Assembly: GCA_016839705.1 (NCBI GenBank)
Contig: JAEOTR010000023.1
Location: 33,144-97,143, forward strand
Direction: 5' to 3'
Source: Promethearchaeota archaeon
Lineage (GTDB): Archaea; Asgardarchaeota; Lokiarchaeia; Sigyniarchaeales; SOKP01
DNA: 64,000 bases
This document shows positions 1-64,000 of the stretch, piece after piece (position 1 is the first letter of the stretch; each line of letters begins with the position of its first letter). The position numbers and the translations under genes were made by a program. The notes beneath the pieces were generated by a model. The model was not told the DNA's origin. It saw only the letters and a program-made list of their open reading frames with translations, and did not search any database.

Positions 1-208
1 ATTCTTTATCATCAATTATCATTTTCCCATCCCCTTCAGCAAAATAGAAAGTTTCGTCTATAAACTTATGACCATGTGGTTTTTCACCCATTAGTTCACC
101 AGGATTAAGTAAAATAATACCCCAATCGATAGAAGGGCCTCGCATTAAATATTTAACACCTGAGGTTCCACCTCGATATTCAAAATCGGTTTCATGTACT
201 TTTTTAAT
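1..208 (-). CDS. Cupin-domain protein, C-terminal part cut by window edge
   Basis: The minus strand is open from about position 214 to the left edge and reads as a small beta-barrel cupin, with the metal-motif-like stretch GEKPHGHKFIDETFYFAEG. No ATG, GTG or TTG lies in frame before an internal ATG at 145, which would remove conserved-looking residues. An ATT at 206-208, six bases after a GGTGA Shine-Dalgarno-like box (215-219), gives a sensible N-terminus (KKVHETDFEYRGG). An in-frame TGA at 215-217 blocks any longer form. The enzymatic role cannot be told from a cupin fold, and the C-terminus lies outside the window. Confidence 0.6.
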   Translation of the reverse strand, partial: MKKVHETDFEYRGGTSGVKYLMRGPSIDWGIILLNPGELMGEKPHGHKFIDETFYFAEGDGKMIIDDKE

Positions 209-353
209 TTCAATTCACCAGAAGTGTAATTTATACTATGAGAAAAATTATCTAGAGTAAATTATAAATCTTATCTATTACAAAGAGATTCATAGTTTGA
301 TTTCTCTGTTAAAAAATATTGACGAATTCATCAATAGATAAGAGGTATGTAGT

Positions 354-1541
354 TTGATTCCATCGTTTAATTTCACCACAATTCCACATATACTATTTGG
401 TCCCAGAAAACTAAATGAACTTTTTGAAATTATTCCTAAATTCGGAAAAAATGTACTTTTCGTTATTGGTGAAAACTCACTTAAAAACTCAGGCAGATGG
501 GATGCAATAGTAACTGAATTAATCCATAAATCACTTAATTATTATGAGATATCTATAACAGGAGAACCCTCACCACGTCTTATTGATGATTCAGTTGGGA
601 AATTTCAACACAAAAAGCTTGATTTAGTTATTAGTATAGGTGGGGGTAGCGTTATTGATGCGGGAAAAGCAATATCTGCAATGATGTTTAAAAAAGATTC
701 GATAAAAAACTATTTAGAAGGAATTGGTAATAAAATTCATGATGGAAAGAAACTCCCATTCATTGCAATTCCTACAACCTCTGGTACAGGGAGCGAGGCT
801 TCTAAAAATGCTGTCATCAGTGAAATTGGACCAAAAGGGTTTAAAAAATCCTTACGACATGATAACTTAATTCCCAACCTTTCGATTATAGATCCTGAAT
901 TGATGATCTCTTGCCCCCCCTCAATTTCAGCTGCTTGCGGTATGGATGCCTTAACTCAACTAATTGAGGCGTATGTATCACCTAAAGGAAATCCGATAAC
1001 AGACGCTTTAGCGATCAATGGAATGAAATTTATGTGTGAAAATTTATTAAAGGCATGTTCATTAGGAGCATCCAATATTAAGGTGCGAACTGCAATGGCA
1101 TATGGATCGCTTATTTCTGGAATTACTCTTGCTAATGCCGGTTTAGGCATTGTTCACGGATTAGCTTCTTCAATTGGAGGATATTTTGATATACCACACG
1201 GCGTCGTTTGTGGAACTTTATTATCTGAAGCTTCCAAAATGAATATAAAAAAGCTAGAAGAAATGGGAGTTAGTGGGAGGGAAGCGTTAAGAAAATATGC
1301 CCAAGTTGGTGCTTTAATAAAGGGAAAAAATACTGTTGAAAACCGCGATATTAAAGATCACTGTTCAAATTTAATCAACACTCTTAATGATTGGACTGAC
1401 CAATTAAAATTAGATCGATTAGGTAAATATTGTATTATTATAGATGATGTTGATAAAATTCTTAATAAAACGGGAATAAAAAACAATCCTGTTAATTTAA
1501 ACCGAGAGGAGATTAGATCTATTATAATGAATCGACTTTAG
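354..1541 (+). CDS. Iron-containing alcohol dehydrogenase family protein
   Basis: A 395-residue group III (Fe-ADH) dehydrogenase of normal family length, expected to reduce or oxidise an alcohol/aldehyde with NAD(P)H in the cytoplasm. The nucleotide-binding GGGSVIDAGK lies at about residues 96-105 and TTSGTGSE follows near 141. Metal-ligand regions are DALTQLIEAY, HGLASSIGG and IPHGVV. The second ligand position of the first motif is Gln where FucO-type enzymes have His, as in a subset of the family, so the metal or substrate may differ. The start is TTG at 354 with GAGGT at 342-346; the nearby ATG at 347 runs straight into TAG. Substrate unknown. Confidence 0.88.
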   Translation: MIPSFNFTTIPHILFGPRKLNELFEIIPKFGKNVLFVIGENSLKNSGRWDAIVTELIHKSLNYYEISITGEPSPRLIDDSVGKFQHKKLDLVISIGGGSVIDAGKAISAMMFKKDSIKNYLEGIGNKIHDGKKLPFIAIPTTSGTGSEASKNAVISEIGPKGFKKSLRHDNLIPNLSIIDPELMISCPPSISAACGMDALTQLIEAYVSPKGNPITDALAINGMKFMCENLLKACSLGASNIKVRTAMAYGSLISGITLANAGLGIVHGLASSIGGYFDIPHGVVCGTLLSEASKMNIKKLEEMGVSGREALRKYAQVGALIKGKNTVENRDIKDHCSNLINTLNDWTDQLKLDRLGKYCIIIDDVDKILNKTGIKNNPVNLNREEIRSIIMNRL

Positions 1542-1552
1542 TTAATTTGGTA

Positions 1553-2074
1553 TTATACATAAAGTTTCTTTATAACTTCTTTTGCTAATAACTCGAATGC
1601 TAAATTCACATTCTCTCCTGTTTTAGAGGAAATCTTTAAATATTTAAAAAAATCATACTTTTTAGGAAAAGTTAACGCGAAATCATCGTTTACAGAAATT
1701 GATTCTGTTAAATCCAATTTAGTTCCTAGGAAAATTATCGGAATATTTGGATTTTCTCCTCTACAAATGTTTACCCATTGTTCTATTTTATCTAAACTAG
1801 ATGGACGTGTGAGATCAAAAAGTAGAAGAGCCCCTCTTGCCCCTTTGGAATAGTTTTTTAATAAAGGTCTAAAATGCTCTTGTCCACCAAAATCCCAAAC
1901 TTGTAAATTAATTTTTCTCTTTTCAATCTCTAATTCTTTCATGAAGAATTCAACCCCGAGTGTCATCTTAGTGTCAACCAGAAACCTCCCTTCAATATAG
2001 CGATAAAGGAGGGTTGTCTTCCCCACGCCTCCTTCACCGGCTGTAATAACTTTGAATAGTATTGGTTTGGGCAT
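1553..2074 (-). CDS. Ras/Rab-like small GTPase (distal gene of GTPase-PIN-GTPase operon)
   Basis: A single-domain P-loop GTPase of 173 residues from ATG 2074; a TTG at 2089 would add five residues. The ATG form matches the 173-residue paralogue two genes upstream, which also begins MPK. G1 is GEGGVGKTT, G3 is WDFGGQE (catalytic Gln present), G4 is GTKLD (Thr for the usual Asn) and G5 is SSKTG. There is no C-terminal prenylation cysteine. It lies downstream of a PIN gene and its paralogue with short gaps, so co-transcription is likely. Such GTPases are greatly expanded in Asgard archaea. The cellular role is unknown. Confidence 0.9.
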   Translation of the reverse strand: MPKPILFKVITAGEGGVGKTTLLYRYIEGRFLVDTKMTLGVEFFMKELEIEKRKINLQVWDFGGQEHFRPLLKNYSKGARGALLLFDLTRPSSLDKIEQWVNICRGENPNIPIIFLGTKLDLTESISVNDDFALTFPKKYDFFKYLKISSKTGENVNLAFELLAKEVIKKLYV

Positions 2075-2110
2075 ATTATTTCGCTTCAATTTGCGTAGTT
2101 CACAATCCTA

Positions 2111-2554
2111 TTAAGCTCTCTCAAAAGATAAATATTTCTTTTGTCTTAAAAAAATAACATTAATACTTAACTTTTTTGATCTTCGGCGTAATTCTGAATC
2201 ATTTGTAGCAAGAAAGACAGATTGATAATTTTCTTTTAATTCAGTTAACTTTCTAATCATAAAATCATCAGTTGTTTCATTTATAGCTTTTATATCTTGA
2301 ATAAATTCAATCTCAAAACGGTCCTTATTTTTTTCTAAATACGATAAACCAGATTTAAGTAATCTTATGAATCTCGTTACCCTAGGTTCTCTCTTTCTCT
2401 TTGCTTCAAGTTCATTTAGAATTTGTTGGAAAACTATAAACTTTAGTTTCCCATCTAAATTGGCTCGAATCTCATTTAGATAATCGATTTTAAACTGAAA
2501 AGGAAGAAGTATAAAATTAGCATCTAATATAATTAAAACAAGATTGGATCTCAA
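2111..2554 (-). CDS. PIN-domain protein (Fcf1/VapC9-like ribonuclease fold)
   Basis: A 147-residue protein starting LVLIILDANFILLP, typical of archaeal PIN domains related to Fcf1/Utp24. Acidic residues in LDAN, LNELEAK, ETTDDF and TNDSEL are consistent with a metal-dependent nuclease centre. The start is TTG at 2554 and overlaps the stop of the upstream GTPase in a TTGA overlap, so translation is probably coupled. There is no antitoxin-like gene beside it, which argues for a housekeeping (rRNA-processing-type) role rather than toxin-antitoxin, but this is inference. Its sandwiching between two paralogous GTPases is unusual. Confidence 0.75.
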   Translation of the reverse strand: MRSNLVLIILDANFILLPFQFKIDYLNEIRANLDGKLKFIVFQQILNELEAKRKREPRVTRFIRLLKSGLSYLEKNKDRFEIEFIQDIKAINETTDDFMIRKLTELKENYQSVFLATNDSELRRRSKKLSINVIFLRQKKYLSFERA

Positions 2555-3072
2555 TAAGTTTGTCGCTCTAATATTTTTTTTGTTAAAATCTCAAAAGCTT
2601 TCCCTACATTTTCACCCGTTTTAGAAGAGATTTTGAGAAAGTCAATTAAATTATATTCATTAAGAAACATTTTAGCATAATCATCGTCGACTTGAATATC
2701 ATCATCTAAATCCAGTTTCGTCCCTAAAAAGAGAACGGGAAGATTTGGGTCACCCTTTCTTACTATATTGAGCCATTGTTCCAAATTTTCTAATGTGGTC
2801 ATCCTTGTGAGGTCAAACATGAGCAGTGCTCCTTTTGCGCCTAGAACATAGCTTTCAAGTAAAAATCGAAATCTCTCTTGCCCACCGAAGTCCCAGAGCT
2901 GCAGTGTGCATTGTTTCTCCTCAATCAACGTCTCTTTTAAAAAAAATTCCACACCTATCGTCATTTTTGTTTCAGCAGAGAATTTTCCTTCTACGTATCT
3001 ATGGAGAAGTGTTGTTTTCCCTACTCCTCCCTCTCCTGCTGTTAAGATCTTAAGTATGAATTTCTTCGGCAT
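2551..3072 (-). CDS. Ras/Rab-like small GTPase (promoter-proximal gene of operon)
   Basis: A 173-residue small GTPase closely similar along its length to the one at 1553-2074, suggesting tandem duplication around the PIN gene. Motifs: G1 GEGGVGKTT, G3 WDFGGQE, G4 GTKLD, G5 SSKTG. The ATG start is MPKKFILK. It is the first gene of a minus-strand operon. Two copies of a 10-bp palindrome lie 40-80 bases upstream. No lipid-anchor motif is seen. Guanine-nucleotide binding is clear from sequence; partners and process are unknown. Confidence 0.9.
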   Translation of the reverse strand: MPKKFILKILTAGEGGVGKTTLLHRYVEGKFSAETKMTIGVEFFLKETLIEEKQCTLQLWDFGGQERFRFLLESYVLGAKGALLMFDLTRMTTLENLEQWLNIVRKGDPNLPVLFLGTKLDLDDDIQVDDDYAKMFLNEYNLIDFLKISSKTGENVGKAFEILTKKILERQTY

Positions 3073-3112
3073 TTTTACAATCTCATTTTACTTATTGGAC
3101 GAATAACATTTA

Positions 3113-3150
3113 AGATTAATCTTCTGTTGTGCATATTATGAGATTAATCT
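3113..3150. promoter_or_regulatory. Pair of identical 10-bp palindromes upstream of GTPase operon
   Basis: AGATTAATCT occurs at 3113-3122 and again at 3141-3150, 28 bp centre to centre. Both lie in the AT-rich leader upstream of the GTPase start at 3072. The spacing is close to an integral number of helical turns, as expected for a dimeric regulator, but AT-rich DNA makes chance palindromes common. A T/A-rich TATA-like stretch follows at about 3151-3175 on the far side. The remaining bases 3151-3364 show no gene. Confidence 0.35.
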
Positions 3151-3364
3151 TTTTTTATTATAATTATAATCTTATTACTACTTAATATTCTTTATTTAAT
3201 AGAAATTTTAAAATTTAATTTAATTCTTAAAATAATTTCTTATTTTTGTTCTTTATCCTTTTTTTTAGCCATAATTCTAAAACAAACGATGACAAAATAA
3301 ATTTTATTAATATAGAAATAATACTTCTACTAATCATTTATAAAAAGATGGAATGTGATTCAAA

Positions 3365-3658
3365 ATGAAAATGAAAAAGAAAATCCCTACTGAAGCGGAT
3401 TTAAAAAAATTAGACGTTGAATCATGGGGTACATGGAGTAAGGAAGTTAGTGAATTTGATTGGTCCTATGGTGATACTGAAACGTGTTACATACTTGAAG
3501 GTGATGTGGAGGTAACAGATTCTAAAACCGGTGAAAAAATTGAATTTAAGAAAGGAGATCTTGTTCAATTCGAAAAGGGATTAAATTGTGTATGGAATGT
3601 AAAAAAACCAATAAGAAAATACTTTAATTTTGATTTGGATTTTGGTGCTATAGATTAA
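3365..3658 (+). CDS. Small cupin-domain protein (DUF861/cupin_3-like)
   Basis: A 97-residue protein matching the short single-cupin pattern: SWGTWSKEVSEFDW, then TETCYILEGDVEVTD and GEKIEFKKGDLVQFEKG, ending in the basic/aromatic RKYFNF. This resembles the cupin_3 (DUF861) family, which includes ureidoglycine-type and unknown-function members. The typical metal-binding histidines are largely absent (Glu and Cys at the first motif), so catalysis is doubtful. It stands alone between oppositely oriented genes. Confidence 0.7.
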   Translation: MKMKKKIPTEADLKKLDVESWGTWSKEVSEFDWSYGDTETCYILEGDVEVTDSKTGEKIEFKKGDLVQFEKGLNCVWNVKKPIRKYFNFDLDFGAID

Positions 3659-3709
3659 TTAAATTCAAATTCTTTTTTTTTAAATTCTCAGCAAATAGCT
3701 TCAAATTAT

Positions 3710-4252
3710 TTAAGAAAATCTTTGTTTATCTTGATGTTCTTTAACAGAGGTTTCTCTCTCGCTGAGCCTTTCAAGTTTAATTAAACCCTCCTTTATAGCT
3801 TTTATCTCCGTTCGAGTATTTACTTTATAATCCTTGAGGTTATCTAGAATTTCTTTTTCAGTAAAACCCTTATTGTATACTTCCTTGAACGCTTGAATAG
3901 TTTCCTGATGGTAAAAAATGTATTGTTTATTTAGAAATACTATCAACCACTTTTTCTTCAACTGGTTCTGTGATAATTCAAACATTTCTTCTCTAACTTT
4001 TTCAAGAGATTTTTTAAGCTTACGAGCAATTAATTCATCCTCGATCTTATAAAATCCCTTCATGAACTTGTGTAATTTATTTTTAAAGAATATTCTAGGA
4101 ATGTAAGATAAGAAGAATAGTATTATAGTAATAACCGCCATCCAAATTGCGGTAACTGGATTAAAAAAAGCTATTATTATAATGGCAATAATAAGAAATG
4201 CAAACCATTTACGTCCAATAGTTTTAAAAAAGACAATATATTTTTTTGGCAT
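3710..4252 (-). CDS. Hypothetical membrane protein with cytoplasmic helical tail
   Basis: A 180-residue protein with an N-terminal hydrophobic block of two predicted membrane helices (about residues 15-50). A long charged, mostly helical region follows, rich in Lys and Glu (for example RKLKKSLEKVREEMFELSQ), and the tail is polar. No domain was recognised. It converges with the cupin gene and is transcribed in the same direction as the downstream GTPase operon but 640 bases away from it. Function unknown. Confidence 0.6.
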   Translation of the reverse strand: MPKKYIVFFKTIGRKWFAFLIIAIIIIAFFNPVTAIWMAVITIILFFLSYIPRIFFKNKLHKFMKGFYKIEDELIARKLKKSLEKVREEMFELSQNQLKKKWLIVFLNKQYIFYHQETIQAFKEVYNKGFTEKEILDNLKDYKVNTRTEIKAIKEGLIKLERLSERETSVKEHQDKQRFS

Positions 4253-4360
4253 AATTTTCTACTTTAGCACTAGTTATTATGATCTATAACATTAATGATC
4301 ACATAAAAAAATTATTTCTAGGTAAATCTTTATATAAATAAAGTAAGTAAGTTTCAAATA

Positions 4361-4530
4361 ACCACATAAACAAGCGTTTCCGGGTTCGGATGGGACCGGG
4401 TATTATCCTAAATCACCATGACCGTGAGCGAACTCACAGTTTGTAGTTTCCCACAGATATCAACCGCAGTACTATCTACAACGCGAGAAAGTTTAACTTC
4501 CGGCGCTTTACTTTATGTTATTTATGTGGT
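4361..4530 (-). ncRNA. Precursor of permuted 5S rRNA with terminal stem and bulge-helix-bulge
   Basis: The 5S sequence is enclosed by a perfect 10-bp stem (ACCACATAAA at 4530-4521, TTTATGTGGT at 4370-4361) and an inner AAGCG/CGCTT stem (4508-4504, 4376-4372). Inside it, CCGG (4503-4500) can pair with CCGG (4383-4380). A 3-nt AAG bulge (4499-4497) follows on one strand and an AAA bulge (4379-4377) on the other. This is the order of a BHB cut by archaeal tRNA-splicing endonuclease. Cutting each bulge between its second and third base releases precisely the 120-nt 5S. The CCGG pairing competes with helix III, so refolding after ligation would be needed. Confidence 0.75.
4378..4497 (-). rRNA. 5S rRNA, circularly permuted gene (predicted mature circular 120-nt RNA)
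   Basis: Read on the minus strand, the usual 3' half comes first (GTTAAAC from 4497, then TAGTACTG and GTGGGAAAC). It is followed by the usual 5' half (CGGTCATGGTG, then ACCCGGTCCCATCCGAACC). The natural ends are joined by an 8-bp helix I, ACTGTGAG/CTCACGGT, closed by a TTCG tetraloop. Helices IV (CTGCGG/CTGTGG) and V (GTTGTAG/CTACAAAC) and the self-complementary CCGG helix III can be drawn. Joining the last base, 4378, to the first, 4497, gives CCCGGAAGTTAAAC, the archaeal 5S consensus, and exactly 120 nt. No normally ordered 5S is present here. Confidence 0.88.
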
Positions 4531-4550
4531 TATAAAACCACGAGATTACC

Positions 4551-4560
4551 ATTTAATAAG
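4551..4560 (-). promoter_or_regulatory. TATA-box candidate for the 5S rRNA gene
   Basis: On the minus strand, CTTATTAAAT is centred about 25 bases before position 4530, the first base of the terminal stem. That is the normal archaeal TATA-to-start distance, so transcription probably begins at or next to the stem. The rest of the 4531-4703 spacer shows no gene. T-rich sequence past 4360 on the minus strand may serve as terminator. Confidence 0.5.
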
Positions 4561-4703
4561 GACGGTTATTTTCTTTGTAAATACCTTCTTATTTGGTAAA
4601 ATGTAAATAGAAAAAATATAGCTTAATAATTAAATTTTTTCATTAGAAAGATTAAATTTAAAAGGAGCAAAACAAATCACGCTAACGACAGATAGGATTT
4701 TAA

Positions 4704-6824
4704 TTAATTATCATTAATTCGAGCATATCTCCTTATTTCCTTAAAAATTAGGAATACAGAAAGTCCAGTAATTCCAATAATTAGAATTAAAGACATAGGA
4801 AGAATATAATCCATTATGGGTGTCGGGATTATCAATTTAAATCCTAAATCTTGAAAGATGTTTGAATTATTCGCATAATCTCTTGAAATAATACAATAGG
4901 AATAATCTCCAGGTTTAACTTTATTAAGATTAAATGTCAATAGGTTTTGATTTTCAAGTAACCCATTTGATCTACTGAAATATTCATAACTTTCAAAATT
5001 ATTGTCAGATAACAGTAAATGTACACTCTCTATTCCCGAATAATTATCAAGTATTTCGATTTTAAAATTTATTGTGTCTGAGGTCATTGGGCTTTTAGGA
5101 ATACATTCAATACCTATAAATTCAGGTTTACTTGTATCTGGAAGTGTAGTAAAATTGAAATGAGTTGGTATTAAATTATGACCAGTTACAGTTACATTGT
5201 AAGTTTCATTTGCTAATGCTGGAAGTCGGAATTTAGTGATCCCGTTTTTATCAGCATAGACAGTATTAAATTTACCATCACTACTAGTAAAATAAACTCT
5301 TGCAAATGGTATTGTTTTACTGTGAATATCCATAATAGTAATAGATGCAAGTTGACCTTCATAAATATTCTCGTAAAAAGGATTAGCTGCTTGTTGAGGT
5401 ATATTTGTATAAATATCAACTTCGGGATCACCTAAAAGATTATAGCTTAAAATATTTTTCCGTTCAAAATCGTATCTAGTTGATCCAGTTCCCTGCGTAT
5501 AATAATCACTATTTATATAGGAAACTTTAGAATCATAAAGTGCTTTCCCTTGTTGGAATTTTTCTTCCTGAAAAAATTCCTTCCAAAACATTTTGGCATT
5601 TCCACGATTAAGTTTTTCTAAATTCTCATCATCTTCGAAATACCAAGTTACTCTTAATCCCCCAATTGCCCCGATGGCACCTCCATTAATCCTTTTTATT
5701 AGGGTTTCCCCTATACTATTATCATTAGCATCATAACTAGATGTAGAACACGCATCAATATATACTAAAGAAGGCATATAAGCATTAGAACTTGAAGCTG
5801 CATCTGAACTAGAATAACCAATAGTTGAAGGATCAATATAATAAACCGTTGGGGCACCATGTCCTGCCATAATAACTGTTGAATAACCATTATTAAAGAA
5901 TGCTTTAAGATTTGACCTTGTAAGATTCCCTTCTTCTTTGACTAGATGTGAATAGTTAATGTCATATTGAGCATAGTGTTGAATAATAAAATTAGTTAAA
6001 GCACTTTCATATTCTCCCGAATCTTGACCAGAAACACTATAACTGGAAATACCCCCAGTTAACAACATTCTATTCATCCAATCTCCTATTTGTGGATTTT
6101 TTTCATATTTTAAAGTCTTATTCACCATAATTTCAAGTTCATTTGCATCATTTGCAGGAAATCTACCGACGTATACTTCTGGAGTCCAAGAGATTTCATC
6201 TAAACCATAGAGATTATCTCGGGGAGCTTCACCCCAAATATTATCTTCATCACTATCCCAACTTCCTGATAAATCTGCATAATAAAAATCTGTGGGCTTA
6301 TAATATTCACCTGAAATTGACTCAGTCCTTCCTCCTCCCCACCTCAGAACATCTGGATTATACACCATTCTGATTGGGATTAAATTTTCTTGAGCATCTC
6401 CAGCTAAAAGTACCCACTGAATGTTTTCTTTTTCGTAATAAGATTTTATCATGTTTCTTATTTTTTCTGCATCATCCCTACCCTCATACAGAGAAAAATT
6501 ACTCAAGATAATTGTCTTAACACCTTTTTCATTTTTCCAATCCATTAAAGGTTTTAACGCATCAATAAAATCCGATCTGTTAGGACAAATAATCAACATT
6601 TCAATTTTGGGGTTGTACCACATATCATGTAAAAGTTCATAATCAATATCAGGAACAAAAGATACATCAACTTCAGGATATCCATTAGTAGACATATTCA
6701 CTTTAAAAAAATTTGATGATTTTAAAGCCATCATAGAAGAATTTAAAGTTAACCCTACAATCGACAATAGGATTAAAAGGAAAGCAATAGAGTATTTTGG
6801 CTTCTTTGAGTGAATATGTATCAT
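4704..6824 (-). CDS. Secreted, membrane-anchored C25 (gingipain-like) cysteine peptidase
   Basis: A 706-residue protein. An N-terminal signal/anchor helix spans about residues 10-32. A caspase-like peptidase C25 domain follows, with LIICPNRSDFIDAL and WVLLAGDAQENLIP. The candidate catalytic His lies in MAGHGAPT (about 319) and the Cys in YIDACSTSS (about 359). Further on come Ig-like/beta-sandwich segments (about 490-650), and a C-terminal membrane helix (about 665-695) is followed by a short basic tail. Domain order suggests an extracellular protease held at the surface. The family is best known from bacterial gingipains and is also found in archaea. Substrate unknown. Confidence 0.85.
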   Translation of the reverse strand: MIHIHSKKPKYSIAFLLILLSIVGLTLNSSMMALKSSNFFKVNMSTNGYPEVDVSFVPDIDYELLHDMWYNPKIEMLIICPNRSDFIDALKPLMDWKNEKGVKTIILSNFSLYEGRDDAEKIRNMIKSYYEKENIQWVLLAGDAQENLIPIRMVYNPDVLRWGGGRTESISGEYYKPTDFYYADLSGSWDSDEDNIWGEAPRDNLYGLDEISWTPEVYVGRFPANDANELEIMVNKTLKYEKNPQIGDWMNRMLLTGGISSYSVSGQDSGEYESALTNFIIQHYAQYDINYSHLVKEEGNLTRSNLKAFFNNGYSTVIMAGHGAPTVYYIDPSTIGYSSSDAASSSNAYMPSLVYIDACSTSSYDANDNSIGETLIKRINGGAIGAIGGLRVTWYFEDDENLEKLNRGNAKMFWKEFFQEEKFQQGKALYDSKVSYINSDYYTQGTGSTRYDFERKNILSYNLLGDPEVDIYTNIPQQAANPFYENIYEGQLASITIMDIHSKTIPFARVYFTSSDGKFNTVYADKNGITKFRLPALANETYNVTVTGHNLIPTHFNFTTLPDTSKPEFIGIECIPKSPMTSDTINFKIEILDNYSGIESVHLLLSDNNFESYEYFSRSNGLLENQNLLTFNLNKVKPGDYSYCIISRDYANNSNIFQDLGFKLIIPTPIMDYILPMSLILIIGITGLSVFLIFKEIRRYARINDN

Positions 6825-6931
6825 GGAATATTAATAATAAAATGTTTTAAGGTATATATTTAATTTTAGAAATAAAAATATAAAAATAAGAATCTATTTA
6901 TTATAAAAAGAAAAAGTCGGGTTATTACATC

Positions 6932-7150
6932 ATGCCTGTAAGATTCAATACTTGTCCACACTGTTCTAATAAAATTACGTTTAAGATTGAAATAGAAGAT
7001 ATAGATTCTAGTCAATATCCTGCTCCCGTTTATATAGTATGCCATTCTTGTAAGAAATTATCTACTTTCTATGTAGATAGCCTCTTGAGAGTGTCATATA
7101 AAGAGCTCGAGAAGAAGATAGGTGGGAAAAAAACAATTGAAACCAGATAA
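6932..7150 (+). CDS. Small zinc-ribbon protein
   Basis: A 72-residue protein with two Cys pairs, CPHC near residue 8 and CHSC near 38, spaced as a single zinc ribbon. A short basic helical tail follows. It lies 125 bases upstream of the aIF2 gamma gene on the same strand. Its specific role is not recognisable; nucleic-acid or protein binding is the usual guess for such ribbons. Confidence 0.65.
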   Translation: MPVRFNTCPHCSNKITFKIEIEDIDSSQYPAPVYIVCHSCKKLSTFYVDSLLRVSYKELEKKIGGKKTIETR

Positions 7151-7275
7151 AAGATTTTTTCTCAAATTTTTCTAAATTAAAAGGGTTTTTTGATTAATTT
7201 AATAAAAAATATTTACTTAATGTTTTATAAGAAACACTATAAACGGTAGATACAATACCTAAAATTTGTGCTAAT

Positions 7276-8862
7276 ATGTCATTTGATTTAGAAGATATTG
7301 CAGGAATTGGGAAAACAACCGCAGAAAAAATGAGAGCGGCAGGGATAGATTCAATTGAAAAATTAGTTGGAGTTAAACCTGAAGATTTAGTAAAGTTAAA
7401 AATCAAAGGTGTAGGTAAGGCTAAAGCTCAAAACATAATTTCAGATGCAACAGAAATTCTTGAAGAGCTTAGCAAAAAAGAAAAATCCTCAAAAGTGCTA
7501 ACGGAAAAAATTGATGAGAAACCAAAACCAAAATCTAAACCTGAAACAGCAACAAAATCTAAATCAAAACCAACTTCTAAAGAAAAGCGAACTTCATTAA
7601 AAGAATTAATAAAACAACAAGCAGAATGTAATATTGGTCTTGTTGGGCATGTAGATCACGGAAAAACTACACTTGTTAAATCTTTAACGGGAGATTGGAC
7701 TGATCGACATTCTGAGGAACAAGAACGAGGCATTTCAATAAAATTAGGTTATTCTAATGCTACAATTCTCTACTGTCCTGTTTGTGATGAATATACTACC
7801 GCCCATCTTATAGAAATAAAAAGAGCAAAAGGTCAACCTCGGTTTACATGCCAAAACTGTAAAGGGAATTTAGAATTTAGAAGAAATATATCATTTGTTG
7901 ATGCCCCTGGTCATGAGATTTTAATGGCAACTATGTTAAGTGGTGCGTCTTTAATGGATGGTGCTTGCCTTCTAATCGCTGCAGATGAGAGATGCCCCCA
8001 ACCTCAAACACGAGAACATCTAGCCGCATTAAATATTGCGGGGATTAAAAAAATAATCATCTTACAAAATAAAATTGATGCAGTTTCTCGGGAACAAGCT
8101 TTAGAGAATTTTCAGCAAATTAAAATATTTGTAAAAGGCACTGTTGCAGAAAATGCTCCAATCATACCAGTTTCAGCAGTTTTTGAGGCGAACCTCCATT
8201 TAGTTATAAGAGCTTTTGAAGAAATTATCCCTACTCCTACTTTTAATGAGGAGGAAACCTTTCAATTTTTAATTGCTCGATCATTTGATATCAACAAACC
8301 AGGAAAAAATATTGCAGAATTACAAGGTGGGGTAATAGGCGGTTCAGTATTAAAGGGTAATATTGAAATTGGGTCTCAAATTGAAATAAAACCAGGTATA
8401 CGCGTTAAGGAGGAGTATATTCCTATTAAATCAAAAGTTGTAAGTATTAGTCAAGGAGATCAAAATTTAGAAATTGCAAAACCAGGTGGACTAATTGGTT
8501 TAGGTACGAACTTAGATCCAGCATTGACTAAAGGCGATCATCTAATTGGACACCTAGTTGGAAAACCAGGAACACTTCCCGAAATTCTTAAAGAAGTTGA
8601 ATTAAAAGTCAATCTTTTAGACAGAGTAATTGGTTCAGAAGTACAGATGAAGGTCCAACCACTAAAACATGGTGAAAAATTGTTATTAGTTGTTGGAACT
8701 GAGAAAACGGGTGGAACTGTTACCAAAATATTAAAGAATAGTACAATAATAAATCTCACACCGCCAATCTGCCCTCCTGAAGATTTTATATATGCAATTT
8801 CTCGTATCATAAATAGACGTTATCGTTTAATAGGATATGGTGAAGAAGTAAACCACAAATAG
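7276..8862 (+). CDS. Translation initiation factor aIF2 gamma with N-terminal helix-hairpin-helix fusion
   Basis: Residues from about 118 onward are a full-length aIF2 gamma: G1 GHVDHGKT, switch region EEQERGIS, zinc knuckle CPVC...CQNC, G3 DAPGHE, G4 NKID, and the two beta-barrel domains. It binds GTP and initiator tRNA and partners with aIF2 alpha and beta. Unusually, residues 1-62 form a helix-hairpin-helix pair (DIAGIGKTTAEKMRAAGI and KIKGVGKAKAQNI). A Lys/Ser/Pro-rich linker (about 70-112) joins it to the GTPase. Ordinary aIF2 gamma is about 410 residues; this is 528. The reading frame is continuous and the ATG at 7276 is the only start that includes the HhH. Confidence 0.93.
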   Translation: MSFDLEDIAGIGKTTAEKMRAAGIDSIEKLVGVKPEDLVKLKIKGVGKAKAQNIISDATEILEELSKKEKSSKVLTEKIDEKPKPKSKPETATKSKSKPTSKEKRTSLKELIKQQAECNIGLVGHVDHGKTTLVKSLTGDWTDRHSEEQERGISIKLGYSNATILYCPVCDEYTTAHLIEIKRAKGQPRFTCQNCKGNLEFRRNISFVDAPGHEILMATMLSGASLMDGACLLIAADERCPQPQTREHLAALNIAGIKKIIILQNKIDAVSREQALENFQQIKIFVKGTVAENAPIIPVSAVFEANLHLVIRAFEEIIPTPTFNEEETFQFLIARSFDINKPGKNIAELQGGVIGGSVLKGNIEIGSQIEIKPGIRVKEEYIPIKSKVVSISQGDQNLEIAKPGGLIGLGTNLDPALTKGDHLIGHLVGKPGTLPEILKEVELKVNLLDRVIGSEVQMKVQPLKHGEKLLLVVGTEKTGGTVTKILKNSTIINLTPPICPPEDFIYAISRIINRRYRLIGYGEEVNHK

Positions 8863-8869
8863 TTTTTAT

Positions 8870-9196
8870 CTATGAAGAATACGAAAGAAAAATTTCACGT
8901 ATCTTTCCCTTAACTAGATTTAATGATGAGTCAACACTACTAAACACACTCTTTAATGTTTTTACAACTTCGATATCAACATCAGAATTTTTAGATTTCG
9001 TTATAATTTGTTTAGTTTCGTAGAGGATAGTAGTATTTTCTACTTTAGCAAGAAAATGTAGAACAATTTCTATATTTACTTGGCTAACAAGAGAGTTGCT
9101 TGTAATTTCTTTAAATTCGTAAAAAACCTCGTCTATTGTACGTCTGTCTAAAAACCTAATAAAATCATCAATATTGTCACAAAAGATAACAATCAA
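8870..9196 (-). CDS. Hypothetical helical protein downstream of surface-protein gene
   Basis: A 108-residue protein beginning at TTG 9196, only six bases after the stop of the upstream membrane-anchored protein gene, so the two are probably one transcript. The sequence alternates hydrophobic and charged residues and looks largely alpha-helical. There are no cysteines apart from one near the N-terminus, and no membrane segment. No family recognised. It converges with aIF2 gamma, leaving a 7-base gap. Confidence 0.5.
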   Translation of the reverse strand: MIVIFCDNIDDFIRFLDRRTIDEVFYEFKEITSNSLVSQVNIEIVLHFLAKVENTTILYETKQIITKSKNSDVDIEVVKTLKSVFSSVDSSLNLVKGKIREIFLSYSS

Positions 9197-9202
9197 TTTG
9201 AA

Positions 9203-10888
9203 TTAACGAAATTTTTTAAATTTAAGATAGGATAAGGCACCTACTACTAAAATAATCCCACTTGTCATTCCAAAAATTAAAATCCATAGAGGGAAGTGAG
9301 GAACACTAGTGAGAACATAATTAACTTCCTGATCTGTCGTAATAATGGCTTCTTTTACTATCTTTCCTTGCCATATCACTCTCGCAGTATAATTCCCACG
9401 AGGAATATCATGTAATATAATTTGCCCATTTTCATCGGTTCTACCGGGATCAATAGGTTGTGTTGTCTTATTTGAGATGTACGTTCCATACGGCGCACCA
9501 AAATGAAGTATTTCAACAGTTACACCCACTAAAGGCATTTTGATGTTATCAGTAACAATAAGATTCAGTGTTTGCGTTGCCCTGTATCTAATTGAAAACG
9601 GGCAAGTTTCACCCATGATTAGATAAGGCATATTCATTTTCAGACCGGATTGTCCCGGAACTGTATCATTAAGGTCAAAAAATTCCACTTCTCTATTAAA
9701 TAATGAACTCGAAGTTACAAATGGATCAAAAATAATACCCGTGTCATATAGCGCAACATTTTTCAGATAAATATACCGTGGTCCTGTAATTATTGATATA
9801 AAATAGATTCTCTCTCTTATATTTCTCTCGGCTAGCAATCTATCAATAGCCCATGAGTTCCCGACGGGCTCTTCGAACTTCAAGCCAAAAGTATAGGTAA
9901 AATTCAATGAGATAAAACTTCTATTTAGTTGAAATTGATCCGATATTTTAATACTTATAGATTTATCGGGATTAAGATAATCATTGACATTCACATCAAC
10001 AGTATTTATAATAAAGTCCTGATAACTCAATAACTCTCTTTCCGGTGGGAAAATCGTTAAAGCCGCATCTATAAATTCTATTGGCATTATAGTTTCCGCG
10101 TCTGGAAGTAGATAATATCCAAGGAGATAAAATTGATAAGTAAATCTTGACGTAAACTCCTGTTCTATTTCTGTCATTATTAAAGGAGTTTCTTCCCTTT
10201 GATCTAAACTCCAGTCACCCAGTGCTACATTGTACTCCCAAATTAGGTACATTTCAAAATTAAAAATGGGTTTGTTGAAATAATCCTCATAATAAAAAAC
10301 AATATATCCCTTACTATTTAAATAATAATCTGAACCTTTTGTTAGTTTAATGATTGAAGTACCGTCATCAACGTAAAAATCCAGTAATATTGCGTTGTCA
10401 AAAGCTGTACGGTATAGTAAATATCCCGCTTGTGTATTATTATAATAAACACCGAGAGTTTCATTTAATTTAAGTCCTATTGAATTTCTATTAGTTCCGT
10501 TTAAATTATCACTCGTTGCTTGACTGATAGTTTCAATGAATTCTACTCCTGATTCTGGTAGAAAATAAAATAAAGAAAATGAATTAAAATCCTCATCAAG
10601 AAGAGGATGGTCTTCAGAATCATTTACAATACCAAGTTGATAAAAATCAAAATGTAAATTATCTATTGTGACATTTCCCAATCCATACTCCTCTTTCGAT
10701 AATATAGCATTATAATCGTCTTTTGAGAACTCATTGGTACCAAGATCGTTACTATAAGGGTTATACTCTAAAGTAGGATTAAAGATGAAATTTCCTGCAT
10801 AGATGGGAATTATAAATGAGATAACTAACAAGGAAATTAAAAAAGTCCTTCGAGAGATTATATTATAATTCCTTGTCTTAGGAGACAT
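9203..10888 (-). CDS. Cell-surface protein with N- and C-terminal membrane segments and Ig-like domain
   Basis: A 561-residue protein with an N-terminal signal/anchor helix (about residues 14-32), a long Asn/Tyr/Asp-rich beta-structured ectodomain, and a C-terminal helix (about 534-554) followed by a basic stop-transfer tail. Residues about 450-525 (VGVTVEILHF, TDENGQIILHDIPRGNYTA) resemble a carboxypeptidase-regulatory-like or SpaA-like beta-sandwich. These are common as stalks in archaeal surface proteins. No catalytic motif was seen. Its partner is the small gene immediately downstream. Confidence 0.65.
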   Translation of the reverse strand: MSPKTRNYNIISRRTFLISLLVISFIIPIYAGNFIFNPTLEYNPYSNDLGTNEFSKDDYNAILSKEEYGLGNVTIDNLHFDFYQLGIVNDSEDHPLLDEDFNSFSLFYFLPESGVEFIETISQATSDNLNGTNRNSIGLKLNETLGVYYNNTQAGYLLYRTAFDNAILLDFYVDDGTSIIKLTKGSDYYLNSKGYIVFYYEDYFNKPIFNFEMYLIWEYNVALGDWSLDQREETPLIMTEIEQEFTSRFTYQFYLLGYYLLPDAETIMPIEFIDAALTIFPPERELLSYQDFIINTVDVNVNDYLNPDKSISIKISDQFQLNRSFISLNFTYTFGLKFEEPVGNSWAIDRLLAERNIRERIYFISIITGPRYIYLKNVALYDTGIIFDPFVTSSSLFNREVEFFDLNDTVPGQSGLKMNMPYLIMGETCPFSIRYRATQTLNLIVTDNIKMPLVGVTVEILHFGAPYGTYISNKTTQPIDPGRTDENGQIILHDIPRGNYTARVIWQGKIVKEAIITTDQEVNYVLTSVPHFPLWILIFGMTSGIILVVGALSYLKFKKFR

Positions 10889-11140
10889 AGTAGACCTTTT
10901 AGTTATAGAATCTTAAAAACAGAAAATTAAAACTTATTAATTAAATTTTCTAAAGATTTTAACTTTTTCCTTGATTTCATCAAAAATTCGATATTAAATA
11001 GGAATATTTATAATAATTGAATTTATTTGGAATTTATCAGATTTCAATCAGAATAAAAAAATTTGATTTAACTTACGATTTTCTAGTAATTTACACAAAT
11101 AATACAATACTCTTTGTAATCTAATATTTAATTGATGTAA

Positions 11141-12520
11141 ATGACCAAGAGCCCAAACAGAGCTAAATTTTTAGAGGTTTTTAACCATGCAGTCGATCAA
11201 TTTATTGATCATTCCTATACTCGAGTTATTAACATTTCCCATAATGATGCTGATGGTATAAGCAGCTTACACATTATCCAAAATTTATTACATAAGCTAA
11301 AATTAGATTATGATTATTTTATATATAATCGATCTGTTTCTTGGGATAATTATTTAAATGGAATTCTTTCAAAAAGGCAAAGTGAAAAGACAGCTTTGAT
11401 CTTTACCGATCTAGGGTCTAACTTAGCAGAATTAGTTCCCATTATCAGAAATAGAAAGGAACATTTTTATATACTTGACCATCATGAAGTAGAAGATTCA
11501 ATTAGTATTGATGAGATACCTGAGAATCTAATTTTTGTTAATCCCACTATTCATGGGTATGATGGTCTCGACCATATCTCTGGGGCTACTCTAGCATTTA
11601 TGTTTGCGAAACAAATAAAACACTCAATAATAAAACAAGGATGGTTAACGGTAATAGGAATTGCAGGAGATTCATTAAAGTCTATGGATAAACTTCAATC
11701 CTTTAATCGGGAAGTGTATGAAGAATTAATTGACGAGGAACTTATAGAAGATAAAAATGGACTCACTATTTTTGGAAATATGCATGAATCTATCAAAAAC
11801 GGCTTAAAATATAGTATTTTACCCTTTATTAAAGGTTTTGGGGGGGAATCTGATCAACCTATTATCTCTTTTCTTAACTCTAAAAAAATTAATCCTAAAA
11901 CAAAAGTTATTGACTTACATGTCAATGAAATCAAAATTCTTCAGCAAAAAATAAATGCCGATAGTTATGGCCATTTTGCTTTAATACCCCAAAAAGAAGG
12001 ATTATTAAAGTTTGCCTTCGAGCATGCCCTCTTAATAAATATTCTCTGTTTTAAAAATATTAGCGCGGCGCTCTCAATTATACAATTAAAATCAATAACT
12101 CGTTATGCTAAGGATATGTATGCTGAATATATTCACCATCTCGTAAATAATTTAAAAACGATTTCTAATGATCCACCATCTTATGAAACAGAAAAAGCTG
12201 TTTTTTTAGAGGTAAAAGGAAAAATACCACCAAGTAATTGGTCAGATACAGCTAGTTTCAGTGCTGTTAATGAACTTTTTAGTCCTGAGAAGATTTTATT
12301 TTTAGGTGGTCTAGAAAAAAAATCTGGAACGATCAAATTAAGTATTCGATGTTCTAGAAAATATCTTGAAAATCATAATGAGAACGGTGTAAATAATATT
12401 ATTTCTAAAATAAAAAAAGAATTGGGTGGGATAGGTGGAGGTCATAAATTAGCTGGAGGCATTAGATTATCCGTCCCATCCTATAATCGTTTAAAAAAAT
12501 ATTCTACAGATTTTATTTAA
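11141..12520 (+). CDS. DHH-family phosphoesterase (archaeal RecJ/GAN-like)
   Basis: A 459-residue DHH/DHHA1 protein. Motifs in order: HNDADGISS (about 34-42), FTDLGSN, DHHE (about 112-116), GIAGDS, and a DHHA1 glycine-rich GGIGGGHKLAGG near the C-terminus. Archaeal members act as exonucleases linked to the GINS/CMG replicative helicase (GAN) or as nanoRNases, and this length fits the GAN/RecJ-like group. The DUF167 gene follows 30 bases downstream in the same direction. Which polynucleotide it degrades cannot be decided from sequence. Confidence 0.85.
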   Translation: MTKSPNRAKFLEVFNHAVDQFIDHSYTRVINISHNDADGISSLHIIQNLLHKLKLDYDYFIYNRSVSWDNYLNGILSKRQSEKTALIFTDLGSNLAELVPIIRNRKEHFYILDHHEVEDSISIDEIPENLIFVNPTIHGYDGLDHISGATLAFMFAKQIKHSIIKQGWLTVIGIAGDSLKSMDKLQSFNREVYEELIDEELIEDKNGLTIFGNMHESIKNGLKYSILPFIKGFGGESDQPIISFLNSKKINPKTKVIDLHVNEIKILQQKINADSYGHFALIPQKEGLLKFAFEHALLINILCFKNISAALSIIQLKSITRYAKDMYAEYIHHLVNNLKTISNDPPSYETEKAVFLEVKGKIPPSNWSDTASFSAVNELFSPEKILFLGGLEKKSGTIKLSIRCSRKYLENHNENGVNNIISKIKKELGGIGGGHKLAGGIRLSVPSYNRLKKYSTDFI

Positions 12521-12550
12521 TATTTTTAAAACAAGATTTTTGCATTAAAA

Positions 12551-12847
12551 ATGACATTTCTTGAAAAAGTAAGAGATTGTTCATACCTAGCACATATTAA
12601 AGTAAAAACTAATTCGAAAAAACAAGATGTCATTAATAATGGGGAATTTCTTACAATTTTAGTTCGATCGAAAGCAATCCATAACAAGGCAAATAAAGAG
12701 TTAATAGATCTTATAAAGAGAAAACTGGAGATATCTTCAAATCAAATTCAAATTATTAGTGGTTTAAAAAGTTCTAAAAAGTTAATTCAAATAAATTTTT
12801 CAGAAGATGTTGAAGAACGAGAAATCTATTCTAAACTAATCGTATAA
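12551..12847 (+). CDS. DUF167 (YggU/UPF0235) family protein
   Basis: A 98-residue protein with the hallmark pattern IKVKTNSKKQDV, LTILVRSKAIHNKANKELI and IISGLKSSKKLIQI. This small alpha/beta family is widely conserved and of unknown biochemical role. It follows the DHH phosphoesterase by 30 bases and converges with TFS. The length is typical. Confidence 0.85.
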   Translation: MTFLEKVRDCSYLAHIKVKTNSKKQDVINNGEFLTILVRSKAIHNKANKELIDLIKRKLEISSNQIQIISGLKSSKKLIQINFSEDVEEREIYSKLIV

Positions 12848-12852
12848 GTATT

Positions 12853-13203
12853 CTAACTCCCAATTTTCTTCATTTTACCACATTTTAAACATATAATAAA
12901 GTGAGTCATTCCCTCATCAGCACTTCGTGTTTGACGAGTTTCCAAATGTGCTTTATTATATCCACAACGTGGACACCTAAAATCTTTGATGCTACTCCTT
13001 AAATACTCCTCTTTCCACGCCATAAATTCAGAAATGTTTGTAATTTCACCCCTGATAGAATGTTCTATTTTAGTCGTTAATTTATAAGCTCCAGAATTTT
13101 CTTCAGTTAAATTCTTCGTTGCTCCACATTTACATTTAAAAATTTTTTTCCCATTTAGCTTAGAAGGGAGCATCATACTTCCACATTTGTCGCAGAATTC
13201 CAT
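12853..13203 (-). CDS. Transcript cleavage factor TFS (TFIIS/Rpb9-like)
   Basis: A 116-residue protein with two zinc ribbons. The N-terminal one is CDKCGSMM...CKCG. The C-terminal one is CPRCGYNKAHLETRQTRSAD...CLKCG, carrying the acidic DE loop that reaches the RNA polymerase active site to stimulate cleavage of backtracked transcripts. The QTRSADEG motif is the family signature. Transcribed alone, convergent with DUF167. Confidence 0.93.
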   Translation of the reverse strand: MEFCDKCGSMMLPSKLNGKKIFKCKCGATKNLTEENSGAYKLTTKIEHSIRGEITNISEFMAWKEEYLRSSIKDFRCPRCGYNKAHLETRQTRSADEGMTHFIICLKCGKMKKIGS

Positions 13204-13277
13204 AAATCTTTAATCCGTCTAATAATGATTAATACCTAAATTTAAAAAATTAATTATCCCAAATAATTTTTATTCAT

Positions 13278-14252
13278 TTATAGTTTAAATCCAAAAATCA
13301 AAGCACAAAAGATTGTTCCTGCAAGAAGATCTGCAGTAGTACCAGGATTTAAATTACTGTTTTTCCCTTGAATTTCCCTATCTAATTTAAAAGTTAAGTC
13401 TAAACCTTCTTCAGATGAGATGCCCCCATGCTGTAGAATTATTCTTGCTTTCTCTGATATATCTATAGCAGCATCAATACCCGATTTTCTGATTATAAGG
13501 GTATCAGGATGATTTGATAATAACTTCAAATAAGTATTTACAGTTGTAATATTAGTGTTATGAAACTGATAAAGTGTTTCAAGGAAGTAAGGTAATCCCT
13601 CAGTTAAAATAATACTAAATCCCGTTGAATATTCATAACTAATTAGGTCATATTCTTTTGAGATTTCAAAGATCTTCTTTAAGTTAATTTTATCAACCTG
13701 AATCTCTTTAATTGAATTTTCTTTGGTAATATCATACTTTTCAACGCTCCCTAAACCCCCGGGATTACAGGTTCTTATAGCCTCATACAAATTCAGTGTA
13801 TCTTCTACTGTTGATTCATCAATTACTCTTAGTAAATGATATTTAAAATCATTAAATTTGAATGTGTTTTTTTTTAAGCATATAGTAGCAGCTGCAGCAA
13901 GAGGAGATAGTATTAAAATATGTCCTAGTAGAACATTACCCCCACTTTGCCATTTTATCATTTCTTTAGTAGCATTCTTATAAAAAAGACCTAGTCCAAT
14001 AGACTCATAATCTTTTTCAATATTAAATGAACTTTGGTATATTTTGTTACACAAAACCTTGAAACTTGGTTGGATTGCAGTAATTCCCGCTAAAAAATGT
14101 TCAAATTTTGTATCTTTAAAATCTTGAGTACGATGCACATTACCAGGCTTTGGCCAACCCGCTAATTCTAATAAGCTTGCGAGATTAATACTCCTCGTTA
14201 TATCATCAATTGATTTAATAGATAAACTGAGAATGGGTTTTGTCACAGACAC
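13278..14252 (-). CDS. CitG-like (triphosphoribosyl-dephospho-CoA synthase family) protein
   Basis: A 324-residue all-helical protein with GWPKPGNVHRTQDF near the N-terminus, GGNVLLGHILILSPLA in the middle and NPGGLGSVEKYD. These match the CitG family, which in bacteria makes the citrate-lyase prosthetic-group precursor. No citrate-lyase gene is visible here, and archaeal members are thought to have other, undetermined roles. The start is GTG at 14252. A 24-30 base AT spacer separates it from flanking genes, so it may be in one unit with the upstream eL22 gene. Confidence 0.75.
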   Translation of the reverse strand: MSVTKPILSLSIKSIDDITRSINLASLLELAGWPKPGNVHRTQDFKDTKFEHFLAGITAIQPSFKVLCNKIYQSSFNIEKDYESIGLGLFYKNATKEMIKWQSGGNVLLGHILILSPLAAAATICLKKNTFKFNDFKYHLLRVIDESTVEDTLNLYEAIRTCNPGGLGSVEKYDITKENSIKEIQVDKINLKKIFEISKEYDLISYEYSTGFSIILTEGLPYFLETLYQFHNTNITTVNTYLKLLSNHPDTLIIRKSGIDAAIDISEKARIILQHGGISSEEGLDLTFKLDREIQGKNSNLNPGTTADLLAGTIFCALIFGFKL

Positions 14253-14302
14253 AACTAAGTATAGTTTTCAATTTATATAATAATATTGAGAAAGAAGTTG
14301 AG

Positions 14303-14614
14303 TTAGTAATAACTTAAATCGATTATTTTTTTCTCTTTTATTGAATATCCTTCTTTTTCAGATGATTTATATGAAATTGGTCTAAATTCTTTATTCAAAC
14401 CTTTTTTATATAAGAATTTTTTAATCCTAAGTCTTAAAGCTCGCTTTGATAAAGTTAGGGGTAGCGAAACATTTAGTTCATTTCCATCACGATCAAGATT
14501 AATCTGTGGTAATGCTTCTGCTAAAAATCTGACTAAGTCAACTACATGCTGATCGCTCTTAAAACTTAAATCTTTAACAAAAATTGTAACTGTTTTGCTT
14601 TCAACTTCATTCAT
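14303..14614 (-). CDS. Ribosomal protein eL22-like
   Basis: About 103 residues from ATG 14614 (a GTG at 14623 adds three). The C-terminal half, LTLSKRALRLRIKKFLYKKG followed by NKEFRPIS and SSEKEGYSI, aligns by eye with the eukaryotic L22 segment [20 protein letters not shown]...LRVVANSKESYEL. The N-terminal FVKDLSFKSDQHVVDLVRFL fits the eL22 beta-alpha start. eL22 is absent from most archaea but has been reported as a eukaryotic-signature protein in Lokiarchaeota. Low sequence complexity of Lys-rich ribosomal proteins limits certainty. Confidence 0.75.
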   Translation of the reverse strand: MNEVESKTVTIFVKDLSFKSDQHVVDLVRFLAEALPQINLDRDGNELNVSLPLTLSKRALRLRIKKFLYKKGLNKEFRPISYKSSEKEGYSIKEKKIIDLSYY

Positions 14615-14755
14615 ACTATTCACTGAATAAATTAATTAAAAATATTATAAATTTTTTATGATTTTAATAATTTAATTCATTAAAGTTGTTTCTTATTGAG
14701 AATTTTTGAGTTTATCAAAAGAAAATTAATTTTATATTAGTTAAGGTGGAATAGA

Positions 14756-16030
14756 TTGGTAAATTATGTAAATTTAGATTATACACCAAATAACAATGAT
14801 CTTATTGCTATGTACTATGTAGAATTATCACCCGAATGTACAGATTTAGAGCAGGCATGTGAAGAAATTGCAAAGGAAAGCTCAATAGGTACTTGGACTG
14901 AAATTGCTACACTTTCTGCTGATATCGCTGAACGATTGAAACCTTCAGCATTTTATATCGATCCAAAAAATAGCATTGTTAAAATAGCTTACACAGAAGA
15001 ATTATTCGAAGCAGAGAATTTGCCACAAATTTTAAGTGCTGTAGCTGGAAATATTTTTGGAATGAAAGTTCTAAAATACTTGAGATTATTAGATATTAGT
15101 TTTCCTAAAAATATAGTTGAAAAGTACAAGGGACCGAAACATGGAATCAATGGAATCAGAAAATTGACTAAAGTTAACGATCGTCCCCTCCTAGGAACAA
15201 TTGTAAAACCAAAGGTTGGATTGAATGAAAAAGAACATGCAAAAGTGTGTGGTGATGCTTGGAGAGGGGGATTAGATATAGTGAAAGACGATGAAAATTT
15301 AACCAGTATGATTTTTAATAAATTTGAAGAAAGAGTCATCGAAACATTAAAGATACGGGATAAGATTGAAAAAGAAGTAGGAGAAAAAAAAATTTATATG
15401 CCAAATATCACCGCACCCCTCACAACTATGAAAAAAAGAGCTGATTTTGTTATTGATAATGGTGGTGAATATGTGATGATAGATATTGTTACGATCGGAT
15501 TCTCTGCCTTACAAGATATTAGAGAGTATTTAGACAAAAGAGAAGTAGTACTCCACGCACATAGGGCAATGCATGCTGCTTTTACTCGTAATAAAAAACA
15601 TGGGATGACGATGTTAGCTTTAGCTAAATTGATGAGACTAATTGGGATGGATCAACTCCATACTGGAACAATTGTAGGGAAAATGGAAGGTGGAAGACAA
15701 GAAGTTTTAGAAACCAACAAGGTTATAACCGAAAACAAAATAATTGGCAATGATTTATCAATCCTCGATCAAGCTTGGTATAATATTAAACCAATATTAC
15801 CTGTAGCATCAGGCGGTTTGAGCCCTTTAGATGCACCAGAATTGATGAAGATTTTGGGAAAGGATATGGTTTTTCAATTTGGAGGGGGTTGTCATGGTCA
15901 TCCTGATGGAACAGAAATGGGGGCTAAAGCAATAAGACAAGCCATTGATGCAGTTTTAGGAGATTATGGTTTAAAAGAATATTCTAAAAACCACGCCGAA
16001 TTAGCCAGAGCTATTAAAAAATGGGGTTAA
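14756..16030 (+). CDS. rbcL: RuBisCO large subunit, form III
   Basis: A 424-residue RuBisCO carrying the catalytic set: Glu/Thr/Trp in KESSIGTWTE, Asn in AGNIFG, the lysines of GTIVKPKVGL, carbamylated Lys and metal acids in GGLDIVKDDEN (Lys near residue 176), HAHRAMHA, HTGT with loop-6 Lys in VGKMEGG, and SGG plus FGGG phosphate loops. It is therefore a true carboxylase rather than a form IV protein. It would fix CO2 onto ribulose-1,5-bisphosphate made from nucleotides. The start is TTG 14756 with GGTGG at 14745-14749. The converging neighbour is its substrate-forming isomerase. Confidence 0.95.
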   Translation: MVNYVNLDYTPNNNDLIAMYYVELSPECTDLEQACEEIAKESSIGTWTEIATLSADIAERLKPSAFYIDPKNSIVKIAYTEELFEAENLPQILSAVAGNIFGMKVLKYLRLLDISFPKNIVEKYKGPKHGINGIRKLTKVNDRPLLGTIVKPKVGLNEKEHAKVCGDAWRGGLDIVKDDENLTSMIFNKFEERVIETLKIRDKIEKEVGEKKIYMPNITAPLTTMKKRADFVIDNGGEYVMIDIVTIGFSALQDIREYLDKREVVLHAHRAMHAAFTRNKKHGMTMLALAKLMRLIGMDQLHTGTIVGKMEGGRQEVLETNKVITENKIIGNDLSILDQAWYNIKPILPVASGGLSPLDAPELMKILGKDMVFQFGGGCHGHPDGTEMGAKAIRQAIDAVLGDYGLKEYSKNHAELARAIKKWG

Positions 16031-16044
16031 TTTGAACAATTTAT

Positions 16045-16980
16045 CTATTCTATAATTTCTGGGTACAGTTTGGCAAAATAATTTGATATATGACTCGAAG
16101 CAAATATTCCTGCTTCCGTAATTAAGCCATCTATATACCTACGAGATACAGTTTCGAAAGCAGGATTTAAAATATTAACATTATTGGGTGGATTTTCCCA
16201 GACTTCTTTTGGATCTCTCATTTCTATAGTCTCTAAAATTCCCAGATTTGTCTCAGGATTATATTTCAAAAGTGGTGATGCAACATAGAATGGAACATGC
16301 TCTTCATGGGCTACTAACGCTAAAAGTCTTGATCCGATCTTGTTGATAATTGTTCCTTCACTAGTAATGCTATCTGCACCAATTAAAATTAGGTCAACTT
16401 GAAAATGTCTTACAGCCCATCTCATAGCACTATCAACAACATGAATAACTTCGATATTTGACTCAATTAATTCCTTTGCAGTAATCCTTCCTTGTAATCT
16501 GGGTTGAGTTTCTGTATTAATTACTTTAAAATTTTTGTCTTGCTTCTTTGCTTCTAATAAAATAGCAGTTACAAGACTAGAATGACAATGTGTCATTATA
16601 ACAAATTTTTTGCTTGCATTAGGAATACGTCTTGCACCTATTTCAGCGATTTTTCTTTTAGATTCTTGGAGCATTTCATTATACTCGTTTTTATATCCTT
16701 CAATTATCTCTGGAATATTTTCTAGACTACAATTATGTTTTTCCCTTTCTAATTTATGCACTATAAAATATAAACCATTTTTCATTGCAGGTTCAGTTGG
16801 TCTTGTATCAATTAAAATATCTTTTGCTTTGTGAAGGCTTTCAATACACCTATCGATAGATTTGTATTGTAACCGCTTTGCATAATTATTTAAAAAATCA
16901 ATCGCATTCAAAGCTATATTTGTAGCCCCTTGTATTTCTAGTGATCTGATTTTTTCCGCATCTTCCAATAATTTTTTCAT
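16045..16980 (-). CDS. Ribose-1,5-bisphosphate isomerase (eIF2B-alpha-like family)
   Basis: A 311-residue member of the eIF2B/MtnA-like isomerases. MTHCHSSLV carries the catalytic Cys (about 130) and LIGADSIT the catalytic Asp (about 202), as in the characterised archaeal R15P isomerase. RPTEPAMKNGL and a substrate-binding NKIGS loop are also present. It converts ribose-1,5-bisphosphate to ribulose-1,5-bisphosphate in the archaeal AMP/nucleoside degradation pathway. Its 3' end faces the RuBisCO gene with a 14-base gap, strongly supporting this over an eIF2B-subunit or MtnA role. AMP phosphorylase is not in the window. Confidence 0.88.
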   Translation of the reverse strand: MKKLLEDAEKIRSLEIQGATNIALNAIDFLNNYAKRLQYKSIDRCIESLHKAKDILIDTRPTEPAMKNGLYFIVHKLEREKHNCSLENIPEIIEGYKNEYNEMLQESKRKIAEIGARRIPNASKKFVIMTHCHSSLVTAILLEAKKQDKNFKVINTETQPRLQGRITAKELIESNIEVIHVVDSAMRWAVRHFQVDLILIGADSITSEGTIINKIGSRLLALVAHEEHVPFYVASPLLKYNPETNLGILETIEMRDPKEVWENPPNNVNILNPAFETVSRRYIDGLITEAGIFASSHISNYFAKLYPEIIE

Positions 16981-17002
16981 AGATTGTCACTTACTACTTT
17001 TT

Positions 17003-17197
17003 TCAATTTTCAAAATTATTCTTCTCATGGTTTTCTTGATCTAATTCAAAATCTTCAGGGTCAATTTCTATGTAAAAGTGTCCTAGATAGCCACAATTGG
17101 TACATTCATACATATTTGGGGCTAACCAGCCCGAAACATTAACAGCATTTCTTAATTTTGGTTCTTTGCATTTGGGGCAAATTCTAATATCTACCAT
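17003..17197 (-). CDS. Small zinc-ribbon protein
   Basis: A 64-residue protein with CPKC (about 7-10) and CTNCGYLGHFYIE (about 31), a single zinc ribbon, followed by an acidic tail. The stop lies 22 bases before the R15P isomerase start on the same strand, so the two are probably co-transcribed. Similar tiny ribbons are widespread in archaea without an assigned role. Confidence 0.7.
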   Translation of the reverse strand: MVDIRICPKCKEPKLRNAVNVSGWLAPNMYECTNCGYLGHFYIEIDPEDFELDQENHEKNNFEN

Positions 17198-17304
17198 AAT
17201 TTTAATACAACTAATTTTGTATCTTTAAGAAAAAATACATATTAAGAATAATTATTTTTCTATAAATTTTTAATTAGAAAAGAATTAAATCGAATCCTAA
17301 TATT

Positions 17305-18234
17305 ATGACAAATGTAGTGGTTGCCAGATCTTTTGGATTGGATTACATTTACCTTGATATAATATTTCTTATCATCTGGATTCTTTTTTTAGTAAAAAAA
17401 AAATATTGGATTCCTATTGCTTGGGGTTTGTTGGGATGGTTTGTTTATCTCTTTACTGATTATATTCTATGGTACTTGATTACCCAAACACGACAATACA
17501 TTGGACCATTAGATCCCCTTATATTCTTTATTTGGTTTTGTTTTTCCCCAGGATTTGTTCAATTCTCATATGTTATTTTGATGTTTGAAAAAAGAAATAG
17601 ACATGATTTACTATTTTTTACATTTCTTTTCTATATTGGTTGGATAATAGTATCAGTCGGATCCCAATTACTCCCAATTGATGATACTGTTATCAGAGTA
17701 TATCGCGATATGAATGTAGATAACCAAAGATTTAATATGACGATGATGGTATTTGTTAACATAATAATTGCTGTTTTTTTATATATTAAAAAAAGGTTGC
17801 GTTTAGAAGATGTTCTATATTTATTTTTAGTAGGAACCTTAGTTGAATTTGCTTTAGAACTCACACTAGCTGTTTCAGGTATACGTCAAGAACAAGGAAC
17901 ATGGAATTTAGGTTTGATGATTCTTAATTCTTTAATTGAATTTAATCTAGGAATCGTTTTAATATATCTATTATGGGTACCAATAAAAATAAAAAGATAT
18001 CAGAAATATTATCTGCAATTAAGCTATAAGGATTTAAAAAATATTAAAACAAACTTCGATATTGTTGCTTTTATCTGTAATAGTAGATCAATAAATGAAA
18101 AACATATGAAGAATTATTCCCGTTTATACACAATCGAAGATTTCCTCTCTGACATTATGTATTATTGTCAGAAATATAATAAAAAACCAATCAAAGAGAA
18201 TTTATTAAGTGAGATAAATCGTTATTGGGAATAG
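17305..18234 (+). CDS. Polytopic membrane protein of unknown function
   Basis: A 309-residue protein with about seven or eight hydrophobic helices between residues 12 and 230, many aromatic residues, and a soluble C-terminal region of some 75 residues rich in Tyr, Asn and Lys. No transporter signature or catalytic motif was recognised. It starts with ATG 17305 and is monocistronic. Confidence 0.6.
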   Translation: MTNVVVARSFGLDYIYLDIIFLIIWILFLVKKKYWIPIAWGLLGWFVYLFTDYILWYLITQTRQYIGPLDPLIFFIWFCFSPGFVQFSYVILMFEKRNRHDLLFFTFLFYIGWIIVSVGSQLLPIDDTVIRVYRDMNVDNQRFNMTMMVFVNIIIAVFLYIKKRLRLEDVLYLFLVGTLVEFALELTLAVSGIRQEQGTWNLGLMILNSLIEFNLGIVLIYLLWVPIKIKRYQKYYLQLSYKDLKNIKTNFDIVAFICNSRSINEKHMKNYSRLYTIEDFLSDIMYYCQKYNKKPIKENLLSEINRYWE

Positions 18235-18383
18235 CTAGTACTGAATTAGATTATTTTAAATAATTAAGTTTTATAATAATAAATTAAATTTATCCCCTCT
18301 TACTATTTAATAATAGGACACCCTACTTGTTGTTAAATACAACAGATTGATATATTTATAATCAGATTTAGTTATTTTTTTAT

Positions 18384-20210
18384 ATGAAAGATATTGAATT
18401 GCAGAGAAAGAGTTTACCTAATGAACCTGGTGTTTATCTGTTCAAGGATAAAGAGGATTCTATAATTTATATTGGAAAAGCTATAAACTTGAAAAAACGA
18501 GTGAATCAATATTTTCTAAAAACTAGTTATAATGACCCTTATTATGAAGAAAAAATAAAGGAATTAGTTAATAAAATTCAATCTGTTGAATATATAGTGA
18601 CTGAAAATGAAAAGGAAGCACTCCTTTTAGAAAATATTCAAATTAAGAAATACTTACCTCGATATAACGTAATTATGAGGGATTCTAAGACATATCCCTG
18701 GGTTGCTATTTTTTACTCTGAAGATTATCCGCGTATCCGAGTTCTTAGAAATCCCCATAAATACTCTCAAAAAAATTTATTCTTGGGACCTTATACGGAT
18801 AAAAAAGAGATTATTAGAATCTTAAGAGATTTAAGAAAAATTTTCCCTTACTGCTCATGCAAAAAACCGGTTAGAAAAGGAAAAAGACCTTGTTTATACT
18901 ACCAGTTGAAACTTTGCCCTGGTCCATGTTTTTCCGATATAACTAAAGAAGAATATCACGATAACATTAAAAAAATCGAATTATTTTTAAAAGGCGAAAC
19001 AAGTGTAATAAAAAAACAAATTGGAGAAAAAATGGAAAGAGCTTCAGGAGAACAGAACTACGAATTAGCAGCCTTATGGCGAGACAAACTAGAAGATATT
19101 GAACATGCAACAGATCAACAACATGTTTTTATGGATTATGAAGCCAATAAGGATATAATTGCAAATTATGCTGAGGATAACTTTATGACTTTGGTTGTCA
19201 TCCATATTAGAGAAGGAAGAATAATTAATAGAAATTCTTTTAACTTCGATTTAAGAGAAAAGTTAGTTCACAAAACTGAGATTTTTGCTTCAATTTTAGA
19301 ACAATATTATCAAGATTTTAAAACAAAATTACCAGATCAGATAATTATAGCTGAGTTAAATAAGAAATTTAAAATTTTAATCAATTATTTAAAAGATTTA
19401 AAACCAGATATACAAATTAGAACTCCGAAGGATGATTACGAAATCAGTTTAATTCGAATCGCAAATAAAAATGCCGAAGTTATAGTTCAACAACAGGTTG
19501 AAATGGAAAAGATTAAAATGGATGAAATCGATTTCAGGGAAGAAGTTCTAAAGGAAGCAAAAGAAATTCTGAACTTACCAAATGAACCTAGGATTATTGA
19601 AGGTTTTGACATATCGAATGTCGAAGGTACCGATGCAACGGGCTCAATGGTCTATTTTCTGGAAGCAAAGCCTTACACTAAGAATTACAGGCATTTTAAT
19701 ATTAAATCCAAGTCAACTCCTGATGATGTGGCAATGATAAAAGAAGTAATAAAAAGAAGATACGAAATGATTTTAAAAAGAAATTTAGAGCTTCCTGATT
19801 TAATAATAGTTGATGGTGGAAAAGGTCAATTGAATGCAGGGATTTCTGTTTTACAAGAATTAGGTCTCGAAATCCCTATTATAGGTTTGGCTAAAAGATA
19901 TGAAGAAATCTATTTTCCTAACCAAAAGGATCCAATTACTCTTCCAAAAAGTTCACAAATCTTAAAGCTCCTTCAAAGAGTCAGGGATGAGGCTCATCGT
20001 TTTGCTGTCAGACTCCATAAAAAACAAAGGAAGAAACGAATGATTGGTTCTATATTAGATGATATTGAAGGAGTGGGCCCAATTTCACGAAATAAATTAC
20101 TTAATCATTTTGGGAGTGTGAACAACATAAAAAATGCTTCCTTTGAAGAAATATCAAAAATTGTTGGGAAAAAATTAGCTAAAGTGATTCTGAAAGAATT
20201 TAATGAGTAA
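18384..20210 (+). CDS. uvrC: UvrC, excinuclease ABC subunit C
   Basis: A 608-residue UvrC. The GIY-YIG nuclease is at the N-terminus (EPGVYLF...IIYIGKAINLKKR), followed by the Cys-rich CSCKKPVRKGKRPC...CPGPC segment and a UvrB-binding UVR motif (ERASGEQNYELAALWRDKL). The RNase H-like nuclease domain follows, with Asp residues in GFDISN and IIVDGGKGQ, and tandem HhH motifs end the protein (GVGPISRNKLL). It cuts both sides of lesions in nucleotide excision repair. UvrA and UvrB are not nearby. The gene is bacterial in type; in archaea it is usually an ancient acquisition. Confidence 0.96.
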   Translation: MKDIELQRKSLPNEPGVYLFKDKEDSIIYIGKAINLKKRVNQYFLKTSYNDPYYEEKIKELVNKIQSVEYIVTENEKEALLLENIQIKKYLPRYNVIMRDSKTYPWVAIFYSEDYPRIRVLRNPHKYSQKNLFLGPYTDKKEIIRILRDLRKIFPYCSCKKPVRKGKRPCLYYQLKLCPGPCFSDITKEEYHDNIKKIELFLKGETSVIKKQIGEKMERASGEQNYELAALWRDKLEDIEHATDQQHVFMDYEANKDIIANYAEDNFMTLVVIHIREGRIINRNSFNFDLREKLVHKTEIFASILEQYYQDFKTKLPDQIIIAELNKKFKILINYLKDLKPDIQIRTPKDDYEISLIRIANKNAEVIVQQQVEMEKIKMDEIDFREEVLKEAKEILNLPNEPRIIEGFDISNVEGTDATGSMVYFLEAKPYTKNYRHFNIKSKSTPDDVAMIKEVIKRRYEMILKRNLELPDLIIVDGGKGQLNAGISVLQELGLEIPIIGLAKRYEEIYFPNQKDPITLPKSSQILKLLQRVRDEAHRFAVRLHKKQRKKRMIGSILDDIEGVGPISRNKLLNHFGSVNNIKNASFEEISKIVGKKLAKVILKEFNE

Positions 20211-20242
20211 AAGTCTTAATATTAAAAAAAAAAAGGATTTAA

Positions 20243-21520
20243 TCATAAATATTCAGTTTTTATCTTCGAGAGCATAGCACAGATGATTATTATCGCTCCT
20301 AATAATATAAATGTTGTGCTTAAATTCCACATTACTAAGTATCCAATAAGGGGATAAAGTATCGTTCGTATGAGACTTGAAATCATATTTATTGTACTTA
20401 TAACTGTCGCTCTATTCTGTGATTCGATCTGGTTATTAATGCTTTTAATAAATATTATCCTCCTCGAGAATCCGAATCCAATTATTGATAGAATTAAAGG
20501 AATACTAATTGGAATGTAATAGATCAACGCCACTAGAATAAATCCAATTCCAGGTACTATGGTATATAACCGTAGAAATCTTCTCTTATTTCTCACCTTG
20601 TTTTCGAGTTTAGGAATAATATTGAAAAACACTATTTGTATAATTGTCATTGATGCGCCAATGAATCCAAAAAATACCAATTGAAAATTCAATGCTTCTA
20701 GATATAGTTGATATGTCCATATTAAGAAAAATACAATAGATTCAGTTGTTATCATTTCAAATGCTAATATCCGTAGAATTTTGTTATTTATGAGCTCCTT
20801 AAATCCAGATTTTATCACAGTTAAATATTTCTCCGCTTTTACTTCTTCCAGTTCGTGATTTGGCTCTTTTAGCGTTAGCGAAACTATTGTTGCTATGATA
20901 AATGGGAAAAACATGAAAATCATCACAAGGTTTAATGAAAAGTACGCGCCTATCATAGATCCGATTGGAGCTGAAATTCCAATTCCTATCAACATGAAGC
21001 TCCTATTCTTAGCAATCACCTGTGATATATCATTTTCTCTTCCAAGTTTTCTTAAAGAATCATATATAAAGGCTTGATCCGTTCCTGATATTAAAGCTCC
21101 TGCAAATGCCCACAGTGTTTCACCAATAACAAAGATGATTATATTAGGATAGCTTCCATAGATCAGTGCTGCAACCGCAGTAATGAATGCTCCGAGTATT
21201 AAAGAGAATTTTCTACTTACATAATCAGCTATTGCTCCACATGGAATCTCAAATAATAAAACCATCATTGTAAAGTAGCTTTGCAAAAGCATTACTTCCA
21301 CGAAAGTAAGTTTTCCCCACGTCATGAAAAACGGTAATAATACTCCTGAAATCAAATGAAGACCCATGAGAAAATTAAATAGATACGATTTCCATAGATT
21401 TGCATTCCATTTGTTTAAATCTGATTTATCATGAACAATACTTTGGGTTCCTTCTGTGTTTCCATTTTCTATGCTCAAGTTTTCGAATTCTTCATTTTTT
21501 TCACAATATTCTGCTGTCAT
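20243..21520 (-). CDS. Major facilitator superfamily transporter
   Basis: A 425-residue protein with a 45-residue polar N-terminal tail and about twelve membrane helices. The helix 2-3 loop GAIADYVSRKFSLILG is a variant of the MFS motif A (GxLaDrxGrkr). Substrate is unknown. The upstream 89-residue gene ends 31 bases away and is likely co-transcribed. Confidence 0.8.
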   Translation of the reverse strand: MTAEYCEKNEEFENLSIENGNTEGTQSIVHDKSDLNKWNANLWKSYLFNFLMGLHLISGVLLPFFMTWGKLTFVEVMLLQSYFTMMVLLFEIPCGAIADYVSRKFSLILGAFITAVAALIYGSYPNIIIFVIGETLWAFAGALISGTDQAFIYDSLRKLGRENDISQVIAKNRSFMLIGIGISAPIGSMIGAYFSLNLVMIFMFFPFIIATIVSLTLKEPNHELEEVKAEKYLTVIKSGFKELINNKILRILAFEMITTESIVFFLIWTYQLYLEALNFQLVFFGFIGASMTIIQIVFFNIIPKLENKVRNKRRFLRLYTIVPGIGFILVALIYYIPISIPLILSIIGFGFSRRIIFIKSINNQIESQNRATVISTINMISSLIRTILYPLIGYLVMWNLSTTFILLGAIIIICAMLSKIKTEYL

Positions 21521-21551
21521 TTTGATCCATTCTGAGTATTTTTTTATTTTT

Positions 21552-21821
21552 TTAGCAGAAGTTAAGAAGATTATAACAGGCTTTATTCGCTTCTAGATTT
21601 CGCAAGTAAGCTTCCTTTTCTTCACGATATCTCAAATTATATAGTTCATTGATTCTAAGCTGACATAATTTACGATTTTGGTTTTCTAATTTACCCTGCC
21701 ATTTTCGTAGTATTTGTACTATTAGCTCAATCAATTTTTCATTTAATTCTCCATTTGCTCTTTCTAGGCTCTTTTTATCTCTTAATTCTGCCCATTCCTT
21801 TAATTCTAACAAAATTTTCAC
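21552..21821 (-). CDS. Hypothetical small coiled-coil protein
   Basis: An 89-residue, highly charged protein rich in Leu, Glu, Arg and Lys, predicted almost wholly helical (ELKEWAELRDKKSLERANGE). It ends in Cys-containing NLLNFC. There is no recognised family. It precedes the MFS gene on the same strand, with a 31-base gap. Confidence 0.45.
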   Translation of the reverse strand: MKILLELKEWAELRDKKSLERANGELNEKLIELIVQILRKWQGKLENQNRKLCQLRINELYNLRYREEKEAYLRNLEANKACYNLLNFC

Positions 21822-22058
21822 CTTATTTTTTATATTTTTTACTTTTTTTTTTTAATTTTATTTTTAAAAAAACAACATATTTGATTATCCTAAGTCAAAG
21901 TTATTGTGCACTCTATCTTGTCTAGTATCAAAGAAAAAAAAGAAACAAGAATTTAGATCAAATAATGAAATAGGTGTAGTAATTGTATCGAAAGTGTTAA
22001 AGAGTAAAAGCTAATATTTGCCGAATTTCGTGTATTTATTAGGATATAGTATTAATGC

Positions 22059-22078
22059 TATGTACCTTAAAGTACATA
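22059..22078. repeat. Inverted repeat in a 494-bp gene-free spacer
   Basis: TATGTAC and GTACATA flank a CTTAAA centre, giving a perfect 7-bp inverted repeat. It sits in the spacer 21822-22315, which otherwise holds only a 23-codon open frame (22091-22162) without support. The spacer is slightly less AT-rich around 22090-22165 than its surroundings. It could be an operator or a hairpin; neither flanking gene starts next to it. Confidence 0.3.
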
Positions 22079-22315
22079 TACATTAATGTCATGGCCATTG
22101 ATTTACATATAGACGGAGTACGGATTAGAGTATCTCCATCGAACAATCCAATCCATCTATGATCTTTAAGTACCATGATTTATTCAACAAATATGTTTAA
22201 AAAATATATATTATATATTAATATTTAAATCTTACTGAAGATTTCGATTCTATGACTTAAGTGGGAAAAGGGTGGGTATTGATCCAATTATACTTCTTTT
22301 AAGAACTAGAAGAAA

Positions 22316-23755
22316 TTACATTCTGGCTATAAAGAGCTTAATAAGTTCAGTTGTGGCTTCACAATAAACTCTTGCCAGGGATTCTCTTTTGGCCTCGCTA
22401 AATATTCTTATTATGGGTTCGGTATTTGAAGGGTGAATTAAAACAAACCACTCCTTTCCTATTCCAAATCGGAGATCAAAATCAATTTGTTCTACATTTT
22501 CACCCTCATCTATTAGCTCTTTTTTTACCAATTTGATTATCAAAGCTACATCTTTATTCTTAATTTTTATGTGTTTTCTATGGGAAAAATACCTAGGTAA
22601 TTGAGCTACCAGAGCGGATATCTTTTTTCCGGTTTTCACTAAAATTTCTGTAATTTTCACGGCTGCAAAAATACCATCTCTGGTTTTGTTAAAATAAGGA
22701 TATATCAATCCCCCACCTGAACCTTCTCCTCCGAAAACTAATAGATTTTCAGCGTCATTTCTCCTTTCTTTAATCAAAGTGTTCATTTTTGCAATTAAAT
22801 ATCTCTCTCCTATGGAGGTTCGAAATACTTTCGCATTATATTCTTCTGCTAGTGCTTCAAATCGTAAAGAAGAAGCTAGATTTGTAATAATAATAATTTC
22901 TTTATTTGAATTATAATGATTTTTTAGATAATCTTTTGTAATAAGTGATAAACCAATATCCCCAGAATAGTAGGCACCATCATCCCCAATAATAGCTAAT
23001 CTATCTGCATCTGAATCGTGAGCAAATCCTAAATCAAACTTACCTTGCCATACTTCCATTATTAAATCTCGAAGATTTGTTTCTATTGGCTCAATTCCTC
23101 GAGGAAATGCGCTTTTAACAAGTAATTTATTATTAATCAATTTAACTCTGCAGCCCATATCTTTTAATATCTGAGGAGTTGCAAACTTTCCTGCTCCCGC
23201 TCCAGTATCAATCACTACTCTAAGCTTATTCCTTCTAGTAATATCTTCAAGATCAATCTGCTTGAAAAGATCCTGAGTATATTGTATATAGGGATTCAGA
23301 TTCTCTATATTATCATGTACTTTTTTTCTTTTAACTGAATAGGATTTTACATTAATTAAGTTTAGCTTGCTTTTAATGTATTCCATCTCAGCGGCTTGTA
23401 GAAAATTTCCGCTAGAAAGTAATTTTAAACCATTCCATTCCTGAGAGTTGTGAGATCCGGTAATAATGATACCGGCTGGAATGTTGAGATTACTTTTTGC
23501 ATGAATTATAATGGGAGTTGGGCAAATTCCTGCATTAAATATTTTAAAACCAGTTGCAATTAAACCATCAATAACCACCTTTTCAAATTCTTTTCCACTT
23601 GGTCGAGTATCTCTACCTATTATAACTCTTTTATCTTTGTCATTAAACCACAAACCAAATGCGATCACAATTTTCTTAACAATTTTAGGATTAAGATCTT
23701 TTCCAACTCTACCACGAATTCCGCTTGGAGTAAAAAGTAAATTTTCTTTTTCCAT
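22316..23755 (-). CDS. Phosphohexomutase (phosphomannomutase/phosphoglucosamine mutase family)
   Basis: A 479-residue alpha-D-phosphohexomutase. The phosphoserine loop is TGSHNSQEWNG (residue Ser, with Gly for the usual Ala), the metal loop DSDADRLAI, the sugar loop GGEGSGGG, and the phosphate-binding HPSNTEP is near the C-terminus. It interconverts hexose- or hexosamine-1- and 6-phosphates for sugar-nucleotide synthesis. The ROK kinase gene lies 27 bases upstream, so sugar phosphorylation and mutation are probably coupled. Substrate specificity (Man, Glc or GlcN) is not clear. Confidence 0.9.
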   Translation of the reverse strand: MEKENLLFTPSGIRGRVGKDLNPKIVKKIVIAFGLWFNDKDKRVIIGRDTRPSGKEFEKVVIDGLIATGFKIFNAGICPTPIIIHAKSNLNIPAGIIITGSHNSQEWNGLKLLSSGNFLQAAEMEYIKSKLNLINVKSYSVKRKKVHDNIENLNPYIQYTQDLFKQIDLEDITRRNKLRVVIDTGAGAGKFATPQILKDMGCRVKLINNKLLVKSAFPRGIEPIETNLRDLIMEVWQGKFDLGFAHDSDADRLAIIGDDGAYYSGDIGLSLITKDYLKNHYNSNKEIIIITNLASSLRFEALAEEYNAKVFRTSIGERYLIAKMNTLIKERRNDAENLLVFGGEGSGGGLIYPYFNKTRDGIFAAVKITEILVKTGKKISALVAQLPRYFSHRKHIKIKNKDVALIIKLVKKELIDEGENVEQIDFDLRFGIGKEWFVLIHPSNTEPIIRIFSEAKRESLARVYCEATTELIKLFIARM

Positions 23756-23782
23756 CCTTTCTGCGTTATTATTAGTTTATTT

Positions 23783-24805
23783 TTAAATAACTATTTTATT
23801 TTGTTCTATACAATACTTTGCATATGTCAAAGCTCCTCTTAAGCCAATTTCATCTTGAAATTTTGTGAGTTTTATTTTGGGGGGATGATTTATAGAAAAC
23901 CTAATAGGATCCTTTTCGAACTGTTCAATTAACTCCGGGATTATCAAATCTTTATCATTCATCATTGCTCCTCCCAAATAAATTGATGAGCAATCATAAT
24001 AATTGTTTATTAAACCTATACCCACTTTCGTATAAAAAATACAATCATCAACAATTTTACAAGATAAAATATCTCCCTTTCTTGCAGCTTGGAAGACTTC
24101 CTTGGCAGTGATTTTAGTTGTATCATTCTCTATAATTTCTAACAATAAATCCGCATTTAACTTTCCTTCTTTTATCCCTTCCAAAGTTCTTAATTTTACT
24201 CCAGTTCCAGAGCTATATGCCTCCCAGCACCCATAAGCCCCACAATTACACCTAACTTTACTTTTGGGATTGACTATTCCATGTCCAATTTCAGCAGCAT
24301 TACCCTCTTTTCCTAGTAATAAATGGCCATCGCAAATAACTCCTCCTCCAATTCCCGTCGACATCGTAATATATACTACATTATCTTTTTCATTTTCTTC
24401 TGCTTCAAAATAATGAACACCTAAAACACCTCCGCTACCATCATTAATAAAGTATATAGGAATCCTTGGAAATTGATTTTCAATTGGGTCCCTTAATGGG
24501 ATGATCCGAAAACCTAAATTTGCATTGTTGAAAACAACTCCAGTGTCAGTATTTAAAGGGCCTGCAGAGGCAATGCCTATGGCTAATAGCTCATTCTTCC
24601 TAATTTGATTTTCTTTCAATAATTTTAAAAGTATCTCACATATTGAAGTGCTGATAGAGAATTTATTCTCTTTTAAGGTTCTCGTTGATTTTTTCTTTAA
24701 ATTTACTTCATTCAAATCTATTGTACATATTGCAACCCGAATCCAGGTACCACCAATATCAACACCTGCAATATATCCTTCTACTATTTTTTTCACCCAT
24801 ATCAA
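23783..24805 (-). CDS. ROK-family sugar kinase (glucokinase-like)
   Basis: A 340-residue ROK kinase. The phosphate loop is GVDIGGTWIRVA, the catalytic Asp lies in FINDGSGG, and GTGIGGGVI follows. The zinc-binding ROK signature is EIGHGIVNPKSKVRCNCGAY with CWEAY. It probably phosphorylates glucose or a related hexose/hexosamine. The start is TTG 24805 or GTG 24796. It precedes the phosphohexomutase by 27 bases. Confidence 0.9.
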   Translation of the reverse strand: MIWVKKIVEGYIAGVDIGGTWIRVAICTIDLNEVNLKKKSTRTLKENKFSISTSICEILLKLLKENQIRKNELLAIGIASAGPLNTDTGVVFNNANLGFRIIPLRDPIENQFPRIPIYFINDGSGGVLGVHYFEAEENEKDNVVYITMSTGIGGGVICDGHLLLGKEGNAAEIGHGIVNPKSKVRCNCGAYGCWEAYSSGTGVKLRTLEGIKEGKLNADLLLEIIENDTTKITAKEVFQAARKGDILSCKIVDDCIFYTKVGIGLINNYYDCSSIYLGGAMMNDKDLIIPELIEQFEKDPIRFSINHPPKIKLTKFQDEIGLRGALTYAKYCIEQNKIVI

Positions 24806-24890
24806 TTTATTGTTATCTGATTAAATAATCTTAATCAATAATAGTTTTTCATTAAAATATATACAAAACCGTTGATAAAAAATATCTATT

Positions 24891-25688
24891 TTAATAAAAA
24901 TTGATTGTAATACTCTTATCTTGAATCAGGTCTTCAAGATATTTGACAATTTCATTTTTTCTGGTATCATCAATGCTATATACATAATACTCAGCAGGAA
25001 TCCTTGCGGTTGTGTATATTTGCACTAAATCAGGTTTTATCCTTTTCAATGCTAGGGCTAATTTGTCTAAATTTGAATTATTATTATTTGATGTAAAATC
25101 TCTGTTGTAAGAATTGTAAATTAAACTTTGAATAACTAATTTATGATCAACCGTCTTTTCTTCTCGAAGTTTCACTAATGAATTTATTATCGCTTCAATA
25201 TTCGGTGATTTATTATGGGGACGATTAGTTCTTTTAAAATCGTCATCTGTAGCCACATCTAGTTTAGCTAATATAAACTCAAATTGTTTTACTCTTTCTC
25301 TAATCTCTTCTAAATATAGTGTGCTGGAATTAGTAAAAAGAGTAAGTAAGGGTTTTTGCCCTGTCCATTCACAATTTTCCCTCACCTCATAAGCTATATT
25401 TAGAAAATCCAATAAATGATCATTCAAAGTTGGTTCTCCATTATAACCGAAAGTAATTGAATTCAAATGAGGAACTAGTGATAGAATAGAAGCTAATTCT
25501 TTTCTAAACTTGGAAGAGGGTGGAAATTTTATTCTAAAATTTGGAGGTACTAAATTTTTTTTATCAGTACTACCTATCTCGCAATATACACAGTTAAAAG
25601 TACAAACCTTATAATTTGGTAAAACATTGATTCCTAATGAAAGGCCTAATCGTCTTGATTGAAAAGGTCCATAAGTGTAATCACGCAT
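24891..25688 (-). CDS. Radical SAM protein (COG0731-like)
   Basis: A 265-residue radical SAM enzyme with the cluster motif CTFNCVYCEIG near residue 29, preceded by the family-typical GPFQSRRLGLSLGINV. GEPTLN follows near 108 as the SAM-binding GGE-like segment. It resembles the COG0731 (UPF0026) group distantly related to wybutosine enzyme TYW1; the reaction is not known. It lies in the same-strand run downstream of the alpha/beta hydrolase (68-base gap). Confidence 0.85.
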   Translation of the reverse strand: MRDYTYGPFQSRRLGLSLGINVLPNYKVCTFNCVYCEIGSTDKKNLVPPNFRIKFPPSSKFRKELASILSLVPHLNSITFGYNGEPTLNDHLLDFLNIAYEVRENCEWTGQKPLLTLFTNSSTLYLEEIRERVKQFEFILAKLDVATDDDFKRTNRPHNKSPNIEAIINSLVKLREEKTVDHKLVIQSLIYNSYNRDFTSNNNNSNLDKLALALKRIKPDLVQIYTTARIPAEYYVYSIDDTRKNEIVKYLEDLIQDKSITINFY

Positions 25689-25756
25689 ACTAAACTTTCT
25701 TAGTAATTTGATAAATCAATTTTATTCCAATTGTATTATTCATTCTTTTAGACTGA

Positions 25757-26488
25757 TTAATTATTTTTTAAATTATATCTAATAAAATGTTCTATTGCTT
25801 TATTTACTTGTTTAGGTTGTTCTAACATTACTAAATGCCCTGCTTTCTCAATTACTACAAGTTCAGAAATATTAATTTTTTTATGAAAAAATTCGGAGTA
25901 TTTTACAGGAGTCATATCATCTTCCTTACCAACTAATATTAAACAAGGAGTATTGATTAAGGCAGTTTTATCAAGTGTATCAAATCCATCACAAATTCTA
26001 TAATCATCATATATAACTTTCGGGTCAGTTTTCAAATATTCCTTTTTAAGATCATCCCCCATATCATCTATAAACATTTGAAAGTTATTTTTCACAGTTT
26101 CCAAGATTGAGGGCAAAACTCGCAATCTACACCCGGTCCCAATTAAAATTAAAGCAGAAACATCATCAGGGTATTTAAAGTAGAAATCTTGAATAATTGC
26201 TCCTCCTAAGGAATGTCCTGCTAAAATCACCTTTTCAACTTTTAAATAATCTATAAACGATCTAAGGACATCAGTGTATAAATTTAAGGAGAGTTCTTGA
26301 AAATCATCAGAATTATTATGAGAAGGTAAATCAAGTGCATATATATTATAACTTATTCCTAGTTTTAATTGATCCTTCCATATATTTGAATTTCCACCTG
26401 AACCATGTATAAAAATCAGTACCTGGTTCGAATTATTACTTTTTATCTGATAAAATACCTTTTTTCCAGAATAGTTAAAAAACGGAAT
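25757..26488 (-). CDS. Alpha/beta hydrolase, probably initiated at ATT
   Basis: The catalytic part is plain: nucleophile elbow AGHSLGG, Asp in VGKEDDMTP and His in KAGHLVML. Starting at the first GTG (26230) would delete the oxyanion-hole strand. The frame is open upstream to about 26550 and encodes exactly that missing region (QVLIFIHGSGGNSNIW, IYALDLPSHNN). No ATG, GTG or TTG occurs there. An ATT at 26486-26488, preceded at 7 bases by AGGTG, gives a 243-residue protein of normal hydrolase length. It follows the ABC exporter by 53 bases. Confidence 0.8.
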   Translation of the reverse strand: MPFFNYSGKKVFYQIKSNNSNQVLIFIHGSGGNSNIWKDQLKLGISYNIYALDLPSHNNSDDFQELSLNLYTDVLRSFIDYLKVEKVILAGHSLGGAIIQDFYFKYPDDVSALILIGTGCRLRVLPSILETVKNNFQMFIDDMGDDLKKEYLKTDPKVIYDDYRICDGFDTLDKTALINTPCLILVGKEDDMTPVKYSEFFHKKINISELVVIEKAGHLVMLEQPKQVNKAIEHFIRYNLKNN

Positions 26489-26541
26489 AAATTCACACCT
26501 AAATATTTTGTTATAACAAATATGAAAATTATTTGGTAAAT

Positions 26542-29097
26542 TTATTCATTTGTATTAACATCACTACGCTGCATTTCAAGGAGACGTTTATATTTTCCAT
26601 TTAAAGCTAACAAACTCTCATGATTTCCTTCTTCTATTACATTTTTCTTCTTAGAGTCTAAAACGATTATAAGGTCCGCATTTTTTATTGTCGAAAGACG
26701 ATGTGCTATAATGATAGTAGTTCGTCCTTCGCGTGCTTTATTTAAGGCATCTTGAATCAATGTCTCTGTATAGGGATCTACTGAAGATGTAGCCTCATCT
26801 AGAATTAAAATTTTAGGATCCGTTATTAATGCTCGAGCAAAAGCAATTAATTGTCTTTGCCCAACGGAGATATTTGATGCATTTTCCTTTAGCTTTGTAT
26901 CATATTTTTTATACAAAGTCTCGATAAAATTATGTAAACCTAAAAATTTTGAAACTTCAACCATTCTCTCCTCGTCTTCTGGAGTTGGATTTTCATATGC
27001 ATACAGAAGATTTTCCTTTATAGTTCCCGTAAAAAGAAATGCATCTTGAGGAACTAATCCAATCAAACCCCTTAGATCCTTCTTACGAACGTTCTTGATA
27101 TTAATATTATCAATTAGTATATTTCCATTATTCGTATCATAAAATCGAGCAATTAGTTTAATTAATGTCGTCTTACCCGCCCCAGTTTCCCCTACAATAG
27201 CTACCGTAATTCCTGCTGGTATTTTAACAGAAATATCTTTTAAAACATATCCCGTAGATTGTTTATGTTGGATGAGTGTTTTCTGCTCAATAATGGCATC
27301 TTTAACTATTTTTGGAATCTCTTCGTATATTTCTGGAGGAATCATTATCGTTGCAAGCATTTGGAGCATAGACTGACGTGACATTTGACCCATACTCCCC
27401 CCCATCATACCGCCTCCTTCTCCCCCCATCCCACTACTTCCTTGTATTCCTTTACTTGAAGTAAGGGATCTCTCTAAAAATTTCACCATCATAGAAATTG
27501 CTTCTGGAGGCATCATACTCCCAAATGAAAATGGTGCACTTTCTGTTCCTTCCTTCAACGGTTGACTTATTTCACTCTCATGCTCGCCTGTAAAGGAGAT
27601 TTTATACTCAGGATGCGTTTTTGCAAATTCAGTATCAGGAACAGCATAGTTTAACTCTCCAAGAAAAGTATCAATTTTATTTGGAATTTCTTCAGACTTT
27701 GCTCCCATTAAGTTAAACATTAATTTTCGTGTTAAGTCTTGTGGCATATGCATTATATTTTTCATAATAAATGATGAATATGGTTCGGGAAAAGTTTTGA
27801 TAAATTCAATGGCTCGTTTCATCATGGGATCCTGCTCCATACTTCTAGGATCATGCACCATGGGTTTTACTGGTTCCTCACTTGTGTTGGTTTGTTCATT
27901 ATTTATAATATACCCGAAACTCGCGTTTTCGAATTCGATAGAGCCTTTTACCTCATTAAAAAATAATGGTTCTTCATCATCGGCAATTTCCACTTTTTCT
28001 TCTAATAAAGAATAGATACGATCGCTTGCTGCCAGTGAAGAATTTATGACCTGTTGAATTTGCATCAACATCATAAACGGTTGGAAAAATTGCCCTAAAA
28101 TAGTAATATATGCACTTAGCACACCTACTGTAACTGTAATACCGAAAATTGAAACATTGCCTAGTATTACAAATCCACCAGCTAATAAAATGCACGCAGT
28201 AAGGATTGTTGTTATTACATTTATTAACGGGAATATTGTTGCCATATATCTCCGTATTCTTATCATTGCGTTGTAGTTTGCTTTATTTGCGTGATCAAAT
28301 TCTGAAGACGCTTTTTTTTCTTGTCCATAAGCTTGAACTACTTTTGCACCACCAATATTTTCTTGTATTGAGGAAGTTACCCTGCTAATCGTCTTCCTAG
28401 TTTCCTTAAATAATCCAATTGCCATTTTCCTAAAAAATCTTGTTATAAGGAGGAATATCGGGAAAATTGGCAGGCTAATTAAAGCTAAAAATGGATTGAG
28501 TATAAACATAAATAGCACAGTAAACGCAATTGAAACTATACTCGATATTATTTGAACAAATTGACCTCCTACTAACTGATTAAGCAAAGTAACATCATTA
28601 GTAGTTATAGACATAATATCTCCCGATGATCTTTGATCAAAATAAGCTAGGGACATGTCCTGCAATTTATAGAACAAATCATTTCTTATATCGTAAGTAA
28701 CTCTCTGAGAAATTTTTCCCATCCCATATTGTGAAAAGAAACTAGTTATCGCCATAAATAATAATAATGAGAAGTAGATGACGCTCATCAATAGTATGAA
28801 CGGGATATTACCCGCAATGATCCCTTTATCAATAATATTAGCTGTAATCATTGGTGTGAATGAAGTTATTATCGTACCCATTAGTAAAAAGATTAGATAA
28901 AGAGAAAATTTCCATCGAAATGGTTTTAAATATGAAAATAACCATCTCCATAATTTACCTCTTGAATGCTCTAACTCTGATGCGTCAATGTCCATCATGA
29001 ATTTATGGTGAGTACCTGCAGTGGGTTGGATTATTTCTTGTTGTTCTTCCTCATCTTCTTCCTGTTGAACTTCTTCCTGTTGGTTTTTAATTACCAA
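26542..29097 (-). CDS. ABC exporter subunit (ABCB-type) with large insert in the nucleotide-binding domain
   Basis: An 851-residue half-transporter. It has an acidic Glu/Gln-rich N-tail (about 1-30), a six-helix exporter domain (about 50-370) and an ATPase domain. About 210 residues are inserted between the A-loop (ASFGY, about 395) and the strand before Walker A (GETGAGKTT, about 636). The insert holds helical stretches and a Met/Gly-rich patch near 555-575. The signature is the degenerate NISVGQRQ, Walker B is ILILDEATSS and the H-loop is IAHRLS. It forms a heterodimer with the gene 13 bases upstream, whose Walker B and H-loop are degenerate. Confidence 0.9.
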   Translation of the reverse strand: MVIKNQQEEVQQEEDEEEQQEIIQPTAGTHHKFMMDIDASELEHSRGKLWRWLFSYLKPFRWKFSLYLIFLLMGTIITSFTPMITANIIDKGIIAGNIPFILLMSVIYFSLLLFMAITSFFSQYGMGKISQRVTYDIRNDLFYKLQDMSLAYFDQRSSGDIMSITTNDVTLLNQLVGGQFVQIISSIVSIAFTVLFMFILNPFLALISLPIFPIFLLITRFFRKMAIGLFKETRKTISRVTSSIQENIGGAKVVQAYGQEKKASSEFDHANKANYNAMIRIRRYMATIFPLINVITTILTACILLAGGFVILGNVSIFGITVTVGVLSAYITILGQFFQPFMMLMQIQQVINSSLAASDRIYSLLEEKVEIADDEEPLFFNEVKGSIEFENASFGYIINNEQTNTSEEPVKPMVHDPRSMEQDPMMKRAIEFIKTFPEPYSSFIMKNIMHMPQDLTRKLMFNLMGAKSEEIPNKIDTFLGELNYAVPDTEFAKTHPEYKISFTGEHESEISQPLKEGTESAPFSFGSMMPPEAISMMVKFLERSLTSSKGIQGSSGMGGEGGGMMGGSMGQMSRQSMLQMLATIMIPPEIYEEIPKIVKDAIIEQKTLIQHKQSTGYVLKDISVKIPAGITVAIVGETGAGKTTLIKLIARFYDTNNGNILIDNINIKNVRKKDLRGLIGLVPQDAFLFTGTIKENLLYAYENPTPEDEERMVEVSKFLGLHNFIETLYKKYDTKLKENASNISVGQRQLIAFARALITDPKILILDEATSSVDPYTETLIQDALNKAREGRTTIIIAHRLSTIKNADLIIVLDSKKKNVIEEGNHESLLALNGKYKRLLEMQRSDVNTNE

Positions 29098-29110
29098 ATT
29101 TTTACCCTCC

Positions 29111-30901
29111 CTAATTGGTTCCCTCTTCTAATTTAATTTTTGATTTTTGTTTTTGATACAATGTTTGGTAAATTTGGTTGTATAGAACATTTGAATCTAT
29201 TAGTTCTTCATGCGTACCAAATCCTACTACTCTACCCCTATCCAAAATTACAATATAATCTGCGCCTCTAATTGTAGAAATTCTTTGAGTAATTATAATT
29301 GTAGTCGTTCCTTTCATAATTCTTAATAATTCTTTTTGAATTTGATATTCCGTCTCTACATCTACTGAACTTGTAGAATCATCGAGAATTAAAATTTTTG
29401 GCTTGATTAGTAAAGCACGAGCTATTGATAAACGTTGTTTTTGACCTCCTGATAGTCTTGTACCTCTTTCCCCAACAATAGAATCATAACCCTTAGGTAA
29501 AGTCTCAATAAAATCATGTAGATTAGCAATCTTAGATGCTTCTATTATTTCATCCTCGGTTGCTTCTTCCTTCCCATAGGCTATATTTTTTGTTATACTT
29601 TTATTAAAAAGAAATGTTTCTTGAGACACGATACCAATATTTTTACGTAGATCCTTTACTACGTATTCACGAATATCTCTGTTATCAATTTTTATGCTCC
29701 CTTCATTTACTTCATAAAAACGTGGTATTAAGTTTATAATTGTAGATTTCCCTGATCCTGTTGTCCCCAATATTGCTATTGTTTTTCCGCTAGGTATATT
29801 AAATGATACATTTTTTAAGATTCTGTGATCATGAGTATATCCGAAGGAAACATCATCAAAAACAATTTCACCTTTTAATTCAAAAGATTCATCATCAACA
29901 ACAATTTCACCATTTACTATTGGAATAGCGTCAGGAAGGTCCTTAATGTCTGGAGTTGATTCCAAAACCTCTCTGACACGAGTGAGTGCCGCATCTGCCT
30001 GAATGTAAGCTAACATTATCTGACCAAACATCATTAACGGAAAACCAAGAGCCATTATATAGGATTGAAGCGTAACTACAGACACCAATACCAACGGGTC
30101 TTCAATAAACTGAATACCACCTATTACTAGATTAAATATTGTCACAATACCAATAATTATGTAAATTGCAGGTGCATATAGCGAATTGAATTTCACTGAG
30201 GAAACACTGGCATCATAAAACCTTTTGTTGTGTACTAAAAATTTTTGTCGTTCCTTATCTTGAGTACTAAACATGCGTACTACTTCAGCACCAACAATAT
30301 TCTCCCGTATTGTATTTGTTAAATCACCAAAGCTTTCCCTTGTTTCCAAAAAAATTGGTTTTAGCTTCTTCGCAATAAAATATGAGAGAAAAAGTGAAAA
30401 AGAAATTACAATTACTAATATAAAAGATAATTGAATATTAAATAGTACAAACATAATAATAACTCCTCCTATTTGAAGTGTGGATTGAAGTCCTAATGTT
30501 AAACCCATCCCAAAAATCATTTGAGTCTCTTCTATATCGCTTGTGGCACGAGATATTAATTGACCCGTTTCAGTTTTATCGAAGTAAGAGAAAGATTGCC
30601 GATAAATGGCACTACTTATATCTGTGCGAAGATGATAAATGGCTCTTGAAGAAACTTCTGCACCTCTAAGTCTGGAAGCTCTATTCGTTATATACCTTAA
30701 AAAGGAAAACAACAAGATAAATCCGAAATTAATTAAAAACGTTATTGCAGGTTGACTTGATTGGAGTCCCCCTACCATTCTCCCAATAAAAACTGGGGTG
30801 ATCATGTAAAAAATTGTTGAAACTACTAAATATATAAATTCAAGAATGAAATACTTCCTCGATCTCAACCAATATTTAAAAATCATCCGAGCTGAATTCA
30901 T
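29111..30901 (-). CDS. ABC exporter subunit (ABCB-type), degenerate ATPase site partner
   Basis: A 596-residue half-transporter of standard length: six membrane helices (about 15-310), Walker A GTTGSGKST, Q-loop VSQETF and canonical signature LSGGQKQR. Walker B ends ILDD (Asp for the catalytic Glu) and the switch is ITQRIS (Gln for His). With the partner's NISVGQ signature this builds one degenerate and one competent ATP site, the pattern of heterodimeric exporters such as TM287/288 and LmrCD. The PadR gene lies 66 bases upstream and probably controls it. The substrate may be a drug or lipid. Confidence 0.93.
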   Translation of the reverse strand: MNSARMIFKYWLRSRKYFILEFIYLVVSTIFYMITPVFIGRMVGGLQSSQPAITFLINFGFILLFSFLRYITNRASRLRGAEVSSRAIYHLRTDISSAIYRQSFSYFDKTETGQLISRATSDIEETQMIFGMGLTLGLQSTLQIGGVIIMFVLFNIQLSFILVIVISFSLFLSYFIAKKLKPIFLETRESFGDLTNTIRENIVGAEVVRMFSTQDKERQKFLVHNKRFYDASVSSVKFNSLYAPAIYIIIGIVTIFNLVIGGIQFIEDPLVLVSVVTLQSYIMALGFPLMMFGQIMLAYIQADAALTRVREVLESTPDIKDLPDAIPIVNGEIVVDDESFELKGEIVFDDVSFGYTHDHRILKNVSFNIPSGKTIAILGTTGSGKSTIINLIPRFYEVNEGSIKIDNRDIREYVVKDLRKNIGIVSQETFLFNKSITKNIAYGKEEATEDEIIEASKIANLHDFIETLPKGYDSIVGERGTRLSGGQKQRLSIARALLIKPKILILDDSTSSVDVETEYQIQKELLRIMKGTTTIIITQRISTIRGADYIVILDRGRVVGFGTHEELIDSNVLYNQIYQTLYQKQKSKIKLEEGTN

Positions 30902-30967
30902 ATAATTTAATCTCTATATCTTTTCCTCTATTGTCTTAATTAACATTGTAAACAGATCCAATTAACG

Positions 30968-31483
30968 CTATATTTTTTTTTTAATTTCTTCAATACTTTC
31001 TATGATTTTTTGAAACCTTTCTTTTAACCTTGAAATATCTTGAGAAATCCGTAATTTCTGAATTTCTAAAAATTCTAATTTTTCTTTATCAGATTTTTCA
31101 TCTAATCTATCTAAAATGAGATTAAAAGGTCCAAGTTTATGAAATCCTTTAGGAATTACCCCTTTTTCATCACCAAGCATAGCTGTTTTTAAAGTCTCAA
31201 TTGATTCGGCAATAACATTTTGTTTTTCGAGCATGAGTTTAAGAGTTGCTTCACCTTTCGGAGTAACATCGTAAATTTTCCTGTTTCGCCCTTCTACTTG
31301 CTTCTCTGTATAGGATATTAGACCTTTTTCGGTCATACCTTTTAACACGGTATAGATTGTTGAGGATGGGGGATCCCATATTCCTAAGGTACGTTTTTCA
31401 ATCTCTTTGCCAATCTTATATCCATATGAAGGATCTTTTTCAAGAATTATTAAAATTAGGGCACTAATGAAACCAGTTTTCAT
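30968..31483 (-). CDS. PadR-family transcriptional regulator
   Basis: A 171-residue protein with the PadR winged helix (ALILIILEKDPSYGYKIGKE, SSTIYTVLKGMTEKGLI, then the wing YTEKQVEGRNRKIYDVTPKG). The C-terminal dimerisation coiled coil is about 120-171. It heads the transcription unit of the heterodimeric ABC exporter, as in the LadR/LmrCD arrangement, so it is probably a ligand-responsive repressor of its own operon. Confidence 0.9.
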   Translation of the reverse strand: MKTGFISALILIILEKDPSYGYKIGKEIEKRTLGIWDPPSSTIYTVLKGMTEKGLISYTEKQVEGRNRKIYDVTPKGEATLKLMLEKQNVIAESIETLKTAMLGDEKGVIPKGFHKLGPFNLILDRLDEKSDKEKLEFLEIQKLRISQDISRLKERFQKIIESIEEIKKKI

Positions 31484-31553
31484 TGCATTTTCAAATTTCT
31501 CAGCAATTTTCTCTGCGATAGCTATTCCCCTAATTTTCAGAATATCTCACTAA

Positions 31554-31567
31554 TTGATATATATCAA
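31554..31567. promoter_or_regulatory. 14-bp palindrome upstream of padR-ABC operon, operator candidate
   Basis: TTGATATATATCAA is a perfect palindrome 71 bases before the PadR start. It overlaps an AT-rich segment that could contain the TATA box, a good place for an autorepressor. PadR sites are often short inverted repeats, but this sequence could also arise by chance in AT-rich DNA. Confidence 0.45.
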
Positions 31568-31720
31568 AGATACAATTTTAAAAAACTTTTTTATTTTAAA
31601 ATAGAAGCATAAAAGTATGATATAAAAGCTTCTTATAGTCTTAATATTGTACAATTTTTTATCCTCACAATCTTCAAAATAAAGAAATTTTTTTAAAGAT
31701 AATTAACGAACAAAATTATT

Positions 31721-32470
31721 GTGAACCTTAGTTCTGTTTATTCTGAGATAAAACGACTCCTGTCAATCTCTAATGAAAACTTCGATTTAGAAAAAGTCAT
31801 TAATTTCTGCCTTAAGACTGAGTCGGCGGACAATAAACTTGAAATCTTGGGTGATATTTTGAATTTCGTTAACAAATTTTCAATGTTTCAAGATATTGAA
31901 CCTTTTATGAATTCCCTCTACACATGTATAAAGAACTCCCTTGAAATCAAGCCTGAATCTATTTATGATTTTGAGGAATTTTTAGTAAAAAATGCAATAA
32001 TCCATTTCGTTCAGGAGCATATTAAATATTCAAAATTCACTCAAAAAGATCAAGTTTTAAACTTTTTAGCAGATTCATTAGAAAAGCTTGAAACCCAACC
32101 CCTAATCATGAACCTTGGATTGTTAATTAAACCCATGTATCAGGATCAGAAATATCTTAATGAATTATCCACTGCTGAAGAAGTGGAAGTGGATTATAGT
32201 CTGATCAACGATGTTGATATAGAAATAAAAAGTGAAATAGATAATTGGCTTAAATTTCAGGAAATTAACTTGGATGATCAAGAACAACTCAGTTTAAGAT
32301 TACTTGGAGAGTTAGATAAACTTTTTTTTCAATATAATATACCTCAAAATTCCGAAAAAGCAAATAATTTAAGGATGGAGGCGTTGGAAATGCTTACTAT
32401 GAAATTAACAATGCTAAGCTTAATGGATCAGTTTTCTGATGATTCAGTTGAGCCAATTCCTATTAAATGA
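31721..32470 (+). CDS. Hypothetical helical protein
   Basis: A 249-residue acidic, apparently all-helical protein starting at GTG 31721. Leu/Ile-rich amphipathic stretches recur (LEKVINFCLKTESADNKLEI, LEKLETQPLIMNLGLL), suggesting a helical-repeat or bundle fold. No known domain, membrane segment or metal site was seen. It precedes the repeat protein gene on the same strand by 134 bases. Confidence 0.5.
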   Translation: MNLSSVYSEIKRLLSISNENFDLEKVINFCLKTESADNKLEILGDILNFVNKFSMFQDIEPFMNSLYTCIKNSLEIKPESIYDFEEFLVKNAIIHFVQEHIKYSKFTQKDQVLNFLADSLEKLETQPLIMNLGLLIKPMYQDQKYLNELSTAEEVEVDYSLINDVDIEIKSEIDNWLKFQEINLDDQEQLSLRLLGELDKLFFQYNIPQNSEKANNLRMEALEMLTMKLTMLSLMDQFSDDSVEPIPIK

Positions 32471-32604
32471 TGGATAAAAGATTATAAAATCGGTACTTAT
32501 TTAAATTTTTAATAAAAATCCAAAACTTTATTCAATCTTAAATCTAAAAAGAAATAAATATTAATTTTACTATTATTTTAGAAATGGTTTCATGACTTTG
32601 AGAA

Positions 32605-33972
32605 GTGAAAAGAATGGGTGAAAATGAAAAACCTCCAACTAAGGATGAGATTGAAGAACATAAAAAACTTGTAAATGAATTATACAAAAAAGAAAAAGAA
32701 GAGAGAATGGCTTTTTTAAAAAGCATTGAAGAAGAAAGAAAGAAGTCTTTTGAGGAGGGCAAAGATCACATTTCGGATTTAATCGATGAAAAAGCGTTTA
32801 TGATTGATCGCCAAAAAGAAACTATTGCTCAATTGAAAGAATTAAAACCAGATATTGCTGGAACGGCAGAGAAAATAGAACCATCAATTGAAGAGAAAGC
32901 ATTTTTTGTAGATCGTCAGAAAGAAAGTTTTTCTCAATTAAAAGAATTAAAACCAGATATTACTGGAACGGGAGAAAAAATTAAACCATCCATTGGAGAG
33001 AAAGCATTTCGAATTGAAAAACAGCGTGAATTAGATGAACAACGCGTAGGGCTTCATCCAGACTTAAAAGGTGTTGGAGATAAAATTCAGAACTCTATAG
33101 GTGAGAAAGCATTTCGAATTGAAAAACAGCGTGAATTAGATGAACAACGCGTAGGGCTTCATCCAGATCTAAGAGGAACTGGTGAGAAAATTGAGAGTTC
33201 TATAGGTGAGAAAGCGTTTCGAATTGAAAAGCAACGTGAATTAGATGAACAACGTTCTGGGATACATCCCGATTTAAGAGGTAAAGGAAAGAAAATTGAG
33301 AGTTTTATAGGTGAGAAAGCGTTTCGAATTGAAAAACGACGTGAATTAGATGAACAACGTGCGGGACTTCATTTAGATATAAGAAGTAAGGGGGAGAAAA
33401 TTGAGCGTTCAATTAGTGAAAAGGCTTTTCTTGCTGAAAAACAACGTGATTTAGATGAGCAACGTGCAGGACTTCATCCTGATCTTAAAGGCGTAGCTGA
33501 AAAAATTGAGGGTTCAATTGGAGAGAAAGCGTACCTTTTTGAAAAACGACGTGAAGCTGATAAGCAACGTGCTGGAATTCATCCTGATCTTAAAAGCGTG
33601 GCCGAAAAAATTGAGGGCTCAATTGGTGAGAAAGCATTTCGAATTGAAAAACAACGTGAAATAGATGAGCAACGTGCTGGAATTCATCCTGATCTTAAAA
33701 GCGTAGCTGAAAAAATTGAGGGCTCGATTGGTGAGAAAGCGTTTCGAATTGAAAAGCAACGTGAAATAGATGAGCAACGTGCTGGAATTCATCCTGATCT
33801 TAAAAGTGTAGGGGAAAAAATAATTGGAACAGTCGAAAAACAAGCACATCAAATTGAAGAACAAAAGGAGATTAATGACCACCGAATTGGAATAAAAAAG
33901 GAAGCAAAAAGTATTGTAGAAAAATTCGAATCTGACGTTAATAAGCTTAAAAAAGATGAAAACGAAAGCTAA
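32605..33972 (+). CDS. Protein with tandem 35-residue repeats
   Basis: A 455-residue protein. Residues 1-59 are a charged helical head, followed by ten clear 35-residue repeats (about 60-409) and one degenerate copy (about 410-444). The consensus runs IGEKAFRIEKQRELDEQR, then xGxHPDLKxxxEKIExS. The Glu/Lys/Arg-rich first half favours a coiled coil and HPDL makes a regular break. Repeats 9 and 10 are almost identical, so copy number is probably still changing. The start may be GTG 32605 or ATG 32614. A structural or scaffold role is inferred only from architecture. Confidence 0.7.
   Translation: MKRMGENEKPPTKDEIEEHKKLVNELYKKEKEERMAFLKSIEEERKKSFEEGKDHISDLIDEKAFMIDRQKETIAQLKELKPDIAGTAEKIEPSIEEKAFFVDRQKESFSQLKELKPDITGTGEKIKPSIGEKAFRIEKQRELDEQRVGLHPDLKGVGDKIQNSIGEKAFRIEKQRELDEQRVGLHPDLRGTGEKIESSIGEKAFRIEKQRELDEQRSGIHPDLRGKGKKIESFIGEKAFRIEKRRELDEQRAGLHLDIRSKGEKIERSISEKAFLAEKQRDLDEQRAGLHPDLKGVAEKIEGSIGEKAYLFEKRREADKQRAGIHPDLKSVAEKIEGSIGEKAFRIEKQREIDEQRAGIHPDLKSVAEKIEGSIGEKAFRIEKQREIDEQRAGIHPDLKSVGEKIIGTVEKQAHQIEEQKEINDHRIGIKKEAKSIVEKFESDVNKLKKDENES
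32782..33831 (+). repeat. Ten 105-bp tandem repeats within the coding region
   Basis: The DNA encodes ten successive 35-codon units. Internal copies keep near-identical nucleotide blocks (for example GGTGAGAAAGCGTTTCGAAT and CAACGTGCTGGAATTCATCC), pointing to expansion by recombination or slippage. The first two units are the most divergent. Confidence 0.85.
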
Positions 33973-33988
33973 GTTTAACCTCTAAGAT

Positions 33989-34477
33989 TTAAAATCTTGA
34001 ATTGAATTTGAACATACTATTCAAGTTCATGCATTCAAGTCTTTTTTTATAATCAATAAATGCAGAACAAATAGCACCATTAAAAGTGTTAATTTTCTGC
34101 TTAAAGCGTAAATAAAAATCTTCTAATATTTCCCTAACAATCCCACGTTCTATTTGGATATCATTTTTCTTCGTAACTGCTATAACCAGAAGTCTCCCCT
34201 CTCTTTCATATAAAATCCTTGTATCTTTAAAGTTGATTTCTTGAAGTTCTTCATTTCCACCTTCCTTTAATTCATTGATGAAAAGATTGATTGCGTTTAA
34301 GAAGCTACAAATTAGGTCATCCCTTAAAAAGCTCAAATTATTTGAAAATCTATTACTTACAAGCAAGGATCCCGTTTCATAATCTAAAAAATAAATCGCA
34401 TGAAAAAAACTTTCTTGAGAATTAATTTTTTGTAAATCAAACCCATAATCCCCATTGGTATTTTTATAGAAAGACAT
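33989..34477 (-). CDS. Longin-like domain protein
   Basis: A 162-residue protein with the pattern of Asgard longin-like domains: AIYFLDYETGSLLVSNRF, a helix (DLICSFLNAINLFINEL), strands INFKDTRILYE and GRLLVIAVTK, and the long closing helix REILEDFYLRFKQKI. Longin/roadblock folds in eukaryotes bind small GTPases. The nearest GTPase gene here is over 10 kb away, but six GTPases lie in the window. Assignment rests on pattern, not on an alignment. Confidence 0.6.
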   Translation of the reverse strand: MSFYKNTNGDYGFDLQKINSQESFFHAIYFLDYETGSLLVSNRFSNNLSFLRDDLICSFLNAINLFINELKEGGNEELQEINFKDTRILYEREGRLLVIAVTKKNDIQIERGIVREILEDFYLRFKQKINTFNGAICSAFIDYKKRLECMNLNSMFKFNSRF

Positions 34478-34677
34478 TTTATTACCCTAAAACAAAAATA
34501 TTCATTTTATAGTATTTTCTAAAAAGATAGTATCAATTTACCTAAAACTGATTTAAATATAAAATACAAATAATATCTTAGTATTACATTAAGAATCTGA
34601 AAAAAGTAATAAATAATAAAAATTTATATAGTTTCATTAAACTATTACCATTAATTACCCTAAAGTTTTTGATTATT

Positions 34678-35136
34678 ATGGAAACTGACAATGGAGCTCA
34701 AAAAAATAAAATTTCTGTAGGACAAATTATACCTAACAATGAATTAAACAATAATCCTATCTTTCCTGCTGAAATAAAAGAGGAAATTTTAAATTCCCCC
34801 TATTATTTGCTTATCTTCATTTCAAGAGAAGATGTTGTTAAAATCAGTTGTTTTCCCACAAAGAATAACAATATAAAAAAAATTCTAATAAAATTAAAGG
34901 AATTTTCACCTGATCTTGTGAAAGGGATATCTAATGTGCTAAATGATCTGAATTTAAGCAAAGAAATCTTACATACAACCGGATTATGCTATGAGATGGA
35001 GCGTTGCTTTTACGAGACTTATTTAATAGGAGACATTATTGACTCTGGAGAATTAACAGTTGATGGTTTGAAAGACAAATTTATGGCTGTAGCCAACGTA
35101 ATGGATGTTCGAGTAGAATCTGTACCTTCTTTATAA
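34678..35136 (+). CDS. Hypothetical protein, possible ACT-like fold
   Basis: About 152 residues from ATG 34678; a TTG at 34669 is possible. A TATA-like TTTATATA at 34623-34630 fits a start of transcription near 34655. The segment YYLLIFISREDVVKISCFPT, a helix (IKKILIKLKEFS), then a second strand-helix unit ending DVRVESVPSL suggest a ferredoxin/ACT-like alpha-beta fold. Function is unknown. A truncated second copy of its 3' end lies 114 bases downstream. Confidence 0.6.
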   Translation: METDNGAQKNKISVGQIIPNNELNNNPIFPAEIKEEILNSPYYLLIFISREDVVKISCFPTKNNNIKKILIKLKEFSPDLVKGISNVLNDLNLSKEILHTTGLCYEMERCFYETYLIGDIIDSGELTVDGLKDKFMAVANVMDVRVESVPSL

Positions 35137-35249
35137 CTTTAAAACTTCTTTTTATTAACATTTTATTTTTGATGGGAATCATTAAAGTTAAAAGACATCT
35201 AAATATTTTCTCTATTGATTTGGACGCCAAGCTTCCAACCTGAGAAAAA

Positions 35250-35384
35250 TGCTTTTACGAGACTTATTTAATAGGAGATATTATTGACTCTGGGGAATTA
35301 TCTGTTGATAACATTCAAGAAAAATTTATGGCTGTAGCAAACGTTCTAGATGTTCATATCGAAGCAGTACCCTCAATATCATAA
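35250..35384 (+). pseudogene. Truncated duplicate of the 3' end of the upstream gene
   Basis: Translating from 35250 gives CFYETYLIGDIIDSGELSVD and on to a stop, matching the last 43 codons of the gene ending at 35136. The first 50 or so bases are almost identical (only silent changes). The rest has diverged in protein sequence (DNIQEKF against DGLKDKF, DVHIEAVPSIS against DVRVESVPSL). There is no start codon or N-terminal part in frame. It therefore looks like the remnant of a once-functional paralogue that lost its 5' part. The rest of 35137-35481 shows nothing else. Confidence 0.75.
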
Positions 35385-35481
35385 TCCTAAGGTTTACTTA
35401 ATAAACAATTTATTTTTTCTTAAAATTTTATAAAGATTCACTTCTCCTAAAAACAAGTAGAATTAATTAAAATTACTTTTT

Positions 35482-35880
35482 CTATTGCTCTACTCGTTTA
35501 ATTGCTGAAATTGATCTCCAACCTGTCCAAAAAATTAGCATAATTATTGAAAAAATAAATAGTGCAGTGGCGAATGTATACCATCCAACAAATAGATATC
35601 CATGTGCAGGATTATGAAATGCAAAGGGGATACCAGCAATTGCAAAACCTCCCATGTAGCCATAACCCCAGTATCTATCTTTTAATCCAATAATGACACC
35701 AGGGATAATCGTAGTAAATATTACAGTTAAGTATGACCAGATTTGCATAGAATTAAGAATAACTAACATATTCACCCATGAAGCAATAAAACCTACAGCA
35801 ATCCAAATGATAGTTCCTATGCCAAACTTAAATTCTGGCTCCGGTCTTCCCACAGTCTGGTCCTTCTTGTCACTTGACAT
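35482..35880 (-). CDS. Hypothetical four-helix membrane protein
   Basis: A 132-residue protein with about four hydrophobic helices (roughly 22-44, 47-66, 72-90 and 95-120) and a short polar N-terminus. Aromatic, Gly-rich loops (DRYWGYGYMGGF) lie between helices. No family recognised. Confidence 0.55.
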   Translation of the reverse strand: MSSDKKDQTVGRPEPEFKFGIGTIIWIAVGFIASWVNMLVILNSMQIWSYLTVIFTTIIPGVIIGLKDRYWGYGYMGGFAIAGIPFAFHNPAHGYLFVGWYTFATALFIFSIIMLIFWTGWRSISAIKRVEQ

Positions 35881-36174
35881 AGAGTGCTTCAGATTCCTAT
35901 ATTTTAATACTAAAATAATTAATTATATAATTTTAACACTGAAAAAATTAATTGTTTTAAATAAATGATTGTTATAGAGTTATGTCTTAGAATTCCCATT
36001 TCTTTTAGTAGCTCTTTAATTATATAACTAATCCTTTTTTAAAATAAGATATTATAATGTTATTAGAATTAATTTATAAGGTTCTACTCATTTAATATCA
36101 TTAGGATGAAAATTTGTTACAATGTTTAAAATACATTAACAAATTATGAATTAAAATAATTAAAATAAAACCAT

Positions 36175-36290
36175 GCCTCCTGCCTACACCCTGGATTTTT
36201 GTCTTTTGGTAGTGTAAATTTTTACACTCTGATTTCGCCCTCCTCCCCCTATTGTATTTTTGACGCATATTGCGTCCGTTGGCAGGAGGC
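36175..36290 (+). ncRNA. Structured RNA candidate in a 719-bp gene-free spacer
   Basis: GCCTCCTGCC (36175-36184) and GGCAGGAGGC (36281-36290) form a perfect GC-rich 10-bp closing stem in otherwise AT-rich DNA. Inside are two more perfect hairpins: AGTGTA/TACACT with an AATTTT loop (36211-36228) and GACGCA/TGCGTC with a TAT loop (36262-36276). Together they make a three-way-junction-like element of 116 nt. T-rich sequence follows on the plus strand (TCTCTTTTATTT). Strand is uncertain. It does not match tRNA, 5S, SRP or RNase P landmarks. The rest of 35881-36599 shows no gene. Confidence 0.5.
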
Positions 36291-36608
36291 TCTCTTTTAT
36301 TTGTTAACTCTTCTTAACCGATTTAATCTCTCCCTTTAGAATTTGAAGGTAATCCACTCTTTATGATGTAATCTTCCCAAAGATTATACATTTATGTATA
36401 AAGCATTAAAATCTGCCACATATCTGGATTACACACGAAAAATGGACGCTAAATTTTCAATATTATTAAAAATTTTACGGTTTTTTAATAATACCGATAC
36501 GAATATAGATATTATTAAAATATTTAAATCATTTCAATGTTTATTAAAATACTAATTTAATTAAAACATACTTTTTTTAATTAAAATATAAAACATGTAT
36601 TGATTATT

Positions 36609-38339
36609 ATGACTGAAGGAATTACTCAAACTTCGAAAGAGGATGTAGAAATCATCCGAACGACTATAAGTATCTGTCCTGAGTGTACAAAACACCTCGA
36701 AGCTGACATTTACGTAGATCCTGAAACTAATTGGGTTATGATGCGAAAAACTTGCGAAGATCACGGAGAATTCAAAGATAAACTATCAATCAATCCCGAA
36801 GAATATAAATGGCAACAGAATATTACAGACGAAATTGGTTCAACTGTAAATAATTCTACTCAACCTGAATATGTATCCTCTGGAATTAAAGAAATAAATA
36901 AGGGGTGTCCATATGACTGCGGACTTTGTTCCAATCATAAAAGTGCACCAAATATTTGTTTAATTGATATAACTAATCGATGTAATCTCACTTGTCCAAT
37001 CTGCTTCGCAAATGCCTCAGCAAAGGGCTATGTAGTAGAGCCTACATTCGAAGAACTCGTTCGAATTATGGAACATTTCAGATCTATGAAACCTATTCCC
37101 GCGGTTTTACTCCAGTTATCTGGAGGTGAACCTACCGTTAGAGATGATCTCCCAGAAATTATTCGAAAAGGACATGAATTGGGTTTTACCGAAATCCTTG
37201 TAACCACCAACGGTGTTCGATTTGGGAAATCACCAGAATTTATGAAAAAATGCGTAGATGCTGGAATGGATGCGGTATACCTGCAATTTGATGCTACTGA
37301 TGACCCTGAAGTATGGAAAAAGATCAGAGGAGTTAACTTATGGCCTCTGAAAAAGAAAGTTTTTGAAAATGCTCGTAAAATTGGATTTTATGGCATTATG
37401 TTAGTCCCAGTTATCGCTAAAGGAATAAATGATCATGAAATTGGGAACATTTTAAATTTTGCTAAAGATAATTGTGATGTCGTATCAGGTGTTATCTTCC
37501 AACCAGTTTCATTAACTGGACGTATTAGCTTCGAAGAGTTAATGGATATTAGATATACTACTTCTGATTTAAAAGAGGCAATTAATAAGTATACTAATGG
37601 TTCAGTAACCAAGTTTTACCCTATTGCATTCACAGCGAAGTTTACAAAACTGCTAGCTTGGTTTGACGAGATGCCACCCTTCAGTATGACGTCGCACGCA
37701 GACTGTGGATTTGCCACGATATGTGTAATCAACGATAAGGAGGAATGGGAGCCTATCGAAAACTTTTTTGACGCTGAAGGATTGATTCGATGGTCTAATC
37801 AAGTGTGGGATATGGTTGAAAAGCAAGAAATCCCTAAACCTACTGGATTACTAAAGGGTGTGGAGCTAGCGGACTTTGGACAGTTTGCTTCCAAAATTGG
37901 AAACTTTATTGATGATATGACCAGCCTGGGATACCGACAAATTATGAAAGCATATTACTTTGCGGGAGCAGCACGATTTATTAAAAGTCCACAAAAAATT
38001 CTTACAAGTAAAACGTATCAAGCATTTGCTCGTTTGGTAATGGCCCCAAACTTAAAATCTGCAGGGAAATTCTTTAATGACCGTAATCTAATGATATCAA
38101 GCATGCACTTCCAAGACTCTTACAATTTTGATCTTGAAAGGGTGTGCCGGTGCCTCGTCCATTACGGAGTCATCGATCCGGACGATTCTACAAAAGTCAG
38201 AGAGGTCCCATTCTGTGCGATGAACACGCTCCATAGACCAGTCATAGAAAGGCAACTCGCGTTAAAGGGTAAAACGGCAAAGAAACCAGAAGTTATTCAA
38301 GCAGAAATTGAGGAACTTCTGAAAACTATCGGGAAATAA
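36609..38339 (+). CDS. tes: Radical SAM protein, tetraether lipid synthase (Tes)-like
   Basis: About 576 residues from ATG 36609. A TATA-like AAAATATAAAAC about 25 bases upstream suggests a leaderless start there rather than TTG 36600. It has CPECTKHLEADIY near the N-terminus, CPYDCGLCSNHKS, the radical SAM cluster CNLTCPICFANAS, QLSGGEPTVR, and a C-terminal CRCLVHYG...PFCAMNT. This multi-cluster layout matches COG1964 enzymes including methanogen Tes (MJ0619), which joins two archaeol chains into GDGT lipids at the membrane. Other COG1964 members have different roles, so the substrate is inferred. Confidence 0.78.
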   Translation: MTEGITQTSKEDVEIIRTTISICPECTKHLEADIYVDPETNWVMMRKTCEDHGEFKDKLSINPEEYKWQQNITDEIGSTVNNSTQPEYVSSGIKEINKGCPYDCGLCSNHKSAPNICLIDITNRCNLTCPICFANASAKGYVVEPTFEELVRIMEHFRSMKPIPAVLLQLSGGEPTVRDDLPEIIRKGHELGFTEILVTTNGVRFGKSPEFMKKCVDAGMDAVYLQFDATDDPEVWKKIRGVNLWPLKKKVFENARKIGFYGIMLVPVIAKGINDHEIGNILNFAKDNCDVVSGVIFQPVSLTGRISFEELMDIRYTTSDLKEAINKYTNGSVTKFYPIAFTAKFTKLLAWFDEMPPFSMTSHADCGFATICVINDKEEWEPIENFFDAEGLIRWSNQVWDMVEKQEIPKPTGLLKGVELADFGQFASKIGNFIDDMTSLGYRQIMKAYYFAGAARFIKSPQKILTSKTYQAFARLVMAPNLKSAGKFFNDRNLMISSMHFQDSYNFDLERVCRCLVHYGVIDPDDSTKVREVPFCAMNTLHRPVIERQLALKGKTAKKPEVIQAEIEELLKTIGK

Positions 38340-38404
38340 TTTAAAATTTTTTCTTTTATCTTATTTTTATTATTACTAATTATTTTAAGAGCTAGATCTA
38401 ATTT

Positions 38405-39190
38405 TCAAAAGCTTGAAAGAAATGATATTATCTCATAAGCAACTTTTTTAGGTTGTTCATAAATCATAAAATGTCCTGCATTTTCAATGCTTACTAATCT
38501 TACCCGTTCTTCATTATCTGTTTTTAGAATATGACCATTCTCTGGAACAGCTGCCCGGTCATCGAGACCTTGAATAACCAACATTGGTGTTTGTCCACCA
38601 TTCCACCATTCCATAAGAGGAGTCGCTTGGGAAGCTTTATTATGCGCTTGTTGTGCTTTTGGCCAAGTTTTGCGTCCTCTAAATACCTGAATTACGATAT
38701 CTATATCTGTTGAGGACGAGAAAAGCCAGAATTTGAGTGCTTCTAATCTTTCTTCACCGCTGCTATTTGGATTCCCCAATATTGCAATTTTTTTTAATGT
38801 TTCGGGCTCTGAGGGAACGCGACCTCCTGCAGCTAATAAAATTACCGATTTGACTAATTTTGGATGATCTTCAGCTAAACATCGAGCCACACGATTTCCA
38901 AATGCCCATCCTAATACATGCACAGGATTTTTTCCCAGCATTTGGATCACACCAGCAATATCATTAGCTAGATCATGTAATGTTATGTCCTCAAGCGGAC
39001 CTTTACTTCCAGCAAATCCTCTCCTATTTATCGCAACTGTTTTGTAACCCGCTTTGTTTAGAAGGGGTGTAAAATTATTAAATGCTGAAGCTTCTTGTCC
39101 ACCTGCTGCTAACAAAATAAAGAGTTCACCCGTTCCATTGATAATTGCTTCAATCTGAACGTTTCCCAAATCAAATGTTTCAATACTCAA
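38405..39190 (-). CDS. Alpha/beta-hydrolase fold protein lacking the nucleophile
   Basis: A 261-residue alpha/beta hydrolase fold. The acid (GLDDRAAV) and His (AGHFMIYEQP) positions are present. The nucleophile elbow reads VLGWAFGNRV, with Ala where Ser is expected. The oxyanion region is LLAAGGQEASAF rather than HGxG. It may therefore be a non-catalytic or differently acting member. The start is TTG 39190, 6 bases after the SDR stop, so the two form an operon. Confidence 0.8.
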   Translation of the reverse strand: MSIETFDLGNVQIEAIINGTGELFILLAAGGQEASAFNNFTPLLNKAGYKTVAINRRGFAGSKGPLEDITLHDLANDIAGVIQMLGKNPVHVLGWAFGNRVARCLAEDHPKLVKSVILLAAGGRVPSEPETLKKIAILGNPNSSGEERLEALKFWLFSSSTDIDIVIQVFRGRKTWPKAQQAHNKASQATPLMEWWNGGQTPMLVIQGLDDRAAVPENGHILKTDNEERVRLVSIENAGHFMIYEQPKKVAYEIISFLSSF

Positions 39191-39196
39191 GCAGGA

Positions 39197-39952
39197 TCAT
39201 CTCTCATTCAAATTTAAGGGTCTTCTTTCACCGGTTTTCCAATTGATTCTAACAAAATTATAGGTGACATTCTCCTTTCTGAACATAACATACTCTTTTT
39301 GATTCCAGAAAACTTTACCCGTAGGCCCTCCTCTAGGTAATGTTGCCATCCATCGAGCAGAAGGATAAACAACCTCAGGATTTTGTCCTTGTGCCATCAT
39401 GCCTGATTTAGTGGGTCCAGGAATCATGCCATTAATTAAAATATCATAATCTATGTTTTCAACTGCAGCGCTTCTTGTAACCGACCATAAAGCAGCTTTT
39501 GAAGAATTATACGGAGACATCCTATTATTTCCCGCTTCAGCAGCTCGAGATACAAGGTTAATTATACGGCCAAAGTTCTGAGCTCTCATAACAGGAATTG
39601 CAGCCCGTATCCCATACACAGGACCAAAAAGATTAACACGAATTACGTTCTCATATTCATCATCTTTGAATTCATGAATATTTCTTATTCTTCCTACTCC
39701 AGCATTATTGAAGAGGACATCAAGACGTCCTGTTTCATCAACAGCTGTTTTCACCATTCCTTTGACTTGAGCAAAATTAGTCACATCCACGATTTTTGTA
39801 ATTGCTCCCCTATCCTCAAGAGGTTTTAAACCGTCAACATTAATGTCTACCGCTACGACTTTGGCTCCATCCTCGAGAAATCCTAAGCTTATTGCATGCC
39901 CAATACCACTTGCGGCACCTGTAATACAAACAGTCATAGATCTTAGTTCCAA
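39197..39952 (-). CDS. Short-chain dehydrogenase/reductase (SDR)
   Basis: A 251-residue classical SDR: cofactor motif TGAASGIG, Asp at the end of strand 2 (VAVDIN, favouring NAD(H)), NNAGVGRI, Ser in INLVSRAAE and YNSSKAA as the YxxxK pair. It oxidises or reduces an unknown alcohol/ketone. The start is TTG 39952; ATG 39937 would begin at the first strand. It is followed at 6 bases by the nucleophile-less hydrolase. Confidence 0.88.
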   Translation of the reverse strand: MELRSMTVCITGAASGIGHAISLGFLEDGAKVVAVDINVDGLKPLEDRGAITKIVDVTNFAQVKGMVKTAVDETGRLDVLFNNAGVGRIRNIHEFKDDEYENVIRVNLFGPVYGIRAAIPVMRAQNFGRIINLVSRAAEAGNNRMSPYNSSKAALWSVTRSAAVENIDYDILINGMIPGPTKSGMMAQGQNPEVVYPSARWMATLPRGGPTGKVFWNQKEYVMFRKENVTYNFVRINWKTGERRPLNLNER

Positions 39953-40062
39953 TTAATTCAACCCCCTCTTAAAAATTAGTTTTTGATATTATGTTTACTA
40001 ATCTTGATAATTTAAATCTAAAATAATTTAAAAATAATTTAACACTTTCCCATTTGCTCAGT

Positions 40063-41487
40063 TTAAGTCAGTTTCCACCGAGGACCATCTGTCTTATCTT
40101 CGATTTGGATACCTACAGCTCGCAGTTTTTCCCTTATTTGATCGCTTAATTCATAGTTCTTTTCCTTTCTTGCTTTTTCTCTAATGTTGATTATGAGGTC
40201 CATTAGCTTATTTATTTTAGCATCATCTACTCCTTTCTTTTTAGTAAAATCAAGGCCAAAAACACCTAGTAACTCTAGTAATGTGTTTCCCGCTTCATCA
40301 AGAATCTCTTTCTTATTATCTAGCGATGAATTTATTTTTGTAATAAATTCATGAATCGCAGCGAGTGCTTTAGGGAAGTTAAAATCATCATCCATCGCTT
40401 CTTCAAAGACTTTCTTTACATCATCTATTGCTTGATTTAAGTTTGTATTACTTCCCCCAGGAGAATCTTTTATCAAGCTTAAACTGTTTTGAATTCTTGA
40501 AATGTTCTTCTTAGCATTTTCTATAACATCTGGATTCCAATCAACAGCAGATCTATAATGACCAGATACTAAACCCATTCGTACAACTAATCCTCCATGT
40601 TTATCAATTAGTTCACGAGCAGTCACATAATTACCAAGACTTTTGCTCATTTTTTTACCATTTAATGTTATAAATTCAGCATGCATCCAATTACGAACAA
40701 ATTTTTTTCCTGTTGCTGCTTCAGCTTGAGCGATTTCATTTGGATGATGAGTAGGGATATGATCTATTCCTCCACCATGAATATCAATTGTCTCACCTAA
40801 ATATTTCATTGCCATAACAGAACATTCGAGATGCCATCCTGGATATCCTTCACCCCATGGAGAGTTCCATCTCATAACATGTACTTGATCACCCTTCTGA
40901 GCATTTAACCACAGAGCAAAATCAAAAAAGTTCCTTTTTAAAGGATCTTGATCGACTCGAGCTTTAGCTGATTCTTCATCAAGTTTTAACCGGGAAAGTT
41001 TGGTGTAATCATTGAATTTAGAAATGTCATAATATACATTACCTTGTACTTCATAGGCGTACCCTTTTTCCAAAAGAGTTTCAACCAGTTCAATCATTTC
41101 AGGTATAAGTGAAGTTGCTCGAGGAGTAATGTTGGGCCTATTTATATTTAAATCATCAATCACATGCCAATACTCTTCTATTTGTTTATCAACAAGTTCC
41201 CATGGATTAACTTTTTGTTCTCGTGCTCTTTTCTCAATTTTATCTTCTCCTTGATCTGCGTCATCAGTTAAATGACCCACATCTGTAAAGTTTTGAACAT
41301 GAAATACATTATACCCTTTATACCGCAAATATCGAATCACCACATCCCAGGAACTATAAGTTCTTGCATTCCCTATATGTACATCATCATAAACGGTTTG
41401 ACCACATGTATAGATTTTTACAGTATCTTCTTCGAGAGGGGTAAAAATTTCCTTCTCTCTTGTCATTGTATTATAGATTTTGAGCAT
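40063..41487 (-). CDS. cysS: Cysteinyl-tRNA synthetase
   Basis: A 474-residue class I synthetase that charges tRNA-Cys. The zinc/cysteine-binding CGQTVYDDVHIGNAR contains the HIGH variant (HIGN), followed by the Zn residues CSVMAM and HHPNE and the KMSKSLGN loop, then the helical anticodon domain. The length is normal. It lies 75 bases downstream of ileS on the same strand. Confidence 0.97.
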   Translation of the reverse strand: MLKIYNTMTREKEIFTPLEEDTVKIYTCGQTVYDDVHIGNARTYSSWDVVIRYLRYKGYNVFHVQNFTDVGHLTDDADQGEDKIEKRAREQKVNPWELVDKQIEEYWHVIDDLNINRPNITPRATSLIPEMIELVETLLEKGYAYEVQGNVYYDISKFNDYTKLSRLKLDEESAKARVDQDPLKRNFFDFALWLNAQKGDQVHVMRWNSPWGEGYPGWHLECSVMAMKYLGETIDIHGGGIDHIPTHHPNEIAQAEAATGKKFVRNWMHAEFITLNGKKMSKSLGNYVTARELIDKHGGLVVRMGLVSGHYRSAVDWNPDVIENAKKNISRIQNSLSLIKDSPGGSNTNLNQAIDDVKKVFEEAMDDDFNFPKALAAIHEFITKINSSLDNKKEILDEAGNTLLELLGVFGLDFTKKKGVDDAKINKLMDLIINIREKARKEKNYELSDQIREKLRAVGIQIEDKTDGPRWKLT

Positions 41488-41562
41488 GACTAAGAAAAGT
41501 ATAAAGAAATATAATAATTTTATGGAGTTTGAATTTAATTGTAAAATTGATAAAAATAGAAA

Positions 41563-44418
41563 TTAATTTTTTATTTCTATATACGCTTCAATTATCTGAT
41601 TATCTATTTTGATTTTCTTAACACCCTCCTTACCTTCAACAGTATTAAATATATTATCTGCTTGTATCAATTTTTTAATTTTTTCTCCATGATATTTAAG
41701 TGATTCTAGAATTTCAGTACTACTTGTAGTTAAAAATAGATCAATTCTATTTCTTATTGATAAGTTTAATTTTTTTCTATAGTTGTTTAAATGTCTAATC
41801 AGATTTCTCGCAATACCTTCAAGTTTTAATTCTGATGTAATTTCTGTATCGAGTTCGACTATTAAATCATTCTTGTCCCCAACCTCAATTTTCACATTTC
41901 TCACATTTATAGCCCCTGCAATGACTTCTAAATACTCTTCTTCAAGAGTTGCTCCTCTTAATATTAATTTCTGTAAAACTTGTCTTATAGGAATTTTAGA
42001 TTCTTCTCTTAATTCTAATGATCTCTTTACAATTTCTCTTGATAATTCCATTTTCTCATGTATCCTCAGATCGATTGGTTTATCATCAAATTCAGGCCAA
42101 AACTCTAAATGAACAGAATTTGAATGGACAAATCCTCTTTCTTTTAATTTTTGATATATCATCTCAGCTATAAACGGCGTTAGAGGAGCTAGTAATTTTG
42201 ATAAATTCGAAAGAATATATGATAATGTATTCATCGCAGATGATTTTTCCTGTATATCTTCACTCTTAAACCGCTCTCTACTGTTTTTAACATACCACGT
42301 TGAGAGATCTTCAACAAAATTATAGAATAGCCTACTTACTTCTGCAGTATCATAGTCATCCATTCGTTCCGTTACTTCCCGAATTAAGACGTTCATTAGA
42401 CTTATAATCCATTTATCTAAGATATTATTTGAAAGGTGTGAATAATTTGTTAGATCGTTGGTTTTAATCATTGAGTAGAACCGCAGAACGTTTATTAACA
42501 ACAAATTGAATCTTCGAAAAACCTGTTTTACTATTTCTTCTTTAAAATTTAGATCTTGAGCTCTCATCAACTGTGAAGATAAAAGATAGATTCTCAAAGC
42601 ATCTGCTCCATATTTTTCAATCATTAAGTTGGGATCGGGGAAATTTCTTTTTGATTTAGACATTTTAGTACCGTCTTCAGCGAGTATGATACCATTTACT
42701 ACCACATTTTTAAAAGGAATATCATTAAACAAAAGAATTGATATTACATGCATATAATAAAACCACGCTCTCACCTGTCCAATGTACTCTGAAACAAAAT
42801 CGCTTGGAAAATTATTATTAAACCATTCTACATTTTCAAAGGGATAATGTTTTGCAGCATATGGCATTGAACCTGATTCTAACCAACAATCAAAAACTTC
42901 CGAGATACGATTCATAGTTTTACCACAATTTGGGCACTTAAGATGGATTTCATCGACGATATGTCTATGCAAATCCAAATCATCAGGGACTTCATCGATT
43001 GCACACTCTTGTAATTCTTTAATAGAACCAATCACTTTAACGGTTTTACAGTCCGGACATTCCCAGATTGGCATTGCTGTAGCCCAAAATCGATTTCTAG
43101 AAATACACCAATCAGGAGCGGTTTCAATTATGTTTTGATATCTTTTGGAAACTTCTTTCGGATACCAATTGATGTGATTGTTGGTTTCTAAGAGTCGTGG
43201 TTTTATTTGTTGAACATCTATAAACCACGCATCAAGGGCATTATAAATAAGTGGTGTATCGCATCTATAACAAAATGGATATGAATGGGTGTAGTCTTCT
43301 GAATCGAATAAAAGATTTCTTCCTTCCAAATCCTCTAAGACTTCTTTGTCTACATCTTTAAACCATAGTCCAATCCAATTTTTCGGACCACTCACTAAGA
43401 GTCCTTGCTCATCAATATGTTGAATTATTGGTAAATTATATTTTTTAATCATTTCATAATCAAATTCACCATAAATAGCCATGTGAATAATGCCTGTTCC
43501 TTCATCTGATAGTACATCTTCTCCACCATCTATAACTATATAACCTTTATCGTTTGTATCTGTGAATATTGGATATAATGGTTCATATTCTTTACCAAGT
43601 AATTCTCTTCCCTTAAAAGTTTCAATGATTTTATAGTCGTTTTTAATGATATCCAATTTATTTTCAATCAAAATTAGAAATTCATCACCAACTTTTATTT
43701 TGATATAGTTTTCTTCACTATTTATAGCTAAAGCAACGTTTCCAATCAAAGTCCAGGGTGTTGTAGTCCAAGCTAGAAGAAATGTGTTTGGATCTTCTTT
43801 TAATTTGAATTTAGCAGTTATAGATTGTTCTGTTACATCTTTATAACTATTATCCATTGAAATCTCAAAGTTAGAGAGGGGAGTTTCGCACCGTGGACAA
43901 TAATACAATACTTTTTTGCCTCTATACACAAATCCTTCAGTAAATATCTTCTTAAAAATGTACCACACGGATTCCATGTATGTATTATCCATAGTTTTAT
44001 AAGAATTATCAAACTCTATCCACCTACCCATTCGTTCTACAGTATTTTTCCATTCACTAGTATACCAGAGTACTTTTGAACGACAAAATTCATTGAAATT
44101 TGCAATCCCCATCTTAAAAATTTCATTTTTCTGTTTCAAATTAAGAGCTCTTTCACAGATACTTTCAATTGGGAGACCGTGACAATCCCAACCCCATCTC
44201 CTCTCACAACGGTATCCTTTCATTGTCCAATATCTGGGAAATAGATCCTTTGTTACAAAACTTAATATATGACCATAATGAGGTAATCCAGTTGCGAATG
44301 GAGGTCCATCATAGAATATATAAGATTTATTCGCTGGATTTTGCTCCACACTTTTTTCAAAGATTCGATTATGATTCCAAAATTGGATGAGTTCTATTTC
44401 TTTTTCATTATAAGACAT
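41563..44418 (-). CDS. ileS: Isoleucyl-tRNA synthetase
   Basis: A 951-residue class I synthetase for tRNA-Ile: PPFATGLPHYGH carries the HIGH motif, CP1 editing domain WTTTPWTLIGN, zinc knuckles (CPDCKTV, CPNCGK) and KMSKSKRN, followed by the anticodon-binding domain. It is somewhat shorter at the C-terminus than many archaeal IleRS of about 1,050 residues. ATG 44418 gives SYNEKEIELIQFW, the usual start. Confidence 0.97.
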   Translation of the reverse strand: MSYNEKEIELIQFWNHNRIFEKSVEQNPANKSYIFYDGPPFATGLPHYGHILSFVTKDLFPRYWTMKGYRCERRWGWDCHGLPIESICERALNLKQKNEIFKMGIANFNEFCRSKVLWYTSEWKNTVERMGRWIEFDNSYKTMDNTYMESVWYIFKKIFTEGFVYRGKKVLYYCPRCETPLSNFEISMDNSYKDVTEQSITAKFKLKEDPNTFLLAWTTTPWTLIGNVALAINSEENYIKIKVGDEFLILIENKLDIIKNDYKIIETFKGRELLGKEYEPLYPIFTDTNDKGYIVIDGGEDVLSDEGTGIIHMAIYGEFDYEMIKKYNLPIIQHIDEQGLLVSGPKNWIGLWFKDVDKEVLEDLEGRNLLFDSEDYTHSYPFCYRCDTPLIYNALDAWFIDVQQIKPRLLETNNHINWYPKEVSKRYQNIIETAPDWCISRNRFWATAMPIWECPDCKTVKVIGSIKELQECAIDEVPDDLDLHRHIVDEIHLKCPNCGKTMNRISEVFDCWLESGSMPYAAKHYPFENVEWFNNNFPSDFVSEYIGQVRAWFYYMHVISILLFNDIPFKNVVVNGIILAEDGTKMSKSKRNFPDPNLMIEKYGADALRIYLLSSQLMRAQDLNFKEEIVKQVFRRFNLLLINVLRFYSMIKTNDLTNYSHLSNNILDKWIISLMNVLIREVTERMDDYDTAEVSRLFYNFVEDLSTWYVKNSRERFKSEDIQEKSSAMNTLSYILSNLSKLLAPLTPFIAEMIYQKLKERGFVHSNSVHLEFWPEFDDKPIDLRIHEKMELSREIVKRSLELREESKIPIRQVLQKLILRGATLEEEYLEVIAGAINVRNVKIEVGDKNDLIVELDTEITSELKLEGIARNLIRHLNNYRKKLNLSIRNRIDLFLTTSSTEILESLKYHGEKIKKLIQADNIFNTVEGKEGVKKIKIDNQIIEAYIEIKN

Positions 44419-44511
44419 ATTTTTTCACCATATCTTTAGATCTCAAATGTTCTAAAATTTTATAAAAAATATTTGTTTAAATTTTAAAGATTTAAATCAT
44501 GGTCCTTGCTA

Positions 44512-44660
44512 TTCATGAAGCAGGATGTGGGAAAAAGGCTACGAGAATCTACTTCATGAAGAGAATAATTTACCTAATAATAATAATGGATGTGATTATA
44601 ACTATATTTTCTAGTGATTTTAAGGAATTAAAATATTCACTCATAGCATCCACATCCATG
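44512..44660 (+). ncRNA. Structured RNA candidate upstream of ileS (opposite strand)
   Basis: Three nested or adjacent perfect stems occur in the 426-bp spacer 44419-44844. TTCATGAAG/CTTCATGAA (44512-44520 with 44552-44560) is one, and ATGGATGTG/CACATCCAT (44586-44594 with 44651-44659) is the second. Inside the latter is AGTGA-TTTTAA / TTAAAA-TAT-TCACT (44613-44641) capped by GGAA, a GNRA tetraloop on the plus strand. A TATA-like TTTTATAAAAAATATTT lies about 30-45 bases before 44500. No known RNA family landmark was seen. On the minus strand it would instead be the ileS leader. Confidence 0.4.
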
Positions 44661-44844
44661 TTTATATTATAAATAAGGACAGCAAATTTTAAAAACATGA
44701 TGGTGGTTTAACCTAATTTGTTATATCACAAAGAATAACAACTATTCTTAAGCTCAAATATAAAAAAAATGAATTTATCAGATAAGTATAATTCATTCAA
44801 ATCATATTGAATAATTCTAAAATTAAGAACTTTAAGGTGAATTA

Positions 44845-45273
44845 ATGAGGTCTATTGAATCCAAGATTAAACGTGTCATAGTAGGAAAAGTTGAACCTGA
44901 TGAAGATATAATTGATTCAATAATCGAAATGATAAATAACTATAATATTAAATCGGGCCTAATTAATTGTATAGGAGCTTTAAAAAAATTTACCTTGGGA
45001 TATTTTGATTTTAATTCAAAAGAATATTTGAGGAAAGAATTTGGCGAGTTTGTTGAATTAGTTTCATGTATGGGAAACATATCATTTAAGGATGGAGAAC
45101 CAATAGTTCACCTCCACGCTTCTATAGGCACAAAAGATTATACGATATTAGGGGGTCATTTATTCCAACCAAGTATAGTCTCAATAACCGGTGAAGTATA
45201 TATCTTTGAAATAGATAAAAAATTAAACAGAACCGAAGATCTTCAATTTGGCTTAACTCTTTTGAATATTTAA
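44845..45273 (+). CDS. PPC/DUF296-domain protein
   Basis: A 142-residue protein matching the PPC (plant and prokaryote conserved, DUF296) fold: IKSGLINCIGALKKFTLGYF, then HLHASIGTKDYTILGGHLF, whose His residues bind metal in prokaryotic members, and ITGEVYIFEI. Prokaryotic PPC proteins are small trimers of unclear function. The start ATG is preceded by GGTGA. It is followed at 17 bases by a small GTPase. Confidence 0.85.
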   Translation: MRSIESKIKRVIVGKVEPDEDIIDSIIEMINNYNIKSGLINCIGALKKFTLGYFDFNSKEYLRKEFGEFVELVSCMGNISFKDGEPIVHLHASIGTKDYTILGGHLFQPSIVSITGEVYIFEIDKKLNRTEDLQFGLTLLNI

Positions 45274-45290
45274 TAACGGGTACATATAAA

Positions 45291-45836
45291 ATGGTAGAAA
45301 AAAAGATTGATTTGAAATTAGCACTCCTAGGAGATCCCGCTGTAGGAAAAACGTCTTTAATTAATCGTTATACAGAAGAGGGTTTTAAAGAAAATTATCA
45401 ACCCACACTAGGAGTTAATATTGTAATGAAAAAATTGAAAATTGAGGAAATAGAAGCTCAACTCGCCATTTGGGATATTGCAGGTCAAGATAAATCTGAC
45501 TTAACCCGGAAGATGTTTTTTGAAGGATGCACGGGAAGTCTCCTTGTGTATGATATAACAAGATCATCAACCTTTGACAGAATTCAATCAAAATGGCTTG
45601 AAGATTTTAAGAAATTTGCACGACCAGATGGAGTCTATATTTTAATTGGAAATAAAATCGATTTAAAGAATTTAAATGCTGTATCTACTGAAAAGGGTCA
45701 AAGATTAGTCGAAAAAATTCAAGCAAGCGATTTCATTGAAGATAGTGCAAAACTTGGGGATAATGTTGAAACTACTTTTAAAAAACTAGTTATTCAAGCA
45801 TTAAGTAATTTTGACATAAATCTTGAATTAAAATAA
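45291..45836 (+). CDS. Rab-like small GTPase
   Basis: A 181-residue GTPase: G1 GDPAVGKTS, G2 Thr in QPTLGVN, G3 WDIAGQDKS, G4 GNKIDL and G5 DSAKLG. It is a close relative of the GTPase at 46677, and the two flank a V4R/TRAPP-like gene. There is no C-terminal cysteine for prenylation. It lies 17 bases after the PPC-domain gene. Confidence 0.92.
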   Translation: MVEKKIDLKLALLGDPAVGKTSLINRYTEEGFKENYQPTLGVNIVMKKLKIEEIEAQLAIWDIAGQDKSDLTRKMFFEGCTGSLLVYDITRSSTFDRIQSKWLEDFKKFARPDGVYILIGNKIDLKNLNAVSTEKGQRLVEKIQASDFIEDSAKLGDNVETTFKKLVIQALSNFDINLELK

Positions 45837-45898
45837 TAGCCAGGTAATTTATAGATAATATTGATTTTTAATATAATATATATAGAAATTAAGTACAG

Positions 45899-46462
45899 AT
45901 GATTGGAGACTATAAGGGAGAAGTGAAGTATAACGTTATCACAGCACTTTTTCAGGCTTATCATGATATACTTGATTATGATGGAATGAAATCCATTTTA
46001 AAAGAAGCCGAAATGCTCCATTTAAAAAATATACGAGATGAGGATCAAAATCAATATTTAGATTTTTTTTCTTTTAAAAAAATTATTTCTGCCCAAAATT
46101 GTTTATTATATGATTCTTCAATGCTGTTGTTTGAAATTGGAAAGAAGTTTTCTTTTTATTTATTCCCTTATGGTAAAAACTTTGAAGAAATCATTCAAGA
46201 AATTAATTCTACTATAATTACAGATTGGAAAGTTGAAATTTTAGAAAGGAGCAATGATTTAATTACAATTTCAGTTCAAAAGTGCATTTTTTGTTCTGAG
46301 ATTGGAGTTCCATGTGATTTGTTCAAAGGATTTTTGGTACATTCATTAGAGAAGGCATTACCTTCAGAATTTAATGTCCTATATTATGGAGACAGAGAGA
46401 ATGTAGATCATCCAGATCATAATACCTTTATTTTGAAATTGAAAATTGAGAAAAAATATTAA
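45899..46462 (+). CDS. V4R/TRAPP-like domain protein (putative)
   Basis: A 187-residue protein. The C-terminal half (TISVQKCIFCSEIGVPCDLF, then KGFLVHSLEKALPSEFNVLY) resembles the V4R/Bet3-TRAPP ligand-binding fold, with its Cys-containing strand, helix and closing strands. The N-terminal half is helical. TRAPP complexes activate Rab GTPases in eukaryotes, and this gene lies between two Rab-like GTPases, 62 and 214 bases away. Similarity is faint; the context is the stronger argument. Confidence 0.45.
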   Translation: MIGDYKGEVKYNVITALFQAYHDILDYDGMKSILKEAEMLHLKNIRDEDQNQYLDFFSFKKIISAQNCLLYDSSMLLFEIGKKFSFYLFPYGKNFEEIIQEINSTIITDWKVEILERSNDLITISVQKCIFCSEIGVPCDLFKGFLVHSLEKALPSEFNVLYYGDRENVDHPDHNTFILKLKIEKKY

Positions 46463-46523
46463 ATAGACTCTCAACAAAATATAAATTGCAGAAGATCGAT
46501 AGAAGAAATCTTTATTATCGTTT

Positions 46524-46557
46524 GAACCTGAGAAGACATTATATACTTTTCAGGTTC
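46524..46557 (+). other. Strong hairpin between V4R-like and GTPase genes
   Basis: GAACCTGAGAAG (46524-46535) pairs with CTTTTCAGGTTC (46546-46557) over 12 bp with one G-U pair and a 10-base loop. It sits 62 bases past one stop and 120 bases before the next start. It could be a processing site, attenuator or small RNA. A repeated GATAGAAGAAA flanks it on both sides. Confidence 0.4.
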
Positions 46558-46676
46558 TCAAATCTATAATTATTGATAGAAGAAAATATTATAAAGATAA
46601 AAGTCAAATTACAAATTAATCAATCTATTAAAATTGATACACTTTTATATCCAAGCAAAAATACAGAAAATTCAAA

Positions 46677-47243
46677 ATGACGGTAGAAAAGCCTAAGGAA
46701 TTACGCGAATTTGTATTTAAAATTGTTATTTTGGGGAATGCAGCAGTAGGTAAAACCTCTTTAATTAATCAGTTTGTTGAAAAAGCATTTAAAGAGGATT
46801 ACAAGCCAACCTTAGGAGCAAATATCATCAGAAAAGACGTTGATATTGATGGGGAAGATGCTCATAGTAAAATCAGATTGATAATGTGGGATTTAGCCGG
46901 ACAAGAAAAGTATAGCGTTATTCGATCTATGTACTTCCAGGGATGTGAAGGGGCATTACTAGTGTATGATGTTACTAGGTATAATACTTTTGAAAGTATA
47001 AAATCTAAATGGTTGAGAGATTTTAAGAAATATATCAGAAAAGAAAGTGTGTATATCTTAATTGGAAACAAAACTGACTTGAGTGATCAACGGGTAGTCC
47101 CTACTGAAAAGGGAAAAGAGTTAGCAGAAAATATTAAGGCTAATCATTTTATTGAAACAAGCGCAAAATTAGGAGAAAATATAGAAGAGGCTTTTCTGCT
47201 TTTAGTAAAGCAAATCTTAAGTAACCATGGTGTAAATCTTTAA
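46677..47243 (+). CDS. Rab-like small GTPase
   Basis: A 188-residue GTPase: G1 GNAAVGKTS, G2 KPTLGAN, G3 WDLAGQEKY, G4 GNKTDL and G5 TSAKLG. It is the most Rab/Ras-like of the six in the window, with every canonical residue kept, so GTP hydrolysis is expected. There is no C-terminal cysteine. An aminotransferase gene follows 86 bases downstream. Confidence 0.93.
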   Translation: MTVEKPKELREFVFKIVILGNAAVGKTSLINQFVEKAFKEDYKPTLGANIIRKDVDIDGEDAHSKIRLIMWDLAGQEKYSVIRSMYFQGCEGALLVYDVTRYNTFESIKSKWLRDFKKYIRKESVYILIGNKTDLSDQRVVPTEKGKELAENIKANHFIETSAKLGENIEEAFLLLVKQILSNHGVNL

Positions 47244-47329
47244 CAAATTTTAATAGCCTGAAAAAACTCTTTTTTGTATCATTATATATATCCTAACTTA
47301 TTCAGAAATTCTTATATAGAGAGGTTGTT

Positions 47330-48481
47330 ATGAAAGATATTTCTCACACAGTTTCTAAAGCGCCAAAATCAGGTATTAGAGCGCTTTTTGATCTTGCTGC
47401 AGGTCGTTCAGATATTATTAGTTTAGGTATTGGTCAACCAGATTTTCAAACTCCTGATATAGTTATACAAGGAAATATTGATGCTTTAAAAAAAAAGATT
47501 ACACATTATGCTCCGACAAGGGGAGTACCAGAGTTACTAAAACTAATAGAAAATAAACTGAGAAAATCAAATAATATCCAAGTTAAATGGGAAGAAAATA
47601 TCATACTCACAAATGGTGGTAGTCACGCAATTAGCCTGGCTTATGCTTCCATATTTAATCCGGGGGATGAACTAATCATTTCTTCTCCTAATTTTGTGTC
47701 ATATTTTTACTGTGGACTTTTTTATGGTGTAAAAGTTATTGAAGTAGAGAGGAGGGAAGATTTTTCACCTAACATTGATGGAATAGAAAAAGCAATAACA
47801 GATAAAACAAAAGCATTACTACTTAACACCCCTAATAATCCTACGGGTAATGTGTTAAAAATAAATGAATTAAAGAAGATTGTAGATATTGTAATAAAAA
47901 ATGATTTATATTTGATTACTGACGAGGTGTATGAAAACTATATATTTGAAGGATTAAAACATACCAGTCCCGCTTCCTTAAATGGAATGTTTGAACGTAC
48001 TATTACAATTAACGCGATGTCAAAACTCTTCTCTGCTACAGGATTTCGATTAGGTTATGCTGTGGCTTCAGCACAAATCATTGATTTAATGGAAAAATAT
48101 CTCCAATATACTGTTGCAGGAACGAACCACGCTGCTCAATATGGATTCATTGAAGCTTTGAAAATGGATATAGAATTCTTCACTAAAGTATGGAAAAGTT
48201 TTGATAAACGACGATTATTTGTCTATAACCGATTAAAAGAAATAGGTTTTGATGTAGTAAAACCTCTCGGGGCTTTTTACATAATGCCCTCCACTAACAA
48301 TTTCAATATAAGTGGGTTACAGTTCTCTCAAAAAATAATGAAAGAAAAAGGTGTAGCTATTGTACCAGGCTCAATTTTTGGAGCCTATTCAGAGGATATG
48401 ATCAGAATTTCATATGCAACTGAATTAAAAAAACTTGAAGAAGCTATGAATAGAATTGAACAATTCGTTAAAAATTTGTAA
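47330..48481 (+). CDS. Class I PLP-dependent aminotransferase
   Basis: A 383-residue fold-type I aminotransferase (AspC/AAT-I-like) in the cytoplasm. LGIGQPDFQTP is at the N-terminus, followed by NTPNNPTGN, DEVYENY, NAMSKLFSATGFRLGY with the PLP-binding Lys, and a substrate-carboxylate Arg in MIRISYA. The amino-acid substrate is not decidable. ATG 47330 is preceded by GAGG at 47321-47324. Confidence 0.92.
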   Translation: MKDISHTVSKAPKSGIRALFDLAAGRSDIISLGIGQPDFQTPDIVIQGNIDALKKKITHYAPTRGVPELLKLIENKLRKSNNIQVKWEENIILTNGGSHAISLAYASIFNPGDELIISSPNFVSYFYCGLFYGVKVIEVERREDFSPNIDGIEKAITDKTKALLLNTPNNPTGNVLKINELKKIVDIVIKNDLYLITDEVYENYIFEGLKHTSPASLNGMFERTITINAMSKLFSATGFRLGYAVASAQIIDLMEKYLQYTVAGTNHAAQYGFIEALKMDIEFFTKVWKSFDKRRLFVYNRLKEIGFDVVKPLGAFYIMPSTNNFNISGLQFSQKIMKEKGVAIVPGSIFGAYSEDMIRISYATELKKLEEAMNRIEQFVKNL

Positions 48482-48524
48482 AAAACATAAAAGATAAATT
48501 AATATTAAAAATGAGATTAGTATT

Positions 48525-48869
48525 ATGATTAAAATTTTAACAAACGTATGGTATCCCGTCGAGAAAAGTGAAGACGTTGGTAAAAAATATTTGGAAATTG
48601 AAAAGGTATTTCCTTTCCCTCCGGTTATAAAACCTGTAACACCCTGGGAAACTTGGGCAACTAAATATGGTTTAAAAGGATCAGGGATATTCGAAGTAGA
48701 AGATGACAATTTTGAAGAAGGAATAAATTATTTTGCCCGACGTTTGACTATGTATGCTAATGATATAGAAGGATATAAATTCGAGATAGCAGCTTCAGTC
48801 ACAAGTAAGAAAGCAAGGACTTTGATTGGTAAAGAAATATCCGAATTTCTACTTCCAGAAGAAGATTAA
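48525..48869 (+). CDS. Conserved-looking hypothetical protein
   Basis: A 114-residue alpha/beta protein beginning MIKILTNVWYPVEKSEDVGK, which reads like a dimeric ferredoxin-fold (EthD/ABM-like) subunit: a first strand, a helix with EDVGKKYLEIEKVF, then strands and a helix. No cysteines or catalytic motif. It follows the aminotransferase by 43 bases and may share its transcript. Confidence 0.55.
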   Translation: MIKILTNVWYPVEKSEDVGKKYLEIEKVFPFPPVIKPVTPWETWATKYGLKGSGIFEVEDDNFEEGINYFARRLTMYANDIEGYKFEIAASVTSKKARTLIGKEISEFLLPEED

Positions 48870-49085
48870 TACAAACAAATTATCGAAAAAAAGTATATCT
48901 TTTTTACCATTTAAAAAATTTGGATTTATTATAGATCATAACAGTCCAGCATATGAATTCAATGATGAAACAAAAATGAGTTATTGGGATTTATAGAACT
49001 AATACCATACATGAAAATTAAAACTGAATAATAAAATTTGGATAATTAAAAATAAAGAAATGTAAATTATTGATTCATTTCTCAA

Positions 49086-51386
<2,301 letters not shown>

Positions 51387-51460
51387 TTAAAATATCTAAA
51401 TACAAGTATTTAAATTATTAATGCTTTATTTTCTTTTGCCTTAATTTTTATAAAATTTTT

Positions 51461-52285
51461 TTACATAAACTTATCAGAGATTTTAATTGTTAGGTTTGAT
51501 TCAAGGTATTTTTTGAAAGCTGTAACAATTTCAAGTTCCTTAAGAGCTTTATTTTTATAGAGTTTTACAAATATCTTCCGGGTTTTAATAATTTTTTTTT
51601 TCAATGGCAAAAGCTTAGGGTTTTGCAAAAGTTTTCCCACATAAATTCTAGTTATTTTATCCAAATTTTGATTATCCCAATTCAATGAATCTTCTAAATT
51701 CCTTTCTTTTTGTAATTTCTTTTGTGATTCATTTAATTTTTTTATCAATCCATCTACTATAACTTCAACTTCATTGTGTAAATCCTTGATTCGAGATAAA
51801 TCAATTTTTACTGTCGGGTAATCCCATTTATATTTTCCAAAATCATCAAATTTCATTTGAATATTGCCTATGATTTCATTCGGAATTGGTTCTCCTCTAG
51901 TTTTATTCCATATTAAGCATATTTCAAAAGGAGTGGAGATGTAGATAATAAAAAAGTTTATATTAAAATTATCAGCAAGAATCTTCAAATCGTGCCTCAT
52001 ACTTGAGAAATAATTCAGATCATCACTGATTACTACATTACCTTTACTTAATTCGTTACTTATTTCTGCTAAATTTCTTTCCCTAACAATTGGCTCGAGA
52101 TTATAGTCAAACTTGTCAGGAGCCATTGCGCGGCGAATAATATCGGGATCTATTATTCGAATAGAAAAATTGGTAAACCTTTCTTTTAATATCAGTTTTA
52201 ATTTTGTAGCAAAAGTAGTTTTACCTGATGCTGGTAATCCCGTTAAACAGATTAAGAAGTTTTTATTTACCAACTTTATTCTCAA
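51461..52285 (-). CDS. pstK: L-seryl-tRNA(Sec) kinase (PSTK)
   Basis: A 274-residue P-loop kinase: Walker A LTGLPASGKTT (about 14-24), Asp in IIDPDIIR, DDLNYFSSMRHDL, and the PSTK-specific RGEPIPNEIIGNIQMKFDDF followed by YKWDYP. A helical tRNA-binding C-terminal domain ends the protein. It phosphorylates Ser-tRNA(Sec) before SepSecS makes selenocysteinyl-tRNA. The related Kti12 family lacks the RGxxIPNE motif. The start is TTG 52285. The GIY-YIG gene lies 7 bases upstream. Confidence 0.85.
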   Translation of the reverse strand: MRIKLVNKNFLICLTGLPASGKTTFATKLKLILKERFTNFSIRIIDPDIIRRAMAPDKFDYNLEPIVRERNLAEISNELSKGNVVISDDLNYFSSMRHDLKILADNFNINFFIIYISTPFEICLIWNKTRGEPIPNEIIGNIQMKFDDFGKYKWDYPTVKIDLSRIKDLHNEVEVIVDGLIKKLNESQKKLQKERNLEDSLNWDNQNLDKITRIYVGKLLQNPKLLPLKKKIIKTRKIFVKLYKNKALKELEIVTAFKKYLESNLTIKISDKFM

Positions 52286-52292
52286 TTGACTA

Positions 52293-52580
52293 TTATATAT
52301 AGATACTATTTATTAGCTCTTTTTTTTCTTTCCTTGAAAAAGTTTTAATCTCTAATTCACGCTTCATTGCTTCCTTTCTATTTGTAAAGGTCTCAAAATA
52401 TTTCAATTCAAGATGCTTTTTTCCTCGACAAAATTTAGCACCTTTTCCACTTCGATGTTCATTCCATCTTCTATAGAGATTGTTTGTATATCCTGTATAA
52501 AATCTCTTTTTTCCATTCTTCGCGATTGTTTCTAATATATAGACGTAAAAAACGGGCAAAAAGTCTTCACTAAGTGACAA
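52293..52580 (-). CDS. GIY-YIG nuclease-domain protein (YhbQ/UPF0213-like)
   Basis: A 95-residue stand-alone GIY-YIG domain: FYVYILETI (GIY position), FYTGYTNNLYRRWNEH (YIG with Arg) and the Glu in ALKREL-like MKRELEIK. Stand-alone members are of unsettled function and may be structure-selective nucleases. The start is TTG 52580. It probably shares a transcript with pstK. Confidence 0.85.
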   Translation of the reverse strand: MSLSEDFLPVFYVYILETIAKNGKKRFYTGYTNNLYRRWNEHRSGKGAKFCRGKKHLELKYFETFTNRKEAMKRELEIKTFSRKEKKELINSIYI

Positions 52581-52795
52581 ATTACTATTGTCTTATTTAT
52601 TTTTTTAGTTATTCTCCATAAATTTATACCAATTATAATCAATTTTTAACCCAAAGACAATGAATCCTAATAACTTTTGATTGATTAAGTTAAGAACAAC
52701 TAAATTTTTATTGATAAATGATATTATTTTATTAATAAGGTTATTTTTTCTGGTTTTTTCCCCCAGATCTATTAATGATACAATCATAGAAAAAA

Positions 52796-53443
52796 ATGCC
52801 AACAGGTATCTTTTTAATTAAGTGGGATGAGGTTATTGGTGGAACTGTTTATATGAGATACCCAGAAACCTTAGAAATTCCAGATCCAATTGTACAACAA
52901 ATAACTATCTCCCATAATTTTACAGAGTCATATATAATTACCGAAGAAAAACAATGGAACTCTGTTTCTTATTATAATGATAATAAAGAGATGATAATTG
53001 TTTTAGTATTAAGTCGATATGATGATGGGAATGATTTTATCCCCCCCAATTCATCTCTGCTTGAGGAATTTAATAGAGAATTAGATAAAGAAATTACTGA
53101 AGAAAACTTGAAGATCAGGTTAGAAACCTTATTTAAGAGTAGTTTAGATGCTTATCGAACGATAGAAGCAGTTATGACAAAACTAAGTAAAGAAGTAGCG
53201 TATTTAAGAACAAAGGAATATGATTATGAAGTGAAATTCGGCGTAATATTAAAATCTGATCACTTATCTGTGAAAGGTAAAATTTTATTTTTATTAACGA
53301 TTAATGATGGCCTTAGTTTTGAAGATCTAAAAAAATCTGTAAAAACAAGTACAGTATGGTTAAGAAATGTACTAGAAACACTTATGAAGAATAATATCAT
53401 AGGCTTTAATTCTCAGAAAGACGTTTATTATATTCAAATATGA
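52796..53443 (+). CDS. Longin-like domain fused to winged helix
   Basis: A 215-residue protein. The N-terminal half (GIFLIKWDEVIGGTVYMRYP, then MIIVLVLSRYDDG and a long helix to about residue 145) has the Asgard longin-like pattern. Residues about 155-215 (SVKGKILFLLTINDGLSFED, STVWLRNVLETLMKNNII) look like a winged-helix domain. The pairing suggests a link between GTPase-type signalling and transcription, but that is inference. ATG 52796. Confidence 0.6.
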   Translation: MPTGIFLIKWDEVIGGTVYMRYPETLEIPDPIVQQITISHNFTESYIITEEKQWNSVSYYNDNKEMIIVLVLSRYDDGNDFIPPNSSLLEEFNRELDKEITEENLKIRLETLFKSSLDAYRTIEAVMTKLSKEVAYLRTKEYDYEVKFGVILKSDHLSVKGKILFLLTINDGLSFEDLKKSVKTSTVWLRNVLETLMKNNIIGFNSQKDVYYIQI

Positions 53444-53611
53444 ATAAATACACGAGTATATCCTGTAAAATATGCATACAAAACACCCAAACCTCAATTT
53501 AACAATTTCGATTACGTATTTTGAAATCAGGACTTCTCCTTTCGCTGATAATATTTAGATAATATCTATGTATTATTACTGTTCAATAATGATGATTTTC
53601 AATCATTAATT

Positions 53612-53950
53612 ATGTCGGGTTATTTAAAGGGAAATAGAAACCTAAGTGAATTCAAATCTTTATCTCATACTAAAATAAGATTTCAGACTCCTTTGATTTT
53701 ACGGATGTATGGTGCACTAAATAAAGTAAATATGAGAAAAGAAAATAGGTATATACTCTGTAATTTCCTTGATCAACATAGCGACCAAATAGACCTTGAT
53801 GAAAATGTTTATGAAAGCAATAATCAAAAAACATTAAACCAATTATTCCTATTAGCTTTCAACAAAGCCAAGGAATACAAATTAATTGAAGCACTATACA
53901 AGGAATATCTTAATTCAATTGATGCGATTAATAGTAAAATAACCATTTAA
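53612..53950 (+). CDS. Hypothetical helical protein
   Basis: A 112-residue basic, helical protein with no recognised family. A short inverted repeat (AATGAT/ATCATT) lies just before the ATG at 53612. It stands alone between the longin-winged-helix gene and the converging TBP gene. Confidence 0.45.
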   Translation: MSGYLKGNRNLSEFKSLSHTKIRFQTPLILRMYGALNKVNMRKENRYILCNFLDQHSDQIDLDENVYESNNQKTLNQLFLLAFNKAKEYKLIEALYKEYLNSIDAINSKITI

Positions 53951-54056
53951 TGTTTAATCCTATTCTTCCCTCCCCTTATTCTTTAAAGAAGAAAATCTAC
54001 AATACTATAACTTCAATTCTGTTATATAGGGTTAAGTATTAAAAATAGAAAAAAAA

Positions 54057-54737
54057 TTAAATAAATGTTATATCTTGATATTCAGAATCTCCAATATCTT
54101 TTTTCGCTACACCGAGATCCCTAACTTGCTGATTAAGTTTTAAAACAGCTTCCCTCACAATTTCTTTCTTTTTTGCTCCAGTGCAGACTATGCGTCCTGT
54201 GCTAAAAATTAAAAAAACTGTTTTAGGATCTTGCATTCTATATATAAGTCCAGGAAAAACTTCTGGTTCATACATAGCATACTCCATCACGATAGCAGCC
54301 ATGTTTAAATCAATATTAGTGTGTAGATCCCCAGAAGCTACTATATTCTGAATGGTAATTTCGGGATTGGATACTTTTATGCCTGCCTTCCTGATATTCT
54401 TTACGACTTTGTCAACAACTCGTTCTGCTTCTGCTGCCTGCCTTAATCCTGTCACAACCATTTTTCCCGTTGAGAAAATTAAGATAGTGGCACGTGGTTT
54501 TTCGATACGCATTACTAGGCCAGGGAAACGTTCTGGGTTATATTCTACATCGGCATGACGTCTAGCTATTTGATTGAGATCTATTTTCTCTGTAATCTCC
54601 ACCACAACAGTTGCTACTACATTTTCAATCTTGTAATCTAAGTCGGTTTCAAAATCATATTCCCCTTGGGGTTCTTCACCCTCTTCTTCCATCTCATCTT
54701 CAAAATCATCTTCAAAATCTTTTTCTTCATCGGACAT
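54057..54737 (-). CDS. tbp: TATA-box-binding protein with acidic N-terminal extension
   Basis: A 226-residue TBP. The two direct repeats of the saddle are at about 38-130 (IENVVATVVV, FPGLVMRIEKPRATILIFST) and 131-220 (IQNIVASGDL, FPGLIYRMQDPKTVFLIFST). Residues 1-33 are a strongly acidic tail (mostly Asp and Glu). Most archaeal TBPs are about 180-190 residues and any acidic tail is C-terminal, so an N-terminal one is notable. It recruits TFB and RNA polymerase at TATA boxes. Confidence 0.95.
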   Translation of the reverse strand: MSDEEKDFEDDFEDEMEEEGEEPQGEYDFETDLDYKIENVVATVVVEITEKIDLNQIARRHADVEYNPERFPGLVMRIEKPRATILIFSTGKMVVTGLRQAAEAERVVDKVVKNIRKAGIKVSNPEITIQNIVASGDLHTNIDLNMAAIVMEYAMYEPEVFPGLIYRMQDPKTVFLIFSTGRIVCTGAKKKEIVREAVLKLNQQVRDLGVAKKDIGDSEYQDITFI

Positions 54738-54936
54738 AATAATTTTATCGTGATTTGTGATTTGAAAATTAAAAAACTGAAAACAATCTTTTTTGTATGG
54801 TTCTTTTGTTAATTGTATTTAAATAAATCCTCCTTTATAAAGGTGGTAGATTTAAAAAAGACTCATGCTATAATCATCAAATTTGGGGGATCATTAAAAG
54901 ATTTATAATAAAGAAAATTAGTAAAATATTTTCCAT

Positions 54937-55467
54937 TCACTGTGTTTTAGAAATTTTGTCTAAAATTCGTTTTGTCAGCTTAATAAAAGCTTCTTCAACA
55001 TTCTGACCGGTCTTAGCTGATGTTAGAAGTAAATCCGTATTATTCTCTTTAGCATAATTACTTGCTTCCATGTCTGTTATTTTTCTTTGCCCTTCTAAGT
55101 CAGATTTGTTCCCTATTAATAAAATCGGCTGTTCTCCTCTTGTTTCTTTAAAACTTTCAATCCAATCGTTGAGTTTATCAAAAGTTTGCCTATCAGTTAA
55201 ATCAAACATTACCAAGGCACCATTGGCCCCTTCTAAATATAGTTTTCTTAGGGACTTAAAAGATTCCTGGCCTCCTAAGTCCCAGATTTGAGCAGATACA
55301 CCGTTACCATCGACTTCCATGTCCTTTTTTAGTAAATTAACCCCTAACGTTGCTTTGTATGACTCTCTAAATTTATTCTCAATATATCTATATACAAGTG
55401 ATGTTTTTCCAACGTTTTTTTCGCCCAAAAGTGTTATTTTTATTATATACTTAGGTTCTTCTTGCAT
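54937..55467 (-). CDS. Ras/Rab-like small GTPase
   Basis: A 176-residue GTPase: G1 GEKNVGKTS, G2 KATLGVN, G3 WDLGGQESF, G4 GNKSDL and G5 TSAKTG. The tail is basic with no Cys. It is 87 bases downstream of a V4R-domain gene and 199 bases upstream of tbp on the same strand. Confidence 0.92.
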   Translation of the reverse strand: MQEEPKYIIKITLLGEKNVGKTSLVYRYIENKFRESYKATLGVNLLKKDMEVDGNGVSAQIWDLGGQESFKSLRKLYLEGANGALVMFDLTDRQTFDKLNDWIESFKETRGEQPILLIGNKSDLEGQRKITDMEASNYAKENNTDLLLTSAKTGQNVEEAFIKLTKRILDKISKTQ

Positions 55468-55554
55468 TGCTTATCACATGGCGTATAAACTTTAAATTTT
55501 GTTTATATTCAAAATATAGTGTACAGTTATTAAAAATTATCTAATTCAATTCTA

Positions 55555-56037
55555 TTAATCTTTTTGTGTTAAAACCACCATGAACTCACAAAAATTTTGT
55601 CCCGTTTGCAGACTACACCCAACCTCTTGAGCAAAGCAGTGCTGATCACTTAATTTTTCCACTATTCCTGCTAGTAAACCCGCTTCAAATGAACAAAAAC
55701 TTCCTGTTGCTTTAATTCCTTTTTTTACTAGATCTTTAATGGATGAATGGTCTTTCATTTTCAGTTGAATGACTTCTTGGGTTGCTTCTGTAATTTCAAC
55801 TTCACCAAGGTTAAACTGAGAAATTATGTCTTTTAACTCATTTGGAATTTGATTTATGTCCTTGACCTGTTTAACCTTTAATGTAGTCCCTAATTCATGT
55901 CCAAGATAATAAAAAATCGCTTCAAGTTGATGACCTAAAGCTAATAAGGCCCCAACCTTCATATCTCCAATAGATTTACCATCTTTTAAATTTTTTCTCA
56001 TTTGAGCTAAAATTTTAGAAAGTAATTGTCTGTCCAT
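55555..56037 (-). CDS. V4R-domain protein (4-vinyl reductase/TRAPP-like fold)
   Basis: A 160-residue protein. GALLALGHQLEAIFYYLGHELG is the first helix pair. The C-terminal CSFEAGLLAGIVEKLSDQHC, followed by QEVGCSLQTGQNFCEFMVV, is the standard V4R ending (helix, strand, GxxxCEF). V4R shares its fold with Bet3-type TRAPP subunits. Here it lies between two small-GTPase genes, with a thioredoxin-like gene interposed. A ligand-binding or GTPase-partner role is inferred. Confidence 0.75.
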   Translation of the reverse strand: MDRQLLSKILAQMRKNLKDGKSIGDMKVGALLALGHQLEAIFYYLGHELGTTLKVKQVKDINQIPNELKDIISQFNLGEVEITEATQEVIQLKMKDHSSIKDLVKKGIKATGSFCSFEAGLLAGIVEKLSDQHCFAQEVGCSLQTGQNFCEFMVVLTQKD

Positions 56038-56127
56038 AATCTTTCACTTTCCCTCTTGCTTTTTAATATTCTATTTCTTATTATTTTGCTTATTTTTTTT
56101 CAAATTTATTATAATTAACTTGATTTC

Positions 56128-56427
56128 TCATAATTTTACTGATGAGATGAATGCGTATAAAATCGCATCAATTATTTCCTCTTCTGCAATATTTACTGAT
56201 AACTTTTTATCTGCTATTATCAATGTTGGTACTGAAGTTATTCGATATTCTTGAGTAAAGTGTCTATTTTCTTCAAGATCGATAGAAATTTTCTCAATTC
56301 TTAATTTTTTCCCAAACATGGAAATGTTTATTCTTTTTAGCATTTCCGATATAGGAGCACACGGTGCGCAGTGAGTCGATGAAAAAAACAAAATTTTCGG
56401 ATAGCTCTGGTCAACAGCATCATACAT
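56128..56427 (-). CDS. Thioredoxin-like protein
   Basis: A 99-residue thioredoxin fold: ILFFSSTHCAPCAPISEMLK carries the CxxC active site (CAPC), and the cis-proline is in ITSVPTLII. It starts 3 bases after the stop of the GTPase at 56431, so the two are translationally linked. It probably acts as a small disulfide reductase. Pairing with a GTPase is unusual. Confidence 0.85.
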   Translation of the reverse strand: MYDAVDQSYPKILFFSSTHCAPCAPISEMLKRINISMFGKKLRIEKISIDLEENRHFTQEYRITSVPTLIIADKKLSVNIAEEEIIDAILYAFISSVKL

Positions 56428-56430
56428 TTT

Positions 56431-56940
56431 TTAGGCTTCTTTGTATTTGTTATATAAATTCTTTATTATTGCTTGAAATGCTTCATATACACCTGATCCC
56501 GTTTTAGCTGAAGTTTGAAAATACCCTAAGAAACCTCTTCCTTTCACAATTTCTTGAATTTTTTCATTCTCAGTATCTTCTTCTTTTACTAAATCAATTT
56601 TATTTCCAAATAACACGATAGGAAGGTCTCCTACATGACTTTTAATATCCTCATGCCATTCAGGAATTTTATTGAAACTTTCTTCATCAGTATGGCTAAA
56701 AACAATAATAGCTGCTTTCGAACCCTTATAAAACGTAGGGCGCATGAAGTCAAATTCGCGTTGACCCGCTATATCCCAGAAGAACAATTTACAATTATTT
56801 CCTTCAATATCTTCATCATATTTACTAAATTGTGCTCCTATTGTTTTAATATAATCTTTTTCAAAACTACCTTTGGTATATTTTTTAATTAGGCTTGTCT
56901 TTCCAACGGCTCCATCACCGATGACTATGATCGTCAACAA
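56431..56940 (-). CDS. Ras/Rab-like small GTPase
   Basis: A 169-residue GTPase: G1 GDGAVGKTS, G2 IKTIGAQ, G3 WDIAGQREF, G4 GNKIDL and G5 TSAKTG. The start is TTG at 56940 or 56937; a TAA lies directly before it and no Shine-Dalgarno box is seen. It heads a minus-strand run: GTPase, thioredoxin, V4R protein, GTPase. Confidence 0.9.
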   Translation of the reverse strand: MLTIIVIGDGAVGKTSLIKKYTKGSFEKDYIKTIGAQFSKYDEDIEGNNCKLFFWDIAGQREFDFMRPTFYKGSKAAIIVFSHTDEESFNKIPEWHEDIKSHVGDLPIVLFGNKIDLVKEEDTENEKIQEIVKGRGFLGYFQTSAKTGSGVYEAFQAIIKNLYNKYKEA

Positions 56941-57151
56941 TTATATATTGAAGACAGTGATCTTGAAGACAAACCCTTTTGAAGCATCATCATTTCCCAT
57001 ATATTTCACTCTGTAGAATTTTATTAAGATTTATTTGGTTATTTGTGTATTAAATTCAAAACCTATAAGTTATATTTTCTTTATTTATTTTTATTTGTTA
57101 TTAATTTATATTAATAATATCAACTCGTTTTAAATATTTATATTGGGATAA

Positions 57152-57595
57152 ATGCCTCAAAATTTAGATGATATGCAGTTTTGTAGGAACTGTCAGATGA
57201 ATGTGTTTCCTACAAGACCAGAATTCAACACTAAAATATTTGGTATTTTAGCAATCAGTTTTTTAGCAATATTAATAGCAATAACAATAGTATTTCTCTC
57301 TATTTTTACTGAATTTATTCTAATTATTTTTTTCATGTGGGGATTTATAATCTTTAATCCCTATCTGCTATATTTTATTGCTCAAAAAAAGAATAATTGT
57401 CCAAGATGTTATTATGTTGTTGATGAGAAAAATTTGGAGTATCGACCATTTGGTGAAAAAGAACCCAAAATATTTAATCTCACAATCCCACAAAAAATAA
57501 ACCATAATTGGTATTGTCCATACTGCGGTAAATCCTTGACTGAAGGAGCTAATTTTTGTACTTCCTGCGGAAAAAAATTTGAAATTCAAAGGTAA
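57152..57595 (+). CDS. Membrane protein with two zinc ribbons
   Basis: A 147-residue protein. An N-terminal half-ribbon (FCRNCQMN) is followed by two membrane helices (about 29-73) and CPRC (about 88). The C-terminal double-zinc-ribbon-like CPYCGKSLTEGANFCTSCG is near residues 122-140. The soluble ribbons probably face the cytoplasm. It overlaps no gene and ends 8 bases before pncC. Confidence 0.65.
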   Translation: MPQNLDDMQFCRNCQMNVFPTRPEFNTKIFGILAISFLAILIAITIVFLSIFTEFILIIFFMWGFIIFNPYLLYFIAQKKNNCPRCYYVVDEKNLEYRPFGEKEPKIFNLTIPQKINHNWYCPYCGKSLTEGANFCTSCGKKFEIQR

Positions 57596-57603
57596 TTGAA
57601 ATT

Positions 57604-58077
57604 ATGAGCGTTTTAGAAAGAATAGAGAGACTTGTTGTAGATTTGAATAAAAAAAATCTGAAGATTGCAGTTGCTGAATCTTGTACAGGTGGATATATTT
57701 CACATATGGTAACAAATATTTCAGGAGCCTCTAAAGTTTTTGAAAGAGGAATCGTCTGTTATAGTAATCAAGCAAAAATTGAATTACTGAATATAAAACC
57801 AAAAACCCTAGAAATTCATGGTGCAGTATCTAAAGAGGTTGTAAAACAGTTAGCATCTAACATTAAAAAGCTTTCAAATGTAGCAATAGGGATTGGAGTT
57901 AGTGGTATTGCGGGACCAACTGGTGGTACTCCAGAAAAACCTGTTGGTACAGTCTATATTGGTTTTTCAACAAAGAAAGAAACTATTATTAAAAAATTTA
58001 ATTTTAATACCACTAGAATAGAGTTTAAAAAAAGGGTTTTAGAGAAAATTTTAGATTATTTAGAGGAAAATACGTGA
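57604..58077 (+). CDS. pncC: CinA C-terminal-domain protein (NMN amidohydrolase, PncC-like)
   Basis: A 157-residue stand-alone CinA-C domain: VAESCTGGYISHMVT with the catalytic Ser, GIVCYSNQAK, the GAVSKE loop, and GVSGIAGPTGGTPEKPVGTV. Bacterial PncC deamidates nicotinamide mononucleotide in pyridine-nucleotide salvage. The length is normal. It is 8 bases downstream of the zinc-ribbon membrane protein gene. Confidence 0.9.
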   Translation: MSVLERIERLVVDLNKKNLKIAVAESCTGGYISHMVTNISGASKVFERGIVCYSNQAKIELLNIKPKTLEIHGAVSKEVVKQLASNIKKLSNVAIGIGVSGIAGPTGGTPEKPVGTVYIGFSTKKETIIKKFNFNTTRIEFKKRVLEKILDYLEENT

Positions 58078-58118
58078 TATGAACTTAAAGGTTAACTAAG
58101 GGTATATTCCACATATAA

Positions 58119-59300
58119 TCATACTACTTTGCCGTTTTCCATCACAATTCTTTTGGAATTATCCTTATATTCTACAGTAATATTAGCTAAAGGGGCTGTA
58201 ACAAAATCCCAATGCATTTGGGAAGCTGAGGTACCTCCGAATGATTTATTAAATCCAAAAGCGACATGCACACTTCCATTTATTTTCTCATCTGTAAGAA
58301 TATATCCAATTGCTTTAGTAATTACTGGATTACATCCTATCCCAAGTTCACCTACATTGTACGTTCTTAGGGTTGGAAGATTGTTTAGTCTATCAATATC
58401 TTCAGCTTGCTTGAAAGCCTTTATCAAGATGTCTAAATTAGAATCTGCCGTAATTTTATCAAGGATTAATTTTCCCTCTTTGAAATAAATTTCTACATTT
58501 TTTAAAATTTTATGGGTTAATCGTTCTTTAGTTAGGGGAATAAATATCTTCCCTTCTCCTTCAGTCTCATTAGGAGGAAAAAAGACCTCACCTGCAGGTA
58601 AATTACCACCTATATCACCTAAGGCAATTTGCTCTTCTGATAGAATTCCATTGTCAAGATTTTTCGGGCGATTCTCTACGGAGACCCAAAAGTCTGTACC
58701 ATTACTATCATTTACATAAACTCTCTTAGCGTTTTCAAACTTTTGACCGATATCCGTGACGATGTTTGTCATTTTCTCAGTCGGAATACTCATTCCTTCA
58801 ACTATAAATTTCTCAAAGAGATCATAATTAATATTATAGAATTTAGCTGCTTTTTTTGAAGGCCAGGCCGCATAACACCATTTCTTTCCAGGGGCATATT
58901 CCTCTTTAAATCCATATATTATATCTTTATATGGTGCTACAGCTTTGGTATACGCATCTAATTTTTCTTTTGGTGCTTTATTTCGAATTGATGGATCTTC
59001 AAGCGGTTCAATTACAATGTATGAATCCATTTTTTCTATTAACTTTAAGTAATGCATAGGAGTTTTTTCAATAGTACTAGGTTTTATTAAATTATCTTGG
59101 AAAATTGATTCGTCATAATAATCACTTGTAGAAGTTATATGGGGAATCCCTCCTTTTCTAAGAACGCTTAGTCCTATTTCTTCTAATAATTCATGAGCAT
59201 ATAAACCCCCTTTTATAAGAACATATTCCCCTTCTTTTTTAATGCCTATGTAATTAGCGATATTATCAGCGCATAACTTGATTTTTGATTTATTAATCAT
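58119..59300 (-). CDS. M29-family metallo-aminopeptidase
   Basis: A 393-residue M29 (AmpS/thermophilic aminopeptidase) protein. The metal-binding NLPAGEVFFPPNETEGEG, GELGIGCNP, HVAFGFN and HWDFV motifs are all present. It removes N-terminal residues from peptides using two metal ions in the cytoplasm. The length fits the family. Monocistronic and convergent with pncC. Confidence 0.88.
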   Translation of the reverse strand: MINKSKIKLCADNIANYIGIKKEGEYVLIKGGLYAHELLEEIGLSVLRKGGIPHITSTSDYYDESIFQDNLIKPSTIEKTPMHYLKLIEKMDSYIVIEPLEDPSIRNKAPKEKLDAYTKAVAPYKDIIYGFKEEYAPGKKWCYAAWPSKKAAKFYNINYDLFEKFIVEGMSIPTEKMTNIVTDIGQKFENAKRVYVNDSNGTDFWVSVENRPKNLDNGILSEEQIALGDIGGNLPAGEVFFPPNETEGEGKIFIPLTKERLTHKILKNVEIYFKEGKLILDKITADSNLDILIKAFKQAEDIDRLNNLPTLRTYNVGELGIGCNPVITKAIGYILTDEKINGSVHVAFGFNKSFGGTSASQMHWDFVTAPLANITVEYKDNSKRIVMENGKVV

Positions 59301-59493
59301 GAATTATATTATTAAAATAAACATAATAATTCTTCTTGTTTAAATATCTCCCGTTTAAAAGAGTAAAATCAATTAAAAAAAGCTTCAAAATCTTGACAAA
59401 GAGTTTATTAAAACTAGTTGTTTTATTAAATTTATTGTATGAATTACTTTCTTACCAGCTCTACTAATATAAAAAAATTAAATATCATTCAGA

Positions 59494-60015
59494 ATGGTTG
59501 TTCGAGAAGCAGGGTTAATTTTTAGAGGTTTCAACTTAGTTAAGAGGAGTTACCATAAAAGCACTAAAGGAAAGATAGATGCAGATCTGAGAAGTGGACT
59601 ACTAACAGCTATTAAAAGTTTTGCTGAATCCGCATTTACAAAAGGTTCTGTAGAATATTTTGAAGGAAAAAAGTTCCTTATCGCATTCACTGATTCGGAA
59701 ATTAAATCAGAAGACGGTATAGAACTTGAAACATTGATATCCTATGTAATACTAGATAAAGAGAAAAAAATGGAAAAATACATGCAGAAAATTATTCTTC
59801 CACTATTGAAAAAAGTAATTAGTGAATTTATGAGATTTCATAAAGGGAAAAATCTATCGGAAGTTACCCAATTTAGGGGATTTAAAGATACACTAGACGA
59901 AATTTTCGGTACAGATACTCAGACTGTTGATCAAAAACTTAAAGGAATATTTACAGAAGAAAAAAAAGAAACTACAAAGAAAAAAAAATCAATGAAGAAG
60001 AAAAAAGAATCATAA
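59494..60015 (+). CDS. Longin-like domain protein with Lys-rich tail
   Basis: A 173-residue protein: AGLIFRGFNLVKRSYHK, then RSGLLTAIKSFAESAF, VEYFEGKKFLIAFTD and a long closing helix (about 100-140). This is the longin-like strand-helix-strand pattern seen in Asgard GTPase partners. The last 20 residues are nearly all Lys, Thr and Glu and could bind nucleic acid or acidic lipid. ATG 59494. Confidence 0.65.
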   Translation: MVVREAGLIFRGFNLVKRSYHKSTKGKIDADLRSGLLTAIKSFAESAFTKGSVEYFEGKKFLIAFTDSEIKSEDGIELETLISYVILDKEKKMEKYMQKIILPLLKKVISEFMRFHKGKNLSEVTQFRGFKDTLDEIFGTDTQTVDQKLKGIFTEEKKETTKKKKSMKKKKES

Positions 60016-60043
60016 TGGTAGAAGATTTTCCTCTATTTTGTTT

Positions 60044-60997
60044 TTAATTTTTTTTCTTTGACTCTTTCAAAAACCAAAATATTAATGGTAAAGCAACAGT
60101 AGCATCTGAGATTACTGTTGAATATTTTGCTTTTTCATTTACCTTCCCCCAAGAAATAGCTTCTTTCAATGTGGCTCCACTTAGTCCTCCAGATTCTGGT
60201 CGATCCATGGTAATTTGAATGGCATAGGATGCAGAAGTGGGACAAAATTGTAATGATTGCATGATATAATTTTTTGGAACCCCTCCTCCGATAAAACACA
60301 CTCCTGCTTTTTTAGCATCCCAGGCTAAATCTACCATCTTGAGCATATCCTTAAAGTGGTTTAAGTTTACTTGTTGATGGTTAAATCCAATTTGAAGAGC
60401 TAAACCAGAGTCCGTAAAAGCAGGACAGAAGATTGGGATGTCTTTTTTAGCGCAAATATTTAAAATAGATTCAGAATTGTTAGGTAATTGGTTGCCAAGG
60501 AATTGTAAAAAAGAACTCACAGTCATCTCATTATCAGGTATCTTTAAATTCGAAACAAAATCTTCTATTCCTTCATATACTTTATTAGGCATTAATACAT
60601 CATAGATTCTATTCATTTCTGATTTATATAAATCAGAATCATTAAATCCTTTTGCATCTATTTGGTCCCCTTGCAAATGATGATATCCTAAGGCTTCTGC
60701 TAAATCGTGAGTTAAATTAGCCCCAGTAGTAACCAGAACATCAATGTATCCCTCCTTAATAAAATCATGTAATATTTTCTGCATTCCTGCGGGAACAAGA
60801 GCTCCTGCTAAGCCAAAAAACTTTATGCAATCCTTATCATTTACCATTTCATTATAAATTTCACAAGCTAAAGCTAACCGTTTTGCGTTAAATCCTGAAT
60901 TCTTTAAAGAATCAATAAGTTCAACAATATTTGTTTCATTAGTAATTTTCAATTGATGTACTTCTTTCAAGTTTTCTTTCAAATCTTTATGAGTCAT
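60044..60997 (-). CDS. Deoxyhypusine synthase
   Basis: About 317 residues from ATG 60997; an in-frame TTG at 61042 would overlap the upstream gene. TTGANLTHDLAEALG is the NAD-binding segment. The active-site Lys is in EAISWGKVN, followed by STVISDATVALPLI. It transfers the aminobutyl group of spermidine to a lysine of aIF5A. The agmatinase-family gene stops 7 bases upstream, joining polyamine synthesis to its use. Confidence 0.92.
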   Translation of the reverse strand: MTHKDLKENLKEVHQLKITNETNIVELIDSLKNSGFNAKRLALACEIYNEMVNDKDCIKFFGLAGALVPAGMQKILHDFIKEGYIDVLVTTGANLTHDLAEALGYHHLQGDQIDAKGFNDSDLYKSEMNRIYDVLMPNKVYEGIEDFVSNLKIPDNEMTVSSFLQFLGNQLPNNSESILNICAKKDIPIFCPAFTDSGLALQIGFNHQQVNLNHFKDMLKMVDLAWDAKKAGVCFIGGGVPKNYIMQSLQFCPTSASYAIQITMDRPESGGLSGATLKEAISWGKVNEKAKYSTVISDATVALPLIFWFLKESKKKN

Positions 60998-61004
60998 TTT
61001 TAGT

Positions 61005-61907
61005 TCATAGTTTACTCCTTCTGATAAAATCCATAAATTCAATAATCAATTTAACTGCTAAAATTAAAGTCATTCTATTTTCTAAATCTAAATTGGGAGC
61101 AACCTCAACTAAATCAAATCCCACCACATTAAAACTTAAAGCTATTTCCTTAAGGATTTTCCACATCTCTCGGTAAGAAAACCCTCCAGGTATCGCATAA
61201 CCCGTTCCTGGAGCTATCGATGGATTTAAAGCATCAATATCTATTGAAACATATAACTTTTTAATATTTGATTTGTGATAAAATTCCTTTATTTTATCGA
61301 TGTAATAATCTATACCATCAATGATATGATAAGCATTAAGAAACTTGAGGTTTTCAGAATTTGCTAGGTTTAATTCCTCAATATCAATATCTCGAGCACC
61401 AACTATAATTAAATTTTTATTATTAATATATTCCAAGTCAAAAATTCTATGAGAAAGAGTTGCGTGGGAATAAACCCCTTTATCCCATTCTTGATAAAAA
61501 TCCAAATGGGCGTCAAAAATTAGAACCCCAAATTCTTCTTTTTTTTCTATCTGATCACCAACAGCTTTAACCACAGGATAAGTACAGAAATGATCTCCAC
61601 CAATCATAATTGGGATAATATCTTCATTTCCTGTATAAATCTCTTTAAGAAAAGTATCGATTTTCCTTATATTTAGCTCAACACTAGTTGGGATAATCTC
61701 AACATTTCCTATATCTGCAGCTTGAAAGTTTGTAATATGAAAACCTAATTCAGTTGTAAATCCAATATCATCTGTAATATTTCTAATGCTATCAGGTGTA
61801 ATTGAAGAATTTGGTAAATCAGTAGAAGTTAAATAATCCCAAGGTATACCAAAAATAACAAAATGAGTATCATCGTTTATTTCTTCCTTAAAATTAAAAA
61901 ATCTCAT
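61005..61907 (-). CDS. speB: Agmatinase/arginase (ureohydrolase) family protein
   Basis: A 300-residue ureohydrolase with the binuclear Mn ligands in GGDHFCTYP, FDAHLDFYQ, HATLSHR and SIDIDALNPSIAPGTGY. Agmatinase makes putrescine from agmatine. Since it sits directly before deoxyhypusine synthase, a polyamine role is likelier than arginine degradation. In some archaea the family member acts on an aminopropyl-agmatine instead. The argS gene stops 10 bases upstream. Confidence 0.88.
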   Translation of the reverse strand: MRFFNFKEEINDDTHFVIFGIPWDYLTSTDLPNSSITPDSIRNITDDIGFTTELGFHITNFQAADIGNVEIIPTSVELNIRKIDTFLKEIYTGNEDIIPIMIGGDHFCTYPVVKAVGDQIEKKEEFGVLIFDAHLDFYQEWDKGVYSHATLSHRIFDLEYINNKNLIIVGARDIDIEELNLANSENLKFLNAYHIIDGIDYYIDKIKEFYHKSNIKKLYVSIDIDALNPSIAPGTGYAIPGGFSYREMWKILKEIALSFNVVGFDLVEVAPNLDLENRMTLILAVKLIIEFMDFIRRSKL

Positions 61908-61917
61908 TCTTCAAATC

Positions 61918-63633
61918 TCACATTTTATCTAAAGTATCAATTCCTAAAAGGTTTAGACCAGTTTTAATTACAATTTGCACACATTTTATTAAAAGCAATC
62001 TTGCTCTTTCTAATTGTTTATCTTCAGAAATAACTGGACATTGGCTATAAAATGTATTAAATGTCTGACATAATGTCAAAAGATATTGAGGTATCAAATG
62101 TATGTCATATTTTTGGGTTGCTTGTTCTATAATTTCTGGAAAATAATTTAGTTGCTTAATTAAATTTATCTCAGTTTCATGTTGTAACAAATCCCAATTG
62201 ATTTCTAAATCTATCTTTGCTTCTGATTTCGTAATTATCGATTCTATTCTCGCAAAGCAATATTGTATATAAGGACCCGTTTCTCCTTCAAAGGAAATAC
62301 TTTCTTTTGGATTAAATACAAAATCAGATTTAAGATTAAATTTTAGAAAGAAAAAGCGTAATGCCCCCATGCCTATAATATTGGCTCTCTTTTTTTTATC
62401 TTCTTCAGTAATGTTAGGGTATCTCTCATCTACTTCCTTATATGCAACTTCGAGGACTTCTTCAATAATTTCATCCGCTTCGACAATAGTTCCCTCTCTG
62501 CTTTTCATTCTCCCTTCTGGGAGGGAAATCATTCCATATGATAAATGAAAATTATCTCCCTTAAATCCGATCATTTCTAAAACAGTAAATAGTTGCTTAA
62601 AATATAAATTCTGCTCATTTGCAACCACATATAAAGACCTATCATAATTAAAATCTTGTTTTTTAAGATATGCAAGGTAAATATCTTGAGTAGGATATAA
62701 AGAAGTGCCATCTCTTCGGAGCAAAATTAAATTTGGTAAGTCATGATCTTCCTCTAAATCCGCAAAAATTGCACCATCTACAGTTTTTTTAAATACTCCT
62801 CTCTCTAAATTTTCAAATATGATTTCTCTTCCTCTAGTATAAATTTCAGATTCATTATATTCTTTAATGAATTTTAAATCAAAATTTTTAAAGGTTTCTT
62901 TGAAACCTTCCAGAGCCCAATTTCTCATTTTCTCCCATAGATTTCGAGTTTCCTTGTCCTCAGCTTCCCATAATCGTAATAATGTATAGGCTTCATTAAT
63001 TAGATTTTCGTCTTTTTGTGCCATTTCACGGTATTTCAAATAATAATCTCCTGCAAAATGATCAGACTTTTTCGTTGGTTCCTGATTATTTCCCCATTTT
63101 TTATACGCCAACATAGATTTGCAAATGTTTATACCTCTATCATTTCTTAAGTTAACCTCAAATACTTCTTGCTTCTTATATTTTAATAGATTTGATATAG
63201 AAGTGCCTATTAGTATATTCCGTACGTGTCCTAAATGGAGAGGGTGGTTAGTATTTGCAGAAGGATATTCTATGACAATTCTTAATGGCTTTTTGATTTT
63301 TTCACCTAAAACTTCATAAAGCCTTCCATAATCATTTTTCAATTCAAATATATTTTTTAACACAATTGAAGATTTAAGTTTAAAATTCAAATACGGGCCT
63401 GTAGCTTCAATTTGTTCAATAAAGTCTGGTAGTGTTAATTCTTTGACTAATTTTTGGGCAATCTCCTTTGGATTCTTTTTTTCAATTTTACTTAATCGAT
63501 AGACAGGAAAGGCATAAGAAAAATTAATATTTGGGGGAGGTATTTCGATAAGGTTTTCAATTTCTTCTGAAGAAAAACTATGAATATGTTTAGATAGGTA
63601 TTCTGCGATTGTATGTTTATCAATTATTTTCAT
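61918..63633 (-). CDS. argS: Arginyl-tRNA synthetase
   Basis: A 571-residue class I synthetase for tRNA-Arg: an N-terminal additional domain, the HIGH motif in SANTNHPLHLGHVRN, the KMSK-equivalent GRMKSREGT, and a helical DALR anticodon-binding domain at the C-terminus. First gene of the argS-speB-deoxyhypusine synthase operon; arginine is also the source of agmatine. ATG 63633. Confidence 0.96.
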   Translation of the reverse strand: MKIIDKHTIAEYLSKHIHSFSSEEIENLIEIPPPNINFSYAFPVYRLSKIEKKNPKEIAQKLVKELTLPDFIEQIEATGPYLNFKLKSSIVLKNIFELKNDYGRLYEVLGEKIKKPLRIVIEYPSANTNHPLHLGHVRNILIGTSISNLLKYKKQEVFEVNLRNDRGINICKSMLAYKKWGNNQEPTKKSDHFAGDYYLKYREMAQKDENLINEAYTLLRLWEAEDKETRNLWEKMRNWALEGFKETFKNFDLKFIKEYNESEIYTRGREIIFENLERGVFKKTVDGAIFADLEEDHDLPNLILLRRDGTSLYPTQDIYLAYLKKQDFNYDRSLYVVANEQNLYFKQLFTVLEMIGFKGDNFHLSYGMISLPEGRMKSREGTIVEADEIIEEVLEVAYKEVDERYPNITEEDKKKRANIIGMGALRFFFLKFNLKSDFVFNPKESISFEGETGPYIQYCFARIESIITKSEAKIDLEINWDLLQHETEINLIKQLNYFPEIIEQATQKYDIHLIPQYLLTLCQTFNTFYSQCPVISEDKQLERARLLLIKCVQIVIKTGLNLLGIDTLDKM

Positions 63634-63828
63634 TTTTCAAATTTCTTCTTATTTAACAATTCTAATGATGAAAAAGATTAAAACTTTTATCTGTTGTGCA
63701 AAATAAAGTGTGATAATCAAATTTTTTTTATCCTTAAAATAAGATTAAAATAATATTATTTTTATAATAGCGATCAAATAACATTGAAATAATTAAGTAA
63801 TAAACGAAATGACTGAATTTTTATTATT

Positions 63829-64000
63829 ATGATGACTGAGAAAGAACAAAAACTTGTGTTAAAATGGGTTGACGATAGCGGTCAGTTTCGCCCTATAGAA
63901 TCTGAGTCGGATATGAGTGAAGGAATTTTCTTAGAGTTAATTCAAGAAGAAAATACATGGAAATTTTTCTATATTAAAGGAACCTCCTTGATTTCAAGAA
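63829..64000 (+). CDS. Hypothetical protein, 5' part only
   Basis: An open frame runs from ATG 63829 (or ATG 63832) to the right edge, encoding MMTEKEQKLVLKWVDDSGQF and, further on, ENTWKFFYIKGTSLISR. No domain can be named from 57 residues. It is divergent from argS with a 195-base AT-rich spacer. Confidence 0.55.
   Translation, partial: MMTEKEQKLVLKWVDDSGQFRPIESESDMSEGIFLELIQEENTWKFFYIKGTSLISR

Follow-up and report, generated by a model that had tools for sequence, protein, structure and literature searches.

The minus strand of the window, the 64,000-nt stretch of contig JAEOTR010000023.1 of a Promethearchaeota archaeon that was analysed here, carries a circularly permuted 5S rRNA gene. 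The gene is a unit of 120 nt (4378-4497) in which the 3' half of the molecule lies ahead of the 5' half, and both this order and its geometry are seen in the sequence. It is the sole 5S rRNA gene detected in the host genome (G000), within a draft that is 93% complete. A bulge-helix-bulge (BHB) motif is formed at the two new ends, and the conserved permuted gene with this motif is part of a phylum-wide pattern. Very probably, the transcript of this one detected gene is cut by EndA at the BHB and ligated, likely by RtcB, to give a circular RNA of canonical 5S sequence.

The permuted 5S rRNA gene

The unit and its flanking stem consist of the following parts.

4378-4497, minus strand: permuted 5S rRNA unit, 120 nt (from its letters, low-stringency Rfam matches, a rotation test and covariation)
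4497-4433, minus strand: natural 3' half, which leads the unit and is followed by the joining loop
4429-4432, minus strand: TTCG loop connecting the natural 3' and 5' ends (from the sequence and a loop survey of 79 units)
4428-4378, minus strand: natural 5' half, after the joining loop
4422-4439, minus strand: helix I hairpin CTGTGAG-TTCG-CTCACGG, all 7 positions of which are paired in 16 of 16 units of the family
4521-4533, minus strand: left arm of the distal precursor stem, ATAACCACATAAA (from the sequence; paired in the precursor fold)
4358-4370, minus strand: right arm of the distal precursor stem, TTTATGTGGTTAT (from the sequence and the precursor fold)

Read along the minus strand from 4533 to 4358, the locus begins with the stem arm ATAACCACATAAA, a spacer, AAAGCG, CCGG and AA, followed by the 3' half (GTTAAAC...). 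The 3' strand of helix I (CTGTGAG), the TTCG and the 5' strand of helix I (CTCACGG) come next, then the 5' half (TCATGG...), and the locus ends with ...CCCGGAA, ACGCTTG and the stem arm TTTATGTGGTTAT. An earlier note on this DNA had given a range of 4361-4530, which comprises the unit and most of the flanking precursor stem. Its description of a TTCG-capped helix I, ends within loop B, five helices and a length of 120 nt is correct in each respect.

At the Rfam gathering score there are zero matches in the window. With E ≤ 10, the 5S model RF00001 matches in two sub-threshold pieces, one at 4431-4531 (minus strand, 23.1 bits, mostly the 3' half) and one at 4377-4402 (minus strand, 22.1 bits, model positions 26-52), and these lie in swapped order on the minus strand. 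RF00001 is the only model of the 5S clan in the low-stringency listing of the window, which leaves out overlapping lower-scoring matches of the same clan; the permuted mitochondrial 5S presumably has an Rfam family of its own. In the whole host genome (3.36 Mb, 93% complete) no further RF00001 match was found at E ≤ 10, both window pieces being below the cut-off. The search proposed in the earlier note thus returned, in this 93% complete draft, two swapped half-matches and none to a linear gene elsewhere. A standard linear copy in the same genome, which that note had named as evidence to the contrary, was not found with RF00001 at E ≤ 10.

The swapped order of the halves, as first read by eye, is borne out by these two pieces and by a rotation test, in which the 120-nt unit was treated as a circle and its mean alignment score was recorded against ten of the phylum's linear 5S genes. 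In gene order the window unit scores -11.4, and its best rotation, which starts with GCTCACGGTCATGG at the natural 5' end, scores 21.3; the best start more than 6 nt away from this optimum scores 16.2. Twenty shuffled circles reached at most -0.1 at the best rotation tried. The unit of G173 rises from -11.9 to 31.4 (shuffles, at most 7.7).

The mature fold is supported by covariation at many positions. A1, an alignment of 16 units from the family, has 92.3% of its 573 pair cells formed, and both partners change in 22 of its 36 pairs; none of 500 shuffles reached either value. The covariation score of this fold is 0.551, versus 0.193 for shuffled and at most 0.105 for slid alignments. For a phylum set of 40 units the corresponding figures are 94.9% of 1405 cells, 34 of 36 pairs and a score of 0.914, versus 0.212 shuffled and at most 0.164 slid, in an alignment that was fitted to its model and with shuffling that leaves relatedness in. 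Since the rotation test and the pairing and covariation all exceed their shuffles, the permuted 5S is far beyond chance. By its pair cells and its rotation the unit has the five-helix 5S fold with its conserved loops.

Bulge-helix-bulge motif at the new ends

The canonical archaeal BHB has a helix, a central helix of 4 bp and a 3-nt bulge on each strand, and is cut after the second base of the bulge. The elements below were recognised at the new ends of the window unit (here and in what follows, carets mark predicted cuts and slashes within a sequence mark predicted joins).

4504-4509, minus strand: outer helix, left strand, AAAGCG (each of the six outer pairs has both-side changes within the 16 units)
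4500-4503, minus strand: CCGG copy in the leader, which forms the left strand of the central BHB helix and pairs with 4380-4383
4497-4499, minus strand: left bulge AA^G, predicted cut 4498/4497 by the canonical BHB rule
4380-4383, minus strand: right CCGG, which serves in the precursor for the central BHB helix and in the mature RNA as the 3' strand of helix III
4377-4379, minus strand: right bulge AA^A, predicted cut 4378/4377; a right gap of 3 nt is preferred across families
4371-4376, minus strand: outer helix, right strand, CGCTTG (covariation among 16 units)

The CCGG of the leader pairs with the CCGG of helix III and, past the trailer bulge AAA, CGCTT pairs with AAGCG of the leader, so that a 4-bp central helix, a 3-nt bulge and an outer helix are formed. 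With the canonical polarity, cuts would fall at AA^G and AA^A and the ligated product would therefore read CCCGGAA/GUUAAAC. Ligation at the predicted cuts restores the canonical 5S sequence in the window; for the G173 type the predicted junction is CACGGA/AGUUAAGC. The window junction also agrees with the definition of a BHB in PMC4731332, which asks for a central helix of 4 bp and one or more 3-nt bulges. The earlier note mentions neither this motif nor an origin from a loop-B intron nor the spread of the permuted order over most families of the phylum.

For the outer and central pairs of A1 the covariation score is 0.546; shuffled alignments give 0.197 and slid ones no more than 0.127. On four of five measures no shuffle out of 500 comes up to the alignment; on the fifth, both-side changes, seen in 7 of 10 pairs, 33 of 500 do. 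At the second position of the central helix, 9 of the 16 family units have a CG pair and the other 7 a UA pair. More widely, the leader copy covaries with its partner, the combinations being CCGG with CCGG, CUGG with CCAG, CUGG with UCAG, CGUG with CACG, CGAG with CUCG and CGGG with CCCG.

The spacing of the motif was examined by holding the left copy fixed beside loop B and allowing the right side to float at gaps of 0 to 7 nt. The sample of 79 distinct permuted units (34 type A family units and 45 from 20 other families) was drawn from a subset of loci rather than from every match, and excludes identical junctions within the family, units of type B, a repeat copy in G094 and units truncated at contig ends. 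With 5 bp or more required of the outer helix beside the 4-bp centre, fits numbered 0, 0, 2, 45, 2, 0, 3 and 1 of the 79 at the eight successive gaps; with 3 bp or more the counts are 2, 4, 6, 57, 7, 8, 10 and 8. Controls in which the right side was taken from another family gave ~1 and ~6-8, respectively. Among the 45 strict fits, that of L157 seems spurious on visual inspection, and 8 further units (from f1, f15, f16, f21 and f23) fit only with one central mismatch. A canonical BHB could not be fitted to L143 (f2), L146 and L147 (f4), L149 (f6), L154 (f11) and most f12 units, and the f1 units L031, L040, L044 and L070 failed the automatic test. Among further loci, L216 (f4), L214 (f7) and L213 (f12) fit the motif, and no fit was found for L215 (f7) and L221 (f12). 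In type A motifs a clear inner helix is absent.

A few loci differ from the usual arrangement. L173 (G118:C510) consists of two tandem permuted copies with differing outer helices, each of which is self-complementary; one copy has a central mismatch. The 3.33-Mb single-contig genome G072 has two permuted copies (G072:C1, near 2471130 and 2829751), the first of which (L213) fits a plain BHB, while the second (L194) seemingly has a hairpin between the outer and central helices. In L208 (G148:C63; f2) the helix III hairpin seemingly lies wholly on the left, so that loop B would be broken in its 5' strand.

Since a tandem duplication is expected to leave CCGGAA in two copies, the leader CCGGAA could be such a leftover, with the outer helix an ordinary processing stem and the BHB coincidental. 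We consider this very improbable, because the leader copy and its partner change together in the six combinations given above, and because the tandem copies of G118 differ in their outer helices yet each remains self-complementary, one of them with a central mismatch.

The predicted fold of the precursor (minimum free energy -57.1, z -2.85) draws the outer stem and helix I; the BHB is not drawn in this minimum-energy fold. Such a stem joining the ends is all that would be needed if other nucleases trimmed the precursor stem and the permuted 5S then functioned unligated, as a linear molecule with a nick in loop B (or C). This seems improbable to us, since it leaves unexplained the 4-bp central helix with its exact 3-nt gap, the CG/UA covariation of the central pair and the canonical joins at both junction types. 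A junction that is cut and ligated at the BHB is the reading preferred here.

Distribution across the phylum

Comparison with 5S loci of related Asgard genomes, as the earlier note had suggested, shows the permuted order in 139 of 227 genomes of the phylum. The 22 families concerned are f1 (57/65), f2 (1/1), f4 (3/5), f5 (1/1), f6 (1/1), f7 (2/2), f8 (1/1), f9 (1/1), f10 (2/3), f11 (1/1), f12 (20/23), f13 (3/3), f14 (8/8), f15 (11/12), f16 (2/2), f17 (9/9), f19 (4/4), f20 (2/4), f21 (1/1), f23 (5/6), f24 (2/2) and f25 (2/2). The letters of one to several units were inspected in each of the 22 families, rather than those of every match.

These counts were assembled from several searches. RF00001 matches 37 of 65 family genomes at E ≤ 1, with 2 of 65 over the cut-off and most of the others weak or half matches. 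Searching named genomes with a DNA pattern for the swapped order gave 52 stretches, of which 44 lie in Lokiarchaeota or Lokiarchaeia records; the other 8 are in bacteria and were set aside as chance matches. Identical units in these named records mark the window's family as likely Lokiarchaeal. Pooled with the RF00001 family loci, the pattern stretches represent 50 distinct units. R1, a covariance model built from 16 units, matches 127 of 227 genomes at E ≤ 0.01. A second model of 40 units (R2) matches 161 of 227 at E ≤ 0.001, including the genomes from which it was partly built, which match by construction. Of these R2 matches 24 are weak (best E above 1e-9), and 23 of the weak ones are in families with linear genes. 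The total of 139 comprises 137 strong R2 genomes, G027, where a piece lies at the end of a contig, and G148, matched by R1 alone.

Linear 5S genes over the Rfam cut-off are present in 64 of the 227 genomes, 59 of them in five families: f3 (6/8), f18 (7/8), f26 (2/4), f27 (1/1) and f28 (43/47). The remaining five are G018, G041, G105, G094 and G077. By these searches neither form was found in 29 of 227 genomes, among them the single genomes of f22 and f29. In G094 the linear match overlaps the permuted unit at the start of a contig. Seven single-contig genomes have a permuted gene, namely G028, G029, G113, G114, G115, G173 and G072, with G113 and G114 70-71% complete.

The permuted order could in principle result from misassembly or mark a pseudogene, with the true linear 5S elsewhere. 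The draft state of G000 (93% complete) would allow for this, and three relatives with a permuted gene (G018, G041 and G105) also hold a linear one. In each of these three, however, the linear gene adjoins a bacterial 23S rRNA. The permuted gene occurs in the 44 named Lokiarchaeal records and in the seven single-contig genomes, and its 5S pairs covary. An assembly rearrangement, which the earlier note had raised as grounds for doubt, is likewise contradicted by the same order in many other assemblies. Given the genome search, the named records, the single-contig genomes and the bacterial 23S neighbours, artefact, contamination and pseudogene were rejected, and their probability is negligible.

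Tandem arrays of linear genes, which might mimic a permutation, were also considered and rejected: the array of G151 is linear, and most genomes with a strong R2 match list a single one. That array (L145, G151:C1:1399500-1401100; f3) consists of three tandem linear 5S genes with a spacing of ~374 bp, and its single-contig genome belongs to the same taxonomic order as the host. On a contaminating contig of G018, the bacterial 23S gene contains a group I intron match (L003, 2054-2368, minus strand). A general permutation of small RNAs was rejected as well, as the Archaea_SRP matches (E ≤ 0.1, none over the cut-off) in 46 of 65 family genomes run in model order. In the whole genome of G000 no Archaea_SRP match was found at E ≤ 1.

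Other junctions and insertions in relatives

In six family units, designated type B, the break lies in loop C, as in GCG-CUGG-AA^C with CCGG-UC^A-CGC. In all six the central helix has 4 bp, the right bulge 3 nt and the outer helix 3-4 bp. Their predicted joins give ACCCGGUC/CCAUCCGAAC, which is exactly the loop C of the window in five of six, L006 being a variant.

Insertions were also observed within permuted units. Seventeen units have ~30 extra bases in loop C, between UCCG (or UCUG)-AA^N and CGGG-A[AU]^C. Eight of the 17 pass a strict filter for an inner helix of at least 4 bp; in the other nine the same central letters and bulges can be made out by eye, next to an inner helix that is shorter or interrupted. 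All 17, as judged by eye, would join to CAUC[CU]GAA/CCC[GA]G. The helix IV insertions of L008/L191 and of L023 lie in different BHBs, with joins that match the sequence of uninterrupted relatives, and L216 has a helix III insertion in a BHB with an interrupted inner helix. For the helix I insertions of L022 and L025 a BHB was sought and none was found. With joins close or identical to uninterrupted relatives, the insertions are candidate BHB introns that are predicted to be spliced.

A linear archaeal 5S gene with a candidate BHB intron at the same loop-B site is present at 8277-8414 on the minus strand of G077:C117 (L206/L232). The intron reads CACG-GA^A-CAGUCU...AGACUG-CGUG-AA^A. The contig encodes apparent archaeal RNA polymerase subunits, as judged by eye, and may not belong to its bin. 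We regard this gene as a candidate intermediate. A pattern for such intermediates, CACGGAA-N8-38-CGTGAAAG, matches in 16 of 227 genomes; G077:C117 alone was taken as 5S and the others as chance, a reversed control also matching many genomes. A linear f28 gene with an insertion after loop B (L207, G211:C15:39893-40044) has no convincing BHB.

Genomic context

The permuted unit sits between open reading frames at 3710-4252 and 4704-6824. A small protein with a TIGRKW-like motif (regular expression) is encoded downstream in 34 of the 49 family units with enough sequence. Upstream of the leader lies a candidate promoter:

4553-4560, minus strand: TATA-like element CTTATTAA, a candidate with weak statistical support

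Of the 79 units, 50 have a TATA-like element upstream, compared with a mean of 36.5 and a maximum of 49 in shuffles. The host genome has one match each for EndA (97.8 bits), RtcB (564 bits) and uL18, the protein that binds 5S (69 bits). Elsewhere in the window, two open reading frames on the minus strand (1553-2089 and 2551-3072) resemble small Ras-type GTPases by eye.

Predicted maturation and origin

We infer from the sequences that the gene is transcribed, that EndA cuts and RtcB ligates its RNA, and that the product keeps the TTCG cap and is circular. In the proposed pathway the leader CCGG would mimic the 5' strand of helix III and hold its right strand until cutting. EndA would cut the permuted transcript at the BHB of the two new ends, after which helix III would be free to form. 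RtcB would then ligate the cut ends into a circular 5S, as for permuted SRP RNA. With the TTCG cap in place, the mature 5S would remain circular.

A hairpin of at least 6 bp connects the natural ends in 78 of the 79 units by a simple search. The joining loop is 4 nt long in 58 of 79 and is TTCG in 40 of 79, the search misplacing a few long loops. After circularisation by EndA and RtcB, a nuclease might still remove the TTCG cap and leave a linear mature 5S with ordinary ends. The ends of ordinary archaeal 5S are trimmed by tRNase Z (PMC7714728) and by FAU-1 (PMC7758197), and in a few units the joining loop is long or extended. The compactness of the cap in most units speaks against such re-opening, there being in our judgement no cutting signal in it, and we hold this course to be possible though unlikely. 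Retention of the cap is the outcome that we favour.

The permuted gene likely originated from an intron-bearing linear 5S that was duplicated or circularised, so that the ends of the intron would have become leader and trailer. A cut within the hairpin of a loop-B intron, together with closure of the natural ends, would give the permuted gene. This is the origin that we prefer, on the strength of the single linear example, G077:C117.

Comparison with known systems

The natural ends of permuted tRNAs are re-opened by RNase P and tRNase Z, unlike the natural ends of the 5S, which are connected by a short hairpin loop. To our knowledge, natural permuted 5S has been known from organelles only, a permuted mitochondrial 5S rRNA having reportedly been described by Valach et al. 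in 2014. We know of no BHB mechanism for it. It is likewise a circularly permuted 5S gene, the likeness drawn here being that of the permutation; unlike the Lokiarchaeal unit, it is organellar. Permuted 5S is also mentioned in PMC10085705. Permuted tRNA genes (PMC3978253) share with the present gene the swapped halves, a BHB between leader and trailer and, as predicted here for 5S, a circular intermediate.

The closest parallel is the permuted SRP RNA of Thermoproteus, a precedent already named in the earlier note, for which maturation through a BHB rests on experiment (PMC4731332). There too a permuted non-coding RNA gene has a leader and trailer that form a BHB, and endonuclease cutting and ligation restore a functional loop in a circular product, as is predicted for the 5S. 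The 5S differs in being an rRNA, known from genes alone, in 22 families with varied junctions and candidate introns, whereas two species are named for the SRP RNA (PMC4731332). Circular pre-rRNAs of archaeal 16S and 23S (PMC12918454, PMC7714728) arise by EndA cutting at a BHB and by ligation of rRNA, the steps predicted here, but from collinear genes. In PMC12918454 this circular processing is given for 16S and 23S 'but not 5S rRNAs'. Circular 5S species with variable ends from other archaea are read in PMC12558985 as possible degradation.

In an engineered E. coli 5S placed within 23S rRNA, the native ends are joined by a tetraloop in the same way and the molecule, opened in loop C or D, is functional in ribosomes (PMC7283268). 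Unlike the Asgard gene it is artificial and fused to 23S, and growth is slower (PMC7283268). Archaeal 5S expansion segments are treated in PMC7812874, from whose main text 'permut' is absent. For two other Asgard MAGs 5S genes are reported (PMC9723677), and for closed Heimdallarchaeum genomes 5S could not be predicted (PMC8813620). The earlier note knew of no established description in this archaeal group; in agreement with this, no prior description of a natural permuted 5S restored through a BHB was found in the open-licence PMC literature, preprints being outside its scope.

Implications

5S rRNA is among the most conserved RNAs, and the Asgard phylum comprises the archaea nearest to eukaryotes. 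The findings extend BHB-restored permuted genes, so far of tRNA and SRP RNA, to ribosomal RNA, with circularisation as the best inference from the genes. Permuted genes escape the Rfam 5S cut-off, and the permuted order offers a reason for the unpredicted 5S of the closed Heimdallarchaeum genomes (PMC8813620). On balance, we lean modestly towards a broader hypothesis, in which the covalently circular 5S of most Asgard ribosomes would be a product of the tRNA-splicing machinery, its gene being permuted and at times also split by introns, and the permutation having arisen from BHB introns in 5S; this would explain the 5S that 'could not be predicted' in Asgard genomes.

Permuted 5S across most families of the phylum would make EndA and RtcB necessary for the second RNA of the large subunit as well. 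As families vary in linear or permuted form and in the position of the junction, the gene provides a rare genomic character for Asgard phylogeny, and the distribution of the two forms bears on which lineage has the linear 5S of eukaryotes. A circular 5S in a natural ribosome becomes directly testable.
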